A stretch of DNA of 64,000 nucleotides from the NCBI RefSeq assembly GCF_006385135.1, contig NZ_CP041025.1, forward strand, positions 1,085,501 to 1,149,500. The letters run 5' to 3'. The position numbers and the translations under genes are program-made. Positions 1 to 64,000 of this stretch are shown piece after piece. The first letter of the stretch is position 1. The number at the start of each line of letters is the position of its first letter. The DNA is from Paremcibacter congregatus. Lineage in GTDB: Bacteria; Pseudomonadota; Alphaproteobacteria; Sphingomonadales; Emcibacteraceae. The notes below the pieces were generated by a model. That model was not told where the DNA came from. It searched no databases and saw only the letters and a program-made list of their open reading frames with translations.

Positions 1-1029
1 AATTCCGACAATCTGATGGTCGCGGAAAACTGCGCGCTGATCCTGCCGCTGCATGGTGAGCTTGACGCGATTCGTGAAGACGCCGCCAACCTCTGCACCA
101 AGGGCGGACCGAAAATTGGCACCACCCGTCGCGGCATTGGTCCGGCCTATGAAGATAAAGTCGCGCGCCGGGCGTTACGGGCTTGTGATCTGACCTCTGA
201 CGAGGCGATTGAGGCGCGGGTTGATGTGCTGCTCGGCCATCATAATCCGCTGCGCCGTGGTCTCGGAGTTGCGGAAGTGGACCGTGAGGCGATGATCAAG
301 CAGATCAAGGAATTGGCTCCGAAAATCATTCCCTTCCTGGGGGCAAGCTGGCGGGCGCTGGACGAGATGCGTCGTGACCGCAAGCGTATTTTGTTTGAAG
401 GCGCCCAGGGCATCATGCTCGACATTGATCACGGAACATATCCGTTTGTTACGTCGTCCAACACCATTTCATCCCAGGCGGCCGGCGGCAGTGGCACCGG
501 CGCCAATACTCTGGATTATGTGCTCGGGATCACCAAGGCCTACACCACCCGTGTCGGTGAAGGGCCTTTCCCGACAGAATTGTTCGATGACGTCGGTAAA
601 GGTCTTGGCGAACGCGGTCATGAATTTGGCACGGTCACCGGCCGTAGCCGGCGCTGCGGCTATTTCGATGCAGTGATGGTGCGACAGGCAACGAAAGTCG
701 GGGGTATTTCCGGTATTGCCCTGACCAAACTTGACGTGCTGGACGGTATGGATGAACTGAAAGTTTGTATCGGGTATAAACTGGGGGAAGAAACCCTTGA
801 TTATTTCCCGGCTTCCACAGCAGATCAGGCGCGGGTGACGCCGATCTATGAAACACTTGAAGGCTGGTCCGAGAGTACTTTTGGGGCCCGCACCTGGAAA
901 GATCTGCCGGCAACGGCGATCAAGTACATCCGCCGGATTGAAGAATTGATTGAAACGCCGGTGGCGCTTCTGTCCACCAGCCCGGAACGGGAAGACACTA
1001 TTCTGGTGCAGGACCCGTTTGAAGATTAA
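1..1029 (+). CDS. purA: Adenylosuccinate synthase, 5'-truncated by window edge
   Basis: Adenylosuccinate synthase joins IMP and aspartate using GTP, the first committed step from IMP to AMP in the cytoplasm. The frame is open from base 1, so the N-terminal part lies outside the window; with a usual family length near 430 residues, about 90 residues including the GTP-binding loop are missing. Family blocks seen are [29 protein letters not shown] and [13 protein letters not shown]. The ATG at 16 is internal and should not be taken as the start. The gene ends in TAA and a strong hairpin terminator follows 22 bases later. Confidence 0.97.
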
Positions 1030-1051
1030 AGGCGTTACCTTTTCTCATAAT

Positions 1052-1091
1052 AATAACGGCGCTCAGGGTATAGGAGCGCCGTTATTTTTTT
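1052..1091 (+). terminator. Rho-independent terminator of purA
   Basis: A perfect 12-bp stem (AATAACGGCGCT at 1052-1063 with its complement at 1075-1086) closes an 11-base loop and runs into a T tract ending at 1091. It sits between purA and the converging VOC gene. On the other strand the tract is weaker, so it mainly serves purA. Confidence 0.9.
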
Positions 1092-1102
1092 GTGAATAAT
1101 GA

Positions 1103-1486
1103 TTAGCCCAATGGATAATGGAAGACGTTCATTTTATTGCCGTCGAGGTCGCGGAAATATCCGGCATAGAAGTTCGGTGCATATTCAGGACGGAGGCCGG
1201 CTGGTCCTTCACATGTCCCGCCTAATTCAAGCGCCATGGCGTAGATTTTGTCAACAGTGGCATTGTCGGGGGCATAAAAAGCCATCATTGATCCATTGCC
1301 AACTGTAGCTGCGTTACCATCATTTGGGGTTGTGATGCTAAAGTCGGTTTTGCCTTTACCTGTACCCCATGCGATAAAAGATTCTTCTTCCATAGTGCGG
1401 CTTGCACCAAGTTCAGCAAGTATTTTATCATAAAAATCAGCCGCTTTGGCCATATTATTCGTTCCCACCATAACGTATCCGAGCAT
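1103..1486 (-). CDS. VOC-superfamily (glyoxalase/dioxygenase fold) protein, copy 1
   Basis: A 127-residue single-domain protein of the vicinal-oxygen-chelate superfamily. It is recognised from MLGYVMVGTN at the start, the middle TVGNGSMMAF strand and the C-terminal YAGYFRDLDGNKMNVFHYP, where the Asp/Gly/Asn loop and closing strand are typical. Its function is unknown: relatives include glyoxalase-I-like and antibiotic-binding proteins. The usual first metal ligand His is absent (LGYVMV instead of L-x-H-V). It is a close paralogue of the next gene, same length and strand, 211 bases apart, and looks like a tandem duplication. The function is not assignable from sequence. Confidence 0.85.
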   Translation of the reverse strand: MLGYVMVGTNNMAKAADFYDKILAELGASRTMEEESFIAWGTGKGKTDFSITTPNDGNAATVGNGSMMAFYAPDNATVDKIYAMALELGGTCEGPAGLRPEYAPNFYAGYFRDLDGNKMNVFHYPLG

Positions 1487-1652
1487 TAATTAGTTTCCTT
1501 TGTTCTATTTTTGTTCTTTTTTAAGATACGATTTTCTGTAAATTAGTCAATTGAAATTTTACTAATCTTTAGGGGAACATAAAGTTTGGGAAGCGTTCTT
1601 TTGGACGCAGGTTTCGGTGGGGGGATGTCTGTCGATTATGCATGTTAAAAAT

Positions 1653-1690
1653 GGCGCGGCCTTTATATTAAGGCCACGCCGTTTTTTTTT
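1653..1690. terminator. Bidirectional hairpin terminator between the two VOC genes
   Basis: An 11-bp stem with one C/A mismatch (GGCGCGGCCTT at 1653-1663 against 1670-1680) and a 6-base loop. The plus strand continues into nine T residues, and the minus strand into five. It lies just past the stop of the second VOC gene (minus strand), so it probably ends that transcript and leaves copy 1 with its own promoter. Confidence 0.75.
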
Positions 1691-1697
1691 GACTGTA

Positions 1698-2081
1698 TTA
1701 GCCTTGCGGGTAATGGAAGGCGTTACATTTGTTGCCTTCCGGATCGCGAAAATATCCGGCGTAAAAATTAGGGTCGAAATTCGGGCGTGGGCCGGGCTCT
1801 CCCTCACATGTGCCGCCAAGTTCCAGTGCGATGGCATAAATTTTATCAACCGTTTCGGGGTTCTGGGTGGCAAAGGCCATCATCGTACCGTTCCCGACAG
1901 TTGCCGGTTTACCATCATTGGGCTTGCTGATGCTGAACATGGTGCTCTTTTCATCCGTGCCCCAGGCAACAAAGCTTTCAAAATCCATGGTGCGTTTTGC
2001 GCCAATCTCCGCCAGAATGGCATCATAAAATTTTGCTGTATTTTGCAGGTCATTGGTCCCTACCATTACATATCCGAGCAT
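1698..2081 (-). CDS. VOC-superfamily protein, copy 2
   Basis: A 127-residue VOC-fold protein that aligns without gaps to the gene at 1103-1486 over its whole length. Shared parts include the MLGYVMVGTN start, DKIYAxALELGGTCEGxxGxRP in the middle and YFRDxxGNKxNxFHYPxG at the end. As in its paralogue, the first canonical metal-binding His is missing. The differences cluster in the first half (MDFESFVAWGTDEKS against MEEESFIAWGTGKGK), which would alter the ligand pocket, so the copies may have different ligands. No substrate can be named. Its own terminator separates it from copy 1. Confidence 0.85.
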   Translation of the reverse strand: MLGYVMVGTNDLQNTAKFYDAILAEIGAKRTMDFESFVAWGTDEKSTMFSISKPNDGKPATVGNGTMMAFATQNPETVDKIYAIALELGGTCEGEPGPRPNFDPNFYAGYFRDPEGNKCNAFHYPQG

Positions 2082-2286
2082 GTTTAAATCCTTGAGATTG
2101 AGAAGTAATTTATTGATGTTGTGGTGAAATCCTTAAAACGCCATCCTGAGATTTCAAATAATATAATATGGTAAAAATCACATTCTGCAAGGGATGTTTT
2201 CTTCACTTTAGATCTTGTATTTGGAAAAATAGTTGCGTACCGTTTGGTGTTTTTTTACCAAATGTTTAAATATAAAAGGGTTGAGC

Positions 2287-2661
2287 ATGGAATTTTCTGA
2301 AGCTGTTAAATCGGTCTTTTCAAAGTTTGCAACATTTTCAGGCCGGGCAGCCCGGTCTGAATATTGGTACTTTCAGTTGTTTATCTTTCTGGTGCAGATT
2401 GCAATCACGATCCTGACGATGGTTGTCCCGTTTCTCGCGCTGCTTTCCTTGATCTTTGCTTTGATCACGATCCTGCCCGGACTGGCGGTATCTGTGAGAC
2501 GGTTGCATGACAAGAATAAATCGGGCTGGTGGTTGTTGCTGTGCTTCATTCCTCTGGTCGGGGCTATTATTCTGCTGATCTGGTTTGCAATGGCCGGTAC
2601 GGAAGGGCCCAATGAATATGGGGATGATCCTTTGGCTGATCCTGCCGAAGTCTTTGCATAA
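2287..2661 (+). CDS. DUF805 family inner-membrane protein
   Basis: A 124-residue membrane protein of the DUF805 family. It carries the family signature FSGRAARSEYWYFQLF followed by hydrophobic helices, the conserved VRRLHDKNKSGWW loop, a further helix pair (LLCFIPLVGAIILLIWF) and a polar tail ending near EGPNEYGDDPL. I chose ATG 2287 because it starts the conserved domain and follows an AAAAGGG ribosome-binding site; an in-frame extension upstream is AU-rich and unlike the family. The cellular role of the family is not known. It is monocistronic, with a GC hairpin and T tract directly downstream. Confidence 0.88.
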   Translation: MEFSEAVKSVFSKFATFSGRAARSEYWYFQLFIFLVQIAITILTMVVPFLALLSLIFALITILPGLAVSVRRLHDKNKSGWWLLLCFIPLVGAIILLIWFAMAGTEGPNEYGDDPLADPAEVFA

Positions 2662-2683
2662 GGATTCATACGAGGACATGAAA

Positions 2684-2710
2684 GGCGGCCCCGGGCGGGT
2701 CGTCTTTTTT
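2684..2710 (+). terminator. Terminator after the DUF805 gene
   Basis: An 8-bp GC-rich stem (2684-2691 with 2697-2704, two G-U pairs), a 5-base loop, then TTTTTT. It lies 22 bases after the stop codon and separates this gene from the leu leader region. Confidence 0.75.
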
Positions 2711-2794
2711 GTTTCTGCGCCGCAAAACCATTTTTTAGTTCACAGGCCATATAAAATTGTTTATAAGGCGGGAGAATTAAAATTTTACGCAAGA

Positions 2795-2932
2795 ATGAGC
2801 ATGATAAAAGCAACTATTACATCGTTGATTTTCTTGGCCTCAGCCCCTTTACCGGCGCTGCGGGGCTTGCTGCCGTCTGCACCACTTCTTCTCTCCCTTC
2901 TATCACTACTGGGTCGACTTAGCCGCCCCTGA
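2795..2932 (+). CDS. leuL: Leucine-rich leader peptide upstream of leuA
   Basis: A 45-codon ORF whose product has 14 leucines, ending ...LLLSLLSLLGRLSRP. It ends 113 bases before the leuA start and about 60 bases before a perfect hairpin with a U tract. This is the layout of a transcription-attenuation leader: ribosome stalling on Leu codons when charged leucyl-tRNA is scarce would favour read-through into leuA. An ATG at 2801 in the same frame is an alternative start, and neither has a strong ribosome-binding site (the best purine run, GGGAGAA, is about 20 bases upstream). The role is inferred from position and composition. Confidence 0.75.
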   Translation: MSMIKATITSLIFLASAPLPALRGLLPSAPLLLSLLSLLGRLSRP

Positions 2933-2949
2933 CGTCTTGTTATATTTAA

Positions 2950-3012
2950 AGCCATTCGATGGCGGACGTTTAGGGGAGAAAAATACAATTTCATTCCCCG
3001 CGGGGAATTTTT
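2950..3012 (+). promoter_or_regulatory. leuA attenuator (terminator and candidate antiterminator)
   Basis: The terminator is the perfect 16-base palindrome ATTCCCCGCGGGGAAT at 2993-3008 followed by TTTT to 3012. Upstream, GGGGA at 2973-2977 can pair with TCCCC at 2995-2999 and would then disrupt the terminator stem, making it the candidate antiterminator arm. A small hairpin GCCA-N5-TGGC lies at 2951-2963. Together with the leucine-rich leader this suggests classical attenuation; the alternative pairing was worked out by eye. Confidence 0.7.
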
Positions 3013-3045
3013 ATCCAATTCAGATTATATTTTAAGGCTACTACC

Positions 3046-4590
3046 ATGACCAATGATAAAAACAGGGTTATCATCTTTGACACGACTTTGCGTGACGGCG
3101 AGCAATCTCCGGGCTGTTCCATGACGTTGAATGAAAAACTCCGGGTGGCGGAAGCGCTGGAACATCTCGGTGTTGACGTGATTGAGGCGGGGTTTGCCAT
3201 TGCGTCAAATGGTGATTTTGATGCCATATCGCAGATTTCGCAATTACTGAAGAACACCAGCGTTTGTTCTCTGTCCCGCGCGTCTTTCAAAGATATCGAC
3301 CGGGCGGCGGAAGCCTTGAAAAAGGCCGTACGCCCCCGCATTCATACTTTTATTTCCACCAGTCCGTTGCATATGGAGCATAAGCTGCAAATGACTCCGG
3401 AGGAGGTGATCGGCCGCATTCATGACAGTGTGAGCTATGCCCGCAATCTTTGTGATGATGTGGAATGGTCCTGTGAAGATGGCACCCGCACGGAAGAGGA
3501 CTTCTTGTACCGGTCTATTGAGGTGGCGATCAAGGCCGGGGCGACGACCATCAATGTGCCGGATACAGTGGGTTACACCACACCGGATGAATATGAAATC
3601 ATGATGCGCAAGATCATCGAGAATGTGCCGAATTCCGACAAAGCGATTTTCTCGACCCATTGTCATAACGATCTGGGGCTGGCGGTGGCGAACTCCATCG
3701 CGGCGGTTCAGGGCGGCGCGCGTCAGGTTGAATGTACCATCAATGGCATCGGCGAGCGGGCCGGCAATGCGGCTTTGGAAGAGATTATCATGGCTTTCCG
3801 CACCCGTCAGGATGCTTTGCCTTATCATACAAATATCGTGACCGAGAATATCACCAAAACCTCGCGCCTGGTGTCTTCTGTGACGGGGTTGGAAGTACAG
3901 CATAACAAAGCGATTGTCGGCGCCAACGCCTTCGCCCATGAAAGCGGCATTCATCAGGATGGCATGCTGAAGAATGCCGAGACCTACGAGATCATGACCC
4001 CGGAATCTGTCGGCCTGAAGAAATCGGAACTGGTGATGGGAAAACATTCGGGCCGTCATGCTTTCAAGGAGAAACTGAAAGATCTGGGTTATGATCTTGG
4101 TGATAACGAATTCATGAGCGCCTTTACCCGTTTCAAGGATCTGGCGGACGTGAAAAAGACACTCTATGACGATGATATCATAGCCATTGTCGACGAAGAT
4201 AGACGCGATAATGAACATATGAAGCTGGAAAGCTGGTCCTTCATTTGTGACAGTTGGCAACCGAGCAGCGCCACCTTCGGGCTGCTGGTCGATGGTGAAA
4301 ATCTCACGGTGTCCAGCAAGGGTAACGGGCCAGTGGATGCGTCCTTCAAAGCGTTACGGACCCTGACAGATGGGGAGCCGCATCTGGAACTGTATCAGGT
4401 GCACGCGGTGACCCGTGGCACGGATGCCCAGGCGGAAGTTACCGTACGGCTGGAAGAAAATGGCAAGACGGTCAATGGCCACGGGGCCCATGTGGATACG
4501 TTGGTCGCCTCGGCCAAGGCCTATGTCAATGCGTTGAACAAGCTCAAGGTGAAACGCGCGAAAACCGCCCCGGAAGCGCTCACGCTATAG
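3046..4590 (+). CDS. leuA: 2-Isopropylmalate synthase
   Basis: A 514-residue 2-isopropylmalate synthase that condenses acetyl-CoA with 2-oxoisovalerate in the first committed step of leucine synthesis. The TIM-barrel catalytic domain opens with FDTTLRDGEQSPGCSM, binds metal through the HCHNDLGLAVANS block (HxH near residue 204) and contains GERAGNAALEE. Residues from about 390 to the end form the leucine-sensing regulatory domain (PVDASFKALR, VHGHGAHVDTLVAS-like motifs). The length is normal for the bacterial type with feedback control. Expression is probably controlled by the leader and attenuator upstream, giving leucine control at both the RNA and enzyme levels. Confidence 0.97.
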   Translation: MTNDKNRVIIFDTTLRDGEQSPGCSMTLNEKLRVAEALEHLGVDVIEAGFAIASNGDFDAISQISQLLKNTSVCSLSRASFKDIDRAAEALKKAVRPRIHTFISTSPLHMEHKLQMTPEEVIGRIHDSVSYARNLCDDVEWSCEDGTRTEEDFLYRSIEVAIKAGATTINVPDTVGYTTPDEYEIMMRKIIENVPNSDKAIFSTHCHNDLGLAVANSIAAVQGGARQVECTINGIGERAGNAALEEIIMAFRTRQDALPYHTNIVTENITKTSRLVSSVTGLEVQHNKAIVGANAFAHESGIHQDGMLKNAETYEIMTPESVGLKKSELVMGKHSGRHAFKEKLKDLGYDLGDNEFMSAFTRFKDLADVKKTLYDDDIIAIVDEDRRDNEHMKLESWSFICDSWQPSSATFGLLVDGENLTVSSKGNGPVDASFKALRTLTDGEPHLELYQVHAVTRGTDAQAEVTVRLEENGKTVNGHGAHVDTLVASAKAYVNALNKLKVKRAKTAPEALTL

Positions 4591-4620
4591 AGTCTATGGC
4601 GATTACCTCTCCTGAAATTA

Positions 4621-4657
4621 TGTAAAGAATTCTGACTAAGTGTCAGGGTTCTTTACA
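4621..4657 (+). repeat. 16-bp hairpin downstream of leuA without U tract
   Basis: TGTAAAGAATTCTGAC at 4621-4636 pairs over all 16 positions (two of them G-U) with 4642-4657, around a 5-base loop. No T run follows, so it is not a standard terminator. It may be an mRNA 3'-end stabiliser of leuA or part of the control region of the PEP-CTERM gene 160 bases further on. Confidence 0.55.
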
Positions 4658-4816
4658 GGTATCAACCACGTATACGGTACCATTTCATAAAATGTCGCAC
4701 GTTTCAGCCACTGGTACAAAAATTGCATATAATTTTGATTGGGTAACAAGTCAAATTTCAATTACATGCAAGATGAGGTTTTGTGTTTTTGCACAACATT
4801 AAATAGTGAGGGAAAA

Positions 4817-5644
4817 ATGTTTAAAAAAATTCTATTAATTAAGGCTGCTGTTTTGGTGATGACGAGTTTCACTTATTCTGCTGCGAACGCCACTTATATA
4901 GTGGGTGGTCCAACGGCAAATCTTCAAACCCAAAATGGGAGTTACCGCTGGGATGGGGGATCCTTTGTCACGGATTTCAGGAATGCTCTGGAAAATCCAA
5001 ATAATTTTGGCCCAACGGGCACTGTAAATACAACTGTCGATACAGTTGATGTTGATCTAAGTACAGGAAACATGTCCGGTTTAGACGGCTTTCTTGTTCC
5101 TTGGTGGAGTTCTGCCGAATCTGCAGCCTATGATCAGCGGATTGTCGATTTCTTTCTGGCGGGGGGGGATTTGTGGTTATTGCAGGATAGTTCTGGTCGT
5201 GACGGTGTTGGCGCATTGTTAGGCCTTCCAACGGTTGGCCAGACTGGCGCATTGCCGGTAAGTGGTACGCCGCTCTTATTCGATGGTCCTTTTGGTGTTG
5301 CGACGTCCGTCACTCAAGGGGGCGGTGAAGAGGGTTATCTGAGTACACAGGATGTGCTCGATCATTCAGGCACCGTTGCTGCCACAAATACGGCAGACCA
5401 GGTAATTGCAGCGGTCTGGGCACCGGGCCAATATGCAGCAGGGGCGGGATCGCTTATCGTCGTTGCTGATATTGATATGTTCACCACTCAGGCCGACTTC
5501 GACGCCATGAATGGTAATGCGATCTTTACATTGAACGCATTTGCCTTCCTCGCAACCTCGCAGGATGTTCCAGAGCCGGCTTCTTTGGCGCTATTGGGTT
5601 TTGGTTTGGTCAGTCTGGCCTTTGTTCGGAGACGTCGCTATTAG
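4817..5644 (+). CDS. PEP-CTERM sorting-domain protein, secreted
   Basis: A 275-residue secreted protein. The start ATG at 4817 follows GAGGG and gives a standard signal peptide (MFKKILLIKAAVLVMTSFTY, cleaved near ANA). The body is Gly/Asp-rich with no lysine-rich regions and no catalytic motif that I recognise; its WLLQDSSGRDGVGALLG stretch suggests a ThuA/glutamine-amidotransferase-like Rossmann layout but this is uncertain. The end is a textbook PEP-CTERM tail: VPEPASLALLGFGL, a hydrophobic helix and RRRR. Such proteins are recognised by an exosortase and exported in association with exopolysaccharide. No exosortase gene is in the window, so it must be elsewhere. Confidence 0.88.
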   Translation: MFKKILLIKAAVLVMTSFTYSAANATYIVGGPTANLQTQNGSYRWDGGSFVTDFRNALENPNNFGPTGTVNTTVDTVDVDLSTGNMSGLDGFLVPWWSSAESAAYDQRIVDFFLAGGDLWLLQDSSGRDGVGALLGLPTVGQTGALPVSGTPLLFDGPFGVATSVTQGGGEEGYLSTQDVLDHSGTVAATNTADQVIAAVWAPGQYAAGAGSLIVVADIDMFTTQADFDAMNGNAIFTLNAFAFLATSQDVPEPASLALLGFGLVSLAFVRRRRY

Positions 5645-5680
5645 GGCGGCTATTCGCGCGAGCAGCATCTAAATGTTACG

Positions 5681-5714
5681 AAAATGGCCCGATAAATTTT
5701 GGGCCATTTTTTTT
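5681..5714. terminator. Bidirectional terminator between converging genes
   Basis: A perfect 10-bp stem (AAAATGGCCC at 5681-5690 with 5701-5710), a 10-base loop and flanking T tracts on both strands. It serves both the PEP-CTERM gene and the minus-strand hydrolase that ends at 5713. Confidence 0.88.
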
Positions 5715-6489
5715 AGATTTTATCCACATGACTCCACTTGATTAACTTGTGATCAAAACCGGATTCGAGGGTGGGCTTAATAATCTTGAAATAGGGAGAC
5801 AGGTCGAAGTCTCGCGGCGTAAACAAACTATGATGCCGGATATGATAGATCTCCTGTAAGACAGACTTTGCCGGAGGTGTCTCGATACATTCTCGCGTAA
5901 TCTGCGGCAAAATGGGGTAGTTGACACTGTGAAAGGCTTCGGCAATCAGGGTTGAACATATGGCGCGGGTGGGGTCGCCACTGCCCATGGCCAGCATGCG
6001 TCGGCGGAAGAAGACAGGCACCGGTGGATAAGGAATGAGATAGCGGCCAAGGTCAATGATATTCTTCATGTCATACTGATGACCAATGCGGTTGCGGGTG
6101 TAGGCGATAACAGCGGCCTTTTCCGCCACAGACAGACTGGCGGGGCGGCATATCCGGGTATTGAAATGCCTGTATTTGTTTAAGGATACGCATTTGACGC
6201 CCCCGTCGGCCTCGGCTTCAATCAGGTCGAGGCTTTCGCTTGGCCCCTCATCAGCCGCATTCAGGTCGGGTCCAATATAGAGCGCCGCATGAGACCAGGT
6301 CGATTGGGTCAGATATTTTATGATGCTGCTGACCCTGAGATTACCTTCGACCAGCAGGACATCGCCGGGTTGGAGATGTTGTTCAAGAATTTCGGGGCTG
6401 GTGATGGAAAATGGTTCATATTTCCACACCGGCTTGCGCAGGTAAAGGATGATCAGATTAGATATTTTTTCACGCAACCACTGGAACAT
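5713..6489 (-). CDS. YiiX/YebB-like permuted papain-fold cysteine hydrolase
   Basis: A 258-residue protein of the permuted NlpC/P60-like (YiiX/YebB) superfamily. In order there is an N-terminal amphipathic stretch, LQPGDVLLVEG, the His box TWSHAALYIG, and a central RIGHQYDMKNIIDLG segment. The C-terminal nucleophile box is ICSTLIAEAFHSVNYP, with Cys after His as expected for the permuted fold. Members hydrolyse amide or ester bonds of cell-wall or lipid substrates; the substrate here is unknown. There is no clear signal peptide, although the first 20 residues (ISNLIILYLRKPVW) could contact membrane. It is divergent from mreB across 235 bases but need not be functionally linked. Confidence 0.78.
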   Translation of the reverse strand: MFQWLREKISNLIILYLRKPVWKYEPFSITSPEILEQHLQPGDVLLVEGNLRVSSIIKYLTQSTWSHAALYIGPDLNAADEGPSESLDLIEAEADGGVKCVSLNKYRHFNTRICRPASLSVAEKAAVIAYTRNRIGHQYDMKNIIDLGRYLIPYPPVPVFFRRRMLAMGSGDPTRAICSTLIAEAFHSVNYPILPQITRECIETPPAKSVLQEIYHIRHHSLFTPRDFDLSPYFKIIKPTLESGFDHKLIKWSHVDKI

Positions 6490-6724
6490 AATTTGCCCTT
6501 ATTTCTACGCTTAATGGACCCCGGGATGAAAAAGAGGCGGGGGGAACCGTCGCGTACTGCTATTTCTGTTCTGGAAACCATAAAATGGCATAAAAGGAGC
6601 CTCTTTATCCACAAAGAAATTGCAATCCAAACGGTATGTTAATACAAACGATGTATAAGCGGGCTGAATTAGGGTTAACGACTCTGAATAATAACGCATT
6701 AAGTTTTAAAATAGGCGAGCATAA

Positions 6725-7762
<1,038 letters not shown>

Positions 7763-7799
7763 ACCATATGAGCCCTGTGCGGTTAAATAGAGGTGTGTT

Positions 7800-8648
7800 A
7801 TGAAAGAAGTAAGGTACAGGTTCTCTACCGGCTTCTTCATTACCTTGTCTCTGGCCCTGTTGCTTTTTGGCAATAAGAACGCAACAGTTGTTCAGGAGGC
7901 GCGCTCGACCCTGATTGATGTGTTTGTGCCCGTTCTTGACGTGGTGTCGCGCCCGATTGAGGCGGTGGACAGTGCGTTTGGCTGGGTTCAGCAGGTGGCG
8001 ATCGTTTTTTCCGAAAATAAACGGTTGCGGGAAGAAAACGCCAAGCTAAAGAATGACCGCATCAAGGCGTCCCAGCTGGCGATTGACAATCAGCGCCTGA
8101 AAAAACTTCTCAATGTCGGCGAGGGACAGGTTAACACCATTGCCGCCGCCCGTGTGGTGGCCGACAGTGACAGCCCGTTCTTTAAAAGTGTCCTGATTAA
8201 CCGGGGCACCAGTGACGGTATCGCCAAAGGACAGGCCGTCATTACCGAAAACGGCATTGTCGGACGGACCATTACAGTGGGAAATTCCTCGGCCCGGGTA
8301 TTGTTGGCAACAGACATCAACAGCCGGATTCCGGTCAAATTGGCCTCGCGTGGGATCAATATGATTTTGGAAGGGGACAATTCGGCCTATCCTAAAGTCA
8401 CCTTTTTGCCGTTGGGCGAGGAAATTGCCGTCGGGGACCTGATTTTAACTTCTGGATATGGTATGGTTTTTCCACCAGACCTTCCGGTGGGGCAGGTGAT
8501 CGAGGTCGATGAGAAAGGGGTAAAGATCAAGCTGTCCGGTGAGCTGCACAATCTGAATTATGTCAGTATCGTCGGTTATGAGATTATCCGTAATCAATTG
8601 ACGCAGCCTGGCCGTGCAGGAACAGCCCTGCAGGAGGACCAGAACTGA
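7800..8648 (+). CDS. mreC: Rod-shape protein MreC
   Basis: A 282-residue bitopic protein that links MreB to PBP2 and RodA in the periplasm. It has a short cytoplasmic tail, one transmembrane helix (FITLSLALLLFGN), a periplasmic coiled coil (SENKRLREENAKLKNDRI to about residue 100) and the beta-barrel domains with VLINRGTSDGIAKGQAV and LTSGYGMVFPPDLPVG, both typical of MreC. The start follows a TAGAGGTG ribosome-binding site 37 bases after mreB. Its stop codon overlaps the mreD start by one base, indicating translational coupling. Confidence 0.96.
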   Translation: MKEVRYRFSTGFFITLSLALLLFGNKNATVVQEARSTLIDVFVPVLDVVSRPIEAVDSAFGWVQQVAIVFSENKRLREENAKLKNDRIKASQLAIDNQRLKKLLNVGEGQVNTIAAARVVADSDSPFFKSVLINRGTSDGIAKGQAVITENGIVGRTITVGNSSARVLLATDINSRIPVKLASRGINMILEGDNSAYPKVTFLPLGEEIAVGDLILTSGYGMVFPPDLPVGQVIEVDEKGVKIKLSGELHNLNYVSIVGYEIIRNQLTQPGRAGTALQEDQN

Positions 8649-9166
8649 TGGCGGTGGTACAGGAAAATAAATCCGAACGCGGCATGCGTGGCGTTATTCC
8701 TTTTGTCAGCACGCTGGTTCTGATCCTGCTGATGCAGCTTCAGTATAAAGTGGCGTTTATCGATACCATGTTTCCCAGCCTGTCGTTGATGGCGGTCTAT
8801 TACTGGTGTATTTACAAGCCGCAGCTGATGCCGGTTAGTGCGGTTTTCGTGCTGGGGCTGTTACAGGACATATTGTCCGGCGGCGCATTGGGCATGATGG
8901 CCTTGCTCCTGATCTTGGTGAGAGTCTTTATCGTTCGTCAGGGACCACGGCTTCTTGAGCGGGAATTTCTGTTCAGCTGGCTGGTATTTATCGTTGTCGG
9001 TCTGGTTTATGGCGCTCTCAGTTGGGCAATTGCCACGGTATACCTAAAGGAAAGTCAACATCTGGGGACCGCTTTCGGGCACAGTCTTCTGACCATAGCG
9101 GCGTATCCTCTGGTGGTGTTCCTTTTGAACCGGTTGCGTCAATTGTTGATCAGTGAAAGCAGGTGA
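8648..9166 (+). CDS. mreD: Rod-shape protein MreD
   Basis: A 172-residue polytopic inner-membrane protein with about five helices and a conserved GLLQDILSGGALGMMALLLIL segment, which identifies MreD. It works with MreC in the elongasome. The sequence is typically divergent, so the call rests on size, topology, this motif and its place between mreC and mrdA. The ATG overlaps the mreC stop (ATGA arrangement). Confidence 0.93.
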   Translation: MAVVQENKSERGMRGVIPFVSTLVLILLMQLQYKVAFIDTMFPSLSLMAVYYWCIYKPQLMPVSAVFVLGLLQDILSGGALGMMALLLILVRVFIVRQGPRLLEREFLFSWLVFIVVGLVYGALSWAIATVYLKESQHLGTAFGHSLLTIAAYPLVVFLLNRLRQLLISESR

Positions 9167-9171
9167 AATGA

Positions 9172-11001
9172 ATGGCGACCCCTGCCGATGACCTGAAATA
9201 TAAACTTTTTACCCGGCGGGCGAGTCTGCTTTCCGGGGGGATGCTGGTGCTGACCTCAGGATTGGTGGGGCGGCTGTATTATCTGCAGGTGGTTAATCAG
9301 AGCCAGTATAAGCTTCTTGCGGACAAAAACCGCATCAGTCTGCGTCTTCTGGCGCCGGAACGGGGAAAAATCCTGGACCGTAATGGCCTGGATCTGGCGA
9401 TTAACCGTACAGATTACCGGGTCAATCTTATCCCTGAACAGACCGAAAATGTAGAGCAAACTCTGGATGCGCTGAATGCAATCCTGCCCATTTCGGAACG
9501 TCAAAGAAAACGCATCCTGCGGGCGGTGAAACGCCAGCGCGGCTTTTTGCCGGTGATGGTGGCAGAAAATCTGGACTGGGACACATTCGCCCGGGTAAAC
9601 ATCAATATTCCCGACTTGCCCGGTATTCAGCCGGATATGGGGATCACACGGTATTATCCGGAAAAAGATCTTCTGGCTCACATTGTTGGCTATGTTGCCT
9701 CTGTCAATGAACGGGAGATCGGCGAAGATCCCCTGCTGGAACTGCCGGGATTTAAAATCGGCAAGAACGGGATGGAACGGGTTCTCGATCAGCGATTGCG
9801 GGGCAAGGCCGGCAACAGCAAGGTTGAAGTCAACGTGATGGGGCGGGTGATCCGGGAACTGAACCGCAATGACAGCCAGCCAGGCGATACCCTGCATCTG
9901 ACCATTGACCGGGACATTCAGAAATTTACCGCCGACCGGGTGCGGGACGAGAGTGCGGCGGTGGTGGTGATTGATGTACACAGCGGGGAATTGCTGGCCC
10001 TGACCTCGACGCCCGCTTATGATCCCAATGATTTTAATCTGGGCATCAGTCAGAAAAAATATGATGTTCTTCTGGGTGATGCCCGTAAGCCGTTGATCAA
10101 CAAGGCGGTGCAGGGGGTTTATCCACCGGGATCGACTTTCAAGATGATCGTGGCGTTGGCGGCTTTGGAAGCCGGGGTTATCGATAAGGATGAGACGATA
10201 TTCTGTAACAGCCGCTATAAAATCGGTAATACCGTAAAGCATTGCTGGAAACGTACTGGTCATGGCCATGTGAGCATGGTGGAAGCCATTGCCGGGTCCT
10301 GCGATGTATATTTCTATGAAATTGCCGGGCGGGTCGGTATTGACAAAATCCACGAGATGGCGGCGCGCTTCGGGTTAGGTCGAAAATTTGGTATTGATAT
10401 TCCCGGGGAAAAAGACGGCATTAACCCGTCCAAAGGATGGAAGATGGCGACCCGGGGGCAGCGCTGGCAGGGCGGCGACACGGCGAATGTGGGGATCGGG
10501 CAGGGGGCTGTCCTGGTGACGCCCCTGCAGCTTGCTGTTATGATCGCCCGGCTGGTTAACGGGGGGCGGGCGATTAAGCCGAGCATCCTGATTGCTGACA
10601 GGGAAGATAAACCTCAGGAGCCGGAAAAAATTCCGTTTAATCCGGCGAACATGAAAGTCATTCACGAAGGAATGATGGCCGTGGTCAATAAGCAGTTCGG
10701 AGTGGCCTTCGCGCAGCGGATACGGGAAGAAGGCATGTCTTACGGCGGCAAGACCGGGTCGGCGCAGGTGCGGCGTATTTCCAAGGCCGAACGGGACGTG
10801 CGGGTGCGAAAAAATGAAGAAAAGCCCTGGATCGAGAGGGATCATGCGCTTTTTGTCGGATATGGTCCACTGGAGAATCCCCGATATGCGGTGAGTGTTA
10901 TTGTGGAACATGGGGGCGGCGGCTCTTCCAAGGCGGCGCCAATTGCCAAAGACGTTCTGAAGTACATGTTTGAGCAGGACAAGGCGGAGGACAAAGCCTG
11001 A
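9172..11001 (+). CDS. mrdA: Penicillin-binding protein 2, elongasome transpeptidase
   Basis: A 609-residue monofunctional class B penicillin-binding protein that cross-links peptidoglycan along the side wall. After a short cytoplasmic segment and one transmembrane helix (LLSGGMLVLTSGLVGRLYYL) come the pedestal domain (RGKILDRNGLDLAIN, KNGMERVLDQRLRG) and the transpeptidase domain. The active-site motifs are SxxK in PPGSTFKMIVAL, SxD in GSCDVYFYEIA and KTG in YGGKTGSAQV. It starts 5 bases after mreD and overlaps rodA by one base. It is the probable target of mecillinam-type beta-lactams, by family knowledge. Confidence 0.97.
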   Translation: MATPADDLKYKLFTRRASLLSGGMLVLTSGLVGRLYYLQVVNQSQYKLLADKNRISLRLLAPERGKILDRNGLDLAINRTDYRVNLIPEQTENVEQTLDALNAILPISERQRKRILRAVKRQRGFLPVMVAENLDWDTFARVNINIPDLPGIQPDMGITRYYPEKDLLAHIVGYVASVNEREIGEDPLLELPGFKIGKNGMERVLDQRLRGKAGNSKVEVNVMGRVIRELNRNDSQPGDTLHLTIDRDIQKFTADRVRDESAAVVVIDVHSGELLALTSTPAYDPNDFNLGISQKKYDVLLGDARKPLINKAVQGVYPPGSTFKMIVALAALEAGVIDKDETIFCNSRYKIGNTVKHCWKRTGHGHVSMVEAIAGSCDVYFYEIAGRVGIDKIHEMAARFGLGRKFGIDIPGEKDGINPSKGWKMATRGQRWQGGDTANVGIGQGAVLVTPLQLAVMIARLVNGGRAIKPSILIADREDKPQEPEKIPFNPANMKVIHEGMMAVVNKQFGVAFAQRIREEGMSYGGKTGSAQVRRISKAERDVRVRKNEEKPWIERDHALFVGYGPLENPRYAVSVIVEHGGGGSSKAAPIAKDVLKYMFEQDKAEDKA

Positions 11002-12146
11002 TGGCCTTACAATTGCAGGGACGTCGACGGTCCAAATCTTTGCTCCAGAAAATTTCGGAACTGAATTTTCTGATGATCATTGTCGTGGTTCTAATTGCCT
11101 CTATCGGCTTCGGGCTGCTTTACTCGGTGTCCGGCGGCGCTGTTGATCCCTGGGCAAAAAAACAGGTGATCCGTTTTGTTATCGGCATGGCGGGTATGGT
11201 GGTGATTGCCTTGATCGACATTCGGGTGTGGATGTTTCTGGCCTATCCTTTTTATTTCCTGTCGCTGATGTTGCTGGTTATTGTGGATATTGCAGGGCAT
11301 ACCGGCATGGGGGCGACCCGATGGATTAATCTCGGGTTTATGAACCTGCAACCTTCGGAATTGATGAAAATCGCCCTGGTGCTGGCTCTGGCGCGGTATT
11401 TTCATTGCCTGGACAATGATCAGGTGGGTCGATACCGGCGGCTGGTGATGCCTCTTTTCCTGATTATGGCGCCGATTATTCTGGTGCTGCGCCAACCGGA
11501 CCTGGGCACCAGTATATTGATTGCTATTGGCGGCGTAGCCATACTGTTTGCTGCAGGGATAAGGATGTGGATATTTGTTGTTACGGGCCTGGCGTCCATT
11601 CCGGCGGCCTTCGGGGCCTGGCAATTTATGAAACCCTATCAGCAGAGCAGGGTGCTGACCTTTCTCAACCCGGAAAGAGATCCTTTGGGGGCGGGATATC
11701 ATAGTATTCAGGCCAAGATCGCGGTGGGCTCCGGCGGCGTGCATGGCAAAGGCTTCATTCAGGGAAGCCAGAGCCAGTTAAACTTTTTGCCGGAAAAACA
11801 TACGGATTTCATCTTTACGGTTCTTGCGGAAGAATTTGGTCTGATTGGTGGTTTGGGGCTGTTAGGTCTGTATCTGCTTTTGCTGGGGTATGCAGTGATC
11901 ATCAGTATGAGCGTCCGCAGCCAGTTTGGCCGGTTGCTGTCGCTTGGCATGGCGGTGACCTTTTTCCTCTATATGTTTATCAATGTGGCGATGAACCTCG
12001 GCATGTTGCCTGTGGTCGGTGTGCCGTTGCCGCTGGTGTCTTACGGCGGCTCTGCGATGTTGACATTGCTCGTAGGGATAGGGTTTGTTCTTTGCGTTGC
12101 CATCCACCGTGATACATCAATTTCACGAGGGGGTGCTTTTGCGTGA
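11001..12146 (+). CDS. rodA: SEDS peptidoglycan glycosyltransferase RodA
   Basis: A 381-residue SEDS-family polymerase that extends glycan strands together with PBP2. It has about ten transmembrane helices and the family blocks GATRWINLGFMNLQPSELMK, RQPDLGTSIL, the long loop GSQSQLNFLPEKHTDFIFTV with the conserved Glu/Asp region, and PLVSYGGSAMLTLLVGIG. It is the last gene of the mre operon, translationally coupled to mrdA. No strong terminator follows; a weak 5-bp hairpin lies at 12264-12277. Confidence 0.96.
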   Translation: MALQLQGRRRSKSLLQKISELNFLMIIVVVLIASIGFGLLYSVSGGAVDPWAKKQVIRFVIGMAGMVVIALIDIRVWMFLAYPFYFLSLMLLVIVDIAGHTGMGATRWINLGFMNLQPSELMKIALVLALARYFHCLDNDQVGRYRRLVMPLFLIMAPIILVLRQPDLGTSILIAIGGVAILFAAGIRMWIFVVTGLASIPAAFGAWQFMKPYQQSRVLTFLNPERDPLGAGYHSIQAKIAVGSGGVHGKGFIQGSQSQLNFLPEKHTDFIFTVLAEEFGLIGGLGLLGLYLLLLGYAVIISMSVRSQFGRLLSLGMAVTFFLYMFINVAMNLGMLPVVGVPLPLVSYGGSAMLTLLVGIGFVLCVAIHRDTSISRGGAFA

Positions 12147-12373
12147 GTCACTTATTTCTTATGCTCTGATTCCTTGTTAATGAATTAAGACTAGTCCACT
12201 TGAATGATTGGAATCCGGCGGAAAATAATGTAAAATTATGGCCGTAAACAGATGATTCGGAAGAGGGAAATATCCCTTTCTGAACGGTATGTCTGTATGT
12301 GGGTTCAATGCCCAGAAGAAATCACAATACTCAGAATGAGCTATGCTGCCCCAGAAGGGGCATGGAGAAAGAA
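12147..12373. other. Intergenic region after rodA, no clear gene
   Basis: The first part of the 570-base gap between rodA and the Fic-type gene. I see no convincing long ORF. It holds two short hairpins: AGGGA-AATA-TCCCT at 12264-12277, a weak rodA terminator candidate lacking a T tract, and TGCCCC-AGAA-GGGGCA at 12347-12362, directly before the ribosome-binding site of the small ORF at 12374. Confidence 0.5.
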
Positions 12374-12475
12374 ATGCCTTACCGAATTCCACGTCATGAG
12401 GTCTCGAAGCAATTTTTTAAAGCCTTTTTATTCGGGGTTTTAACCTGCAGTTTTTTCCTGTTTCTTGTAGGCTGA
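12374..12475 (+). CDS. Possible 33-residue single-span membrane peptide
   Basis: The short ORF MPYRIPRHEVSKQFFK... continues with a hydrophobic run (AFLFGVLTCSFFLFLVG) to the stop. It has a basic N-terminus and one potential transmembrane helix, and is preceded by GGAGAAAG at a suitable distance. A tetraloop hairpin (12347-12362) sits just before that ribosome-binding site. No homologue is recognised. Composition and signals make it plausible, but a chance ORF of this length cannot be excluded. Confidence 0.4.
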   Translation: MPYRIPRHEVSKQFFKAFLFGVLTCSFFLFLVG

Positions 12476-12526
12476 TCGCAATTTGAAGGATACGCCCCGG
12501 ACGGTCAGTAACGTTTAAACCGGGGA

Positions 12527-12613
12527 TTATTTCAACTGACTATGGCGGAAACAATCTGTTGTGTGGTCATTAATAATGCCCACGGCCTGCATAAAGGCGT
12601 AACAGATGGTTGG
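12527..12613 (-). pseudogene. Displaced 3' fragment of tag
   Basis: Read on the minus strand this stretch encodes the last 24 shared codons of Tag (PTICYAFMQAV...DCFRH) and then SQLK and a stop, whereas the intact gene at 13747 ends KQLHI. The shared 73 bases differ at one position, a synonymous Ile codon. It is best read as the original tag 3' end, cut off when the AT-rich insert carrying the Fic-type gene entered. Confidence 0.85.
12541..12613. repeat. 73-bp direct repeat, left copy (putative attachment site)
   Basis: Identical to 13764-13836 in 72 of 73 bases (12572 A against 13795 G), same orientation, offset 1223. It lies at the left edge of the AT-rich insert and is derived from the 3' end of tag. 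Confidence 0.92.
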
Positions 12614-13763
12614 GCAGTGAGCTATGCGATATTTTGTACTTGTTTGTTTATTTTCTTTAATAGGTAATTTAATTTATATAGTGCAATGTGATTTTTTTAA
12701 GTTGTAGAATTAAATTCATTTGATGGCCGTAGGTGAATGGATAATCGTTAATATTATTCAAAATATTGAGCTTTGTAAATTTAGTTGGAAATGTATGATA
12801 GAAGAAGTTGATTTTGAATTAATAGAAAACGAAGAGGTTAAAAATGAATATGAGAGGTGTAAGAAGGGAATTGGTGAGGAGGATAAATACAAAGATGCAA
12901 AAAGACTTGGTATTCATGATGTTGTAAAAGCTCATTTTCTAATTGCTGATTATTTTTATTCTGCGGGAGAAGGTATGGGAGGTATTGGTCCTCGAGATAC
13001 TGATTTACTTAATTCTGCACTTTATAGGCAACATGTTTCATTAGCTGGGATATTAAAGTACAATGATTCATTGACTATATGTTCAACTCTATTTTACGGT
13101 TTAGTAAAGGATCACGTGTTTTATGATGGGAATAAAAGAACAGCTTTTACATGCTTAGTATATCACTTAATGCTCCATGGCTTATATCCAACACTTTCTC
13201 AAAAAGAGTTGGAAGACTTCACAGTTGATGTTGCAGATGGTGAATTTAAGAAAAAAAAACGATATATTGACTATTCGAAAAATTCAGATGACCCAGATAT
13301 TAAATATATTGCTCACTTTTTAAAAAAGAATACACGTAAGAAGGATACGAAGTCCTATTCTGTTACCTATAGGCAATTAAATAAAATACTGATGAAGTTT
13401 GGTTATGAATTGGAAAATGCTGGCGGGAACTACATTGATATTAGGCGCAAGGAGATACGAAGGAAGGCATTTAAAGCTTTTGGTATTGAAATTAAACAAG
13501 GGAAAGAAGAAAGCGTAAACATTAAAGTGTGCCAGATCGGTTTTCCAGGATGGACAAAAAAAGTAAATGATAGTGCCATTAATACTGTTAGAAAAGCTAC
13601 TAAGCTTGATCATAAGCATGGTATTGATTCGGCAGCGTTTTTCAAGAATCAAGATCCTATTAGGTGCATGATTTTGGATTATGCAGAACCTTTACACCGT
13701 CTAGCTTATAGATAAATATGACTAGGTGTACGTGGTAGTAATTTGATTAGATATGTAATTGCT
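12614..13763. mobile_element. Small AT-rich insert between tag-derived direct repeats
   Basis: A 1.15-kb segment bounded by the two 73-bp repeats. Its base composition differs visibly from the flanks: the line 13201-13260, for example, has 19 G/C of 60. It contains a single Fic/Doc-type gene and short AT-rich spacers. At the right junction it supplies a new end (KQLHI) for Tag, as site-specific integrative elements often do for a target gene. No integrase or transposase is present, so it is either a non-autonomous cassette, a remnant of a larger island, or the product of homologous exchange at tag. Confidence 0.75.
12720..13715 (+). CDS. Fic/Doc-family protein with HicA-like C-terminal domain
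   Basis: Up to 331 residues. A Fic/Doc domain covers about residues 60-165, with HDVVKAHFLIADYF, the GIGPRDTDLLNSAL block and the catalytic loop HVFYDGNKRTAF (His132). The loop matches the Doc form of the HxFx(D/E)GNxxR motif, so it could modify a protein target by AMP or phosphate transfer. From about 220, YRQLNKILMKFGYELENAGG and IGFPGWTKKVN resemble the HicA double-stranded-RNA-binding-like fold; this is a visual match. Start uncertain: TTG 12720, ATG 12723 or ATG 12795, none with a strong ribosome-binding site. AT-rich, with no separate antitoxin gene beside it. Confidence 0.75.
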   Translation: MMAVGEWIIVNIIQNIELCKFSWKCMIEEVDFELIENEEVKNEYERCKKGIGEEDKYKDAKRLGIHDVVKAHFLIADYFYSAGEGMGGIGPRDTDLLNSALYRQHVSLAGILKYNDSLTICSTLFYGLVKDHVFYDGNKRTAFTCLVYHLMLHGLYPTLSQKELEDFTVDVADGEFKKKKRYIDYSKNSDDPDIKYIAHFLKKNTRKKDTKSYSVTYRQLNKILMKFGYELENAGGNYIDIRRKEIRRKAFKAFGIEIKQGKEESVNIKVCQIGFPGWTKKVNDSAINTVRKATKLDHKHGIDSAAFFKNQDPIRCMILDYAEPLHRLAYR

Positions 13764-14325
13764 TATGGCGGAAACAATCTGTTGTGTGGTCATTGATAAT
13801 GCCCACGGCCTGCATAAAGGCGTAACAGATGGTTGGACCGCAAAAACCAAAGCCTTTTTTCTTGAGCGCTTTGCTCATGGCCTGTGACTCTGCCGTTTCG
13901 GCAGGAACGTCTGCCCCGGTCCGCCAGCTGTTCTGTACGGTCTTGTCGTCTGTGAAGCTCCAGATAAATTCCGAAAAGCCTCCGGGGTGCGCCTGCTCTA
14001 TTTCAAGATAGGCGCGGGCGTTTTTAATTGTAGCGAGAATTTTCATGCGGTTACGGATGATGCCCTTGTCCTGCATCAGCCGTTCGACGTCCTCGTCGTC
14101 ATAAGCGGCTATTTTCACCGGGTCAAACTGGTCAAAAGCCGTGATGAAAGTTTCGCGGCGCCGCAAAATGGTAATCCATGACAGCCCGGCCTGAAAGCCA
14201 TCCAGGATCAGTTTTTCAAACAGGGCGCGGGAATCTCTTATGGGAACGCCCCATTCCTCGTCGTGGTAGGCGACATAGAGCGGATCTTCCCCCGGCCATG
14301 TGCAGCGTGATTTTTGTTCGGTCAT
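13747..14325 (-). CDS. tag: DNA-3-methyladenine glycosylase I
   Basis: A 192-residue glycosylase that removes 3-methyladenine from alkylated DNA to start base-excision repair. The four zinc ligands of the family are present: Cys8 in CTWPG, His21 in AYHDEEWG, and His180 and Cys184 in NDHTTDCFRH. Also seen are FQAGLSWITILRRRE and the catalytic-region KGFGFCGPTICYAFMQAVG. The last five codons (KQLHI) come from the AT-rich insert at its left, after the 73-bp repeat, yet all zinc ligands are kept, so it should still be active. The start is one base away from the ygfZ stop upstream; the two are probably co-transcribed. Confidence 0.95.
   Translation of the reverse strand: MTEQKSRCTWPGEDPLYVAYHDEEWGVPIRDSRALFEKLILDGFQAGLSWITILRRRETFITAFDQFDPVKIAAYDDEDVERLMQDKGIIRNRMKILATIKNARAYLEIEQAHPGGFSEFIWSFTDDKTVQNSWRTGADVPAETAESQAMSKALKKKGFGFCGPTICYAFMQAVGIINDHTTDCFRHKQLHI
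13764..13836. repeat. 73-bp direct repeat, right copy (inside tag)
   Basis: This is the partner of 12541-12613 and forms codons for the last shared part of Tag up to His187, including the zinc ligands His180 and Cys184. The single difference between copies is a silent Ile codon change (ATC here, ATT on the left). Confidence 0.92.
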
Positions 14326-14326
14326 C

Positions 14327-15157
14327 TCAGATATCCTTGATCCAGTCGGGTTGTTCCGGTGTCACGGTGGCGTCTCCGCATGTATAGATGTCGCCAAATG
14401 TCAGGTCGGCGAGGCGGAAATACCCTATGGCTCTATCGGCGAAGCCTGAACGAATATCGCCGACTTTCTTGCCGGCGCTGTTGCATATTTCGCTGCCCCG
14501 GGCGGGCAAGGGCCCGTTAACCGTGACCGGCAGCAGACGTTTTTTTAACGAAGTGCGGTGTTTCATGCGGGCGGTGACCTCCTGTCCCACATAGCACCCC
14601 TTGTTGAAGTCCACACCGTGGAGTTCTTCCATGTTGCCTTCGAGGATCAGGGTTTTGTCGACATCAAAATCACGGGCGCCATCCGGAATGCCAAGGCGCA
14701 GGCGTGTGGTATCATAAGCACTGATATCATCAGGCAGTTCTGCGGCCTCTTCCTGCGGGACAATCGCCCGAAAGCCAAGACCGGCATGGCGGGGGTCGGG
14801 ACAGGCTTTATCAAAAGCGTCCCCAATACCTTGTCCCGCCACGATCCTGTATAGGGCGCTGACATCCTTTATTTCCACATCGGCGCGCAGTTTATACATC
14901 ATCAGGCGTCGCAAAAGATCCGTTGCCCGGTCCGCTTCGCAGTCGAGAAACAGCACCTCATCGAATTCGGACAGAAAAAAATCAAACAGATATTTCCCCT
15001 GCGGCGTCAGCAGGGCGGCATAAATCATCTGGCCTGGCGCAATTTTATCCACATTATTGGTGATAATGCCCTGCAGCAGCCTTTTGCGGTCCGGTCCGCA
15101 AAGGGTCAGGATCGTCCGGTTGTTCAGCGGGACGGGAACGGGATGGGATGCGGTCAT
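14327..15157 (-). CDS. ygfZ: YgfZ/GcvT-like folate-binding protein
   Basis: A 276-residue tetrahydrofolate-dependent protein that helps repair or maintain iron-sulfur clusters in enzymes such as MiaB. It has the GcvT-like fold; the diagnostic motif is KGCYVGQEVTARMKHR, with the functional Cys near residue 190. The N-terminal half contains ALLTPQGKYLFDFFL. It precedes tag with a one-base gap and follows wecB by two bases, suggesting one minus-strand transcription unit. Confidence 0.93.
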   Translation of the reverse strand: MTASHPVPVPLNNRTILTLCGPDRKRLLQGIITNNVDKIAPGQMIYAALLTPQGKYLFDFFLSEFDEVLFLDCEADRATDLLRRLMMYKLRADVEIKDVSALYRIVAGQGIGDAFDKACPDPRHAGLGFRAIVPQEEAAELPDDISAYDTTRLRLGIPDGARDFDVDKTLILEGNMEELHGVDFNKGCYVGQEVTARMKHRTSLKKRLLPVTVNGPLPARGSEICNSAGKKVGDIRSGFADRAIGYFRLADLTFGDIYTCGDATVTPEQPDWIKDI

Positions 15158-15159
15158 AA

Positions 15160-16278
15160 TCAGGTATGGTAACTTTCTGCGATGTCTTTCAGGTGATGAG
15201 CAATTTTTTCAGCGGCATGGCCATCGCCAAAGGGATTTTCAGCCGTCTGCATACTCTTATAATGCGCCTTGTCATGAATGAGCAAGTCCAGTTCCTGTAA
15301 TATGGTGGCTCGCTCGGTTCCTGCAAGGCGCAAGCACCCATTTTCTACGCCTTCCGGGCGTTCTGTTTTCGTGCGCACCACAATCACGGGAACGTTCAAT
15401 GACGGGGCTTCTTCCTGTATGCCGCCGGAATCGGTGATAATGGCGAAGGCGCCCGACATCAGGGCGACAAATTTGGGGTAGGGCAGTGGATCAATCAGAA
15501 AAATATTATCGTGGCGGCCCAGCATCTCCTGGACCACGGTAGAGGTGGCCGGATTGGGGTGCAGGGGCATGACAAGGTCATAGGCCGGATTGGTTATGGC
15601 GAATTCCATCAGGGTCGCCAACGTGTTGCGCAAGGGCTCTCCCTGGCTTTCCCGCCGATGCAGGGTGATCAGGAAATAGGGCCGTTTCCCGTCCCGGCCG
15701 GCCAGAATGGGGAGGGATGTATTTTTCTGCCGGAGTATCATGTCGATCACGGTGTTGCCGGTCACGAAAATCCGGTTTTCAGGGTGGCCCTCCTTCAATA
15801 AATTCAGCCGGGCCTGTTCCGTGGGGCAAAAATGCCAGGCGGCGATTTTGGAGATGCCCTGACGGTAGATTTCCTCCGGAAAGGGAGATGTGATATCATA
15901 AGTACGCAGACCCGCTTCTACATGCGCTACGGCAACATTCTGTCCCCCGGCGACCATGGCGGCGGTAAAGGCGCTGGCCGTGTCGCCCTGGACAACAACC
16001 AGGTCCGGATGCAGACGCTTTATCACCTCGGGAAGCTGGGCGGTGAGTGTGGCGATCAGCTGATCAAGGCTCTGGCCGGACTTCATCACGGAGAGCCGGA
16101 TGTCCGCCGTAATGTCCAGTTCCTGATACAGGTCAGCCAGAAGGTCTTTTTGCTGACCGGTGTCACACAGACGGGGCGTGATGTTAAAATGGGATTTTAA
16201 GTTGTGATAAACGGGGGCCAATTTTATGAGTTCTGGCCGTGACCCGAAACAAAATAGAATTTGACTGTCGTTACTCAT
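15160..16278 (-). CDS. wecB: UDP-N-acetylglucosamine 2-epimerase, non-hydrolysing
   Basis: A 372-residue enzyme interconverting UDP-GlcNAc and UDP-ManNAc for surface polysaccharide. It has a GT-B-like two-domain fold. Motifs are CFGSRPELIKLAPVYHNLK at the start, LVVVQGDTASAFTAAM, HVEAGLRTYD, VTGNTVIDMI in the linker, LHRRES and TDSGGIQEEAPSLNVPVIV. The usual PEExNR element reads PFPEEIYRQ. No other sugar-nucleotide gene is next to it, so the destination of ManNAc is unknown. It is divergent from the dihydroorotase-like gene with 109 bases between. Confidence 0.93.
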   Translation of the reverse strand: MSNDSQILFCFGSRPELIKLAPVYHNLKSHFNITPRLCDTGQQKDLLADLYQELDITADIRLSVMKSGQSLDQLIATLTAQLPEVIKRLHPDLVVVQGDTASAFTAAMVAGGQNVAVAHVEAGLRTYDITSPFPEEIYRQGISKIAAWHFCPTEQARLNLLKEGHPENRIFVTGNTVIDMILRQKNTSLPILAGRDGKRPYFLITLHRRESQGEPLRNTLATLMEFAITNPAYDLVMPLHPNPATSTVVQEMLGRHDNIFLIDPLPYPKFVALMSGAFAIITDSGGIQEEAPSLNVPVIVVRTKTERPEGVENGCLRLAGTERATILQELDLLIHDKAHYKSMQTAENPFGDGHAAEKIAHHLKDIAESYHT

Positions 16279-16387
16279 TTAATCATTTCCTGACTTTGAG
16301 TTTCCACGGGGACCTGAGGAAAATCTTGTTGACTTGGTTAAATAAGAGTATGTCTTTAACTGTAACTTAAAAAGAGGGGTTATTCTA

Positions 16388-17716
16388 GTGTCGATTGATA
16401 TTCTTATTAAAAACGCAATCTGTGTGTCCCATAACGGAACGGAGCCAGCGGATGTCGCCATTAAGGATGATATCATTGTTGCGATTGGTCATTTGGATAA
16501 TGTAGACGCCACAGAAGTGATTGATGCGACTGGTTTACACCTGTTACCAGGCGTCATTGATACCCAGGTCCATTTCCGCGAACCGGGGGCTGAAACCAAA
16601 GAAGATCTGGAAAGCGGCAGCCGGGCAGCGGTGATGGGGGGCGTGACGGCGGTTTTTGAAATGCCGAACACGAGCCCCGCGACAACAACCGCCAAGGCGC
16701 TGGCCGACAAGGTCAAGCGTGGCACCAACCGCATGTGGTGCGATTTCGCCTTTTACATGGGGGCCTCGGCTAAAAATGCCAAGCGGCTCGACAAACTGGA
16801 GCGATTGCCCGGCTGTTGTGGGGTAAAGATATTCATGGGGTCTTCCACCGGTGATCTTCTGGTGTCCGATGACCAGATGCTGGCGGATATTCTGTCGAAT
16901 GGCACCCGCCGCATCGCCATTCATGCCGAAGATGAAGATAGGCTTCTGGAACGAAAATCCCTGTCGGAAGACGGCGGAGTGGCGCAACATCCGGTATGGC
17001 GGGACAAGGATACCGCCTATAAGGCGACAGACCGTATTCTTGACCTTGCCCGTCGGACCGGTCGCCGTATTCACGTATTGCATGTGACCACCGAAGACGA
17101 GATGGCGCTGCTCGCCGCCTATAAGGATGTGGCGACAGTGGAAGTGACGCCGCAGCATCTGATTTTGTCGGCGCCAGAATGCTACGCACAACTGGGCACC
17201 TATGCCCAGATGAACCCGCCAATCCGGGATGAAAAGGAACGCATCGGTTTGTGGAAGGCGCTCAGTGTCGGCATCGTTGATGTTCTGGGGTCCGATCATG
17301 CGCCACATGAAAAGGAAATGAAGGATCTGCCGTATCCGCAGAGCCCGTCCGGCATGCCGGGCGTACAAACCATGTTGCCGCTGATGCTGGATCAGGTTAA
17401 CAAGGGGGTCTTGTCAATTGAACGCCTGATGGATCTGACCAGTGCCGGTCCGGCGCGGGTTTTCAACATTGCGGGTAAAGGCCGTCTGGCAGTGGGATAT
17501 GATGCGGATATAACCCTTGTGGACCTGAAAAAGAAATGGACCATTGACGAAGACTGGTTGCAGAGCAAATGCGGCTGGAGCCCCTTCACGGGTCGTCAGA
17601 TCACCGGCAAGCCCGTGGGGACGATTGTTCGTGGCAAGAAAGTCATGTGGTATGATGAACTGGCCGATGAAGCCACCGGCCAGCCCATCCGCTTTCAGGA
17701 TACCCTGAACGGCTAA
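16388..17716 (+). CDS. Dihydroorotase-like amidohydrolase (PyrC family)
   Basis: A 442-residue amidohydrolase closest to class I dihydroorotases, which close carbamoyl-aspartate to dihydroorotate in pyrimidine synthesis. It has IDTQVHFREPGAETKEDLES, GVTAVFEMPNTSPA, a Lys in GVKIFMGSSTGD, IHAEDE, LHVTTEDE and the GSDHAPHEKE metal/acid motif. The first metal ligand of the usual DxHxH is Gln60 instead of His, while His62 is present. I recall this variant in alphaproteobacterial relatives, but it may lower or change activity. GTG 16388 is chosen because AAGAGGGG precedes it. Its end overlaps the converging carotenoid oxygenase by 4 bases. Confidence 0.85.
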   Translation: MSIDILIKNAICVSHNGTEPADVAIKDDIIVAIGHLDNVDATEVIDATGLHLLPGVIDTQVHFREPGAETKEDLESGSRAAVMGGVTAVFEMPNTSPATTTAKALADKVKRGTNRMWCDFAFYMGASAKNAKRLDKLERLPGCCGVKIFMGSSTGDLLVSDDQMLADILSNGTRRIAIHAEDEDRLLERKSLSEDGGVAQHPVWRDKDTAYKATDRILDLARRTGRRIHVLHVTTEDEMALLAAYKDVATVEVTPQHLILSAPECYAQLGTYAQMNPPIRDEKERIGLWKALSVGIVDVLGSDHAPHEKEMKDLPYPQSPSGMPGVQTMLPLMLDQVNKGVLSIERLMDLTSAGPARVFNIAGKGRLAVGYDADITLVDLKKKWTIDEDWLQSKCGWSPFTGRQITGKPVGTIVRGKKVMWYDELADEATGQPIRFQDTLNG

Positions 17717-19140
17717 TCACGCAGCGGGTCAGGGGGCGTTTCTCCGACCCAACTGCCGTGAAAAGTCAGCGGGATGACCTGGGAAAGCTGTATCCGGGCC
17801 TGTTCCACGAGATCTGTCGCATCAAGAATAAGGATATGGGATTTCTGGTCATAACAGTCATAGACCAGGGTGAGAATTGATCCCTCATCCTCCCGAGAGT
17901 GCAGGGGCATGACCGGGACCGGTTCGCTACAGAACTGACCAGGGGGCAGGGTGTAGGTTATCACCCCCCCATTTTCATCAATACGACTTATTTCAGAACG
18001 CAGGCAGTCCTCGATATAGCAGGCCGTCTGCAGCCAGATTACCTGGTATTTCCTTCCTTCGCGGGCTGGATTGATGCGGGGAAATTCACACAAGCCGTCC
18101 CAGCGGGGGGTCGTGGTGAACGTCCGGTGCGCGATGTTGATATGGGCGCGATGCAGGGCGCCATGAACATGGCGTGACTTGTCCGTCCAGGTCATGCCAA
18201 GACCATCTTCCAGAACCGTGATCAGACTGATATCGGGGTAGTGAATATAGTCGACAATCAGATGACCGTCTTCTTCATAAGCGCCGGCAAAATGGCTGGC
18301 GAAAAACGCTTCTACAGAAAAACGTATTGGCTGGTCCGGTCTGTCGATTGGCACGATAATGACTTCTGTGCCGAGAGCGGGGGACCACTTCAGCTTGTCG
18401 GCGAAATCGCCAAACCCCACCATATGGCGCCAGATACTGATCGATACCGGCGCAATGAAAAAGATCAGGTGGTTATCGGACGCAATAAAATCATGCACCA
18501 TCACCGGATGGTCGAGTGGCAGCGCGCCTAATCTTCTGGCGGGTCCCGTGTCGGGGAGGGTGAAAAGATCTATCTGGGTCTGTTTTCCATAACGCAGGCC
18601 AAAGTTATAAAGAGCTTTCCGGCTTTCCACGCGGTGGGGGTGGGCGGAGAAAGCACCAGGAATTTCACCTTCAAGATCACTTTCCCCGATTGTCTCCAGC
18701 GTATCCGGGTTTATTTCTGTCGGTTTGCCGCCTTCCATCAGGGCGAAGAGGCGATCCTGCCAGGAGACGACATGCGTGTTGGCGTTATTTTTACTGCGGC
18801 CGGTGAAGTTCGCCCGGATGCGGGTGGACCAGCGCGCGGCCGAGCCACTCAGATGGCGTTGGGCTTCGCGCTCTGCCTTAAGGCCGTCACTTTCGACGAG
18901 ACGGACGGCGGCTAGCGATTGACCGCCTTCGACCCGGACAGCGCTGATGGCGCCATCGCCCTCAAAGACATGGGTATAGCGGCGACCAAATTGCTCAAAC
19001 AGGCCGACGCCGTTGCGATAGAGGGTTCCTCTGAGAAAGGCCGGTATTGTTCCGGTGACGGAGACGGGCTCGAACGGATGTTCCCGTTTCAGATTTTCGA
19101 ACAAGCTCCGGGGTGATGGCGGGGTATTCTGGGGCATCAT
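17713..19140 (-). CDS. RPE65-type carotenoid cleavage oxygenase
   Basis: A 475-residue carotenoid/stilbene cleavage oxygenase with a seven-bladed propeller and non-haem iron. All four iron ligands can be placed: His167 (FSAHPHR), His216 (VMVHDF), His283 (FASHFAGAYEE) and His461 (TFHGSWVG). The N-terminal GTIPAFLRGTLYRNGVGLFE and HVFEGDGAI are family hallmarks. Substrates in the family range from carotenoids and apocarotenoids to lignostilbenes and isoeugenol; the choice here cannot be read. It is divergent, across 301 bases, from a Crp/Fnr-type regulator that could control it. Confidence 0.92.
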   Translation of the reverse strand: MMPQNTPPSPRSLFENLKREHPFEPVSVTGTIPAFLRGTLYRNGVGLFEQFGRRYTHVFEGDGAISAVRVEGGQSLAAVRLVESDGLKAEREAQRHLSGSAARWSTRIRANFTGRSKNNANTHVVSWQDRLFALMEGGKPTEINPDTLETIGESDLEGEIPGAFSAHPHRVESRKALYNFGLRYGKQTQIDLFTLPDTGPARRLGALPLDHPVMVHDFIASDNHLIFFIAPVSISIWRHMVGFGDFADKLKWSPALGTEVIIVPIDRPDQPIRFSVEAFFASHFAGAYEEDGHLIVDYIHYPDISLITVLEDGLGMTWTDKSRHVHGALHRAHINIAHRTFTTTPRWDGLCEFPRINPAREGRKYQVIWLQTACYIEDCLRSEISRIDENGGVITYTLPPGQFCSEPVPVMPLHSREDEGSILTLVYDCYDQKSHILILDATDLVEQARIQLSQVIPLTFHGSWVGETPPDPLRD

Positions 19141-19441
19141 ATTTCCTCTGTGATGTGAAATCTGATGGGACTCGCATTGCCACTGGTCACATCGTTTAAA
19201 TATGATCTGACTTTAAAAAACAGTTTTCACCATAGCTTTCGCCGCGAGTGGCCGGGAACTGTACCGCGGTTAATTGTCTAATGCAGGATATGGTGTTTGT
19301 CAATTTCTCCTTGTCTGGCGGGGTTGTTTCAAGTGGATTTCCCGCTTGTTTTGGCCTATAAAAATGATCAAATATTACGGGTGGAGGGACGGCGCTTTTG
19401 TCCGAATATCTGATTGCCCTGATGCGTACAAGGAGAATTGC
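19141..19441. promoter_or_regulatory. Divergent control region, carotenoid oxygenase / Crp-type regulator
   Basis: About 300 bases without a convincing gene: the frame of the regulator stays open here but lacks family similarity. It must hold both promoters. I found no clear Crp- or Fnr-type palindrome by eye. Confidence 0.5.
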
Positions 19442-20038
19442 GTGCAAAGAGCGCTCGCTTTTGATCATCTCAAATCCGTCATGGATGCCTATTATGAACT
19501 GACCCCCGCGACCTGGGCGCGGCTGCAGGGCATCTGCCGTCTGGAGCAGATGGAGAAGAATGCTCATCTGCTGCAAATCGGGGATATTCCGCGGGAATTT
19601 TATTTTGTCTGCCAGGGTATTTTTCGCGCCTATGCCCTGGGGGGAGAGAATTTTGACAAGGAGATCACCAAAAACTTTTTTGATGAAGGACGGTTCCCGG
19701 CAAGTGTAATCGCCTTGTTAAGGGGAGAAGAATCAAGGCTGGCCATTCAGGCTTTGGAAGACAGTGTTGTGATCCGTATTGATCATGATAAATATCGCGG
19801 CCTTCTTTCTGAATGTGAAGATTTGAAATGGTATCATATCCTTTATCTCGAGAAAAACTGGGTGATGGAGAAGGAACCGCAGGAACTGGCGTTGCTGGGC
19901 AGTGACAGTCCGCAACGCTATCTCGAGTTTATTGCTCAATATCCCAATATTCTGGGCCGGGTCAGGCTGCACCATATCGCTTCACGACTAGGGATTACAC
20001 CGACACAGCTGAGCCGTATCCGCAAAAATTTCGAATAA
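19442..20038 (+). CDS. Crp/Fnr-family transcriptional regulator
   Basis: A 198-residue regulator with an N-terminal cyclic-nucleotide-binding beta-roll (EKNAHLLQIGDIPREFYFVCQGIFRAY) and a C-terminal winged helix reading IASRLGITPTQLSRIRK. I chose GTG 19442 because AGGAG lies 6 bases upstream; upstream codons in frame do not look like protein. No Fnr-type Cys cluster is present and the effector is unknown. The C-terminal helix-turn-helix is short, as in the 'cNMP-binding, truncated' group. It is divergent from the carotenoid oxygenase gene and just upstream of the ydcZ-like gene. Confidence 0.85.
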   Translation: MQRALAFDHLKSVMDAYYELTPATWARLQGICRLEQMEKNAHLLQIGDIPREFYFVCQGIFRAYALGGENFDKEITKNFFDEGRFPASVIALLRGEESRLAIQALEDSVVIRIDHDKYRGLLSECEDLKWYHILYLEKNWVMEKEPQELALLGSDSPQRYLEFIAQYPNILGRVRLHHIASRLGITPTQLSRIRKNFE

Positions 20039-20088
20039 TTTACCGCTCTCAACATATGTTAAGGCGGTGAGGCAGAAGGGCTGTTAGC

Positions 20089-20556
20089 GTGGCCCTTATG
20101 AATTTTATCACCATGATATCAATTGCGCTGGCCTGTGGCATGGGCATAGCACTGCAAAGCGGGATGAGCGGACAATTGGGGCGCTTGCTCGGGAATCCGA
20201 TGTTTGCCACCTTGGTGGTTTTTGTGGTCAGCGCTACGATTATGGCGACAGTGGTTTTGACAACGGGTGTCAAGTTGCCGTCGATGATGACCTTGCGGGC
20301 CATACCGGTTTATCTCTGGGGGGCGGGCAGCCTGCTTAGCGCGGCCGCCTTGACGGGGGTTTATTGGTTGATGCCACAGATGGGGGTGCCTGGCGTGATG
20401 GTGGGCGTACTCTGCGGGCAGTTGCTGATTTCCCTGTTGGCGGGACATTATGGCTGGTTTGATATGCCGGTGGTGGTGGTCACTCCGCAAAAACTTGTCG
20501 GCGCCGGTTTGTTGGTGCTCGGAATATTATTGATTAACGTTGAGGTGCCAGGATGA
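20089..20556 (+). CDS. YdcZ-type (DUF606) DMT-superfamily transporter
   Basis: A 155-residue membrane protein with five predicted helices; ALACGMGIALQSGMSGQLGR and the GVPGVMVGVLCGQLLISLLAGHYGWF segment identify the DUF606/YdcZ group of drug/metabolite transporters. The substrate is unknown. GTG 20089 follows AGAAGGG at a good distance; ATG 20098 is the alternative. The stop overlaps the start of nat by 4 bases, so the two genes are translationally coupled and may act together, for example on an arylamine-like compound (inference). Confidence 0.85.
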   Translation: MALMNFITMISIALACGMGIALQSGMSGQLGRLLGNPMFATLVVFVVSATIMATVVLTTGVKLPSMMTLRAIPVYLWGAGSLLSAAALTGVYWLMPQMGVPGVMVGVLCGQLLISLLAGHYGWFDMPVVVVTPQKLVGAGLLVLGILLINVEVPG

Positions 20557-21365
20557 AGACGACAACACAAACCTATTTGAACGGTCTGGATATAACACTG
20601 GGACCGGATCAACTGACATTCCTACAGAATATTACCGCAAAGCATCTGTCGGCCTACAGCTTTAATAATCTGGCTATTTTACTTGATCCGACAGGAATTC
20701 TGTCTCTGAATCTGGATGATCTTACGCATAAAATTGTGACGCAGGGGCGCGGGGGGTATTGCTTTGAACATAACAAATTACTGTTTGATGTTTTGCAGGA
20801 TCTGGGATTCGAGGTTCGGGCGAAACTCGCAAGAGTGGTGTACGGCCGGGATGCTGATGTCCCGCGCAGCCACCGGGTCACTTTGGTCACATTGGCGGCA
20901 GAGACATATCTGGTTGATGTTGGTTTTGGGGCCTATACCCCTTTGGTGCCCATGCCATTGAGCGGCGCGGAAGTCACCTGCGTCAACGGCGCACGATACC
21001 GGGTCAAGGCATTGAAACAGGGAGAATATCAGCTTGAGATCGTTAAGGACGGGGCTTATTTCACACTTTACCATTTTGATGAAGGAAGCTACACCGAAAG
21101 TGATTTTGTCGTGGCCAATTATTACACCAATTGTCACCCGGAATCGAAATTTGTCCGGGAATTGGTGATGTCCAGGATCACGAAAAGGGAAACCTTCCTT
21201 ATTCTTCAGGCCATGTTTTCCCGGATTACACCGGCAGGCCGAACGGATCACGTAATAGCAGACGGACAGGACTTGCAGCGCATTCTGAAAGCTTATTTTG
21301 ACCTTGATCTGGAGAGTGTGGACTGTGACCGGCTTTTCTCAAAAACGCTGGTCAGTCTTTCTTGA
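20553..21365 (+). CDS. nat: Arylamine N-acetyltransferase
   Basis: A 270-residue acetyl-CoA-dependent N-acetyltransferase acting on arylamines and hydrazines. The Cys-His-Asp triad is visible: Cys in the signature RGGYCFEHN (about residue 70), His in PRSHRVTLV (about 109) and Asp in LVDVGFGAYTP (about 124). The length fits bacterial NATs. It is coupled to the upstream YdcZ-type transporter and overlaps the 3' end of the converging methyltransferase gene by 14 bases. Confidence 0.94.
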   Translation: MKTTTQTYLNGLDITLGPDQLTFLQNITAKHLSAYSFNNLAILLDPTGILSLNLDDLTHKIVTQGRGGYCFEHNKLLFDVLQDLGFEVRAKLARVVYGRDADVPRSHRVTLVTLAAETYLVDVGFGAYTPLVPMPLSGAEVTCVNGARYRVKALKQGEYQLEIVKDGAYFTLYHFDEGSYTESDFVVANYYTNCHPESKFVRELVMSRITKRETFLILQAMFSRITPAGRTDHVIADGQDLQRILKAYFDLDLESVDCDRLFSKTLVSLS

Positions 21366-21978
21366 AAATAACGGAAAGATTGTTGGCGGGCATATCAACG
21401 GTTTTAACGCAAGAGAAGCCATGGTCCCGGGCGAGTTTCTGGACTTCGGTAAGATCGCGGATGCCCCATTCCGGGTTGCGGTCTCTCAGGCTGATATCAA
21501 AAAGTTCATTGCTTGGTGCGGTATGGACGCCGTCGATCTTGTAGGGACCATAGAGATATAATATCCCTTTCGGGGGCAGAATGCGCGCCGCGCCTTTGAA
21601 CAGGCCAATGGTTGATGTCCAGGGCGATATATGAACCATATTGATGCAGACAATCGCCGTAATGGCCAAAGGTAAATCCTGGCTTTCAACTGACCAGGGA
21701 TCATCATCCGTGGAAATATTGAGCGGGGGCAATATATTCTTGAATTGCTTTTCCCACCACCAGGCGCTGATGCTGTTGCGGTTGTCTTTGTCGGGATCAC
21801 TGGGCTGCCAGTAATGTCCGGGCAGTTGAGCAATAAAATAGGGCGCATGTTGACCGGTGCCGCTGGCAATTTCAAGAATAGTCCCATGGTCCGGCAAACA
21901 TTCCTTAAGAACGTCCAGGATGGGAGCTTGGTTTCGGGCCGTGGCTGGCGCATGTTTTTTATGAGCTGGATTGATCAT
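21352..21978 (-). CDS. DUF938 SAM-dependent methyltransferase-like protein
   Basis: A 208-residue class I methyltransferase-fold protein of the DUF938 family. It contains the SAM-binding loop ILEIASGTGQHAPYFI, the acidic QPSDPDKDN after strand 2, INMVHISPW at the position of motif IV, and YGPYKIDGVHTAPSN, all typical of DUF938. The substrate is unknown. It lies 57 bases downstream of the MscS gene on the same strand and may be the last member of that unit. Confidence 0.87.
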   Translation of the reverse strand: MINPAHKKHAPATARNQAPILDVLKECLPDHGTILEIASGTGQHAPYFIAQLPGHYWQPSDPDKDNRNSISAWWWEKQFKNILPPLNISTDDDPWSVESQDLPLAITAIVCINMVHISPWTSTIGLFKGAARILPPKGILYLYGPYKIDGVHTAPSNELFDISLRDRNPEWGIRDLTEVQKLARDHGFSCVKTVDMPANNLSVIFKKD

Positions 21979-22034
21979 ATGTTAACCCATAAGGGGAAAA
22001 ACTTTCTATTCTCTTAAAATATCCGCCGGTGGAT

Positions 22035-23180
22035 TCAGGTTGCTTCTATTTTTTGTGGCAGGGGGAAGTTTTCCGGGCTGTCGGGCATACTTTCCAGATA
22101 GACAGATTGACTTGGAAAGGCGAAACTGCTGCCGGCGTCTTCGACTACAGTCTTGATTTCCAGAGCTAGTTTTTCTTTGATTTCCAGCCATTCCCCCCAG
22201 TTGGTGGTTTTGGTGAAACAATAGAGCATCAGATCAATGGAACTGTCGTTAAAACTGTCTACCCGGACGAAGGTGGGCACTTCTGGCGGATGGGCAAAAT
22301 CCGCACTATTCATGACATGATCATCTATTCTCTGGCGAATTTCCTTTAGCTGTTCGATGGTGGTGTGATAGACCAGACCGATTTTCCAGTAAATCCGACG
22401 GTGGGTCATGCGGGTGAAATTGATGACGGCATTGTCTGAAAGCTTGGCGTTGGGGACGAAAACCGGCGCTTTGTCAAACTGTCGTATGGTGGTGGTGCGA
22501 AAGCCGATTTCCTCGACAGTGCCTTCGACAATGCCGTCCACTTTTACCCAGTCACCGGGATGGAAACGTTTTTCGCCAATGATGAAAAGACCGGCGATCA
22601 GATTTTTAAACAGATCCTGTGCCCCAAGGGCAACCGCGACACCAAACAGGCCAAGGCCGGCGATCAGCGGGGCCACTTTGATGCCCCAGATTTCCAGAAT
22701 GGCGGCGGCGCCCATAAAGAATACCAGGGCGCGCAGGGCCTTGATCATCCATACAATCATGCTTTCGGTGAAAATACCACGCAGACCGCCAAATGTCTGG
22801 CTCAGGGGGCCGACCATTTTGTAGATCGCCCAGAATATATTGAAGGTGATGAGGGAACGGTTAAGGTTATAGGCACCTTGCTGGAGGGTTTCATCCAGAG
22901 ACAGGAGTTCCGTGGCGAGGAAAACTCCGATGACGATGGGCACAAACCGCAAGGGGTGTTCCAGGGCTTCAATGGCCATGTCATCAATTTCGGTCTTGGT
23001 TTTTTTGGTCAGTGCCTTGATGCGATTGACGACAAATTGACTGAACAGGCCCCGAATGAACAGGAAAAAGAAAAACACCAACAGGGCAAACATAATTTTG
23101 CCGATGTCGATACCGAAGACACCATATTCCCAGACATCAGTAACCAGTGTAATGAAATCGTTAAATGTCTCTTTATCCAT
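22035..23180 (-). CDS. MscS-family mechanosensitive ion channel
   Basis: A 381-residue small-conductance mechanosensitive channel. It has four to five predicted transmembrane helices; the pore-lining helix is GLGLFGVAVALGAQDLFKNL with the Gly/Ala packing pattern, followed by the MscS beta domain (FHPGDWVKVDGIVEGTVEEIGFRTTTIR) and a C-terminal alpha/beta domain ending at about residue 375. It would release osmolytes on hypo-osmotic shock. Its start overlaps the end of the VanZ-domain gene by 8 bases, so it is translated from the same mRNA. Confidence 0.93.
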   Translation of the reverse strand: MDKETFNDFITLVTDVWEYGVFGIDIGKIMFALLVFFFFLFIRGLFSQFVVNRIKALTKKTKTEIDDMAIEALEHPLRFVPIVIGVFLATELLSLDETLQQGAYNLNRSLITFNIFWAIYKMVGPLSQTFGGLRGIFTESMIVWMIKALRALVFFMGAAAILEIWGIKVAPLIAGLGLFGVAVALGAQDLFKNLIAGLFIIGEKRFHPGDWVKVDGIVEGTVEEIGFRTTTIRQFDKAPVFVPNAKLSDNAVINFTRMTHRRIYWKIGLVYHTTIEQLKEIRQRIDDHVMNSADFAHPPEVPTFVRVDSFNDSSIDLMLYCFTKTTNWGEWLEIKEKLALEIKTVVEDAGSSFAFPSQSVYLESMPDSPENFPLPQKIEAT

Positions 23181-25410
23181 AATACTTTCTATTTTCTTTG
23201 TGTTTCTTCTGGGGAAGGAGTGATTTCACATCAAATCGCATGCCCCAAGCCAATATAGTAATAGAGCCCACATAAAGAAAAATCCAGCGTCCGAATAAAA
23301 TCGTTTCATCCAACCGGTTTTTTCTGTCGGGTCCAAGCAGGAAATCGACCCCTGAAAATGTCAGGCCATATTTCTGTACTTCCGGTTCGAGCCCCATATT
23401 GAGCAGGAACCAGCATAGGACCCCGGAGCCGGCAATGCTGACGCCTTTCAATAACCAATGGACCCGGGCTTGCCGGACCCAGACGCTGTTCAGGGTTAAC
23501 AGAATAATCAACCCGTAAAGCGCCGTTCCTCCGCCCCCCAACACCCCTTGGCGCGCGATCAGTTCATTGAGGTTATCTGTGCTTGAATGATCAAAGGCGA
23601 TCACTTTACACAGATAAAACCATGGCAGGGCATAGAGGAGATTCAGCCCCAGGCTGAGCAGGGTCAGGCGCAGCTTGGCTGTCGCACCTTGAATGTTATA
23701 TTTCTTGATCAGATCACCTGTCGTGTAAAACATGCTCAACAAGAAGGTAAGCGGTGAAAACAGTGCCAGGAAGCGGACGATTTCTTCCAGACCATTCCAC
23801 AGGGCGGGGAAGGGCAGAAGCTGACTGAGCCATAGACCGGCATCGCCCCAGATCGCCCGGTTGGTGACAAACCAGTATATGTTACTGGACCCGACAATAT
23901 CATCCAGGGCTTCTTCAGTGACGCTTATTTTCAGGAGACTGTAACTGATCAGTCCTGCGGCAATGACCCAAAGCGGGAAAAAGACAAAATGGAAGTTGGG
24001 ATGGGTCAGCATTCTGCGGCTGATCCAGGGGATGCTCATGCCGAACCACAGGATGAAACAGGTGAAAGGCAGAATGGCAATGATGCTGCCGTCCAGGCGG
24101 AATAGCTCCCTGACATTATAGGGCACGCCGGGTAGTCTGATCAGAATGGCAAGCAGGGCGGTGATGACAATAAGACTGCCCCAGAAAGACAATAGATTTC
24201 TCTTGCTGCCGGGGGCAGGCGGTTGAGAGGTGGGGGCATCCGTCACGGGAGCTGGCGAAACAAGGTCTTCCGGGGAGGATGTCTCATTGCGCCTGTGTGT
24301 TGTACTTCTGACCTGAATAAGGAGAGATAACAGCAAGATCAGAACCGGATCCGTGATTTCTGCCGTGCGGGAGGGCATGGTGATCTGGATCAGCTCCAGC
24401 AGAAGAATAAAGAGAAACAGCCAGAATGTTTTAAGCCGTAACGTCGGCCAATTCAGTTTTACCAGCCAGATCAGGCTGCCAAACAGGAAAACCTTAAAGA
24501 ACAGGGACTTTGTATTGGTGAACAGATTACCGTCGAGAAACCCGGAAAAGGGCACCCAGTAAAAACTGGAAAACTGGCTCGAGAAATCCAGAGAACCAAT
24601 GCTGTATATCGTGATGCTGACGGCGAGCAAGGCGGCAAGGCCTTTACCCCGATCGATTTTCTGCCCCTGAAAGACGATCCATATCACAATGGCAAAGAGA
24701 ACGGCGGACAGATCGCTGAGGGTCAGGCTGTTTTGGATAATAATCATGCGTAGCGGCAGGCTCAGCAGGGCGATTAGAGGCAGTCTCAGGGGGTTCAACC
24801 GGCTGCCGAGAAACAGATTTCTGGTAAAATGTGCGAACAGGAGCCAGCCGGTTGTACTGATGATAAACGCGTGCCAGCGAAAATCCGGGGTGAGCAGCAC
24901 CGGCTTGATGCTGTTCTTGATGGCCTGAAAATCCAGCGACGGGATAAAAGGAAACAGAAGGTAAAGCAGCCAGCAGAGCGCCAGCAGGGCCGGTGTGTTG
25001 CGGGCAGTGGTGAAGGACAGCCCTGGAAAGTAACGCTGTGTCAAATGATGTGCGGCAAAGCCGGCGAGAATACCCACACCGTTCCAGTATACGTCTGCCA
25101 TTGCCGGGGACCGGGCCGGAATATAGACCTGAACGACCTGAATGACGAAGGCTAAAACGAGCCCATAAAGGAAGTATTTCAAATAAGACGGTTTTTTGCG
25201 GAGGCTTGATTCTTTTGGGGCCAGGGCAAGATAGCCATAGGGCATGAACAGGACAATATTTCCCAGAATATCCCCCAGGGAAGTGAAAGGGGCGAAACTG
25301 TCCCGTAATAATGTTTGCCAACGCGCGGCACTGTCCAGGGCACTGAATGTGAAGGGAAACAGGGACCCATAAATAATGGCGCCTATGATAAACAGGAATA
25401 ACTTCTGCAT
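23173..25410 (-). CDS. Large polytopic membrane protein with two VanZ-like domains
   Basis: A 745-residue membrane protein. Residues 1-125 form a VanZ-like domain (SLGDILGNIVLFMPYGYLAL, IQVVQVYIPARSPAMADVYW). A second, more divergent VanZ-like unit follows at about 283-366 (FYWVPFSGFLDGNL, ELIQITMPSRTAEITDPVLI). After a Pro/Ser-rich linker (about 367-404) comes a C-terminal block with six or seven helices and no family I recognise. VanZ domains are linked to envelope processes and glycopeptide tolerance, but the biochemical role is unknown. It is flanked by a secreted beta-helix protein and an MscS channel in one transcription unit. Confidence 0.8.
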   Translation of the reverse strand: MQKLFLFIIGAIIYGSLFPFTFSALDSAARWQTLLRDSFAPFTSLGDILGNIVLFMPYGYLALAPKESSLRKKPSYLKYFLYGLVLAFVIQVVQVYIPARSPAMADVYWNGVGILAGFAAHHLTQRYFPGLSFTTARNTPALLALCWLLYLLFPFIPSLDFQAIKNSIKPVLLTPDFRWHAFIISTTGWLLFAHFTRNLFLGSRLNPLRLPLIALLSLPLRMIIIQNSLTLSDLSAVLFAIVIWIVFQGQKIDRGKGLAALLAVSITIYSIGSLDFSSQFSSFYWVPFSGFLDGNLFTNTKSLFFKVFLFGSLIWLVKLNWPTLRLKTFWLFLFILLLELIQITMPSRTAEITDPVLILLLSLLIQVRSTTHRRNETSSPEDLVSPAPVTDAPTSQPPAPGSKRNLLSFWGSLIVITALLAILIRLPGVPYNVRELFRLDGSIIAILPFTCFILWFGMSIPWISRRMLTHPNFHFVFFPLWVIAAGLISYSLLKISVTEEALDDIVGSSNIYWFVTNRAIWGDAGLWLSQLLPFPALWNGLEEIVRFLALFSPLTFLLSMFYTTGDLIKKYNIQGATAKLRLTLLSLGLNLLYALPWFYLCKVIAFDHSSTDNLNELIARQGVLGGGGTALYGLIILLTLNSVWVRQARVHWLLKGVSIAGSGVLCWFLLNMGLEPEVQKYGLTFSGVDFLLGPDRKNRLDETILFGRWIFLYVGSITILAWGMRFDVKSLLPQKKHKENRKYYG

Positions 25411-25468
25411 GGGGTTACATTCTATTTCTATTTTTTCTGTTTCTTACGCAATATGTTTTAAGGGAGAG

Positions 25469-26476
25469 TTAGTTAAAAATCCAGTTTTTGACTCTGCGCC
25501 AGAAACTTTGTCGTTTGACGGCGCCGGCTTCCAGGCCTTTAATGTCGACAAGCTCATTGTTATTGAAATCGGGTGTGACTTTGGAGTGATTGCGCAAAAG
25601 ATACATGGTTCTGTTTATGCTTTCTGCATAATTATTCTTGATGATGAGCTGATTGTCATCATAGGGTTGATGTTCCGCCCCGTAACTGATGACAACGTTG
25701 TTTTGGGCGCCGGCGGTGCGGCGGAAATAGTTGTTTTCTATATGGGCTACCCCGGCATTGGACAAGTCAACCAGATAACTGGCGGCTGCTTCACCGTTCT
25801 GTCCTTCATCAAAGATGCGGTTGTTGCGAATGATATTTGTCCGGGCCCGGCTTTTGACGGCATGGCCATATCGGGCCCCGCGGGATATGCTGTCTTCCAG
25901 CGTGAAACTGTAAATGGCACCCACATAGATATTGTGGGATAATTTCCCTGTCGCCGTATAATCCTGGCTGTTGGCGCTAAATTCTGACTTGACAATCCGC
26001 AGGGTTGCCGTCGGGTTTCGACTGGTCATCAGCCCCATTTCATTATCATGAAAGAAGCTATTTTCGACTATAAGGCTGCCGCGTTCGAACCGAACGCCCG
26101 CGCCATTCCGGTCCGGGACATGTGCGCCGGAAAACTCAATATTGCGGAGAACGACATTTTGCCCGCGAATGACCCAGATTGCTTTGCGGTTGGGGATGGG
26201 GCCTGTGGCCTTCATATGGGCGTAACCGCCAATTCCCTCAATGGTCAGATTGTTTTGGGTGATGGTGGCAAAATCATTTTCATAAAGCCCCGCCATAAGG
26301 CCGATGGTGTCCCCATCCCGGGCAAGGCGAATGGCGTCACGGAAAGTTTTGGTGGCATAATCAGGACCGACCATCCAGGTCGTGGCCTGGGCAGTTGTGA
26401 ATGTTATGGTGAGCGTGCTGATAAAAAAGAGAACAAGGATCAGACCGGCCCGCATGTGGTTGGGGTGAGTCATCAT
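25469..26476 (-). CDS. Secreted right-handed parallel beta-helix protein
   Basis: A 335-residue exported protein. A signal peptide is clear (hydrophobic LILVLFFISTLTITF, cleavage near AQA). The body begins MVGPDYATKTFRDAIRLARDGDTIGLMAG, the usual cap of pectate-lyase-like helices, and continues as short repeated turns rich in Asn (NVVLRNIEFSGA, LIVENSFFHDNEMGLM, THNIIRNNRIFDEG-type coils). Such proteins bind or cut polysaccharides; no catalytic triad is evident. It is first in the unit with the double VanZ protein and MscS, which points to an envelope or exopolysaccharide role (inference). Confidence 0.85.
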   Translation of the reverse strand: MMTHPNHMRAGLILVLFFISTLTITFTTAQATTWMVGPDYATKTFRDAIRLARDGDTIGLMAGLYENDFATITQNNLTIEGIGGYAHMKATGPIPNRKAIWVIRGQNVVLRNIEFSGAHVPDRNGAGVRFERGSLIVENSFFHDNEMGLMTSRNPTATLRIVKSEFSANSQDYTATGKLSHNIYVGAIYSFTLEDSISRGARYGHAVKSRARTNIIRNNRIFDEGQNGEAAASYLVDLSNAGVAHIENNYFRRTAGAQNNVVISYGAEHQPYDDNQLIIKNNYAESINRTMYLLRNHSKVTPDFNNNELVDIKGLEAGAVKRQSFWRRVKNWIFN

Positions 26477-26622
26477 TGTGAAATCCTGTGAAAATTATAT
26501 TCGTTTTTCATTGCATATCCCTATGGACTAATGGTTACATAGTTCAGAAGAATTGGCAAATGTGTTGGAGTAATTATTATTCATTATTGATTTTTTTGGG
26601 ATATCAAACGGGAGGTGGCGTA

Positions 26623-27660
26623 ATGGAACAACAGGTGGAAACAACTGATATCATTATCATAGGAGCAGGCCCCGTCGGCATTTTTGCCGTCTTCGAGGCG
26701 GGTCTGCTGGGCTTGAAATGTCACCTGATTGACAACCTTGACCGACCAGGGGGGCAATGTACCGAACTTTATCCCGAAAAACCGATATTCGATATCCCGT
26801 CCCGTCCCCAGGTGACGGGGCAGGAACTGGTCGATGACCTGATGACGCAGGCAAGTCCCTTCAAACCGGTCTTTCATCTGGGGCAGCAGGCCGAGGCCCT
26901 GGCGCGACAGGGTAATGGCCATTGGCGGGTGACAACGACCCGTGGCGAGATCATCGAAGCTCCTGCCGTCGCGGTCGCGGCAGGCGCCGGCAGCTTTGTC
27001 CCCAAAAAACCTCCTTACCCCCGTCTCGGCGAATTTGAGGAACACTCCGTTGATTACGCGGTGCATCGCATGGAGAAATACCGTGATAAAAAACTGGTGA
27101 TCGTTGGCGGAGGAGACTCGGCGCTTGACTGGGCCATCAATCTGGCGCCGATCGCCGGGTCGGTGACCCTGGTGCATCGACGGGAAGAGTTTCGCGGCGC
27201 CCCGGATTCCGTGCAGCAGGTGCTTGATCTGGCCGATCATGACGGACTGGAAGTGATTTATGGCAATATTACAGAGCTTCAGGGGGATGGGGGGCAATTG
27301 TCCTCGGTGCAGGTGACGACGCTGGATGGCGTGGTGCGCGATGTCGCCTGTGATTATCTTTTGCCGTTTATGGGGTTGAAGATATCCCTTGGTCCGATTG
27401 CGAAATGGGGCCTGAATCTGGACCGCAAACATGTGGAAGTAAATCATGAAACGTTTGATACGGATGTGGAGGGTATTTATGCCATCGGCGACGTTTGTCA
27501 CTATCCCGGCAAGTTGAAACTGATTTTGACCGGTTTTTATGAGGCGGCGGTGATGGTGCGTACGGCGTTTAAATATGCATTTCCCGATCGAAAAATGGCC
27601 CGCGGCTATACCACCACCAATAGTGAAATCCAGGAACGTCTGGGCGTAACTCCCAAATAG
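26623..27660 (+). CDS. Ferredoxin/flavodoxin--NADP+ reductase, thioredoxin-reductase type
   Basis: A 345-residue flavoprotein with the thioredoxin-reductase fold but lacking its CxxC disulfide, which places it in the ferredoxin-NADP reductase group. The FAD motif is DIIIIGAGPVGIFAVFEAG, followed by RPGGQCTELYPEKPIFDIPS; the NADP motif is VIVGGGDSALDWAINL with HRREEFRGAP; and the second FAD contact is GIYAIGDVCHYPGKLKLI. ATG 26623 follows GGGAGGTGG and starts the domain exactly; in-frame ATG codons further upstream are not family-like. It would pass electrons between NADPH and ferredoxin or flavodoxin. Confidence 0.92.
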   Translation: MEQQVETTDIIIIGAGPVGIFAVFEAGLLGLKCHLIDNLDRPGGQCTELYPEKPIFDIPSRPQVTGQELVDDLMTQASPFKPVFHLGQQAEALARQGNGHWRVTTTRGEIIEAPAVAVAAGAGSFVPKKPPYPRLGEFEEHSVDYAVHRMEKYRDKKLVIVGGGDSALDWAINLAPIAGSVTLVHRREEFRGAPDSVQQVLDLADHDGLEVIYGNITELQGDGGQLSSVQVTTLDGVVRDVACDYLLPFMGLKISLGPIAKWGLNLDRKHVEVNHETFDTDVEGIYAIGDVCHYPGKLKLILTGFYEAAVMVRTAFKYAFPDRKMARGYTTTNSEIQERLGVTPK

Positions 27661-27774
27661 AAAAAGATAAAACTGTTTAAAATAGAAATTGCATCCCCGT
27701 CTAAAGCATGTGAAAATGCGTTCAAGTATTGATTATTCATCCCCTATTCAGAAGGTCTAGGGTAGTTTGACATT

Positions 27775-28236
27775 ATGAGTGAATTACGCATTTTTTTCTG
27801 CTGTGGGGTTATCAGTCTGTTCATTTGGGCAACTGGGGCATCCGCGTGGGCTGACGGCGGAAGTGGGCGTCAGCAATCATCGCCCTCTGGCAACCTGAAT
27901 AAAGTGGTGCGTCATTTTCAGGAAAAACGTCCGCCGGTTGAAAACAGCTTTATCCGCCCGCCGGCCAAGAAAAACCCGATCGCCAATCAGATATATCGTC
28001 ATGACCGGGCGCGGGACGCGTTGCAATCGGGGCGCATCGTTTCCCTGTCGGTTATCCGCAGCAAAATTCGTCAAAGCTTTCCTGGGAAAATCATTGATGT
28101 ACGGTTGCTGGAACCGAAAAAGAAAAGCCGCCCCTACCTTTATATGGTCAAAGTCTTGCGCAAGGATGGCAAATTACTGATGGTGAAAGTCAATGCGGCC
28201 ACGGCGGAGATCGTTGGCGTGAAAGGAAATGGTTGA
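27775..28236 (+). CDS. Secreted PepSY-domain protein
   Basis: A 153-residue protein with a signal peptide (ISLFIWATGASAWA) and a basic middle part (RPPAKKNPIANQIYRHDRARD). Its C-terminal PepSY unit runs from GRIVSLSVIRSKIRQSFPGK to LLMVKVNAATAEIVGVKG. It overlaps the response-regulator start by one base, and PepSY proteins are often encoded with PhoPQ-like systems, where they are thought to act in the periplasm on signalling or protease inhibition. The specific role here is unknown. Confidence 0.82.
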   Translation: MSELRIFFCCGVISLFIWATGASAWADGGSGRQQSSPSGNLNKVVRHFQEKRPPVENSFIRPPAKKNPIANQIYRHDRARDALQSGRIVSLSVIRSKIRQSFPGKIIDVRLLEPKKKSRPYLYMVKVLRKDGKLLMVKVNAATAEIVGVKGNG

Positions 28237-28910
28237 TGCGGTTATTGCTGGTTGAAGATGATCCGGACCTGTCCCGGCAGATGAAAATGGTGCTTGAGGA
28301 GGATGGCTATGCGGTCGATGTTTCCTTTGACGGAGAAGAGGGACATTATCTGGGGGAAACGGAAACATATGACGCGATTGTCCTGGATTTGGGTTTGCCC
28401 GTGATGGACGGTCTTAGCGTGTTGAACAAATGGCGTCAGGCGGGGATCGATACGCCCGTACTTATTCTGACGGCCCGGGATGGCTGGTCGGAGAAAGTTT
28501 CAGGCCTTGATGCCGGCGCAGACGATTATGTGACAAAACCCTTCAAGATTGAAGAAGTCCTGGCCCGGGTCCGCGCGTTGATCCGCCGGGCCGCCGGACA
28601 ATCTTCGCCGGAATTAAGCTGTGGCGATGTGACCCTGAATACCACCACCAGCAAGGTCACACTGAATGGGGACCCGATCCGTCTCACGGCGCAGGAATAT
28701 AAATTACTGGCCTATATGATGCACCATCCGGAAAAAATTATTTCCCGGACAGAACTGACCGAACATATATACGATCAGGATTTTGACCGGGATTCCAATA
28801 CCATTGAAGTTTTCGTTACCCGGGTCCGGAAAAAACTGGGCGTGAATATCATTCAGACTGTGCGGGGATTGGGATACCAGCTTGTTAATTCGCAAGAAGA
28901 AAACAATTAG
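28236..28910 (+). CDS. OmpR/PhoP-type response regulator
   Basis: A 224-residue response regulator. In the receiver domain the acidic pocket is Glu7-Asp8-Asp9, the phosphoryl acceptor is Asp51 in IVLDLGLPVMDG, and the conserved Lys is in DDYVTKPFKIEE. The C-terminal winged helix (residues 125-222) ends IQTVRGLGYQLV. ATG 28236 overlaps the PepSY stop (TGATG). It partners the histidine kinase that begins inside its 3' end. The group resembles PhoP/QseB regulators; the regulon is unknown. Confidence 0.92.
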   Translation: MRLLLVEDDPDLSRQMKMVLEEDGYAVDVSFDGEEGHYLGETETYDAIVLDLGLPVMDGLSVLNKWRQAGIDTPVLILTARDGWSEKVSGLDAGADDYVTKPFKIEEVLARVRALIRRAAGQSSPELSCGDVTLNTTTSKVTLNGDPIRLTAQEYKLLAYMMHHPEKIISRTELTEHIYDQDFDRDSNTIEVFVTRVRKKLGVNIIQTVRGLGYQLVNSQEENN

Positions 28911-30264
28911 CCCCGACGGGTCGGAGAACCAATCCCTTTGGTTCCGGTTGATGTCTTTCTCGGCGGTGTGGACGTTTTTCGCGTTGATGCTGGGGGGATA
29001 TCTGTTGTCGCTGACGTTTCAGGAAACCATCGAATCAAACTTTGACGACCGCCTGGACGGCCTGTTGGAAAATCTGGTCGGCATCAGTGGTACGACCTCG
29101 GAAGGGGAGGTCAGTTTCTACCGCGCCGTGGTGGACCCCCGGTTCGAGCAGCCCTATTCGGGTTGGTACTGGCAGGTCTCGGCCATTGATATGGCGCCTT
29201 ATCGGTCGCGGTCGCTGTGGGATCAGAGCCTGGAACCGAATCTCGAAAGTCCGGCGCACCAGACCCGTTATTCCAATATTACCGGGCCGGAAGACCAGAA
29301 ATTGCGTATGGTGGAACGGGACATCACCATTCCGGGGGAAACGACGGTTTTTCGCTTCAGCATCGCTGTTGACCGGTCTGAGATTGAAGCCCAGCGGGAT
29401 CGTTTCGACAGTATTCTTATTTACTCTCTCAGCGCCCTGGGATTGGGATTAATCGCCGCCTCGTTATTACAGGTTTATCTTGGGTTGAAGCCATTGCGGA
29501 ACATTCAGAGGACCCTGGCTAAAGTACGATCAGGTGAGGTGGCCCACCTGCCGAAAGACTTTCCGGCGGAAATCCAGCCGCTGGTTGATGAAATGAATGC
29601 GCTTCTGGATCACAATAATGAAATCGTCGAACGTTCCCGCACCCAGGTGGGTAATCTCGCCCATGCCTTGAAGACGCCGCTGGCGGTATTGATGAACGAG
29701 GCCAGCCTGCATAAAGGCGCGTTGGCGGATGTGGCGGGCAAGCAAGCCGATACCATGCGCCGTCAGGTGGAACATTATCTGCGTCGGGCACGGGTTGCGG
29801 CCACCACAAAAATCATTACCAGTCGTTGCGATGTCACGCCGGTGCTGGCTGATATCAGCCGGGCCATGACGTTGTTGCATAAAGACAAGAAATTCAGTCT
29901 ACATTCTGGTGAGAATCCACAAGAATTTCAGTTTCGCGGGGAACGGCAGGATCTGGAGGAAATGGTCGGCAACCTGATTGAAAATGCGGCCAAATGGGCC
30001 AGCCATAAAATTGATATCGCCTGTGCGCGGAACGGAGACCAGCTGATTATACAGGTCAGTGATGATGGGCCGGGGATTGATAAAGCGGTGCGCGATTCCG
30101 TTTTTATGCGGGGTGAACGGCTGGATGAGGAAACACCGGGTACCGGACTGGGGCTGTCGATTGTCAAGGAACTGTCAGAACTTTACGGGGGGGAAGTGAC
30201 ATTGCTGGAAAATGAACCCCACGGTTTGTTGGCGCGTCTGATCCTTCCTGCAGCACGGTCATAA
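28882..30264 (+). CDS. PhoQ-like sensor histidine kinase
   Basis: A 460-residue membrane sensor kinase: transmembrane helix 1 (SAVWTFFALMLGGYLLSL), a periplasmic sensor of about 120 residues rich in acidic and Trp residues (YSGWYWQVSA), helix 2 (LIYSLSALGLGLIAASLLQV), HAMP, then the phospho-acceptor box NLAHALKTPLAVLMNEA. The ATPase motifs are LIENAAKWA and GTGLGLSIVKELSELYGG. The start is uncertain: TTG 28882 gives a basic N-terminus and a 29-base overlap with the regulator; ATG 28951 would begin immediately at the helix. It forms an operon with PepSY and the response regulator. Confidence 0.9.
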   Translation: MLIRKKKTISPDGSENQSLWFRLMSFSAVWTFFALMLGGYLLSLTFQETIESNFDDRLDGLLENLVGISGTTSEGEVSFYRAVVDPRFEQPYSGWYWQVSAIDMAPYRSRSLWDQSLEPNLESPAHQTRYSNITGPEDQKLRMVERDITIPGETTVFRFSIAVDRSEIEAQRDRFDSILIYSLSALGLGLIAASLLQVYLGLKPLRNIQRTLAKVRSGEVAHLPKDFPAEIQPLVDEMNALLDHNNEIVERSRTQVGNLAHALKTPLAVLMNEASLHKGALADVAGKQADTMRRQVEHYLRRARVAATTKIITSRCDVTPVLADISRAMTLLHKDKKFSLHSGENPQEFQFRGERQDLEEMVGNLIENAAKWASHKIDIACARNGDQLIIQVSDDGPGIDKAVRDSVFMRGERLDEETPGTGLGLSIVKELSELYGGEVTLLENEPHGLLARLILPAARS

Positions 30265-30361
30265 CCCACAGAATTCGAATAATTATACTGAACCGGTTGT
30301 TCATGAATGGTTCAGGATGAATGGGCTACTTTTATTTTATCAACAAATGATTGGATGTGAC

Positions 30362-30841
30362 ATGAAGTATCCCAAGGTTGTTTTAATTTTGACCAGTATG
30401 GTCGCCCTGTCGGCCTGTGAACCTGGTTCAAAGGAAGGTTTTGGCACCATGCTCGGGGCCATAGGCGGCGCGGCCATTGGTTCCGCCCTTGGGGATAACG
30501 GCGACGGCACAACACATTTTTTCGCGGTGGCGGCCGGCACCATGGCCGGAGCGGCGATTGGCAACAGCATTGGCCGATCTCTTGATGAGGCGGATCGTGC
30601 CGCGATGGCGCGACATAGGCAGGTTGCCTTGGAAAGCTATCCGTCCGGTGAAACCGCAACCTGGTATAATCCGGATTCCGGGAATTCAGGCAGTTATCGA
30701 CCAAAACCGGCTTATCAGACTGAAACCGGCCAGTATTGCCGGGAATATCAACAAACCATTACAGTGGGCGGCAAGACAGAAGAGGCTTATGGCAAAGCCT
30801 GTCGCCAGCCCGACGGCACCTGGAAAATCGTTAATTCATAA
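30362..30841 (+). CDS. Outer-membrane lipoprotein, 17-kDa surface antigen type
   Basis: A 159-residue lipoprotein. ATG 30362 gives the lipobox LTSMVALSAC with the lipidated Cys at about residue 19. A glycine-zipper region follows (MLGAIGGAAIGSALG, AAGTMAGAAIGNSIGRSL), then a soluble domain with YCREYQQTITVGGKTEEAYGKACR. This matches the Rickettsia 17-kDa antigen / RT0821-like surface protein family. Its role is structural or unknown. It is transcribed after the histidine kinase gene, about 100 bases away, but probably from its own promoter. Confidence 0.87.
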   Translation: MKYPKVVLILTSMVALSACEPGSKEGFGTMLGAIGGAAIGSALGDNGDGTTHFFAVAAGTMAGAAIGNSIGRSLDEADRAAMARHRQVALESYPSGETATWYNPDSGNSGSYRPKPAYQTETGQYCREYQQTITVGGKTEEAYGKACRQPDGTWKIVNS

Positions 30842-30869
30842 AACTAAGACCTTTTCTGGTGCCCACAGA

Positions 30870-30945
30870 TTTTAAGCGGTTCCGGTTCATCCTTGAACAT
30901 TCCCCTCCCCACATTTGTGCATGATGCACCCGGGGCCGCTTAAAA
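30870..30945. repeat. Intergenic three-way-junction palindrome
   Basis: A 16-bp outer stem (30870-30885 with 30930-30945, two G-U pairs) encloses two small hairpins: TTCA-TCCT-TGAA at 30886-30897 and GTGCA-TGA-TGCAC at 30917-30929. There is no T tract in either direction, so it is not a simple terminator. It may be an extragenic palindromic element, a structured 3' end of the lipoprotein mRNA, or a small RNA. Confidence 0.55.
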
Positions 30946-31070
30946 ACCCTTCTATGAGACCCCAAACCTTCGATAACAGGATTTGAGAGATCACAGTCCG
31001 CTTCCCCTGACAACCTTCTTCCGGTAAAGTCTCCCTTGTTAGAATTACACAACAAACAAAGGGGCTTAAA

Positions 31071-32036
31071 ATGAGTTCAATCGGTACTTTTGAAGCATTC
31101 GGCATTGTATTCGCTTTGCTGGGAATCATTATTCTTTTTAAGAGCGTCATTACCGTACGCCAAGGATATCATTATACAGTTCAGCGTTTTGGGCGCTATA
31201 CCAAGACGCTTCATCCGGGATTTCATCTCATTATTCCGTTTTTCGATCAGGTGGGGTCGAAGATGTTGATGATGGAGCAGGTTCTGGATATTCCGTCCCA
31301 GGAAGTCATTACAAAAGATAACGCTATGGTCCGCGCTGATGGCGTGCTGTTTTTTCAGGTGCTTGATGCGGCGAAAGCCACCTATGAAGTCAATGACATG
31401 TTCCTTGCCATTCTCAACCTGACCATGACCAATTTGCGCAGCGTGATGGGGTCCATGGATCTGGATGAACTTCTGTCGCAGCGGGACAGCATTAACGGAC
31501 GTCTTCTGGATGTGGTCGATGGGGCGACTCAGCCCTGGGGGATTAAAATCACCCGGATCGAGATCAAGGATATCGAACCCCCGCGGGATATCGTTGACGC
31601 CATGGCGCGTCAGATGAAGGCGGAGCGGGAAAAGCGCGCCAATATTCTTGATGCGGAAGGGTTTCGTCAGGCAGAAATCCTGAGGGCGGAAGGCGAGAAG
31701 CAGGGTACGATTTTAGAAGCCGAAGGCCGCCGGGAAGCCGCCTTCCGGGATGCGGAAGCCCGGGAACGCGAAGCCGAAGCCGAAGCCCGTGCGACGACCA
31801 TGGTGTCCGAGGCGATTGCCAGCGGTGATGCACAGGCGATCAATTACTTCGTCGCCCAGAAATATGTCGAGACTTTGGGTAAATTCGCCAATTCTCCCAA
31901 CGAGAAGCTGGTCTTTATGCCGCTGGAAGCCAGTGGCGTGATCGGGGCGCTGGGAGGCATGACGGACATGCTGCAAAATCTGGGTAAGGCGCCGAAAGCG
32001 GTTTCAGGCTCGGTGCCGACGTCACAGTCTAAATAA
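31071..32036 (+). CDS. qmcA: SPFH/band-7 membrane protein QmcA (paraslipin type)
   Basis: A 321-residue stomatin-like protein. It has an N-terminal transmembrane helix (GIVFALLGIIILFKSVITV), a band-7 domain (RFGRYTKTLHPGFHLIIPF, DNAMVRADGVLFFQVLD, ITRIEIKDIEPPRDIVDAM) and a long C-terminal coiled coil rich in Glu/Ala/Arg (about residues 185-260). These proteins form ring assemblies in the inner membrane and protect or localise membrane enzymes. The gene lies next to nfeD as in most bacteria, 91 bases upstream; the pair is expected to work together. Confidence 0.93.
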   Translation: MSSIGTFEAFGIVFALLGIIILFKSVITVRQGYHYTVQRFGRYTKTLHPGFHLIIPFFDQVGSKMLMMEQVLDIPSQEVITKDNAMVRADGVLFFQVLDAAKATYEVNDMFLAILNLTMTNLRSVMGSMDLDELLSQRDSINGRLLDVVDGATQPWGIKITRIEIKDIEPPRDIVDAMARQMKAEREKRANILDAEGFRQAEILRAEGEKQGTILEAEGRREAAFRDAEAREREAEAEARATTMVSEAIASGDAQAINYFVAQKYVETLGKFANSPNEKLVFMPLEASGVIGALGGMTDMLQNLGKAPKAVSGSVPTSQSK

Positions 32037-32130
32037 CTGTGGGGATCAGACCGAAATTCGCACGGGGTATGCGGGGGCGCTTTGTCCTCCGCAGCCCTGT
32101 TTCGCAGTGAAAAAGTACAAGGAATGAATG

Positions 32131-32583
32131 ATGGATTTCATGAATGAATTAACATTGAATCATTGGACCTGGTTTGTCATCGCGTTGGTGTTGCTGGTTC
32201 TGGAAATTGCCTTGCCAGGGGTGGTGTTCCTGTGGATGGCCATGGCCAGTGTCATCGTTGGCGGCGTGGTGTTTTTTGCCCCCGATCTTGGCTGGGAAGG
32301 CCAGTTGATCATTTTTGCGGTGCTCAGTATCATCAGCGTCTATGTCGGGCGGACTTTCCTGAGGCGTAATCCGATCGAAACGGACGATCAAAACCTTAAT
32401 CAGCGGGGGCGCAGTTTTGTCGGGCAGACGTATAAACTGATTGCTGACATGGATAACGGACGTGGCAAGGTGCGTATCGGGGACACAAACTGGACAGTTG
32501 AAGGAGACTTCGACGGCCTGGCGGGCGACAAGGTCAAGGTTGTTGATGTGGATGTAACATATTTGATCGTGGAGCCTGTCTGA
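32131..32583 (+). CDS. NfeD family membrane protein, short form
   Basis: A 150-residue NfeD without the protease domain. Two or three transmembrane helices (WFVIALVLLVLEIALPGVVFLWMAM and following) are followed by a C-terminal OB-fold (NQRGRSFVGQTYKLIADMDN, GDKVKVVDVDVTYLIVEPV). ATG 32131 has AAGGA at 7 bases; ATG 32128 directly before it is also possible. It pairs with the SPFH protein upstream, and its stop overlaps the next gene by one base. Confidence 0.9.
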   Translation: MDFMNELTLNHWTWFVIALVLLVLEIALPGVVFLWMAMASVIVGGVVFFAPDLGWEGQLIIFAVLSIISVYVGRTFLRRNPIETDDQNLNQRGRSFVGQTYKLIADMDNGRGKVRIGDTNWTVEGDFDGLAGDKVKVVDVDVTYLIVEPV

Positions 32584-33068
32584 TGCAAGAAAAAATACTG
32601 ACGATCCGGTCTGCGGTGCCGGAAGATACGGGGCTTGTTTTAAGCTTTATCAAAGATTTGGCGGATTATGAAAAACTGCTGCATGAGGTGACGGCGACGG
32701 AGGACGATCTGAGGCAAAGCCTGTTTGGGGATCATCCGGTGGCACATGTGGTGATCGGTGAGATTTCAGGAATTCCCCAAGGCTTTGCACTTTATTTCTA
32801 TAATTATTCGACCTTTCTCGGGCGGCCGGGCATTTACCTGGAAGATCTGTTTGTATCGCCTGACGCCCGGGGTAGCGGTCTTGGAAAGGCGTTGATATTG
32901 CATCTGGCGAAAAAGGCCTATGCCGAAGGGTGTGGCCGGATGGAATGGTCGGTGCTGGACTGGAATACACCAAGCATTGATTTTTATGATAGTCTTGGGG
33001 CCATGCCGCAGGATGAATGGATTGGCTACCGTCTGGACCGGGCGGGGTTGAAAAAACTGTCGGATTAA
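32583..33068 (+). CDS. GNAT acetyltransferase, diamine/thialysine acetyltransferase-like
   Basis: A 161-residue GCN5-type acetyltransferase resembling spermidine/spermine and thialysine acetyltransferases. TIRSAVPEDTGLVLSFIKDLADYEK at the start, the YLEDLFVSPDARGSGLGKAL acetyl-CoA loop (R-G-S-G-L-G) and EWSVLDWNTPSIDFYDSLGA near the end are characteristic. The probable substrate is a diamine or lysine analogue, unverified. It is coupled to nfeD by a one-base overlap and converges on the DUF3775 gene with a 4-base overlap. Confidence 0.9.
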   Translation: MQEKILTIRSAVPEDTGLVLSFIKDLADYEKLLHEVTATEDDLRQSLFGDHPVAHVVIGEISGIPQGFALYFYNYSTFLGRPGIYLEDLFVSPDARGSGLGKALILHLAKKAYAEGCGRMEWSVLDWNTPSIDFYDSLGAMPQDEWIGYRLDRAGLKKLSD

Positions 33069-33475
33069 TCGTCCGACATTATGGATAACCCTTCGTCGAG
33101 ATAGTCGGGCATCAGATTGGTGCGCATCATATATTCGGCGGTATGGTCATTGCTGGCCTCGCGGGCGTCGGCAACGGCGTTGTTCCATTCGGATTTGCTG
33201 TATGTGCCCCGGCCAACCCACATAAGGGCCACCAGCTCGCTGCGTTCGTCGTCATGCATGCCGTTGATGACAGATTTCAGTTCCTGATAGGTTGTATCGG
33301 AGGCAAAGTCTTCGATGGTGGAATCCTCGGCCTGTGCCGCGAGGCTCAGCTCGGAGAAATGATTAGGTTCACTCTCCTCCGCCAGTTCCTCATCTATAAT
33401 TGCGGGGGAAGACTCCGCGACTTCCCGGGCCATGGCAATGATATATTCAACTTTATCCTGTCTTAACGCATCCAT
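33065..33475 (-). CDS. DUF3775 family protein
   Basis: A 136-residue, very acidic soluble protein, recognised from the C-terminal half: LKSVINGMHDDERSELVALMWVGRGTYSKSEWNNAVADA followed by the TAEYMMRTNLMPDYLDEGL end (the motif is given in two parts and runs over about residues 66-130). DUF3775 proteins are common in alphaproteobacteria and have no known function. It is monocistronic, with its start facing the GST gene's 3' end. Confidence 0.82.
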   Translation of the reverse strand: MDALRQDKVEYIIAMAREVAESSPAIIDEELAEESEPNHFSELSLAAQAEDSTIEDFASDTTYQELKSVINGMHDDERSELVALMWVGRGTYSKSEWNNAVADAREASNDHTAEYMMRTNLMPDYLDEGLSIMSDD

Positions 33476-33580
33476 GTCTACTCTCCGTTCCGGCTTAGTT
33501 TACCATTAACTGAAGCATGCGCCAAGAAAGGAATCTACTGCTTGATACAGATCAGAAAAATTCATTATTTCCAGACGGGA

Positions 33581-34216
33581 TCAAGGGAACAGAACGGGGG
33601 TGTCATCGGGGTGCCACTGCGGATATTTTTTCATGATGCCTTTAAACATATCGCTGTCCAGATGATGCGTAAGCCAGCGTTGCAGATGGGGCAGGGGCTG
33701 GGCGAAAAACCAATCCCGGTCCACATGGGCGAATTGGCGAACGAAGGGGAACAGCGAGATGTCGGCGACGGTTTGCCGATCGGCAAGCAGAAAACGGAAA
33801 TGGCTTAGCCTGTCTTCTAATTCTTGCAGGAACAGCATGCCATCGGCGCGGTATTCTTCCGCCGGCTGTTCCGGGAATCGGGACGCATATTTATATTTAT
33901 CCAGCGCCGCCTTGAAGTAGCCATCGTTCTTCTGCCGCAGTGGTTCGGTGGTCGGCAGGAATGCCCGCCAGTCGTCGGGGTCATTCTGTTCCAGGGCCCA
34001 TAGGATGATATCATAGCTTTCGTCGATGACCCGGCCATCAGGCAGTTGCAGCACGGGAACTGTGGCTTTGGGAGAAAGGGCAATCATTTCACGCGGTTTG
34101 TCGCGCAGCACCACTTCGCGCAGTTCACAGGAAACCCCGGCATAGGTGAGGCCGAGCCGCGCCCGCATGGCATAGGGGCAACGGCGAAAGCTATAAAGAT
34201 GGGGAAGTTGAGACAT
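33581..34216 (-). CDS. Glutathione S-transferase family protein
   Basis: A 211-residue GST. The N-terminal thioredoxin-fold domain starts LYSFRRCPYAMRARLGLTYA, where the CPYAMRAR segment marks the omega-like/stringent-starvation type with an active-site Cys. PKATVPVLQLPDGRVIDESYDI supplies the glutathione-binding cis-Pro and Glu-Ser. The C-terminal helical domain contains ADISLFPFVRQFAHVD. ATG 34216 starts the domain; an in-frame ATG at 34234 adds six residues. Its function could be glutathionyl transfer or deglutathionylation. Confidence 0.9.
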   Translation of the reverse strand: MSQLPHLYSFRRCPYAMRARLGLTYAGVSCELREVVLRDKPREMIALSPKATVPVLQLPDGRVIDESYDIILWALEQNDPDDWRAFLPTTEPLRQKNDGYFKAALDKYKYASRFPEQPAEEYRADGMLFLQELEDRLSHFRFLLADRQTVADISLFPFVRQFAHVDRDWFFAQPLPHLQRWLTHHLDSDMFKGIMKKYPQWHPDDTPVLFP

Positions 34217-34318
34217 GATGCACGGATTACTCACATTTGTTGGTCGAGGACGACTGGAAGTTTATAGAAAACTATTGTATAGTTAACGGGGCAGAAATAA
34301 TAGGGATAGGGTGTTAAA

Positions 34319-34654
34319 ATGAAGAATACGTCTACTGGCCTGGATAAAAATGTTGCTTCGGGCTTATGCTATGTCTTGTGCTGGATTTCAGGGCTTGTTT
34401 TTTTCCTGTTGGAAAAAGAAGATCAGGATGTCCGCTTTCATGCCATGCAGTCGATCATTGTCTTCGGGGGGCTTAATATTCTCAATATTCTACTCTCCAT
34501 TAGCCTTATCGGATTGCCTTTGGTCCCGTTGGTCATGATCGTTTGGGTCGTGTTATGGGTCCTGTTGATCATCAAGGGATTTCAGGGCGAACATTACAAG
34601 TTACCCTATGTCGGTGATCTGGCAGAAAAATGGGCCGCCCAAATCAAGGCTTAA
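34319..34654 (+). CDS. DUF4870 / Tic20-like small membrane protein
   Basis: A 111-residue protein with three hydrophobic helices. The family signature LCYVLCWISGLVFFLLEKEDQDVRFHAMQSI-type segment lies at residues 16-46 (short pieces: SGLVFFLLEKED and VRFHAMQSI). The C-terminus GFQGEHYKLPYVGDLAEKW is also typical. Function unknown. Its end is 5 bases from the end of the converging acetyltransferase gene. Confidence 0.87.
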   Translation: MKNTSTGLDKNVASGLCYVLCWISGLVFFLLEKEDQDVRFHAMQSIIVFGGLNILNILLSISLIGLPLVPLVMIVWVVLWVLLIIKGFQGEHYKLPYVGDLAEKWAAQIKA

Positions 34655-34659
34655 ACCTT

Positions 34660-35094
34660 TTAAATGGTGCGTTTCATCCATTTATGCCGGATACCGGCGT
34701 CAAGAAATTCGTCGCCATATTCTTGAAAACCTAATTGTTGGTAAAACCCAACGACCTGAATTTGCGCGCCAAGTTTAAGGGTGGATACCTGGGCCTGTGC
34801 CTTGATGTCGGCGATAATAAATTCCATGAGCTTGCGGCCGATATTAAGTCCACGCCGGGTTTTGAGAACCGCGACCCGTTCAATCTTTGCAAGACCATCC
34901 ACATAGCGCACCCGCGCTGTCGCTGTCGGCGCACCATCAACGGACAGAAGATATTGGTCCGCTTGCGGGTCAAGGCCGTCAATTTCTTCGTCCTGCGCAA
35001 CATGTTGTTCTTCGACAAACACGATGGTTCTGATCTGAAAACATTTTTCCAGATCGGCAGCGGTGGTAATTTTTTCAATTGTAATATCAGTCAT
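34660..35094 (-). CDS. GNAT acetyltransferase, ElaA/YjcF-like
   Basis: A 144-residue GNAT protein: IRTIVFVEEQHVAQDEEIDG, then ATARVRYVDGLAKIERVAV, the acetyl-CoA loop KTRRGLNIGRKLMEF, and LGAQIQVVGFYQQLGFQEYG. The block FVEEQxVxxxxExDxxD is the hallmark of the ElaA/YjcF group. The substrate is unknown. It is transcribed alone, divergent from the secreted protein gene at 35255. Confidence 0.88.
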   Translation of the reverse strand: MTDITIEKITTAADLEKCFQIRTIVFVEEQHVAQDEEIDGLDPQADQYLLSVDGAPTATARVRYVDGLAKIERVAVLKTRRGLNIGRKLMEFIIADIKAQAQVSTLKLGAQIQVVGFYQQLGFQEYGDEFLDAGIRHKWMKRTI

Positions 35095-35254
35095 GATTTA
35101 GATATAGGAGATTGGCTAAAAATAAGCAATTGGATAAAAGTCTCGGTAATTGTTAATAAACCCTGAATATATACACGATAATGTTGCAGGCGGACGGGAC
35201 ACCATATCCTGTTTGTCTTGAATATATCATCGATAAAACGTTACTGGGGACGTC

Positions 35255-36163
35255 ATGCGGGTTGGTTATTTTATATTTTGCAGCGGATTATATGCCATGC
35301 TGCTTTGGTCACAGGCTGCACATGCAGAACGCTTTTCGGGAAAAGTAAAACTGGACCGTTTAGATATTCTCGTTTCCGATTCTGCGCCGTACCGGGGCCA
35401 TTTTGATCTATCGTCTGAATTGCCGTCGCAACAGGATTTTATCCTAACCAATGTCAGAATAACCTTTAATTTCAAAGATGATAAAGAATGGACAATCCGT
35501 TCGGGGGAACATATCAGGCAGGATACCGGTCGGGTGGAACGGCATAAGGGGCAATATCCTCTGTCGGGCATGGTTACAGGACAAACGGACCATTATGAGA
35601 AGGCAGTGAGCACGGAAGTTCACAGTAACCCGGGTGAGGTGGCGAAGCTGACTATTGGCCGCAATATCTATTATGGCACCACAAGTCGCCGGCGACAGGT
35701 GACACAAATACCACAGGGGCAGACAACCCTGCTGCTAGGGACCTATGCAGATACCGGCGATGGGGGACGATTGCGGCAACATTACAAAATTACCGACCGC
35801 AGCTTGGAACAGCGCCTGGATGGCTATGACGGTTATTTCACCATTCAAAATAAAATTCTGGATGTGACATCAGCTCAGGATCTCGCACATAGAAAACGGC
35901 TTGATTTCGAACTTTCAGGCGAAGGCGATTACATCCTGTTGGAGGCAACAGTTTGGTATGAAGGCCAGGTCAGTGGCGAGTTGATTCCAGAAACGCCCTC
36001 GGTGTTTTTTGCTAAGGGGTCGGGATTGTATGGCGCACTTGCCGGCGGATTGGTTTTAGGTTCTTTTGTCTGGCGCAGACGGGGGCAGGGGGATGACAAG
36101 GCAGCAGGCCCGCCGCGGCGTCCCCGTAAAACCACGAAGCCGCAAAAGCAGTTTCCTCTCTAA
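35255..36163 (+). CDS. Exported protein of unknown function with C-terminal membrane anchor
   Basis: A 302-residue protein that I do not recognise. It has an N-terminal signal peptide (YFIFCSGLYAMLLWSQAAHA), a beta-rich middle part with balanced charge (LTNVRITFNFKDDKEWTI, RQHYKITDRSLEQRLDGYDG), and near residue 255 a Gly-rich hydrophobic helix (SGLYGALAGGLVLGSFVW) followed by a strongly basic tail ending in PRRPRKTTKPQKQFPL. This suggests a periplasmic domain anchored to the inner membrane with the tail in the cytoplasm. It lacks a PEP motif before the helix, so it is not a standard PEP-CTERM protein. It stands alone. Confidence 0.7.
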   Translation: MRVGYFIFCSGLYAMLLWSQAAHAERFSGKVKLDRLDILVSDSAPYRGHFDLSSELPSQQDFILTNVRITFNFKDDKEWTIRSGEHIRQDTGRVERHKGQYPLSGMVTGQTDHYEKAVSTEVHSNPGEVAKLTIGRNIYYGTTSRRRQVTQIPQGQTTLLLGTYADTGDGGRLRQHYKITDRSLEQRLDGYDGYFTIQNKILDVTSAQDLAHRKRLDFELSGEGDYILLEATVWYEGQVSGELIPETPSVFFAKGSGLYGALAGGLVLGSFVWRRRGQGDDKAAGPPRRPRKTTKPQKQFPL

Positions 36164-36170
36164 AACAGCT

Positions 36171-36602
36171 CTATTGTTTGACAGGCACCAGCGTGTCATG
36201 ATTCGAGATCACATGGCTCCAGGCGAAGTCGGCATTGGTGAAGGTGATCAGATCTTCGGTTTGAATGACCGGGCTACCGTCCACCATATGACAGTAGCCG
36301 GTCCAGGCGGTGATCGCGCCTTCGCCTTGCCAGTTGACGGACAGATGAATGGCGGTGGCGTTATGCTTGCCCTCCACCGGGGCGGAGGTGTTGAGCCAGC
36401 CGCTCATCGGGTTTTTCGCGCCGTTTTTACTGATGTAGGTGCCGGTGATCCGTCCAGTGGCCGGGTCAACCTTCTCAATGGACATCACTGACTTTACGTC
36501 ATTTCTCCAGTCGCCAACCGGCTTGGTGCAATCCATGGCCTGAGAGAAAGCGGTCGATAGCATCAGGAGAGGGAGGGAAAGGCATAATTTTTTCAGATGC
36601 AT
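36171..36602 (-). CDS. Secreted avidin-family protein
   Basis: A 143-residue protein with a signal peptide (CLSLPLLMLSTAFSQAM) and an avidin/streptavidin barrel of about 115 residues. Aligning by eye with streptavidin, biotin contacts kept are Asn34, Ser38, Tyr56, Trp91, Thr98, Trp100, Trp128 and Asp136 (the last in SNHDTL). The counterpart of streptavidin Trp108 is Asp117 (QTEDLITF), which should weaken the hydrophobic wall of the pocket. Cys25 and Cys104 could form a disulfide. It probably binds biotin or a similar ligand in the periplasm or outside. It lies upstream of nothing obviously biotin-related. Confidence 0.85.
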   Translation of the reverse strand: MHLKKLCLSLPLLMLSTAFSQAMDCTKPVGDWRNDVKSVMSIEKVDPATGRITGTYISKNGAKNPMSGWLNTSAPVEGKHNATAIHLSVNWQGEGAITAWTGYCHMVDGSPVIQTEDLITFTNADFAWSHVISNHDTLVPVKQ

Positions 36603-36641
36603 GGTCGGTCCTTTTATGGCGAGACAGGGGTGATTTGTGAT

Positions 36642-37268
36642 TTAGTTTTCCTCGATCAAGCGGGTGAATTGTTGCACGGCGACCCGGGGCCCCTGGGGAT
36701 GGTTCCACACACCGGAAGATACCGCAAGGAAATCGGCTCCGGCCTTGATCAGTTCATCGGCATTCTCCACCGTGATACCGCCGATGGCGACGCAGGGAAT
36801 TTCAAACAGCTCCACCCACCAGCTGAGAATATCCTTGTTGGCGGGGGTGGTGTCGGCCTTTGTTTCGGTCGGGAAAAAGGCGCCAAAAGCGACATAGTTA
36901 GCCCCCTGTTCGGCGGCGACCATGGACAGATGACGGCTGTCCTTGCAGGTCACACCGATAACACCGTCATCACTGATTATGGTGCGGGCTTCGGCGTAAG
37001 ACATGTCGCTTTGTCCGATATGAACCCCATCCGCGCCGATTTTCTTGGCCAGGTCCGGCCTGTCATTGATGATGAAGGCCACTTCCCGGGCATGACACAG
37101 CGGCATCAGAATGGCGGCGGCTTCGATCACCTGTTCGTCTGTGGCGTCTTTCAGGCGCAGTTGCACACTGGCGACCGGCCCGGCGTCAAGGGCCGCTTCA
37201 AGGCTCTCGGCAAAGGCGAGCGGGTCGAAGGCGGGGGGGGTGATCAGATAAAGCTGTGTATCGGCCAT
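36642..37268 (-). CDS. thiE: Thiamine phosphate synthase
   Basis: A 208-residue TIM-barrel enzyme that couples the pyrimidine and thiazole halves of thiamine. Motifs are ASVQLRLKDATDEQVIEAA, FIINDRPDLAKKIGADGVHI with GQSDM, GVTCKDSRHLSM, YVAFGAFFPTETK and VAIGGITVENADEL. The common QLRxK substrate motif is QLRLK. No TPP riboswitch is visible upstream and no other thi gene is adjacent. The call is thiE rather than TenI because the pyrophosphate-binding residues are kept, though TenI cannot be fully excluded. Confidence 0.88.
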   Translation of the reverse strand: MADTQLYLITPPAFDPLAFAESLEAALDAGPVASVQLRLKDATDEQVIEAAAILMPLCHAREVAFIINDRPDLAKKIGADGVHIGQSDMSYAEARTIISDDGVIGVTCKDSRHLSMVAAEQGANYVAFGAFFPTETKADTTPANKDILSWWVELFEIPCVAIGGITVENADELIKAGADFLAVSSGVWNHPQGPRVAVQQFTRLIEEN

Positions 37269-37445
37269 GTGGTAACTCGTGTGTTGTCTTGGGGGGATAT
37301 ATCATCCGTCTTCCGTGTATATCGCGATCCGTTGAAAAATACAATCAGGGAGAAGAGGAACACAGTCGTCATTCCGGACAAGCGCCGCGCGATCCGGAAA
37401 CCACTGTGAGGTCAATTTCGGAGTGACACTGTATGATTTTCCGAT

Positions 37446-37476
37446 AAAAAAGCCCGGCCATTTCTGGTCGGGCTTT
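37446..37476 (-). terminator. Terminator of the tkt-gap-pgk operon
   Basis: On the minus strand an 11-bp stem (37466-37476 with 37449-37459, one G-U), a 6-base loop and six T residues. It lies 35 bases after the pgk stop. Confidence 0.88.
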
Positions 37477-37510
37477 GATATTAAGCGGCAAAGAATAAAA
37501 AACGAAGCTT

Positions 37511-38722
37511 TTATTTTTCCAAGGCCTTCACGCCGGGCAGTTCCTTGCCTTCCATCCATTCGAGGAAAGCGCCACCGGCGGTGGAGATGTGAGAGAATTG
37601 ATCGGCAACGCCCGCATGGTTGAGGGCCGCGACGGTATCGCCGCCACCGGCCACGGATACCAGAGATCCGGCCGCTGTCAGCGCGCCGGCGGCTTTCGCG
37701 AGCGCGACAGTGGCCGCGTCAAAAGGCGCGATCTCGAAAGCACCCATCGGGCCGTTCCAGATCAGGGTTTTGCAGTCTTTTAGCATTTCGGCCAAGGCCA
37801 CGACTGACGCCGGTCCCACGTCGAGGATCATCTCGTCCGCGGCGACGTCATTAAGACCGATGGTGCGGCATGCCGCATGGGCCTTGAATTCCTTCGCCAC
37901 CACCAGATCCGTCGGCAGATGCACGGTGCAGCCCTGGGCTTCGGCTTTGCTGAGGATCGCGCGGGCCGTATCGGCCAGGTCATGTTCGCAGAGCGACGCG
38001 CCCACATCAACACCTTGGGCGGCGAGGAAGGTATTGGCCATGCCGCCGCCGATGATCAGGTGATCAACTTTTTCCACCAGATTGGTCAGGACGTCGAGCT
38101 TGCTGGAGACTTTCGCCCCCCCAACCACGGCGCAGACCGGATGGACCGGTTTGCCGAGGGCGTTTTCCAGCGCCACCAGTTCTTTTTCCAAAGACAGGCC
38201 AGCTGCCGACGGGATCAGATGCGTGATGCCTTCGGTGGAGGCATGCGCCCGGTGGGAACAGGAAAAGGCTTCATTGACGAAATAATCCGCATTGGCGGCG
38301 AGCGCCGCGGCAAAATCCGGATCATTGCTTTCTTCCCCCGGATGAAATCGCAGGTTTTCCAGCAACAGAACAGTGCCGTCTTCAAGGGCGTCCAGAGTCT
38401 CGGAAACCGCGTCCCCGGCACAGTCATTGACAAAAACCAGCGGCTTTTTCAAGGCGTTGGCCAGAGGCTGCGCCACCTGTTCCAATGACATCTCCGGCAC
38501 AACCTGGCCTTTCGGGCGGCCAAAATGGGACATGACGATCACTTGCGCGCCTTTGTCCATCAGATGCAGGATGGTCGGGGCCACGGAACGGATGCGGGTG
38601 TCATCTGTGACGACCCGCTCACCGGCCTCATTGTCGCCCATGGGCACATTGAGATCCGCACGAATAAGGACGCGCTTGCCGTCAAGCGCGCCCAGATCTG
38701 CGATGGTTTTATATGTCGCCAT
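37511..38722 (-). CDS. pgk: Phosphoglycerate kinase
   Basis: A 403-residue glycolytic/Calvin-cycle kinase converting 1,3-bisphosphoglycerate and ADP to 3-phosphoglycerate and ATP. It has the N-terminal [45 protein letters not shown], and the nucleotide-site NGPMGAFE and [14 protein letters not shown] 38722 begins the conserved [18 protein letters not shown] and lies 4 bases after the gap stop; the 23-residue upstream extension overlaps gap and is not family-like. It is the last gene of tkt-gap-pgk. Confidence 0.97.
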
Positions 38723-38726
38723 ATGA

Positions 38727-39731
38727 CTAGAGGCCAGCCATGATCTTGGCGGTGTCTGACATACGGTTGGAGAAGCCCCACTCGTTGTCATACCAGCTCA
38801 GGATGCGCACCAGGTTACCGTCCATGACGGAAGTCTGGCTGGCGTCAAAGCTGGAACTGGCCGGATCATGGTTATAATCGATGGAAACAGTCGGCTCGGT
38901 GACGTATGCCAGAACACCTTTCAGGCGGCCTTCGGCGGCAGATTTGATGGCGGCGTTGATTTCCTCGATCGTGGTGTCTTTCTTGGACACGAAGGTCAGG
39001 TCAATCATGGACACATTAGGGGTCGGAACCCGGACTGATGTGCCGTCAAGCTTGCCAGCGAGTTCCGGCAGGACCAGACCAACAGCGCGGGCGGCGCCGG
39101 TGGATGTCGGGATCATGCTCAGGCCACAGGCGCGGGCGCGACGGGGATCACTATGCAGGGTGTCGAGCACCCGCTGATCACCGGTATAGGCGTGAACTGT
39201 GGTCATGATGCCTTTTTCGATGCCAACCGCGTCATGCAGCACCTGCGCCACGGGAGCGAGACAGTTTGTGGTGCAGGAAGCATTGGAGACGATGATGTCG
39301 TCTGCGGTCAGGGTGTCATGGTTGACGCCGAAAACGATGGTCTTGTCAACGCCGGAGGCCGGTGCTGAAATCAGCACTTTCTTGGCGCCGGCGGTCAGAT
39401 GCGCGGAGGCTTTTTCTTTATCGGCGAAGAAGCCTGTACATTCATAAACGATGTCAACATTCAGTTCCGCCCATGGCAGGTTGGCCGGATCGCGTTCTGA
39501 GGTAACCCGGATCGGGCCGCGTCCGAGATCCATGATGTTGCCTTCGACTTTCACATCAAACGGGAAGGTGCCATGCACGGAATCCCGCTTCAGCAGATAG
39601 GCGTTCATATCAACCGCGCCCAGATCATTGATGGCGACGACGTCGATGTCTGTGCGGCCTGATTCATAGATGGCGCGCAGGGCCAAACGTCCGATGCGGC
39701 CAAAGCCGTTAATTGCGACACGAATAGTCAT
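38727..39731 (-). CDS. gap: Glyceraldehyde-3-phosphate dehydrogenase, type I
   Basis: A 334-residue NAD(P)-dependent dehydrogenase. It has the Rossmann start [20 protein letters not shown], the catalytic Cys in [13 protein letters not shown], the His in [11 protein letters not shown], the phosphate-site [11 protein letters not shown] and [12 protein letters not shown] near the end. Nucleotide specificity is not clear: residue 32-33 region VVAINDLG has Asn-Asp, favouring NAD. It is the middle gene of tkt-gap-pgk, the arrangement found in many alphaproteobacteria. Confidence 0.97.
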
Positions 39732-39782
39732 GAATAAATTCTCCGTTTTCTTATGTATAATGTGGCTTGAGTATCTATGGTC

Positions 39783-41756
39783 TTATAATCTATTTTTTAC
39801 CGCTGTGACAATGGCCTCAGACGTAATTCCGAAATGTTTATACAGGTCGGGCGCCGGGGCGGAGGCGCCGAAGCTGTCCATGCCGATGATGATGCCATCG
39901 CGACCAACATAGCGTTCCCAGCCGAATTTAATTCCGGCTTCGATGGCGACATTGATCGGGGCATTCCCGAGGATTTCATCCTGATAGGCTTTGGACTGCT
40001 GATCAAACACATCGGTGCAGGGCATGGAGACCACCCGGGTCGGGATGCCTTCGGCCTGCAAGGTGTCGCGGGCGGTGACCGCCAACTCGACTTCGGAGCC
40101 GGTGGCGACAATGGTGACTTTGGCGTCGCCGTCGGCGGCCAGAAGTTCATAGGCGCCCTTGGCAACCATATTTTCATCGGTGTGCGTGGTCCGGACCGGG
40201 GTCAGCCCCTGACGGGTCAGGGACAGGATGCTCGGACGGGTGGTGTCCTGCAGGGCGGCGAGCCAGGCCTCGGCGGTTTCCACCACATCGGCCGGACGGT
40301 AAACCGCCAGATTGGGCATGGCGCGCAGGCTCATCAGATGTTCGACCGGTTGATGGGTCGGGCCGTCTTCGCCCAGACCGATGCTGTCATGGGTCATGAC
40401 ATAGATCACCCGTTGTTGCATCAGGGCGCTGAGACGAATGGCGGAACGGCAATAATCGGTGAAGACCATGAAGGTGCCGCCGTAGGGAATGTATTCCCCA
40501 TGCAGCGCCAGACCGTTCATCACGGCGGACATGCCGAATTCACGCACGCCGTAATACATATAGCGGCCGGAGAAATCGTCGCCGGTGATCGGGGCCTGAT
40601 CCTTGGTCTTGGTATTGTTGGAACCGGTGAGATCGGCGGAGCCGCCAATGGTTTCGGTGACAATCGGGTTGATCACGCCAAGCGCCATTTCGGACGCCTT
40701 GCGGGTCGCGACTTTGACCGGATTTTCGGCATTTTCTTTTTTGAAGGCGTTGACGGCATCGACCAATGCTTCGGGCAATTCTTTATTCTGCCGTCGGGTG
40801 AAATCGGCTTTTATGTCTTCATCAAGACCGTCGAAGGCCAGTTTCCACTGTTCCGCAAGATGCTGTGAACGCTTGCCGGCGGTGTGCCAGGCGTCAAGAA
40901 TATCTGCCGGGATTTCAAAAGGCGGATAAGGCCAGCCCAGTGCTTCACGGGTGGCGGCAATTTCGTCCGCGCCGAGCGGGGCGCCATGCACACCGTTGGT
41001 GCCCTGCTTGGTTGGCGCGCCGTAGCCGATGGTGGTCTTGCAGGCGATCATTGACGGGCGATCATCGCGTTTCGCGGCCTCAAGGGCGGCGTCGATTTCG
41101 GCCGGGTTATGACCATCCACCGCCTGGACATGCCAGTTGGAGGCAGTGAAGCGGGCCAGTTGATCGTCGGAGACGGTGGCGCTGGTGCTGCCATCGATGC
41201 AGATTTCGTTATCATCCCAGAGCACGACCAGTTTGCCGAGTTTCAGGTGACCGGCCATGGAGATGGCTTCGTGGCTGATGCCTTCCATCAGGCAGCCATC
41301 GCCGCAAATTACGTAAGTATGGTGATCAATCACATCGCCCATGCGGGCCTGTGACAGACGTTCGGCAAGGGCAAAGCCGACGGATGTGGCCAGTCCCTGA
41401 CCCAGTGGTCCTGTGGTCATCTCGACGCCGGGCAGTTCCTCTACTTCCGGGTGACCGGCGCAGGGTTGATGCAGTTGGCGGAAATTACGGATCTGATCCA
41501 TGGTCGGATTTTCATAGCCGGTCAGGTGCAGCAGGGAATAGATCAACATGGAGCCATGACCTGCGGACAGGATAAACCGGTCGCGGTTGGGCCATTCCGG
41601 CCAGGCGGGGTCATATTTCAGATGTTTTGTGAAGAGAACGGTGGCCACATCAGCCATGCCCATCGGCATGCCGGGGTGACCCGAATTTGCGGCCTGTACC
41701 GCGTCCATGGATAGTGCGCGAATGGCATTAGCCATGTCAGAATGGGAGGTCGTCAT
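39783..41756 (-). CDS. tkt: Transketolase
   Basis: A 657-residue thiamine-diphosphate enzyme of the pentose-phosphate pathway. The N-terminal domain contains MDAVQAANSGHPGMPMGMAD, the ThDP motif GDGCLMEGISHEA followed by LVVLWDDNEI, then the pyrimidine domain (VREFGMSAVMNGLALHGEYI, THDSIGLGEDGPTHQPVEH) and a C-terminal domain (ATGSEVELAV). The start ATG 41756 begins MTTSHSDMANAIRALSMDA; the longer frame upstream is not conserved and no strong ribosome-binding site precedes either. It is first in the operon with gap and pgk, with a 51-base gap to gap. Confidence 0.97.
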   Translation of the reverse strand: MTTSHSDMANAIRALSMDAVQAANSGHPGMPMGMADVATVLFTKHLKYDPAWPEWPNRDRFILSAGHGSMLIYSLLHLTGYENPTMDQIRNFRQLHQPCAGHPEVEELPGVEMTTGPLGQGLATSVGFALAERLSQARMGDVIDHHTYVICGDGCLMEGISHEAISMAGHLKLGKLVVLWDDNEICIDGSTSATVSDDQLARFTASNWHVQAVDGHNPAEIDAALEAAKRDDRPSMIACKTTIGYGAPTKQGTNGVHGAPLGADEIAATREALGWPYPPFEIPADILDAWHTAGKRSQHLAEQWKLAFDGLDEDIKADFTRRQNKELPEALVDAVNAFKKENAENPVKVATRKASEMALGVINPIVTETIGGSADLTGSNNTKTKDQAPITGDDFSGRYMYYGVREFGMSAVMNGLALHGEYIPYGGTFMVFTDYCRSAIRLSALMQQRVIYVMTHDSIGLGEDGPTHQPVEHLMSLRAMPNLAVYRPADVVETAEAWLAALQDTTRPSILSLTRQGLTPVRTTHTDENMVAKGAYELLAADGDAKVTIVATGSEVELAVTARDTLQAEGIPTRVVSMPCTDVFDQQSKAYQDEILGNAPINVAIEAGIKFGWERYVGRDGIIIGMDSFGASAPAPDLYKHFGITSEAIVTAVKNRL

Positions 41757-41990
41757 ATTATTTTTTACCAACTGATTAAAATTTCGGGTGAAATAATACC
41801 CACTTACGCGCGGCACAATGAACGTTTGCGGCCTTTTCGTCAACCGACTTATGAGATTTTCTGCGGAATCAAAGGCTTCACATTTATTTTTGTATTTTTG
41901 GCTTCTAATATGTCATTTTTTTTGTCACAATGAGTCTTCAAGTGACGGTGCATAGGCATCGGGAAATTCACTCACCAAGGGTATAATAGA

Positions 41991-42329
41991 ATGTCATCAC
42001 CCGAGACAAAGACTGATGTATCCGCTATTCGGCAGGAAATCGAGGACGCCATTCTGCGTCTTGAGAGGGCGTTGCTTTCCCGGAGCGAGAAGACCGGCGT
42101 CAGTTCCGACGAACAGGCAGGGTATATTGCCGAGTTGGAGGAACAAAATAAGAAGTTGATGCGGGAATTGGACGAGACTAAAAAACACTGTATCACCCTT
42201 AAAAAAGGTTATGAACTTCTGGAGGCAAAATACCGCCGTCTGGAAGAAGCCAATGATTCGGCGGAAAAAGAACTGGCGACAACGCTGCAGGACCTTGACG
42301 CACTTATCGCGCAGAAGAGTCTGCATTAA
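41991..42329 (+). CDS. DUF4164 coiled-coil protein
   Basis: A 112-residue protein that is almost entirely predicted coiled coil, with heptads running from IRQEIEDAILRLERAL through GYIAELEEQNKKLMRELDET to LEEANDSAEKELATTLQDLDAL. Its position just upstream of zapA identifies it as the DUF4164-type alphaproteobacterial companion, which may assist ZapA or FtsZ organisation (inference). It is divergent from tkt; zapA starts 21 bases downstream. Confidence 0.85.
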   Translation: MSSPETKTDVSAIRQEIEDAILRLERALLSRSEKTGVSSDEQAGYIAELEEQNKKLMRELDETKKHCITLKKGYELLEAKYRRLEEANDSAEKELATTLQDLDALIAQKSLH

Positions 42330-42350
42330 TCTAAAATCACGGAACGACTT

Positions 42351-42677
42351 ATGGCGAATGTAACCGTAAAATTCAATCACCGGAGTTATCACCTGGCGTG
42401 TTCGGACGGCGATGGCGAGAGTGAACGGCTGATCCGGCTGGCGAAATATGTTGATGACAAAGCGGCGATGATTTCCAGTAAAATGGGCGCGGTCAGCGAA
42501 CCTCGTCTTATGTTGATGACGGCGATCCTGCTTGCGGATGAACTGGATGAAGCACGCGGCGGAGGGGCTTTGCAGGAAAACGGAGCGGTTGAGGATGCCA
42601 CCCATATGGAACAAACTCTGGCCCGGACCCTTAAGCGCATAGAAGACATCACCCGTCAGGTAGAAGCGGAAGTGTAA
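42351..42677 (+). CDS. zapA: Cell division protein ZapA
   Basis: A 108-residue FtsZ-ring-associated protein. The N-terminal globular part starts VTVKFNHRSYHLACSDGDGESERLIRLAKYVDDKA (given over residues 3-37; the core motif is YHLACSDGDGESERL). The central helix has RLMLMTAILLADELDEA, and the end is a coiled coil. It bundles FtsZ filaments at midcell. It is probably co-transcribed with the DUF4164 gene. In many alphaproteobacteria 6S RNA follows zapA; I could not confirm it in the 115 bases here. Confidence 0.93.
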   Translation: MANVTVKFNHRSYHLACSDGDGESERLIRLAKYVDDKAAMISSKMGAVSEPRLMLMTAILLADELDEARGGGALQENGAVEDATHMEQTLARTLKRIEDITRQVEAEV

Positions 42678-42792
42678 GCCCCTCGTTTCGATCGTCATCC
42701 GGAAATTTTATAGTATAAGACTCACAAACCCGCGTCATTCCGGCCGTCGAGCGGGAGTGTACCTTGACGTCGGGCCGTGCAGGTGACGATCT

Positions 42793-44019
42793 CTATTCTG
42801 CCGCTTCCGCCTGTCGTACGGCGGGGGCACGAAACCCATCGGTGATGGCGCGGAAGAAGGTAATCGCCTCATGTTTTGAATTCAGGGCATTCATAAAATC
42901 CCGGTCCGCGGAATTCTTCACGATCACGATATTTTCCGGCTGATTGATATAGATAAACTGGCCATAAACGCCAACCGCGAAAAACTCGCCGGGGCGGGCG
43001 TCGGGGGCAAGCCACCATTGAAATCCATAACCGAATTTATCCTTGCCTGGCTTGTTGTGCTCTGATGATGGTGTAGTGGAAGCCTTGATCCAGGTTTCCG
43101 GCACGACCTGTTCACCGTTCCAGTTACCATTATGTAGATAGAGTCGGCCAAAGCGGGCATAATCGCGGGTGCGGACATTGAGACCGCCGAGGGCGAATTC
43201 GGCTCCCACTGAATCGGTCAGCCATTTGGCGTCACTTTCCATGCCGATCTTCGACCAGATATGTTGCTCGACCTGTTCGATCAGTGATTTTCCGGTGACC
43301 CGACGGGCGATCATGGCGATGACATGCGTGTCCATGGAGACATAATGAAATTTCTCACCGGAAGGCTTTTCCCGGGTGAGGGTGGTGGTGAATTCATCAA
43401 GCGATCCCCCGATGGCCAATATGCGGCCCATGCGGTTGATGTCGGAATAAAAGTCGGCGTAATCCTCGTTCCAGGTCACGCCGGAGGACATTTGCAGGAC
43501 ATCGGTGACGGGCACTCCCTCATAACCACTGCCCTTCATTTCCGGCAGGTAGTATTCTACCGGTTTGCTGATGTCGATCAGGCCGTCTTCCACCGCAATG
43601 CCGAACAGGGTGGCGGTGAAGGACTTGGCCATGGACCAAGAAATGCGCAGATCTTCCGGCGAAGTGCCTTTGTAATAATTTTCAAAGGTGACCTTGTCGT
43701 CTTTCAGCACCAGAAGCGCCGTGGTGGCCCGGCGCTTAAGATAATTCTCCGTGATCAGTTCCTGCCCGCGATAGGTGAAACTTCTCGGCAGCGGGGCCGG
43801 GGATGTCTCGAACCGGTATATCTCACCACTGCGTTTGACGGGGGCGGTCAGAAAAGCATCGTCCATATGAGAGAAATTATGAACAATTTCGTTCTTATCG
43901 AACAGGGTCATCGTGGCGTAAAGCCGGGCTGTCTTGTCGAGATTAAACAACACAACCGCGCCAAAGACCATTAGGGCGATAAATAAGGTGATTCCGGTAA
44001 TCTTAAGAAATTTATACAT
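42793..44019 (-). CDS. Membrane-anchored serine hydrolase, class C beta-lactamase fold
   Basis: A 408-residue protein with an N-terminal membrane helix (ITGITLFIALMVFGAVVLFNL) and a beta-lactamase/esterase domain. The catalytic SxxK is Ser129-Met-Ala-Lys132 (WSMAKSFTATLFGIA); a Tyr-containing second motif HYVSMDTHV and a C-terminal VYGQFIYINQPENI follow. It resembles 6-aminohexanoate-dimer hydrolase-type and esterase members rather than true beta-lactamases. ATG 44019 has AGGGACAGG upstream, and the frame beyond runs through the porin terminator, which excludes the longer start. Confidence 0.88.
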   Translation of the reverse strand: MYKFLKITGITLFIALMVFGAVVLFNLDKTARLYATMTLFDKNEIVHNFSHMDDAFLTAPVKRSGEIYRFETSPAPLPRSFTYRGQELITENYLKRRATTALLVLKDDKVTFENYYKGTSPEDLRISWSMAKSFTATLFGIAVEDGLIDISKPVEYYLPEMKGSGYEGVPVTDVLQMSSGVTWNEDYADFYSDINRMGRILAIGGSLDEFTTTLTREKPSGEKFHYVSMDTHVIAMIARRVTGKSLIEQVEQHIWSKIGMESDAKWLTDSVGAEFALGGLNVRTRDYARFGRLYLHNGNWNGEQVVPETWIKASTTPSSEHNKPGKDKFGYGFQWWLAPDARPGEFFAVGVYGQFIYINQPENIVIVKNSADRDFMNALNSKHEAITFFRAITDGFRAPAVRQAEAAE

Positions 44020-44141
44020 GGCCTGTCCCTTATTTATTTTTTGTATCTTCGAGATATATATTAAAAAAAAGAAGAAGACAATACCCATGGTCTGCTGCTG
44101 AATTCGGGCGCGGTCTTGGCCGCACGGGGCCGCAGGGGGGA

Positions 44142-44178
44142 CAAAACAAAGCGGCGGCCCAAATGAATGGGTCGCCGC
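44142..44178 (-). terminator. Terminator of the phosphate-type porin gene
   Basis: On the minus strand a 10-bp GC-rich stem (44169-44178 with 44151-44160, one G-U), an 8-base loop and a T-rich tail (TTTGTTTTGT). It lies 33 bases after the porin stop. Confidence 0.85.
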
Positions 44179-44210
44179 CATGATATCTTCGAGAATAAGG
44201 CCGGTAAGAA

Positions 44211-45515
44211 CTACCAGTCAACCTGGGCCCGGAAGCCGATGGTGTCGACCTTGTTCTTGCCGTTGACGTCATTCTTGCTGACATCAGTTGCGTTTTTGAT
44301 GTTGGCGTGTGAGTAGTTCATCATAAACCGTGTGTGACGGTTCAGGTACCAGTTCAGACCCACCAGGAAAGTATCCTGTTCGCCGCCGAAGAAAGTCTCG
44401 TCGGTCAGGTCAATGCGGTCAAAGCGGGCAGCAACCTGCCAGGCGCCCATTCCGCCTTCAAAGACAGGGTTGTTGACTTTGATGCGCTGGAAGGAACCTT
44501 TGCTGCCTTTATAAGCACGGGATTCGCCGGTCAGCATGTAGCTGGCTTCGATGTAACCACCATTGAAGGTCGGATCATTTTCGCCGGTTGTCGGAGTTTT
44601 GATATTGGCTTTAACGAAAGCCCATTCGCCTTGAAGGGAGATAGGGCCCATAACGCCGGCGGCTTCAAAACCGAAGAACGTATCTTTATCGGCGAATCTG
44701 CCTGTATCAATGTAACGGTTTTGAGCCAGATGAGCATGTGGCCGTTGACGGTAGCGGATGCTGCTTTGATCGTCGCCCTTATTCTGATGACGGAAGGAGG
44801 CGCCAAGGTGAAGCTGTGTGTCGCCCATTTTGGGTCCGTAGGTCACACGGCCGGCAAAGGTCAGACCTTCGTCTTCATCATCGGTTGCATTGGCACCGCG
44901 GAAAATGCCGACGTTAACGGTATAGTCCTTGCCACTGGTGCCAAGGCCAAGGCCGATCTGGCGAGCGAGGGAGAAGGCGTCGGTGAAGGAGGCGCGTTCC
45001 ATGAATGTGATGTAACGGGAACTGGTCTGTTCTTCCAGGGAGTTTGGAGTTTTGAACTGACCGACTTTGACCGCCAATGGACCTTTCCACTGAATGTAGG
45101 CATCTTTGACATCGACTTCGTTACCGGCGAAATCGGCTTCGAATTTGTATTTGACGTCTTTCCAGGCTTTACCTTCGATGCCGAGGCGTGCGGTTCTGAA
45201 TTCTGTAGCCTGAGTGTTTTCATTGTCCTGCTGGTCATTGATCCAGGCAGTGTCGACATAAATGCGGCCGCGCAGGTTCATTTCAAATTTGCCGTCCGGG
45301 CTTGAAATGGACGGGGCTGGCTCCCACTTAACTTTTACGGGGCTGCCGCTAGATTTCTCTGACTGTTTTTCGAGCTTGGCTTCGAGTTCTTCCAGTTTTT
45401 TACGCAGGTCGGATATCTCGTTTTCAACGGTTCCCGCCGCTTGTGCCGTTGCGGTCGCAGCTAAGAAGATTGTTGTCAGCGCAGTGGCTGTGATGGCTTT
45501 ATTGATCAGTCTCAT
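44211..45515 (-). CDS. OprO/OprP-type phosphate-selective porin
   Basis: A 434-residue outer-membrane porin. It has a signal peptide (ITATALTTIFLAATATAQA), then a coiled-coil segment (ENEISDLRKKLEELEAKLEKQ) that may trimerise in the periplasm, then a 16-strand-type barrel: FEMNLRGRIYVDTAWIN, KYKFEADFAGNEVDVKDAYI, VGQFKTPNSLEEQTSSRYI, and the final QVDW with terminal aromatic. ATG 45515 follows GAGGAA. A Pho-box-like repeat 136 bases upstream and the divergent phoR gene support phosphate-starvation induction. Confidence 0.9.
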   Translation of the reverse strand: MRLINKAITATALTTIFLAATATAQAAGTVENEISDLRKKLEELEAKLEKQSEKSSGSPVKVKWEPAPSISSPDGKFEMNLRGRIYVDTAWINDQQDNENTQATEFRTARLGIEGKAWKDVKYKFEADFAGNEVDVKDAYIQWKGPLAVKVGQFKTPNSLEEQTSSRYITFMERASFTDAFSLARQIGLGLGTSGKDYTVNVGIFRGANATDDEDEGLTFAGRVTYGPKMGDTQLHLGASFRHQNKGDDQSSIRYRQRPHAHLAQNRYIDTGRFADKDTFFGFEAAGVMGPISLQGEWAFVKANIKTPTTGENDPTFNGGYIEASYMLTGESRAYKGSKGSFQRIKVNNPVFEGGMGAWQVAARFDRIDLTDETFFGGEQDTFLVGLNWYLNRHTRFMMNYSHANIKNATDVSKNDVNGKNKVDTIGFRAQVDW

Positions 45516-45650
45516 GTTGTTTCCTCGTATGTTGCATTGCAAGGGTGCAATAGAAAGTAATACCCAGTTAATAAGACCAGGTTAATATACCCGGCGTTTG
45601 TTTGCAGAGGCAGAATTAGTCCGGTGGAATGATCGGCGCGTGGCGATTAT

Positions 45651-45668
45651 GTGACAGGACTGTTACAG
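45651..45668 (-). promoter_or_regulatory. Pho-box-like PhoB site between porin and phoR
   Basis: On the minus strand CTGTAAC-AGTC-CTGTCAC, two 7-base repeats with a 4-base spacer, matching the CTGTCAT-N4-CTGTCAT pattern. It sits 136 bases upstream of the porin ATG and 103 bases upstream of the phoR ATG, so it may serve both. Confidence 0.75.
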
Positions 45669-45770
45669 GTAACTTATAGCGGCTTGTCAGCCGGATTCTA
45701 TTGGTTCATAACTAGGATTACGTACGTATCATCAATGCGAATTCAGTCATAGCGCGAGAGCAGGAATATT

Positions 45771-46826
45771 ATGAGAAATATTGCAGACCAGAAAGTTAAA
45801 ACCCCTTTTTACGGCTCTGAATCACTTGACAGCCTGCCTCTGCCGGTGATTCTGATCTCCTCCAACTGCATTTTGTTGGCGGCCAATAAAAGAGCGCGCG
45901 AAGTATTTAACGGTTTCCGCGCCGGCGAACCGCTCTCCAATATGATTACGGACAGTTACTTTCTCGAAGCCTGTGCCCGGGTATTTGAAAAAAACGAAGC
46001 AATGGAATGCGAAATTGTACGGACGGTTCGGCGTAAACGCACCTTTCAGGCCAGTATCAGCCCGTTTCAGAGTAAAGAAGGGGATGGCGCCTATATTGCA
46101 ATTTATGAAACCACGGCGGCGAGAGAAGCCGAAAGAATGCGGGCTTCTTTTGTTGCTGATGTCAGTCACGAACTGCGCTCTCCTCTGACAACGTTGATTG
46201 CGACCATTGAAACCTTGCGGGGCAGGGCAGGAGCCAACCCGGACACCCGGGCGCGATTCATTGAATTGATGGCTCAGGAAACCGAACGCATGCACGGTAT
46301 TGTCGATGATTTGTTGAGCCTGTCGGCCACGGAAGCCGTTGAGCATATTCTGCCGAATCAAACCGCCAATTTGTTGCCGATCATGACCAATATCGCCAAA
46401 GTGCTATCCACCAAGGCACGGGCCAAGGGAATGGATATCGTGCTGGAGATTGAAGACGACCTGCCGGATATGCGGGGTGAGTATGATGAACTGTATCAGG
46501 CGATTTATAATCTGGCGGAAAATGCCATCAAATATGGCGAATCGGATTCCAATGTTACCTTGCGGGTGGATGTTACGGAGCATAGCATGGAGATTAAAGT
46601 CCATAACTATGGGACACCGATACAGGAGAAGCATATTCCCCGTCTGACCGAACGATTCTACCGGGTCGATAAAAGCCGCTCCCGGGATCTTGGCGGTACG
46701 GGATTGGGGCTGGCGATTGTAAAGCACATCATTAATCGTCACCTTGGAGAGCTGAATATCACCAGCAGTGAAGAGGGCGGGACGACATTTTCCGTTACTT
46801 TCCCGGTGATGCCGGAAGAAAACTAA
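45771..46826 (+). CDS. phoR: Phosphate-regulon histidine kinase PhoR, without transmembrane helices
   Basis: A 351-residue kinase/phosphatase of PhoB. Residues 20-115 form a PAS domain (LPVILISSNCILLAANKRAREVF). The phospho-acceptor is His133 in VADVSHELRSPLTTL, and the ATPase motifs are LAENAIKYGE and DLGGTGLGLAIVKHI. There is no hydrophobic N-terminal helix, which differs from the usual membrane-bound PhoR; the ATG at 45771 follows AGCAGGA and I found no upstream in-frame extension of protein-like character. Signalling must therefore come through the Pst complex and PhoU from a soluble position (inference). Confidence 0.92.
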   Translation: MRNIADQKVKTPFYGSESLDSLPLPVILISSNCILLAANKRAREVFNGFRAGEPLSNMITDSYFLEACARVFEKNEAMECEIVRTVRRKRTFQASISPFQSKEGDGAYIAIYETTAAREAERMRASFVADVSHELRSPLTTLIATIETLRGRAGANPDTRARFIELMAQETERMHGIVDDLLSLSATEAVEHILPNQTANLLPIMTNIAKVLSTKARAKGMDIVLEIEDDLPDMRGEYDELYQAIYNLAENAIKYGESDSNVTLRVDVTEHSMEIKVHNYGTPIQEKHIPRLTERFYRVDKSRSRDLGGTGLGLAIVKHIINRHLGELNITSSEEGGTTFSVTFPVMPEEN

Positions 46827-46848
46827 GGTTTTATTTCATAATGATGGC

Positions 46849-46877
46849 ATGTAACGTTCTTGTAATATTTCTGTAAG
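46849..46877 (+). promoter_or_regulatory. Triple Pho-box-like repeat upstream of pstS
   Basis: ATGTAAC-GTTC-TTGTAAT-ATTT-CTGTAAG: three 7-base repeats at 11-base intervals, ending 60 bases before the pstS ATG. This fits a PhoB array (two or three half-site units) for phosphate-starvation activation of pst. Confidence 0.8.
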
Positions 46878-46936
46878 TTGACGGTCTTATGGCCCGGGTA
46901 GTTTCTCCTTAGTTTCACACAAAGAGAGAAATTGAG

Positions 46937-47962
46937 ATGAACCTAAAATCAATTACAATCAGTGCAGCGCTTTTGGCTGCTTCCGGGGTAGCAGCGTCCG
47001 CAGCGGATCAGATTCGTATCGTCGGGTCTTCAACTGTTTATCCTTTCACAACAGTTGTTGCTGAGCGTTTCGGCCGCACCACAAAATTCGCCACGCCAAT
47101 CGTTGAAAGCACAGGCACAGGCGGCGGTTTCAAACTGTTCTGTGAAAGCGCCGCATTGGATACACCGAGTGTCTCAAATGCGTCCCGTGCGATTAAGTCT
47201 TCAGAAACAGCTCTTTGCGCCAAAAACGGGGTAAAAGATATTATTGAAGTGAAAGTCGGATATGACGGCATTGTTTTGGCCAACGCCAAATCTGCAGCGA
47301 CTTTCACTGTTACGACAAAAGACATCTTCCTGGCTCTGGCTCATGAAATTCCTGATGCTTCCGGCAAGATGATCCCGAACCCGAACAAAACCTGGAAAGA
47401 TGTGAATTCCGCTCTGCCAAACATGAAAATCGAAGTGCTTGGCCCACCTCCCACATCCGGTACACGTGACGCCTTTCAGGAACTAGCGATGGAAGGTGGC
47501 TGTAAACAGTTCCCTGAAATCAAGGCCATGAAAAAGAAAGACAAGAAAGCCTACAAAAAGATTTGTCATAGCGTCCGCGAAGACGGGGCCTATATCGAAG
47601 CCGGTGAAAACGACAACCTGATCGTGCAGCGTCTGCAGGCTAATCCAACTGCTCTGGGGATCTTCGGCTTCAGTTTCCTTGACCAGAACACAGATACTGT
47701 CAAGGCCGCTAAAATTAACGGTGTGAATGCCACATTCGATAATATTGCTGACGGGTCCTATCCGATCTCCCGGCCTCTGTTCTTCTATGTCAAAGGCGCT
47801 CATGTGAGCAAAGTTGGTGGTCTGGCGCAATTTGTTACAGAATTCACCGACGATAAAGCCAGCGGTGATGAAGGTTACCTGTCCGAGCGGGGTCTGATCC
47901 CGATGAGTTCTGCTGAACGCACAGCGTTACGGGACCAGGTTCTCAGCCGTTTGTCCAAGTAA
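46937..47962 (+). CDS. pstS: Phosphate-binding periplasmic protein
   Basis: A 341-residue periplasmic binding protein. It has a signal peptide (SITISAALLAASGVAASA), then DQIRIVGSSTVYPFTTVVAE with the phosphate-binding SSTVYP, the ESTGTGGGFKLFC block, NASRAIKSSE and PPTSGTRDAFQELAM. It resembles the alphaproteobacterial PstS with the long IPNPNKTWKDVN segment. It delivers phosphate to PstCAB. Pho-box repeats lie 60-88 bases upstream. pstC follows after 31 bases. Confidence 0.96.
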   Translation: MNLKSITISAALLAASGVAASAADQIRIVGSSTVYPFTTVVAERFGRTTKFATPIVESTGTGGGFKLFCESAALDTPSVSNASRAIKSSETALCAKNGVKDIIEVKVGYDGIVLANAKSAATFTVTTKDIFLALAHEIPDASGKMIPNPNKTWKDVNSALPNMKIEVLGPPPTSGTRDAFQELAMEGGCKQFPEIKAMKKKDKKAYKKICHSVREDGAYIEAGENDNLIVQRLQANPTALGIFGFSFLDQNTDTVKAAKINGVNATFDNIADGSYPISRPLFFYVKGAHVSKVGGLAQFVTEFTDDKASGDEGYLSERGLIPMSSAERTALRDQVLSRLSK

Positions 47963-47993
47963 AATGGCATTAACGTTTAGATTGGCCGTATAA

Positions 47994-48950
47994 ATGAGTG
48001 GAATTCGTGAAATGGGTGAAGGACTCATCCAACGAAGAAGTCGACCACTGGAGCAGATCATAAGGGCAGCCCTTGTGATCTGTTCTGCCGTCGCCGTTTT
48101 CGTGACGATCGGGATAATTCTGTCCTTGCTGTTCGAAACAATCCGTTTCTTCAGTCAGGTATCGATTATCGATTTTGTCTTTGGTACCAATTGGTCGCCT
48201 CAGACTGCAATGCGGGAAGATCAGGTTGGCTCCACAGGCGCCTTCGGGTTTATTCCCTTGCTGACGGGAACGTTGCTGATCAGCTTCATTGCCGTGGCGA
48301 TTGCCGCCCCTTTCGGAATTTACTCCGCGGTCTATCTTGCGGAATATGCAAAACCTGCACATCGGGCAGTGATCAAGCCGACGCTTGAAATACTGGCCGG
48401 TATTCCTACCGTTGTTTATGGTTTCTTTGCCGCGATCGTAATTGCTCCGGCGCTCAGGTCTGCGGGGGCCAGTCTAGGCCTTGACGTAGCGTCGGAATCG
48501 GCGCTGGCGGCGGGACTGGTTATGGGGATCATGATTATCCCGCTGGTATCATCTATTTCCGATGATGTCATTCGCGCGGTACCACAGGCGCTCCGCGAAG
48601 GGTCTACGGGACTGGGGGCAACCCAGTCAGAAACGGTTCGTAAAGTCATCCTGCCGGCAGCTTTGCCAGGCATTACCAGCGGCATTTTGCTGGCGGCGTC
48701 CCGGGCGGTCGGGGAAACCATGATTGTGGTGATGGCGGCCGGACTGGCGGCGAACCTGACGTTTAACCCCCTGAATGCGGTAACAACAGTGACTGTGCAA
48801 ATCGTTATGTTGCTGACCGGGGATCAGGAATTTGACAGTGCAAAAACCCTCGCGGCCTTCGCCCTGGGACTGGTGTTGCTCTGTATCACATTGGTCTTCA
48901 ATATCCTGGCCAGATGGATTGTCCTTAAATATCAGGAAGAATATGACTGA
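47994..48950 (+). CDS. pstC: Phosphate ABC transporter permease PstC
   Basis: A 318-residue permease with six membrane helices. Typical segments are TGAFGFIPLLTGTLLISFIA, GIYSAVYLAEYAKPAHRAVI, LAGIPTVVYGFFAAIVIAPA and the cytoplasmic EAA-like coupling loop QALREGSTGLGATQSET. GVIxGxxLAxxRAxGET reads GITSGILLAASRAVGETMIV. It overlaps pstA by 8 bases. Confidence 0.95.
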   Translation: MSGIREMGEGLIQRRSRPLEQIIRAALVICSAVAVFVTIGIILSLLFETIRFFSQVSIIDFVFGTNWSPQTAMREDQVGSTGAFGFIPLLTGTLLISFIAVAIAAPFGIYSAVYLAEYAKPAHRAVIKPTLEILAGIPTVVYGFFAAIVIAPALRSAGASLGLDVASESALAAGLVMGIMIIPLVSSISDDVIRAVPQALREGSTGLGATQSETVRKVILPAALPGITSGILLAASRAVGETMIVVMAAGLAANLTFNPLNAVTTVTVQIVMLLTGDQEFDSAKTLAAFALGLVLLCITLVFNILARWIVLKYQEEYD

Positions 48951-50208
48951 TTTATCTTATATATCCCCTCTGTCGGCAGCGTCGATGCCGGGGCTCAAGA
49001 AGCGGTACAAGACGGAACGCTTCTTCCGTATGACAGGCCTGGCGGCGATTGTCGCCAGTCTTGGCTTTCTGGCCTTTCTGATGCTCTCTATTTCCATACA
49101 GGGCATGGGGGCGTTTTTTAAAACAGAAATCCGGTTCGAGGTAGAACAGACCTGGATAGAGGATGCAGCAGGGGACAGTTACAGTCTGCTGCGGAACATC
49201 ATGGGTAATTCTGATCCGACGGTTATCGGACGCACGGCAAAGCGCGAATACAGACGCCTTGTGGGTGCGGATGCGGAAGAAAAACTGAGAAACGAGATCA
49301 TCGGGCAGGAAATTGCCACGGATGGTCCCGTGGTTATTTGGCTTCCGGCGTCGGATGATGTCGATGTGGCGGTCAAGGATGGCCTGGGCACCACGGCGAG
49401 TGGTGTGGATACGGGGCAACTGAGCCAGCGGCAAGTGGACTGGATCATGGGACTGACGGCGGGAAACCGCATTCGCACTGATTTCAATATGGGCTTTTTG
49501 TTGAATGGCGATAGCCGGGATGCGGAACGGGCCGGGGTCGGGGGGGCCTTGCTGGGATCCTTATTCACGTTGATCATTTGTTTTGTCCTGTCCTTTTTCG
49601 TTGGCGTCATGGCGGCGGTTTACCTCGAGGAATTCGCCCCCAAGAATAAGGCGACCCTGTTTCTAGAGGTCAATATTAATAACCTCGCGTCGGTGCCGTC
49701 GATTATATTTGGCCTGTTGGGGTTGGCGATCTTTCTGAACGGTTTTGGGCTGCCGCGGTCATCTTCGCTTGTGGGCGGGATGGTCTTGGCGCTGATGACG
49801 TTGCCAACCATTATCATCGCGTCCAGAGTGTCACTGCGGTCAATTCCGCCGTCAATCCGGGAAGCGGCCCTGGGGCTTGGCGCGACAAGGGTTCAAACCG
49901 TTTTCCATCATGTTGTGCCGTTGGCATTGCCTGGTATGTTGACGGGTGCCATTCTGGGAATGGCCCGGGCTTTGGGTGAAACGGCTCCTTTGTTGATGAT
50001 TGGCATGGTGGCCTTTATCGCCGATCCACCATCCAGCTTTACTGATCCTGCAACGGCCATGCCGGTCCAGATTTTTCTCTGGTCTGACAGCCCGGAACGG
50101 GCATTCACCGAAAAGACTGCAGGGGCGATCATGGTCCTTATTGTCTTTCTGATCCTGATGAACCTTGCGGCTGTTTTGTTGCGTAAGAAATTTGAGAAGA
50201 AGTGGTAA
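48943..50208 (+). CDS. pstA: Phosphate ABC transporter permease PstA, long form
   Basis: A 421-residue permease. About 190 residues of extra sequence precede the usual permease domain: the first helix ([20 protein letters not shown]) and a long periplasmic DUF3333-like domain ([19 protein letters not shown] to about residue 185). The permease core follows ([74 protein letters not shown]). The long form is usual in alphaproteobacteria. ATG 48943 overlaps the pstC stop. Confidence 0.94.
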
Positions 50209-50213
50209 GAGAT

Positions 50214-51104
50214 ATGAACAGCTACGTTGATGTCAAAACAGCTGAGCAGGCTGAAAAAGAAAGTCGTGTGAAGATGGATATGAGAAAGAATGTTGAGGCG
50301 CCAACCAAGTCTGCGCCCGGGACCGAAGCATCCGCTGACGACGCCGTGGTTTATAAGATGAAAACATCCGATGTTTGTGTCTCTTATGGCGGTAATCTGG
50401 CGCTGAAAAATGTTAATCTCAACATCAGGGAAAACCGGGTAACCGCTTTGATTGGCCCGTCTGGTTGTGGCAAGACCACCTATTTGCGCTGCCTTAACCG
50501 GATGAATGACTTGATTCCGACCTGCAAAGTTGAAGGGTCGATCAAGCTTGGCGAGCATGACATCTACGACAGGAATGTCGATGTGGAAGTCCTGCGTCGC
50601 CGCATCGGGATGGTGTTCCAGAAACCGAACCCTTTCCCGAAGACAATTTATGAAAATGTGGCATATGGCGCCCGGATTCACGGTTTGGCGAAAGGCAAGG
50701 ATGAACTGGACGCGATCGTCAAGAAAAGTCTGCGCCGCGCCGGGCTCTATGACGAGGTTGAACACCGTCTGGATGCGCCGGGCACCAGTCTGTCCGGGGG
50801 GCAGCAGCAGCGGCTTTGCATCGCCCGCGCCATCGCCATTGAACCGGAGGTGATCCTGATGGATGAGCCGTGTTCGGCTCTGGATCCGATTGCCACGGCG
50901 AAGATTGAAGAATTGATATATGAACTGAAAGAACGATACACAATTGTGATCGTCACCCATTCCATGCAGCAGGCCGCCCGGGTGTCGGATTATACGGCCT
51001 ATTTCCATTTGGGTGAATTGGTGGAAGAGGGCGAGACCAACCATATCTTTACCGCGCCACAAAATTCGAAGACAGAAGCCTATATTACCGGCCGGATTGG
51101 CTAG
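50214..51104 (+). CDS. pstB: Phosphate ABC transporter ATPase PstB
   Basis: A 296-residue ABC ATPase. It has Walker [20 protein letters not shown]-loop [15 protein letters not shown], signature [16 protein letters not shown], Walker [14 protein letters not shown] and the switch His in [11 protein letters not shown]. About 48 residues of variable polar N-terminal extension precede the ATPase core that starts near [19 protein letters not shown] 50214 is 5 bases after the pstA stop; GTG 50202 is an alternative that overlaps pstA. It drives phosphate uptake with PstSCA. Confidence 0.96.
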
Positions 51105-51114
51105 GAGACAACAG

Positions 51115-51822
51115 ATGACACATGAACATATCGTACAGGCTTTTGATGATGAACTGGATGACCTGATTGCCAAGGTTCTTGAGATGGGTAACCGGGCACA
51201 AAAGCAACTCAATGAATCCATCACCAGTTTGCTGGAACAGGATCTGGATCTGGCGCAAAAAGTGATCAGTGATGATCGCACCATTGATCAGCTGGAATTG
51301 GAAGTGGCGACGGCCGCTACGGAAATATTCGCCCTGCGCCAACCGATGGCGGCGGACCTGCGCTCTATCGTGGCGGCGTTCAAGATCTCCAGCGATCTGG
51401 AGCGCATCGGCGATCACGCGAAAAATATCGCCAAACGCACCGCGACCATGAAACAGGTGCCGCTGGTGGCGGAAGTTGGCTCTAATCTGCGTCACGCCAG
51501 TAAACTGGTGGAGATTATGATCGAGGATGTGTTGCAGGCTTTTGTCAGACGCGACGCAGAGGCGGCAATCAAGGTCTTAAGAGCAGATCAGGAAGTTGAC
51601 CAGCTCTATACCAGCATGTTTCGGGAGATTCTGACCTACATGATGGAAGATCCGCGTTATATAACCGCCAGCACCCATTTACTGTTCATCGCAAAAAATA
51701 TAGAACGTATGGGCGATCACGCCACGAATATTGCCGAGCAGGTTTATTATGTTAAAATGGGGCATTATTTTGAAGGTGAGCGTGAGAATGCTGACCAGGC
51801 TGCCACTGTAATTGTAGAGTAG
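51115..51822 (+). CDS. phoU: Phosphate signalling protein PhoU
   Basis: A 235-residue all-helical protein with two PhoU repeats. The metal-binding signatures are ERIGDHAKNIAKRT in the first repeat and ERMGDHATNIAEQVYY in the second, each preceded by a FKISSDL/LFIAKNI stretch. It inhibits the Pst transporter and PhoR signalling when phosphate is high. ATG 51115 follows TAGGAGAC 10 bases after pstB. Confidence 0.96.
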   Translation: MTHEHIVQAFDDELDDLIAKVLEMGNRAQKQLNESITSLLEQDLDLAQKVISDDRTIDQLELEVATAATEIFALRQPMAADLRSIVAAFKISSDLERIGDHAKNIAKRTATMKQVPLVAEVGSNLRHASKLVEIMIEDVLQAFVRRDAEAAIKVLRADQEVDQLYTSMFREILTYMMEDPRYITASTHLLFIAKNIERMGDHATNIAEQVYYVKMGHYFEGERENADQAATVIVE

Positions 51823-51841
51823 AAACGACGGAATTTATGCT

Positions 51842-52549
51842 ATGGCTTTAGATACATTGTATATTTTGATTGCGGAAGATGAACCTCGGCAAGCCGAAAT
51901 TCTCAAATTCAATCTGGAAGAAGAAGGTTTTCGGGTTGGTTTGGCGCCGGACGGCTTAAAAGCGCTAGAGATGATTGATGAGGCGCTGCCGGATTTGCTG
52001 ATCCTTGACTGGATGTTGCCGGAAGTATCCGGTATCCGCATCATGAAAAAACTGCGTAAGGAAAAAGAAACAAAATCCTTGCCGGTGATCATGCTGACGG
52101 CGCGGGGGGAAGAAGATGACCGGGTGCGCGGTTTCGAGGTCGGGGTCGACGATTACGTGGTCAAGCCCTACCTGCCGTCCGAACTGGTGGCGCGGGTGCG
52201 GGCTGTGCTGCGGCGCTCTCATCCTGAAATGCAGGAAGAGAAAATCGAATATGCCGGCATCGAACTTGATCTGGTGAAGTTGCGGGTCAGCCGTGACGGT
52301 GACCCGGTGGAGCTGGCGTCGACAGAATTGCGGCTGTTAAAAGCCCTGATGTCCCATCCGGGGCGGGTTTTTAGCCGCAACCGTCTGATTGATCTGGCGT
52401 GGGGAACGACGATTTATCTCGAAGATCGCTCCGTCGATGTGGCGGTGCGGCGTCTGCGCAAGGCGCTGAATGAAGGCGGTAAGGCCGATATCATCCGCAC
52501 CGTGCGCAGCGAAGGTTACGCCATTGAAGAAAGCGCCAGCCGCTATTAA
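51842..52549 (+). CDS. phoB: Phosphate-regulon response regulator PhoB
   Basis: A 235-residue OmpR-type regulator. The acidic pocket is Glu12-Asp13-Glu14, the phospho-acceptor is Asp56 in LILDWMLPEVSG, the conserved Lys is in DDYVVKPYLPSELV, and the C-terminal winged helix carries RTVRSEGYAIEE. WMLPxxSG is characteristic of PhoB. It is last in the phoR-pstSCAB-phoU-phoB unit and would bind the Pho boxes at 45651 and 46849. The stop overlaps that of the converging flavin reductase gene by 4 bases. Confidence 0.95.
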   Translation: MALDTLYILIAEDEPRQAEILKFNLEEEGFRVGLAPDGLKALEMIDEALPDLLILDWMLPEVSGIRIMKKLRKEKETKSLPVIMLTARGEEDDRVRGFEVGVDDYVVKPYLPSELVARVRAVLRRSHPEMQEEKIEYAGIELDLVKLRVSRDGDPVELASTELRLLKALMSHPGRVFSRNRLIDLAWGTTIYLEDRSVDVAVRRLRKALNEGGKADIIRTVRSEGYAIEESASRY

Positions 52550-53043
52550 GAGGCGGCTTTGAGGCCAGCGTAATTACCATTGGCATAGAGCAGGGGGGCG
52601 ACGTCGGAATTATACTGCAGATCTGTGACTTCGCCGATGAACAGACTGTGGCTGCCAAAGCCTGTCACTTTCTTCACAGTGATGAAAATATTGGCCTGGG
52701 CTTCCTCAAGGAAGGGCAGGCCATTTTTCATGGACCATTGGCCAAGCGTGAATTGATCTTCACCACTGCCCGGACGGCTGAAATGATTTGAAATATTTTC
52801 CTGACTTTGATGTAAGAGATTGATGCAGAAGGTATCGCTCTTTTCCATAAGGTCATGAAACTTTGATCCCTTGTGGACACATACCAGCATAGACAGCGGT
52901 TCAAAACTGACACAGGTGACAGAGGTGGCGGTCATGCCGAGGCGGGTGTCTTCTGTGGCGGTGGTGATGATGCTGACGGTGGCGGCCATGCGGCGCATGG
53001 TTTGGCGAAAATTTTCCTGCAATGCAGTGACGGTTTCGGTCAT
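52546..53043 (-). CDS. Flavin reductase component (StyB/HpaC-like)
   Basis: A 165-residue flavin:NAD(P)H reductase. The fold is shown by RMAATVSIITTATEDTRLGMTATSVTCVS (residues 19-47; core GMTATSVTCVSFEPL), LVCVHKGSKFHDLM, FCINLLHQSQ and GSHSLFIGEVTDL. It would supply reduced FAD to the StyA-like oxygenase immediately upstream (stop of that gene 68 bases away), forming a two-component monooxygenase. Confidence 0.9.
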   Translation of the reverse strand: MTETVTALQENFRQTMRRMAATVSIITTATEDTRLGMTATSVTCVSFEPLSMLVCVHKGSKFHDLMEKSDTFCINLLHQSQENISNHFSRPGSGEDQFTLGQWSMKNGLPFLEEAQANIFITVKKVTGFGSHSLFIGEVTDLQYNSDVAPLLYANGNYAGLKAAS

Positions 53044-53063
53044 GGTTTATCCTTGATCAGGGC

Positions 53064-53085
53064 GGAGGAGGGAAGTCCCTCCTCC
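53064..53085 (-). repeat. Intercistronic hairpin between oxygenase and flavin reductase genes
   Basis: A perfect 10-bp inverted repeat around 2 bases (effectively a 9-bp stem with a 4-base loop), very purine/pyrimidine biased (GGAGGAGGG paired with CCCTCCTCC). It lies 21-42 bases upstream of the reductase start on the minus strand. It could set the ratio of the two proteins by RNA processing or mask a Shine-Dalgarno-like sequence. Confidence 0.6.
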
Positions 53086-53111
53086 TGCAGATGAAATTCA
53101 AAGTCCTAAAT

Positions 53112-54338
53112 TTACGAGGCGACTTTTTTGAGGTACTCGTCCGCCGCCGCGGGATCCATGAACCAGGGGAAGAAATCACGTGGATCGTTAAAGCCATCGA
53201 CTATTTTTTGCGCAGTTTCAGGGTGTTCTTCGGCGGCGCCCAGGATCTGCAATACATGCGGGGGCGGGGGCAACAGGAAGGCGTTGGTCCAGTCGACGAC
53301 AAATTTGGCATAGTCCCAGAACTGATCAAAAGTCTGTTGCATCCAGGCTTCGTCAAAGGCTTGGTCACCGCGGGCAATGATACTGTCAAAGAAGATTTTG
53401 GTGCATTTGGTGGCGTTGTTGGAGCCTTGACCGGTGATCGGGTCGTTCAGGCAAATGCTGTCGGCAAGACCAAGCACGATCTGACCTGAGGGCAGACGGC
53501 CAACGGGGTTGCGAATGGTTGGGGGAAAGCGTCCGGCAAGTTTGCCATTATCATCGGTCAATTCTATTTCATGGCAGCGGTCGGCTTCCCAGGGCAGAAA
53601 TTTTTCGAGAATGGTCTTGCTGACTTCAAGGTGTTCTTCTGGGGAGGTTACGCCGCCCCAGCAGTCCATTTCGCCACCGGGAATGCCTTCGAACACCATG
53701 ATGTCGCAAGGGCCGGTCGTGGTCAGGGCCGGGAAGGAGAAATATTCACCAACTCCGGGGATCAGGTTAAAACAGACGGCGCTGTGATCCGGGCGCGGGG
53801 TCATGTTTTTTACATAAGTCAGACCAAGAGCGCGCATCGGTTTATCGAAGGTGCTTTTCGCCGCATCCCGTTCAAACATTTTACCGATATCGCCTTTGCC
53901 GGACGCAACCATCACCAGATCACTGTCGCGGGCGATATCTTCGAGACTGTCAATGGTGACATCATCGATAATCAGTTTGCCGCCGAGCCGTTCGAATTCG
54001 TTCATCCAGGCGGGCATTTTGACCCGTTGGTCAACGGAATTGGCATGACCGGTTTCAAGACGCGCGGCCCAGTTTATGGCCTTGGTGCCATCGGGGGCGG
54101 CAACGGTCAGGGAGATGCCCTCGATCGGGGGACATTCATCATCCCAGAAGTCCAGCCCGAAATCCCGCTCGATATCCAGCGCGGCATTGAACATGGCCTG
54201 GGATGACAGGATGCCGCCGTTGTAGACCTCGTCGCCGGTGCGGTTGGTGATGATGGTAACGTCGTAGCCCTGTTTTTTCAGGCCGATGCCCATAAGAAGA
54301 CCGGATTGACCGGCGCCGATGATGGTGATTTTACGCAT
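53112..54338 (-). CDS. FAD-dependent monooxygenase, styrene/indole monooxygenase StyA type
   Basis: A 408-residue single-component FAD protein of the StyA (group E) type. The N-terminal FAD fold starts KITIIGAGQSGLLMGIGLKKQGY, NGGILSSQAMFNAA replaces the usual loop, and the FAD GD-like motif is GQIVLGLADSICLNDPITGQGSN. The active region GGEMDCWGG and a C-terminal helical part with NAFLLPPPPH follow. With the adjacent flavin reductase it would epoxidise or hydroxylate an aromatic or alkene. The true substrate is unknown; the cluster lacks the styrene-oxide isomerase found in styrene operons. Confidence 0.88.
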   Translation of the reverse strand: MRKITIIGAGQSGLLMGIGLKKQGYDVTIITNRTGDEVYNGGILSSQAMFNAALDIERDFGLDFWDDECPPIEGISLTVAAPDGTKAINWAARLETGHANSVDQRVKMPAWMNEFERLGGKLIIDDVTIDSLEDIARDSDLVMVASGKGDIGKMFERDAAKSTFDKPMRALGLTYVKNMTPRPDHSAVCFNLIPGVGEYFSFPALTTTGPCDIMVFEGIPGGEMDCWGGVTSPEEHLEVSKTILEKFLPWEADRCHEIELTDDNGKLAGRFPPTIRNPVGRLPSGQIVLGLADSICLNDPITGQGSNNATKCTKIFFDSIIARGDQAFDEAWMQQTFDQFWDYAKFVVDWTNAFLLPPPPHVLQILGAAEEHPETAQKIVDGFNDPRDFFPWFMDPAAADEYLKKVAS

Positions 54339-54356
54339 AATGAATTCCTTTGTCGT

Positions 54357-55142
54357 TTATTCCGCCAGTTTGCTCAGGGCGTCTGTTTGCTGTTCCGGGC
54401 CCAGGGCTGTATAACCGCCATCGACCGGCAGATCGGTGCCGGTGATAAAACTGGCGTGGTCGGAACAGAGGAACAGAACTGCATCGGCGACTTCCCGCTG
54501 ATCGCCCACCCGTCCTGTCATATGGAAAGGGGCGGCGACCTGATCGGTCTTGGCGCGATTGCCGTCAGTCACCTGATCCATGATCGTGCACCAGGTCCAG
54601 CCGGGGGAAACCGTATTGACCCGGATGCCGTCTTCGGCAAGAAGAAGTGCTTCATTGCGGGTCAGCTGATGGATGGCGCCCTTTGACATGGGGTAGAGGC
54701 ATCGGCCGGGTTGGGCGACCTTGGCGCTGATGCTGCCAAAATTGACCACGGCGCCTTTGCTGGCTTTCAGGTGAGGCCGGGCGTATTGCACCAGCATAAA
54801 TCCGCCGGCGGCATTGATGTTCAGTGCCTCGAGAAATTCTTCCCGGGTGGAATCCATGCCATTGTCGAGATAGGTGCAGGCGGTGTTGACGACAAAATCA
54901 AGCTGCCCCCAGGTCTCGACCGCGGTCTCGACGGCGGCTTTCAGGTCGGCGTCATTCATGACATTTGTGCGGACAAACCGGACCGCCTCTCCGAGGTCTG
55001 ACGCCAGGGCTGCGCCGGCTTCTTCGGCGATGTCGGCGATGATGACCCGGGTGCCGGCCTCGACAAAGGCGCGGGCGACTTCAGCTCCGATGCTGGTGGC
55101 GCTGCCGGTGATGATGGCAACCTTGTTGCTTAATCCCTTCAT
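54357..55142 (-). CDS. SDR-family dehydrogenase
   Basis: A 261-residue classical short-chain dehydrogenase. It has the NAD-binding AIITGSATSIGAEVARAFVE (T-G-x3-S-I-G with a replaced third Gly), DFVVNTACTYL in place of NNAG, the catalytic Ser in VVNFGSISAKVA, Tyr-x3-Lys in CLYPMSKGAIH, and VNTVSPGWTWCTI. It would oxidise an alcohol made by the monooxygenase (inference). It is 18 bases upstream of the oxygenase gene on the same strand. Confidence 0.9.
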   Translation of the reverse strand: MKGLSNKVAIITGSATSIGAEVARAFVEAGTRVIIADIAEEAGAALASDLGEAVRFVRTNVMNDADLKAAVETAVETWGQLDFVVNTACTYLDNGMDSTREEFLEALNINAAGGFMLVQYARPHLKASKGAVVNFGSISAKVAQPGRCLYPMSKGAIHQLTRNEALLLAEDGIRVNTVSPGWTWCTIMDQVTDGNRAKTDQVAAPFHMTGRVGDQREVADAVLFLCSDHASFITGTDLPVDGGYTALGPEQQTDALSKLAE

Positions 55143-55263
55143 GATATATTCCCTATGTTTTATGGTGTGGGAACAGTGAAGCAGATCAGCCGAAAGGCAG
55201 CTATTCAGTAACTGCAGAGGTTATTCAGTCAAGGCAGGATTGGCTATGCGGGGTGTGGCAGGC

Positions 55264-56244
55264 CTAATGAATGTTGTTTTTCAGGGTTTCTGACGGGCTC
55301 TCGCCGTAAACCTTTTTGTAGGATACGGCAAAACGGCCGAGCTGATTAAAGCCCCAGCGGGTGGCGATGGTGGTGACGTTGGCACCGGGAGCAGCGGCCT
55401 GTAAATCTTCCCGCACCTTGGCCAGGCGCATCTCAAGGATATATTTCATCGGCGTTGTGCCGCGAAAGCTGTTGAAGCCGTTATAGATAGACCGGGGACT
55501 GACCCCGGTGACCGCCACCAGGTCGTCTATGGAAATGGCGTCTTTCAGATGGGCCATAATATAATCTTCTGCCCGGCGCACATGTTTTGGCGCGGCGGTG
55601 GCTTCGCGGGCGTTTAGTTGCGCCTGATAATTATGCTGGAAGGAAAACAGCAGACTGGTCAGAAGATTACGTTCCAGATCTTCCAGCAGGAAATGCGACC
55701 GCCAGGGGTTCATATCCTGATCCAGTTCATTGATCAGGAACCAGATTTGCCGCCACCAGACCTGAGCCTGGGCGTTCTGATCGGCACTGACCCTGTGGTC
55801 AAACAGGATCGGCTTGTCAATGGGCCGCATCAACAGGCGGGACAGGCGTTCTTCCATGGCTTCGCGCTTGATCTGTACCAGCAGCTTCTTGCAGTCCTTG
55901 TTCCAGCGCATGCGGGTATATTCCGACGGATTAATCGCCGATGAAACCCCGGGGGTGCTGTCAAATTCATCGTTATTAACGCATATGCGGGCGGCGCCAT
56001 CCACAGGCAGTTGAAACAGGAAGAAATTCTCCAGATAGCCGGGGTCGACGGTGACGTCGGAACCATATTCCATGTAATTGAGGGAGACAGAGGACAGTTT
56101 GGCCCGGTTATGCAGGGCGTCAACCCGGCCTCTGTGATCCGGAGTCAGGGTATGATCGCAATAGACGTTACTAACAATCTGGCGCGCTTCGTCCGCCTCA
56201 TAGGTGTGGAACAGTTGAAATTTTTCGAGTGGTTTCTGAACCAT
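55264..56244 (-). CDS. AraC-family transcriptional regulator
   Basis: A 326-residue regulator with an N-terminal cupin-like sensor domain of the AraC_binding_2 type (about residues 20-190, LENFFLFQLPVDGAARI) and a C-terminal AraC/XylS DNA-binding domain. The two helix-turn-helices are SIDDLVAVTGVSPRSIYNGF and VTTIATRWGFNQLGRFAVSY; the end KVYGESPSETLKNN is typical. It lies 121 bases downstream of the SDR start on the same strand, and divergent from the CrtI-like gene with a tandem repeat between them, the likely operator. Confidence 0.92.
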   Translation of the reverse strand: MVQKPLEKFQLFHTYEADEARQIVSNVYCDHTLTPDHRGRVDALHNRAKLSSVSLNYMEYGSDVTVDPGYLENFFLFQLPVDGAARICVNNDEFDSTPGVSSAINPSEYTRMRWNKDCKKLLVQIKREAMEERLSRLLMRPIDKPILFDHRVSADQNAQAQVWWRQIWFLINELDQDMNPWRSHFLLEDLERNLLTSLLFSFQHNYQAQLNAREATAAPKHVRRAEDYIMAHLKDAISIDDLVAVTGVSPRSIYNGFNSFRGTTPMKYILEMRLAKVREDLQAAAPGANVTTIATRWGFNQLGRFAVSYKKVYGESPSETLKNNIH

Positions 56245-56362
56245 AATCGTGTACTTCCCTGAAATGACCGCCCCCGGTATCGTCTTGTGACGTTATTTTA
56301 TTCGATCAGAATAGCACAAATTATTTTACTGGTGAAATAATTTTCAGGGCCGGACCGGGCTG

Positions 56363-56400
56363 ATATGTGCATATTTTGCACAATATGTGCGAAAAATGCA
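56363..56400. promoter_or_regulatory. Tandem 20-bp direct repeat, likely AraC-type operator
   Basis: ATATGTGC-N5-TGCA occurs at 56363 and again at 56383: two direct copies two helical turns apart. The first copy contains the palindrome GTGCA-TATTT-TGCAC (56367-56381). AraC-family dimers bind direct repeats of this spacing. It lies between the AraC gene and the divergent CrtI-like gene. Confidence 0.6.
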
Positions 56401-56495
56401 TAATTCCATCCGTCGCAAGGGAAACCCATATCCTGCGGGGCAGGGAATTGGTTAAGGAATAAGGTCTGTCGTTTTATATCTAGGGAGAATAAACC

Positions 56496-58106
56496 ATGGG
56501 CCAGTATATGGCACAAGCCGAACCGCATACTTCAGATTTTATCATCGTGGGCAGCGGGATTAATTCTCTGGTGGCGGCGGCGCTTTTGACGGGTCAGGGC
56601 CACAGCGTGTGTGTGCTGGAGCGCAATGACTGGATCGGCGGCTGCATCAAGACCGAAGAACTGACTCTGCCGGGCTTTCGTCATGACGTATTTTCCGGCT
56701 TTCACCCGTTGTTTGTCACGTCGCCCGCCTATGCGGAGTTGGGGGAAAGTCTACACGCTCATGGTCTGGAATATGTCAATACGACACGGCCCACAGCGGC
56801 GGTGTTGCCGGACGGGCGGCAGTTTACCCTGACCACATCGCGGGCTGAAAATCTGGCGGCCCTGTCCGAAAAAGACGCGTCAGCCTATGCGTGCGCCATG
56901 GCCGATATCGAGCAGAATACGGATATCATATTCGGTCTTCTGGGCGCGGACCTGTGGAAATTTTCCACCCTGAAACTTATGGTCAAAGCGGCCTGGGTGA
57001 GGGGGGTACGCGGGCTGTCGGATTTCTTTGGCATGTCTATGGACAATTGCGCCCATTGGCTGAGAAGCAGTTTTGATGCGGATGATGTACAGGCCTGTAT
57101 CGCCCCGTGGATATTGCACACCGGGTTGGCACCAAACAGCCCCTTGTCTGGGCTGATGGGCAAACTGATCTGTTTCACGCTGGAGGTCGCCGGAATGCCG
57201 ATCGTCAAGGGGGGAAGTGGCAATTTCGTCGCCGCTTTCAGGTCGCTGATCGAATCCCGGGGGGGGACTTTCCATACCGGACGGGATGTCACCGAAATTA
57301 TAGTGAAAGACAATCAGGCGCAGGCGGTAAAATGCGGTTCAGGAGAAATTTTTACCGCCAAAAAAGCGATCATCTGTAAAGCGATCATCTGTAATGTCAC
57401 GCCGACCCAACTTTATGGTGACCTCTTGGCGAAGGTACCGTTGCCTGCCGAGGTGAAAAGTCAGGCGGAAGCCTATCATTACGGCAATGGCGACATGCAA
57501 ATTCATCTGGCGCTGGACGGCGATGTTGCGTGGCAGGATCCGGCGTTAAATAAAGTGGCGATGGTGCATCTGACCAGCGGGATTGACAGTGTGTCCCGGG
57601 CGATTAATGAAGCCGAACGTGGCCTGCTACCGGCGGAGGCCACAATTGTGGTCGCGCAACCCACGGCGCTGGATGCGAGCCGCGCGCCCGCAGGGAAATC
57701 CATTCTGTGGTTGCAGTTGCAGGAACTGCCCTATCATATCAAAGGTGATGCGGCGGGTGAGATTGATATTCCGGCAGGCGGGATGTGGGACGAAGTAACG
57801 AAGGAGGCCTACGCCGACCGGATCATAGAGCGTCTTGCCCGTCATATTCCCGGCCTGAAACAGCAAATTCTGGCGCGGGCGATCCTGAGCCCCCGCGATC
57901 TGGCGCGGGCCAATATTAACCTGGTGAAGGGGGATCCTTATTCCGGCGCTTGTGGGATTGAGCAGTTTATGCTCTGGCGGCCGCTGAAGGCGACGAAGAA
58001 TCATGCGACCCCGGTAAAAGGGCTCTATCATATCGGGGCATCGACTCATCCGGGACCGGGTCTGGGCGGTACGTCAGGTTATCTGGTGGCGAAAGAACTG
58101 GGGTAG
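56496..58106 (+). CDS. CrtI-like FAD-dependent oxidoreductase
   Basis: A 536-residue phytoene-desaturase-like flavoprotein. It has the N-terminal FAD fold DFIIVGSGINSLVAAALLTG followed by VLERNDWIGGCIKTEELTLP, and the C-terminal KGLYHIGASTHPGPGLGGTS motif. Members dehydrogenate or isomerise hydrophobic substrates, not only carotenoids. No crtB or other carotenoid gene is nearby, so a catabolic desaturase/oxidase role in this cluster is more likely. ATG 56496 follows GGGAGA. An in-frame 15-base tandem duplication at 57363-57392 adds KAIIC to the strand before NVTPTQL. Confidence 0.85.
   Translation: MGQYMAQAEPHTSDFIIVGSGINSLVAAALLTGQGHSVCVLERNDWIGGCIKTEELTLPGFRHDVFSGFHPLFVTSPAYAELGESLHAHGLEYVNTTRPTAAVLPDGRQFTLTTSRAENLAALSEKDASAYACAMADIEQNTDIIFGLLGADLWKFSTLKLMVKAAWVRGVRGLSDFFGMSMDNCAHWLRSSFDADDVQACIAPWILHTGLAPNSPLSGLMGKLICFTLEVAGMPIVKGGSGNFVAAFRSLIESRGGTFHTGRDVTEIIVKDNQAQAVKCGSGEIFTAKKAIICKAIICNVTPTQLYGDLLAKVPLPAEVKSQAEAYHYGNGDMQIHLALDGDVAWQDPALNKVAMVHLTSGIDSVSRAINEAERGLLPAEATIVVAQPTALDASRAPAGKSILWLQLQELPYHIKGDAAGEIDIPAGGMWDEVTKEAYADRIIERLARHIPGLKQQILARAILSPRDLARANINLVKGDPYSGACGIEQFMLWRPLKATKNHATPVKGLYHIGASTHPGPGLGGTSGYLVAKELG
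57363..57392. repeat. 15-bp tandem duplication inside the CrtI-like gene
   Basis: AAAGCGATCATCTGT occurs twice in direct succession (57363-57377 and 57378-57392), in frame, so KAIIC is duplicated. The copies are identical, which suggests a recent slippage event or an assembly artefact. Confidence 0.9.
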
Positions 58107-58110
58107 GGGA

Positions 58111-58551
58111 TTATAGACGTTCAATCAGGGTGGCGAGCACTCTTTTGAGAATGGCTTCTTCCTCGGCGCTGTAATCTTTGAGGATTTCACGCTCATGTTC
58201 CTTGGCCTGGTGCAGAAGTTCGGCGACTTTTTCCCGGCCCTTGGCGGTTATCGCGACCTTGACAGAACGGCGATCCTGCCGGGAGTGTTGACGTTCAACC
58301 AGCTGTTCTTCTTCCATACGATCAAGGGCTTTGGTCAGGGTGGGTTGTTTCATCAACACCGTATTGGCCAGTTTGCCGATCGGCACCTTGTCATAATCGC
58401 TGAGGGACGCGAGTATCCGCCAGCGCGCCCTGTCAAAACCGGCGGCTTTCAATGTGGCGGAGAAGTCTTCCGAGACCAGATGACTGGCGCGGGCCAGCAG
58501 GTAAGACAGGAAGTCATCAAGGAATTTCGGGTCGTTATCTTTATCCGTCAC
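58111..58551 (-). CDS. MarR-family transcriptional regulator
   Basis: A 146-residue winged-helix regulator: RARWRILASLSDYDKVPIGKL, the recognition helix LMKQPTLTKALDRMEEE and the wing QLVERQHSRQDRRSVKVAIT. GTG 58551 is chosen because GGAAAG lies 6 bases upstream and the length then fits the family; longer starts (ATG 58632 or 58656) would overlap the rubredoxin gene and run through the hairpin at 58575-58602. It probably responds to an aromatic acid or CoA ester and controls this cluster (inference). It converges on the CrtI-like gene. Confidence 0.88.
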   Translation of the reverse strand: MTDKDNDPKFLDDFLSYLLARASHLVSEDFSATLKAAGFDRARWRILASLSDYDKVPIGKLANTVLMKQPTLTKALDRMEEEQLVERQHSRQDRRSVKVAITAKGREKVAELLHQAKEHEREILKDYSAEEEAILKRVLATLIERL

Positions 58552-58574
58552 GGGTTTCTTTCCGGGTTGGTCAT

Positions 58575-58602
58575 CGGGCTTCCGAACAGTAGCGGAAGCC
58601 CG
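58575..58602 (-). repeat. Perfect 10-bp hairpin between rubredoxin reductase and marR
   Basis: CGGGCTTCCG at 58575-58584 pairs with 58593-58602 around an 8-base loop. It follows the reductase stop by 17 bases and precedes the chosen marR start, without a T tract. It may protect the upstream message or attenuate marR. Confidence 0.65.
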
Positions 58603-58619
58603 GTGCAAAGCAAAGATTT

Positions 58620-59993
58620 TTATTGGGGCCATAGAGACGGCAGGGTGCGGTCCCATTCTTTCCTGTTTTTGGTTGCTTCCCCGGTGAGCGCGTAGCCAAC
58701 GACCTCGCCGACCTCGTCACGATAGAGGGCCTCTACATCATTGCCCTTGACCTGAATGTCCCAGGCGCCAGAAATATGGGCCGGCGGCGGCGCGACGACC
58801 ACCGGGCAGGTGGGTGTCTTGACAATCACCGGCATAACTGTGGACGTGACAGCGGTTTTCTCGCCTGTCAGGGTCCGCGCCAAGGCCTTGGCCGCCAGCA
58901 GCAGCGGTTCCACATACATCAGGTTCAGCCCGTCGACCTCGGCGCAATCACCCAGGGCGTAGATGTCCGGGGTGGAGGTTTCCAGATGGCGGTTGACCGT
59001 GATGCCGCGCTGGGTCGTGAGCCCGGTCCTCTCGGCAAGCGCCACATGGGGCCGCAATCCGACCGCGGACAGTACGAGATCAGCGGAAAGAGGATCACCC
59101 TGGTCCAGCTGTACCTTGAAGTCGTTCGTAGATTTGTCGCCGGATTTGGAAATGGCGGTGACTTTGTGGTTGAACCGGAACTGCGCGCCTTTCTCCGTCA
59201 GTGCCCGTTCCAGCGCCCGTCCGGCCTCTTCCGGCAGCAAATTTGGCATGCAATGCCCGAAAGCGTCAATCACGGTCACCTGCTTGCCATGATTGAGCAG
59301 GTCATTGGTGAATTCACAGCCGATCAGGCCGCCGCCGATGATGACGACCTTCTCGGCTGACGCCAAAGCCTGGCGATAGACGCGATAATCCAGCAGATCA
59401 TTGACATGCAGCAGCTGATCCGTCGCGTCACCTGCAAAAGGTGGCCTGATGACGCCGGCGCCGGTGGCGAGCACCAGTTTCGAATAGGTTATTGTCTCGC
59501 CGCCTGCCGTCACTGTTTTAGCCTCGGGGTCAATCGTGCGAACGGTGGTGAAGGCCTTCAGGGTCAGGGCGAGATCGGTTTCTATTTTTTTGGTGCTGGC
59601 CATCACCAGATCATCCGGGCTTTTGCCGGTGGTCAGGCCGGAGGACAGGTTGGGTTTGTAATAGAGGCTGCCATCGTCGCGGGTGATCATCATCACGGGG
59701 GTCGTGGTGTCATGCTTGCGAAATTCCTTGGCAAGGTTATGGGCGGCGAGGCCGGAGCCGATGATCACAACCGGATCCTGAGCGGACACAATGGCCGCGG
59801 CCGCTGTTGCCGGGGCAGATTGAGGGGCTTTTACCTCAACCATTTCAAAATCTTCTTTGCCAACACCGCAATCAGGGCAGGTCCAGTCATCGGGAATGTC
59901 TTCCCATTTTGTTCCCGGCGCCAGGCCTTCTTGCGGATCACCGAGCGCCTCATCATAGGTCCAGCCGCATACCAAACAAATCCATTTTTTCAT
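58620..59993 (-). CDS. Rubredoxin--rubredoxin reductase fusion
   Basis: A 457-residue fusion. Residues 1-54 are a rubredoxin with the Fe(Cys)4 site from [11 protein letters not shown] and [14 protein letters not shown]. From about residue 75 an FAD/NAD(P)H-dependent reductase follows: [19 protein letters not shown], the second nucleotide fold [20 protein letters not shown] and the FAD contact [16 protein letters not shown]. It would move electrons from NAD(P)H through its own rubredoxin to an oxygenase such as an alkane hydroxylase, desaturase or P450; no such terminal enzyme is in the window. Fusions in this order are uncommon compared with separate genes. Confidence 0.92.
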
Positions 59994-60042
59994 GACATAC
60001 CCTTATTGTAAATGACCAGAATATTCCCGTTTCTCGTATTTT

Positions 60043-60075
60043 TATATGAAAAATAAAATTATTCCTTTTCATATA
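60043..60075. promoter_or_regulatory. Inverted repeat between rubredoxin reductase and acyl-CoA ligase genes
   Basis: TATATGAAAA at 60043-60052 is repeated inverted at 60066-60075 with 13 bases between. It lies in the 152-base divergent, strongly AT-rich promoter region. It could be a binding site for the MarR protein encoded nearby or for another dimeric regulator; the long spacer is atypical for MarR. Confidence 0.5.
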
Positions 60076-60145
60076 TATTAAATATGTTAAGCTAATTGTC
60101 AAGAATCATAAAAAAACATTAACAAGTGATATACAGGGTCCCCGA

Positions 60146-61768
60146 ATGAATAGTGTATATGATGTCTTTAAAAGCAGTCGCGCCCGGTTCGGATCGCATG
60201 ATTTCTTACATATTCCAGCGAGTTCCGCCCAAAAATACCATACTGGCGCGATAGATTACACCTATGATGCCGCAGATGACGAGATTGCGCAGTTAGTACA
60301 GGTATATATCAAGGCAGGCTATGGGGTTGGCCATCGGGTGGGGCTGTTGCTTGATAACCGCGCCGAATTTTTCTTTCACTGGCTGGCTCTGAACGCGCTT
60401 GGTGTTAGCATTGTACCTCTGAACGGCGAGTTTTCGATCGAAGAAATGGCCTATGTAATTTCTCATAGCGAATGTGATCTCCTGGTGAGTCTGGCTGAAA
60501 AGGCCGATCTGGTTCAGGCGGCGGTAGCGCATTTCCAAGGCAAAATACCCGTGATCGGGGCGGAAAGCTTTTCAGCTGTACCCTGTCCTGATAAACCCCG
60601 GGAAGATAGTCTGGTGGCGCAGGACACAGAATGCGCCATGCTTTATACATCGGGCAGCACGGGGCAGCCTAAGGGCTGCATCTTGAATAACGATTACTTC
60701 ATTGTTTTTGGCGAATGGTACCGGGATGTGGGGGGCTTGTGCGCGTTGCGTCCGGGGCAGGAACGGTTGCTGACGCCTTTGCCGCTGGTGCATATGAATG
60801 CGCTGGCCTGTTCGACCATGGGCATGCTGATGACCGGGGGCTGTATTATTCAGCTCGACCGCTTCCATCCCCGCAGCTGGTGGCAGACGGTGGGGGAATC
60901 GCGGGCGACCGCATTACATTACCTGGGCGTTCTGCCCGCCATCCTGTTGAATATTGCTGAAGGCCCTTATGACCAGGCGCATCAGGTGCGCTTTGGATTC
61001 GGTGCCGGCGTTAACCCAAAACACCATGCCCGTTTTGAGACGCGTTTCGGTTTTCCGTTGATTGAGGCCTGGGCAATGACGGAATCCGGCGCGGGCGGCT
61101 GTATCGTCGCAAGCCATGAACCGCGCCATGTGGGGGAATGTTGCTTCGGCAAGTTATCTGATAAGGTGGCGATCAAGCTGATTGACGAAGCCGGTGATGA
61201 AGTGCCCGAAGGTATCCCCGGTGAATTGCTGGTGCGCGCCACCGGGGATGACCCGAAACGCGGTTTCTTCTCCCATTATTTCAAGAATGAACAGGCGACA
61301 GCCGAGACCTGGAAAGACAACTGGCTGCATACCGGCGACGTGGTGCGGCAGGGGCCGGATGGCTCGCTGTATTTCGTCGACCGGCGCAAGAATGTCATCC
61401 GGCGCAGTGGCGAAAATATTTCGGCATTGGAAGTGGAAACCGTTCTTTCCCTTGATCCGGTGGTGGACAAGCTGGCGGTGGCCCCTGCCTATGATGAAAT
61501 TCGTGGCGACGAGGTGATGGCCTGTATTGTCCTGAAAGAAGGCGTTGTCCCCTCAGAGGATCTGGCGCGGGAAATTTTTGACCGCAGCATGGATCAGCTG
61601 ATATATTACAAGACGCCGGGCTATATCGCCTTTGTCGAAGAATTGCCGTTGACGGCGTCCCAGAAACTGAAACGCGGCGAGATGAAGGGCCTTTGTGCTA
61701 AACTGATTGAGGCCGGGGCCGCCCATGACCTCCGGGCTTGCAAAAAACGCAGGAAGGTGAGTGCATGA
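60146..61768 (+). CDS. Acyl-CoA ligase, AMP-binding family
   Basis: A 540-residue ATP-dependent acid:CoA ligase. The P-loop is AMLYTSGSTGQPKGCILNN; A5 is IEAWAMTESGAGGC; A7/A8 are LHTGDVVRQGPDGSLYFVDR and RRKNVIRRSGENISALEVE; and the catalytic Lys is in LTASQKLKRGEMK. It resembles the carnitine-CoA and medium/steroid acid ligases (CaiC-like). It activates a carboxylic acid for the thiolase-like aldolase that follows; its stop overlaps the next start by 4 bases. Confidence 0.92.
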   Translation: MNSVYDVFKSSRARFGSHDFLHIPASSAQKYHTGAIDYTYDAADDEIAQLVQVYIKAGYGVGHRVGLLLDNRAEFFFHWLALNALGVSIVPLNGEFSIEEMAYVISHSECDLLVSLAEKADLVQAAVAHFQGKIPVIGAESFSAVPCPDKPREDSLVAQDTECAMLYTSGSTGQPKGCILNNDYFIVFGEWYRDVGGLCALRPGQERLLTPLPLVHMNALACSTMGMLMTGGCIIQLDRFHPRSWWQTVGESRATALHYLGVLPAILLNIAEGPYDQAHQVRFGFGAGVNPKHHARFETRFGFPLIEAWAMTESGAGGCIVASHEPRHVGECCFGKLSDKVAIKLIDEAGDEVPEGIPGELLVRATGDDPKRGFFSHYFKNEQATAETWKDNWLHTGDVVRQGPDGSLYFVDRRKNVIRRSGENISALEVETVLSLDPVVDKLAVAPAYDEIRGDEVMACIVLKEGVVPSEDLAREIFDRSMDQLIYYKTPGYIAFVEELPLTASQKLKRGEMKGLCAKLIEAGAAHDLRACKKRRKVSA

Positions 61769-62955
61769 CGATAGTCTCGCGAAAATCCCCCGCCCCCTAT
61801 GACGGTGTCGCTTTGGTCGCGCCGGTCACGGTGCCCTATAGCCGGTTCAGCGACAAGGGCGCACAATGGTTCTTTGGCAAGGCGTTGTCGGCTTTGTTAC
61901 AGTCGGCGGGCCTGAACAAGGCGGATGTTGACGGGTTGGCGGTCTCAAGTTTTACGCTGGCGCCGGATTCCGTGATTAGCCTGACGGAATATTTCAAGAT
62001 GTCGCCGCGCTGGATCGAACAAATTCCTTTAGGCGGCGCATCCGGCGTAATCGCGCTGCGCCGCGCGGCCCGGGCCGTGCAAATGGGCGATGCAGACGTC
62101 ATTGCCTGTATCGGCGCCGATACCAACAGTCCCGATGGTTTTCGGGATCTTGTGGAAAATTTCAGTACGTTTTCGGCCAGTTCGGCCTATCCTTACGGTG
62201 CGGCGGGACCCAACGGCGCTTTCGCCCTGATCACCCAACATTATATGGATCAATTTGGTGCCACCCGCGAAGATTTCGGCGAGATTTGTCTGGCGCAACG
62301 CTATAACGCGCAAGCCTACCAGCATGCCCTGATTAAAAAGGATCTGGATCAGGCGGGCTACCTTGCGGCGCGCCCCATTGCCGGACCAGTCCATATGTTT
62401 GATTGTGTCATGCCCTGCGCCGGAGCGGAAGGATTTCTGGTGATGTCGGTGGACCGCGCCAGATCGCTCGGCCAGCCCTATGTGGTGATCGCTGGGGCCG
62501 GGGAACTGCATAACGCCTACGGCGATGATCCGTTGCAGACCCGGGGCGGCTGGGTTGAATTCGCGGCAGACATGTATGCCCAGGCCGGACTTGGTCCGGA
62601 AGAGGTCGATCTGCTCTATACCTATGATGACTATCCGGTGATTTCCATACTGCAGATGGAAGGTCTGGGCTTTTGCGACCAAGGTGATGCGCCCCGTTTC
62701 GTCCGCGAGACCAATATGCGCTATGACGCCGGTATGCTGGCGCACAACAGTTCCGGCGGGCAACTGTCCGGCGGGCAGGCAGGCTCGGCGGCGGGCTATA
62801 TGGGCGTGGTCGAGGCGATGCGGCAATTGACCGGCAGGGCGCTCGGCAATCAGGTGAATGATCCCTGTATCGCGCTGGTCAGTGGTTATGGCATGGTCAA
62901 TTATGATCGCGGGCTATGCAGCACGGCGGCATTGCTGAAAAAGGGAGACGTCTGA
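61765..62955 (+). CDS. Thiolase-fold protein lacking thiolase catalytic residues, aldolase-like (Ltp2 type)
   Basis: A 396-residue thiolase-superfamily protein, probably not a thiolase. The nucleophile motif CASG reads GASG (Gly91, QIPLGGASGVIALRR), the GHP motif reads GGQ (Gln338), and the last Cys-Gly motif reads VSGYGM (Tyr375). In steroid degradation, Ltp2-type proteins with this pattern form a complex with a DUF35 protein and cleave beta-hydroxyacyl-CoA by retro-aldol reaction. The next gene encodes such a DUF35 protein. Tyr345 and Tyr375 are candidates for the acid/base residue (inference). ATG 61765 overlaps the ligase stop. Confidence 0.85.
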   Translation: MTIVSRKSPAPYDGVALVAPVTVPYSRFSDKGAQWFFGKALSALLQSAGLNKADVDGLAVSSFTLAPDSVISLTEYFKMSPRWIEQIPLGGASGVIALRRAARAVQMGDADVIACIGADTNSPDGFRDLVENFSTFSASSAYPYGAAGPNGAFALITQHYMDQFGATREDFGEICLAQRYNAQAYQHALIKKDLDQAGYLAARPIAGPVHMFDCVMPCAGAEGFLVMSVDRARSLGQPYVVIAGAGELHNAYGDDPLQTRGGWVEFAADMYAQAGLGPEEVDLLYTYDDYPVISILQMEGLGFCDQGDAPRFVRETNMRYDAGMLAHNSSGGQLSGGQAGSAAGYMGVVEAMRQLTGRALGNQVNDPCIALVSGYGMVNYDRGLCSTAALLKKGDV

Positions 62956-63332
62956 TGACCGATCTTATTCTTCCCCAATGCGGGGCCTGTGGGACTGTGA
63001 TTTATCCCCGGCGGGAAATCTGCCCCGACTGCCTGTCGGATGATATCGCCGATCAGACCATGACGGCTGAGGGCGTCTTGCTGGCCCGGGTGGATCTGCA
63101 GCATAGTCTGGAGCCGTATTTTCAGGATCATATGCCCTGGCCGACCGGTACAGTGCAGCTTAAACGTGGCCCGGTGATGATTGCGCATTTGGTGAACGGC
63201 GCCCTCACGACAGGGGCTGCGGTGGATATTCAACAAATGATGGACATTAAAGGCCGTCCGGTGATGGTGGCCGTGCCCTTAGGCAGTCCGACCTTCACCT
63301 GGGCGGATGTGGAAAAAGGAAGACAGATATGA
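62955..63332 (+). CDS. DUF35 OB-fold/zinc-ribbon protein, partner of the thiolase-like protein
   Basis: A 125-residue protein. The N-terminal zinc ribbon has four cysteines (QCGACGTVIYPRREICPDCL), then an OB-fold (GVLLARVDLQHSLEPYF, PWPTGTVQLKRGPVMIAHLV, VMVAVPLGSPTFTWADVEKG). DUF35 proteins bind and complete the CoA site of thiolase-like enzymes such as Ltp2. ATG 62955 overlaps the stop of the thiolase-like gene by one base; the stop overlaps the next gene by 4 bases. Confidence 0.9.
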   Translation: MTDLILPQCGACGTVIYPRREICPDCLSDDIADQTMTAEGVLLARVDLQHSLEPYFQDHMPWPTGTVQLKRGPVMIAHLVNGALTTGAAVDIQQMMDIKGRPVMVAVPLGSPTFTWADVEKGRQI

Positions 63333-64000
63333 CGGAACAATTATGCGCCGTGGTCACAGGCGGAAGCGCCGGTATTGGCGCCGCGATTACCCAACAGCTG
63401 CTGGAAGATGGTCACAAGGTGATCAGTCTGGCGCGGCGGGCGGCGGATTTTACTCACGATAACCTGATTTCTTATGAAGTCGATCTGGCGGACCGGGCCC
63501 AGACGGCGGCGGTGGCGGCCGAGATTGCCGCAAAATATGATGTGACCCTGCTGGTCAATAATGCCGGGGTGATCCGTCCTGATCTTATCGAGGATGTCAA
63601 ATTGGAAGATCTTGATTATCTCACCCAGTTGCACCTCGGAGCGATGATTACCCTAATCCAGGCCTTTTTGCCCGCGATGAAGGCGAAGAAGTTTGGCCGT
63701 ATCGTCAATATGTCCTCCCGCGCCATTGTCGGGCTGGCGACCCGGACCAATTACGCCGGAACCAAGGCGGCGATCATCAGCATGTCGCGCACCTGGGCCT
63801 TAGAACTGGGGCAACATGGCATCACCGTCAATGTGATCGCCCCGGGCCCGATCGTCACCGACATGTTTACCGAAGTTATTCCGGAAGACAGCGACAAGGC
63901 GCGGGCCCTCGCCAACAGTATTCCGGTGAAACGTCTGGGGCAGTCCGATGATATCGCACGCGCCACAGCTTTTTTTCTTGATAAGAAAAACAGTTTTGTC
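63329..64000 (+). CDS. SDR-family dehydrogenase, 3'-truncated by window edge
   Basis: Short-chain dehydrogenase of at least 224 residues; the frame runs off the window with the last few dozen residues missing. It has CAVVTGGSAGIGAAITQQLL, LLVNNAGVIRPDL, the catalytic Ser region VNMSSRAIVGLAT, Tyr-x3-Lys in TNYAGTKAAIIS, and VNVIAPGPIVTDMF. It probably reduces or oxidises the product or substrate of the aldolase-like pair. ATG 63329 overlaps the DUF35 stop by 4 bases, making a tight unit of ligase, aldolase-like enzyme, DUF35 protein and SDR. Confidence 0.93.
   Translation, partial: MTEQLCAVVTGGSAGIGAAITQQLLEDGHKVISLARRAADFTHDNLISYEVDLADRAQTAAVAAEIAAKYDVTLLVNNAGVIRPDLIEDVKLEDLDYLTQLHLGAMITLIQAFLPAMKAKKFGRIVNMSSRAIVGLATRTNYAGTKAAIISMSRTWALELGQHGITVNVIAPGPIVTDMFTEVIPEDSDKARALANSIPVKRLGQSDDIARATAFFLDKKNSFV

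What the first reader, a model, noticed from the sequence alone, without database searches (positions are those of the whole stretch)
12527..13836. Fic/Doc-type gene inserted in the 3' end of tag with a 73-bp direct repeat
Seen: 12541-12613 and 13764-13836 match in 72 of 73 bases and are derived from the end of the tag coding sequence. Between them is a markedly AT-rich 1.15-kb segment with one gene, a Fic/Doc domain (HVFYDGNKRT) followed by a HicA-like domain. The intact Tag uses five codons from the insert as its new end, while the old end (SQLK stop) is stranded on the left. The repeat codes for zinc ligands His180 and Cys184, so Tag survives. Inference: a non-autonomous cassette or a remnant integrative element using tag as its attachment site. 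The one repeat difference is a silent Ile codon, as expected if the insert brought a homologous tag end from another strain.
Basis: partly seen in the sequence, partly recalled or inferred. Interest (0 to 1): 0.75.

Follow-up and report, generated by a model that had tools for sequence, protein, structure and literature searches.

The report
Foreign toxin-like gene tucked behind tag
A foreign, phage-type toxin-like gene has landed in the very end of a DNA-repair gene together with a 73-base copy of that end, so the repair gene stays whole; two relatives of this gene in other bacteria show the same kind of scar in two other genes, which suggests a way for single genes to move without the usual jumping-gene machinery.

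Summary
The gene encodes a Doc-type Fic domain plus a degenerate HicA-like domain; no antitoxin gene or recombinase was found. The insert is absent from 9 of 9 same-genus loci that hold both rodA and tag. New here: of 14 chromosomal copies of this Doc-HicA-like family, 3 sit between 60-73-bp direct copies of a host-gene 3' region, in three unrelated genes (tag 72/73; DUF2238 60/60; GDPD about 93%), against 0 of 206 other ORFs in a 464-kb control from one genome. None of 18 loci in phages, satellites or plasmids shows it. This fits 'insertion with long target duplication', described for restriction-modification genes, better than a tag-specific integrative element. The route is not settled: illegitimate recombination, a recombinase acting in trans and Campbell-type integration remain open, and a phage contig that appears to use the tag 3' end as attachment site keeps that rival alive. 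Likely function (inferred): single-gene phage defence.

The parts
13747..14325 (-). tag (3-methyladenine DNA glycosylase I), intact, 192 aa; last five codons and stop come from the insert
   Evidence: PF03352 E 1.5e-80, TIGR00624 E 1.1e-78
13764..13836 (-). repeat copy that belongs to intact tag (codes PTICYAFMQAVGIINDHTTDCFRH)
12541..12613 (-). second copy of the tag 3' region, cut off from tag by the insert
   Evidence: 72/73 identical to 13764-13836
12527..12540 (-). probable old tag end (SQLK and stop), stranded
   Evidence: reads CFRHSQLK-stop; 8 of 11 same-genus ends contain AEL at this place; its position on the rodA side and the normal rodA gap fit the native end, the DNA of the tail itself does not decide
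12614..13763 (.). insert, 1,150 bp, 32% G+C, one gene
12795..13715 (+). solitary Doc-HicA-like gene (306 aa from ATG 12795; ORF open from TTG 12720)
   Evidence: PF02661 E 4.7e-9, TIGR01550 E 4.1e-14; start by alignment with relatives
12897..13337 (+). Doc-type Fic domain (residues 35-181), motif HVFYDGNKRT at 13113-13142
   Evidence: structure match to P1 Doc 3dd7, Z 13.5, rmsd 2.3, 121 aligned
13350..13631 (+). HicA-like domain (residues 186-279); the family's C-terminal domain has no invariant histidine
   Evidence: 1whz Z 6.3, rmsd 2.8, 69 aligned; top five rows for a relative's domain folded alone are 1whz and four HicA chains; alignment
11001..12146 (+). rodA, convergent neighbour of tag; marks the empty site in relatives
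   Evidence: PF01098 E 5.1e-95; synteny

Best explanation
A single horizontally acquired gene, encoding a Doc-type Fic domain joined to a degenerate HicA-like domain, was inserted in the 3' end of tag together with a 73-bp duplication of the target. It is a case of the known but mechanistically unexplained pattern 'insertion with long target duplication'. SHOWN: the architecture; the intact Tag frame with its last residues differing from the stranded end; absence of the insert in relatives; no recombinase ORF, no terminal inverted repeats of 14 bp or more, no antitoxin-like ORF beside the gene; the same kind of scar around relatives of the gene in two other target genes. INFERRED: insertion is recombinase-free, most simply by homology-facilitated illegitimate recombination or repair of a break with the ends far apart, and only insertions that keep the target gene working are seen. 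INFERRED: the direct repeats allow RecA-dependent precise loss, amplification, and re-entry of an excised circle at tag of another strain. INFERRED: the protein is a single-gene anti-phage or addiction toxin in which the Doc domain modifies a host target (EF-Tu for P1 Doc, recalled) and the HicA-like domain senses or restrains.
For: Repeats and insert. Relatives: distance between aligned ends of rodA and tag 309-373 bp in 9 of 9 same-genus loci that hold both genes, against about 1.6 kb in the window (about 390 bp to the stranded end). Same scar elsewhere: 60/60 bp around the Doc-HicA-like gene of a Kordiimonas MAG, from the 3' end of a DUF2238 gene; 67 bp at 93% in a Magnetococcales MAG, from the 3' region of a GDPD gene. 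In all 3 of 14 chromosomal copies, against 0 of 206 other ORFs with a comparable repeat (two scored 52-60 and read as duplicated terminator-like hairpins); rough binomial P 4e-5. Foreign: G+C of the gene is at least 7 points below its flanks in 11 of 14. Cargo role: P4-like satellites between psu and int in E. coli (3 of 8 partial-match records inspected, all with the same protein), a position described as an anti-phage hotspot (PMC9122126, passages seen); filamentous-phage records; what reads like a P2-like tail operon. Precedent: restriction-modification units insert with target duplications of the order of 100 bp (PMC3874152, PMC1643837, passages seen).
Against: Eleven of 14 chromosomal copies have no such repeat; in the one examined closely the gene lies directly behind an intact cobS-like end, so the scar is not obligatory. 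The GDPD case is untidy: the intact gene has a natural-looking tail (VIFEGFxP, as in 4 of 8 homologues), so about 46 bp of native-looking sequence lies between repeat and insert, and the stranded copy runs into another repeated sequence. In the window the stranded tail, which should be the native one, is by DNA no closer to relatives' tails than random insert sequence is (7 of 12 bases, P 0.35), while the new tail is closer (9 of 12, P 0.024); this leans to a tail carried by the insert. Relatives are too diverged to read the empty site base by base. No excision, circle or movement was observed. No phage-defence test was made or found.
Confidence: 0.55

Rival explanations
1. Attachment-site remnant or trans-mobilised mini-element: the 73-bp repeats are attL and attR of a tyrosine- or serine-integrase element that targets the tag 3' end and carried its own tag end; the integrase was lost or acts from elsewhere (like a CIME, recalled).
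For: A 10.2-kb phage contig with a serine-integrase-like ORF begins inside a tag 3' end and ends with a second tag-like 3' end, so tag is probably used this way by at least one phage. Gene-restoring 3'-end repeats of this length are typical of integrases (recalled). The family is cargo next to int in P4-like satellites. The new tail resembles one natural tag end in 9 of 12 bases, empirical P 0.024.
Against: No integrase ORF in the insert, which has room for one gene only. Three unrelated target genes would each need their own attP and each element would have to shrink to the same single gene with only 23-181 bp to spare on a side. The exact tag repeat was not found in the viral collection.
Confidence: 0.25
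2. Campbell-type entry: a circle made of the gene plus 73 bp of tag, excised in another strain, recombined by RecA with the resident tag.
For: One silent difference between the copies could be a strain difference; 73 bp is above the 30 bp that PMC2884548 gives as reported threshold for RecA recombination in E. coli (passage seen).
Against: Explains re-entry at tag, not the first capture of a tag end, nor the different targets of relatives. Identity drops abruptly at both repeat ends.
Confidence: 0.12
3. Chance or assembly artefact: unrelated repeat and gene, or a misassembly.
For: The genome is one contig whose reads were not available, so misassembly cannot be checked here.
Against: The same architecture is seen around relatives of the gene in two other genomes; the new Tag end and the stranded end are both coherent; flank alignment 141 against a shuffle maximum of 26.
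Confidence: 0.03

Closest known systems
Insertion with long target duplication of restriction-modification genes (Nobusato 2000, known here only from citing papers PMC1643837 and PMC3874152, passages seen)
   Same: Addiction-type gene inserted without a recombinase between long direct copies of the target (of the order of 100 bp, variable)
   Different: Cargo is a solitary Doc-HicA-like gene; the three duplications are all 3' regions of genes and 60-73 bp long
Homology-facilitated illegitimate recombination and stranded 3' ends in V. cholerae T6SS immunity arrays (PMC5361080, passages seen)
   Same: A new module enters at the 3' part of a gene and pushes the old 3' end downstream
   Different: There the new end is a homologous module of the same locus; here an unrelated gene is added and the resident gene is kept
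P1 Doc (Phd-Doc)
   Same: Fold and HxFx(D/N)(G/A)NKR motif
   Different: No Phd-like partner gene found; extra HicA-like C-terminal domain
P4-satellite psu-int cargo (PMC9122126, passages seen)
   Same: Members of this family occupy that position
   Different: In the window the gene stands alone in a chromosome, outside any satellite

Membership tests
Insertion with long target duplication | Long, variable direct copies of the target flank the insert | tested here: met
   73 bp, 72/73; relatives 60/60 and 67 bp at 93%
Insertion with long target duplication | No recombinase in the insert | tested here: met
   Only one gene-sized ORF in 1,150 bp
Insertion with long target duplication | Close relative with one target copy and no insert, joined base-exactly | tested here: inconclusive
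   No insert in 9 of 9 same-genus loci with both rodA and tag, but Tag is only 68-74% identical in same-genus genomes, so junctions cannot be aligned exactly
Integrative element at tag | Integrase within the element | tested here: not met
   No integrase-sized second ORF; the one gene is Fic/Doc
Integrative element at tag | Direct repeats in a gene 3' end that restore the gene | tested here: met
   Tag intact, 192 aa
Integrative element at tag | Circular form with attP | not testable with these tools
   No reads or DNA
IS or transposon | Terminal inverted repeats and transposase | tested here: not met
   No inverted-repeat pair of 14 bp or more at the insert ends (shorter ones not tested); no transposase ORF
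Doc toxins | Doc-type Fic fold and motif | tested here: met
   TIGR01550 E 4.1e-14; Z 13.5 to 3dd7; family profile match to 9vzc E 1.2e-14 and 3k33 E 7.6e-7; H, F, N, K, R of the motif invariant in 14 sequences
Doc toxins | Operon with a Phd-like antitoxin gene | tested here: not met
   No ORF of 40 aa or more lies wholly between the left repeat and the start codon; a 41-aa ORF begins in the repeat (antisense to tag) and a 44-aa ORF is antisense across the gene start; shorter ORFs were not examined
HicA | HicA fold | tested here: inconclusive
   Top five rows are 1whz and four HicA chains, Z 5.3-6.3, next row 4.1; all under Z 8; Pfam HicA only for one relative at E 0.026, below its cut-off; no HicA hit by sequence profile
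HicA | Catalytic histidine (recalled) | tested here: not met
   No invariant His in the C-terminal domain of 13 members
Anti-phage defence system | Protection against phage shown | not tested
   Only context and partial PADLOC PDC-S23 matches around the Fic core, best E 8.8e-7

The most novel reading that the evidence does not exclude
Doc-HicA-like genes are a family of single-gene mobile units that enter the 3' ends of unrelated genes by a dedicated, undescribed process that duplicates 60-73 bp of target and so leaves the target gene functional; the same units also jump as cargo into phages and satellites.
Probability: 0.15. Interest if true: 0.85.

Novelty: new variant of a known kind. Interest (0 to 1): 0.52.

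Why it matters
Defence and toxin genes often appear as lone genes in chromosomes with no visible means of transport. A recurrent scar, gene plus long copy of the target's 3' region, in three hosts and three targets would give a molecular signature for recombinase-free movement of such genes, extend a pattern known from restriction-modification genes to a Doc-type gene, and show how insertions inside conserved genes can be harmless. The long repeats also make gain, loss and amplification testable.

Tried and rejected
Transposon or IS: no terminal inverted repeats of 14 bp or more and no transposase ORF. tRNA-type attachment: ARAGORN finds no tRNA in the window. Second copy of the insert in the genome: none (one match only). 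Other inserts of this kind in the genome: a sample of 20 stretches of 20 kb (400 kb of 4.19 Mb) plus the window gave no second case. Four of the 20 stretches do hold direct repeats of 40 bp or more within 8 kb (L091, L092, L097, L101): L092 is a pair of exbD-like paralogues; L091, L097 and L101 were not examined further and look like internal or tandem repeats from their spacing. L089 and L105 (about 30-bp repeats) read as duplicated terminator-like hairpins. Occupied tag sites in relatives: L040 has a longer rodA-tag gap because of an ordinary MFS-like ORF, without a long repeat. Tail test: the new tag tail matches its best natural tail among 27 in 9 of 12 bases (P 0.024), the stranded tail 7 of 12 (P 0.35); too weak to decide. 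Close relatives by single-protein scan: none in genome contigs or viral contigs. HicA by sequence: not found in the PDB profile search. No print record of a Doc-HicA-like family or of such scars around Doc genes was seen in the listings of searches (listings only; a find in PMC10865869 for Doc, Fic and Fido gave nothing); Furuta 2010 is not held and Nobusato 2000 was not opened. Searches served for the hotspot, tag-attachment and nomadic-gene questions; two gave nothing that I used.

Rows dropped before counting: L069 and L073 (same loci as L062 and L003) and further repeat fetches of loci already counted; L075-L077 (match only part of the Fic domain; in L075 and L076 the flank script matched itself). 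The Fic-only hits (L004-L023) were not examined for repeats. 'No repeat' for the 11 chromosomal copies means no long flanking repeat and no flank alignment above the shuffle maximum; L070, L071 and L064 come near it (30 against 31, 28 against 29, 25 against 29), and the right flank of L072 is cut at 543 bp. Among the 18 mobile-element loci several are near-duplicates (L065-L067 share one protein; L080-L082 are nearly alike) and some flanks are short (L087 has about 100 bp on the right). The control ORFs come from six frames, so 206 overstates the number of real genes, and the control is one genome while the cases come from several; the binomial P is rough. The class 'chromosomal' rests on my reading of neighbouring ORFs, not on annotation; L071 and L072 may lie in islands and L126 lies near a resolvase-like ORF.

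Full report
1. Observation. The two repeats lie exactly where stated: 12541-12613 and 13764-13836, 72 of 73 bases identical, and they are the only direct repeat of 40 bp or more reported in the window. Aligning the 700-bp flanks of the gene gives a score of 141 against a maximum of 26 in 60 shuffles. The insert between them is 1,150 bp with 32% G+C; the flanks have 52%. Tag is intact (192 aa; TIGR00624 E 1.1e-78) and ends CFRH-KQLHI, the last five codons being from the insert. The stranded copy continues CFRH-SQLK-stop. Of the 15 other genomes of the genus, 11 gave a tag locus; 5 of the 11 ends contain CFRHAELK and 8 of 11 contain AEL. So the stranded end looks like a natural Tag end, and it lies on the rodA side as the native end should; but at the DNA level neither tail is decisive (section 7). 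His180 and Cys184 are in the repeat; their zinc role is recalled.

2. Empty site. rodA and tag are convergent neighbours. In the 9 same-genus loci that hold both genes, the distance between the aligned ends is 309-373 bp (9 of 9); in the window it is about 390 bp to the stranded end and 1.6 kb to the real end. One locus of another genus of the family (L040) has a longer gap filled by an ordinary MFS-like ORF, without a long repeat. The relatives are too diverged (Tag 68-74% identical within the genus) to align the junction base by base.

3. The gene. By alignment with relatives the start is ATG 12795, 306 aa. It matches Fic PF02661 (E 4.7e-9), the Doc subfamily TIGR01550 (E 4.1e-14) and PHROG Doc-like toxin (E 3.6e-19). 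A structure predicted from 14 family members (mean pLDDT 76, pTM 0.65) matches P1 Doc over residues 35-181 (Z 13.5, rmsd 2.3, 121 aligned) and, over residues 186-279, the chain 1whz (Z 6.3, rmsd 2.8, 69 aligned), with HicA chains lower (5yrz Z 4.9, 6g26 Z 4.8). The C-terminal domain of the Magnetococcales member folded alone has as its five best rows 1whz and four HicA chains from HicAB complexes (Z 5.3-6.3, next row 4.1). These Z values are below 8 and no HicA hit came by sequence profile, so the HicA relation is likely but not proven. No histidine is invariant in that domain in 13 sequences, whereas HicA nucleases need one (recalled). No antitoxin-like ORF of 40 aa or more lies wholly between repeat and gene.

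4. Relatives of the gene. The family is sparse: at strict thresholds, own genome included, 2 of 385 genomes of the class, 5 of 398 of the phylum and 6 of 376 of the order. I examined 14 chromosomal copies. Three are flanked by long direct copies of a host gene's 3' region: the window (tag); a Kordiimonas MAG of the same family, protein 30% identical (60 of 60 bp, DUF2238 gene, whose last codons differ from the stranded ones; named); and a Magnetococcales MAG (67 bp at 93%, GDPD gene; named). Eleven have none: they lie next to tolA/tolB-like genes, behind prlC-like, purT-like, cobS-like and thiC-like genes, between ndk-like and purN-like genes, and elsewhere (names from reading the ORFs, not from searches). 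Two copies hold in-frame stops (L054, L127). In the cobS-like case the native end is intact and the gene starts 37 bp behind it. In 11 of 14 the gene is at least 7 points poorer in G+C than its flanks.

5. Controls. Of 207 ORFs of 240-466 aa in the window and in a 400-kb sample of the same genome, only the window's gene has flanking repeats scoring above 60; two others scored 52 and 60, and both read as duplicated terminator-like hairpins of about 30 bp. The three cases score 110-141. Taking 1/206 as an upper base rate, 3 or more of 14 has P about 4e-5, and 2 or more of the other 13 about 0.002; this is rough because the genomes differ and the ORFs come from six frames.

6. Mobile contexts. 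Members occur in a Vibrio filamentous phage record and a 7.9-kb Salmonella record with filamentous-phage genes, in an E. coli chromosome beside filamentous-phage genes (1 of 5 full-length records inspected), in P4-like satellites between psu and int (3 of 8 partial-match records inspected), in a conjugative Klebsiella plasmid, in ten IMG/VR contigs whose neighbours I did not read and in what reads like a P2-like tail operon. None of these 18 loci has comparable flanking repeats; several are near-duplicates. The psu-int position is a described hotspot of anti-phage systems (PMC9122126, passages seen), so a defence role is the best guess; it was not tested.

7. How it got there. The pattern is that of 'insertion with long target duplication', noted for restriction-modification genes (PMC1643837 and PMC3874152, passages seen; the original paper was not read). 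I know of no established mechanism for it. Homology-facilitated illegitimate recombination, proposed for T6SS immunity arrays with shifted 3' ends (PMC5361080, passages seen), is one route. Long direct repeats allow amplification by unequal crossing-over, as stated for restriction-modification units (PMC3031569, passages seen). Against a simple duplication stands the Magnetococcales case: the intact GDPD tail looks natural (VIFEGFxP, as in 4 of 8 homologues), so about 46 bp of native-looking sequence lies between repeat and insert there, and a 57-bp sequence next to the stranded copy recurs upstream of GDPD. In the window the new tail KQLHI resembles the tag end of the Kordiimonas MAG (9 of 12 bases, P 0.024) more than the stranded tail resembles any of 27 relatives (7 of 12, P 0.35); that leans towards a tag end carried in by the insert but is too weak to decide.

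8. The attachment-site rival. A degenerate tag motif in the viral collection hit two contigs. One, L140, is a phage contig with a serine-integrase-like ORF (read from the ORF list, no family search); it begins inside a tag 3' end and its last 130 bases hold a second tag-like 3' end, as expected for an element that integrates in tag and carries its own tag end. The exact window repeat is not in that collection. So tag ends can probably serve as attachment sites, and a remnant or trans-mobilised element remains possible (0.25). It has to explain three unrelated targets and inserts with only 23-181 bp beyond the gene on a side.

9. Verdict. I file it as a new variant of a known kind: a Doc-HicA-like gene inserted with long target duplication, with recurrence in two other genomes as the main new fact.

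Noticed in passing
L140 (IMGVR_UViG_3300036861_001015), 1-183 and about 10100-10180: Phage contig with a serine-integrase-like ORF whose two ends are tag 3' ends: the tag end appears to be its attachment site.
   Followed up: partly
L141 (IMGVR_UViG_3300005573_001595), 2461-9039: An intact tag gene in a contig of the viral collection, with neighbours that read like a DNA methyltransferase, endonucleases and a Vsr-like gene.
   Followed up: no
L062, 1323-1379 and 3181-3237: A 57-bp sequence (98% identical copies) flanks the whole GDPD plus Doc-HicA-like region, outside the 67-bp repeat.
   Followed up: no
L077 (Daviesbacteria MAG), 3590-3616 and 4380-4406: A 26/27-bp direct repeat around a Fic-domain match that is not of the fused family.
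   Followed up: no
L142, 4001-4891: A Doc-HicA-like gene of 45% G+C inserted alone in what reads like the tail-gene operon (65-66% G+C) of a P2-like prophage.
   Followed up: partly
L101, 3189-7823: Long tandem array with 861-bp period in the same genome as the window.
   Followed up: no
L127 and L054: Doc-HicA-like genes with in-frame stops, in genomes of the same order and class: probable decaying copies.
   Followed up: no
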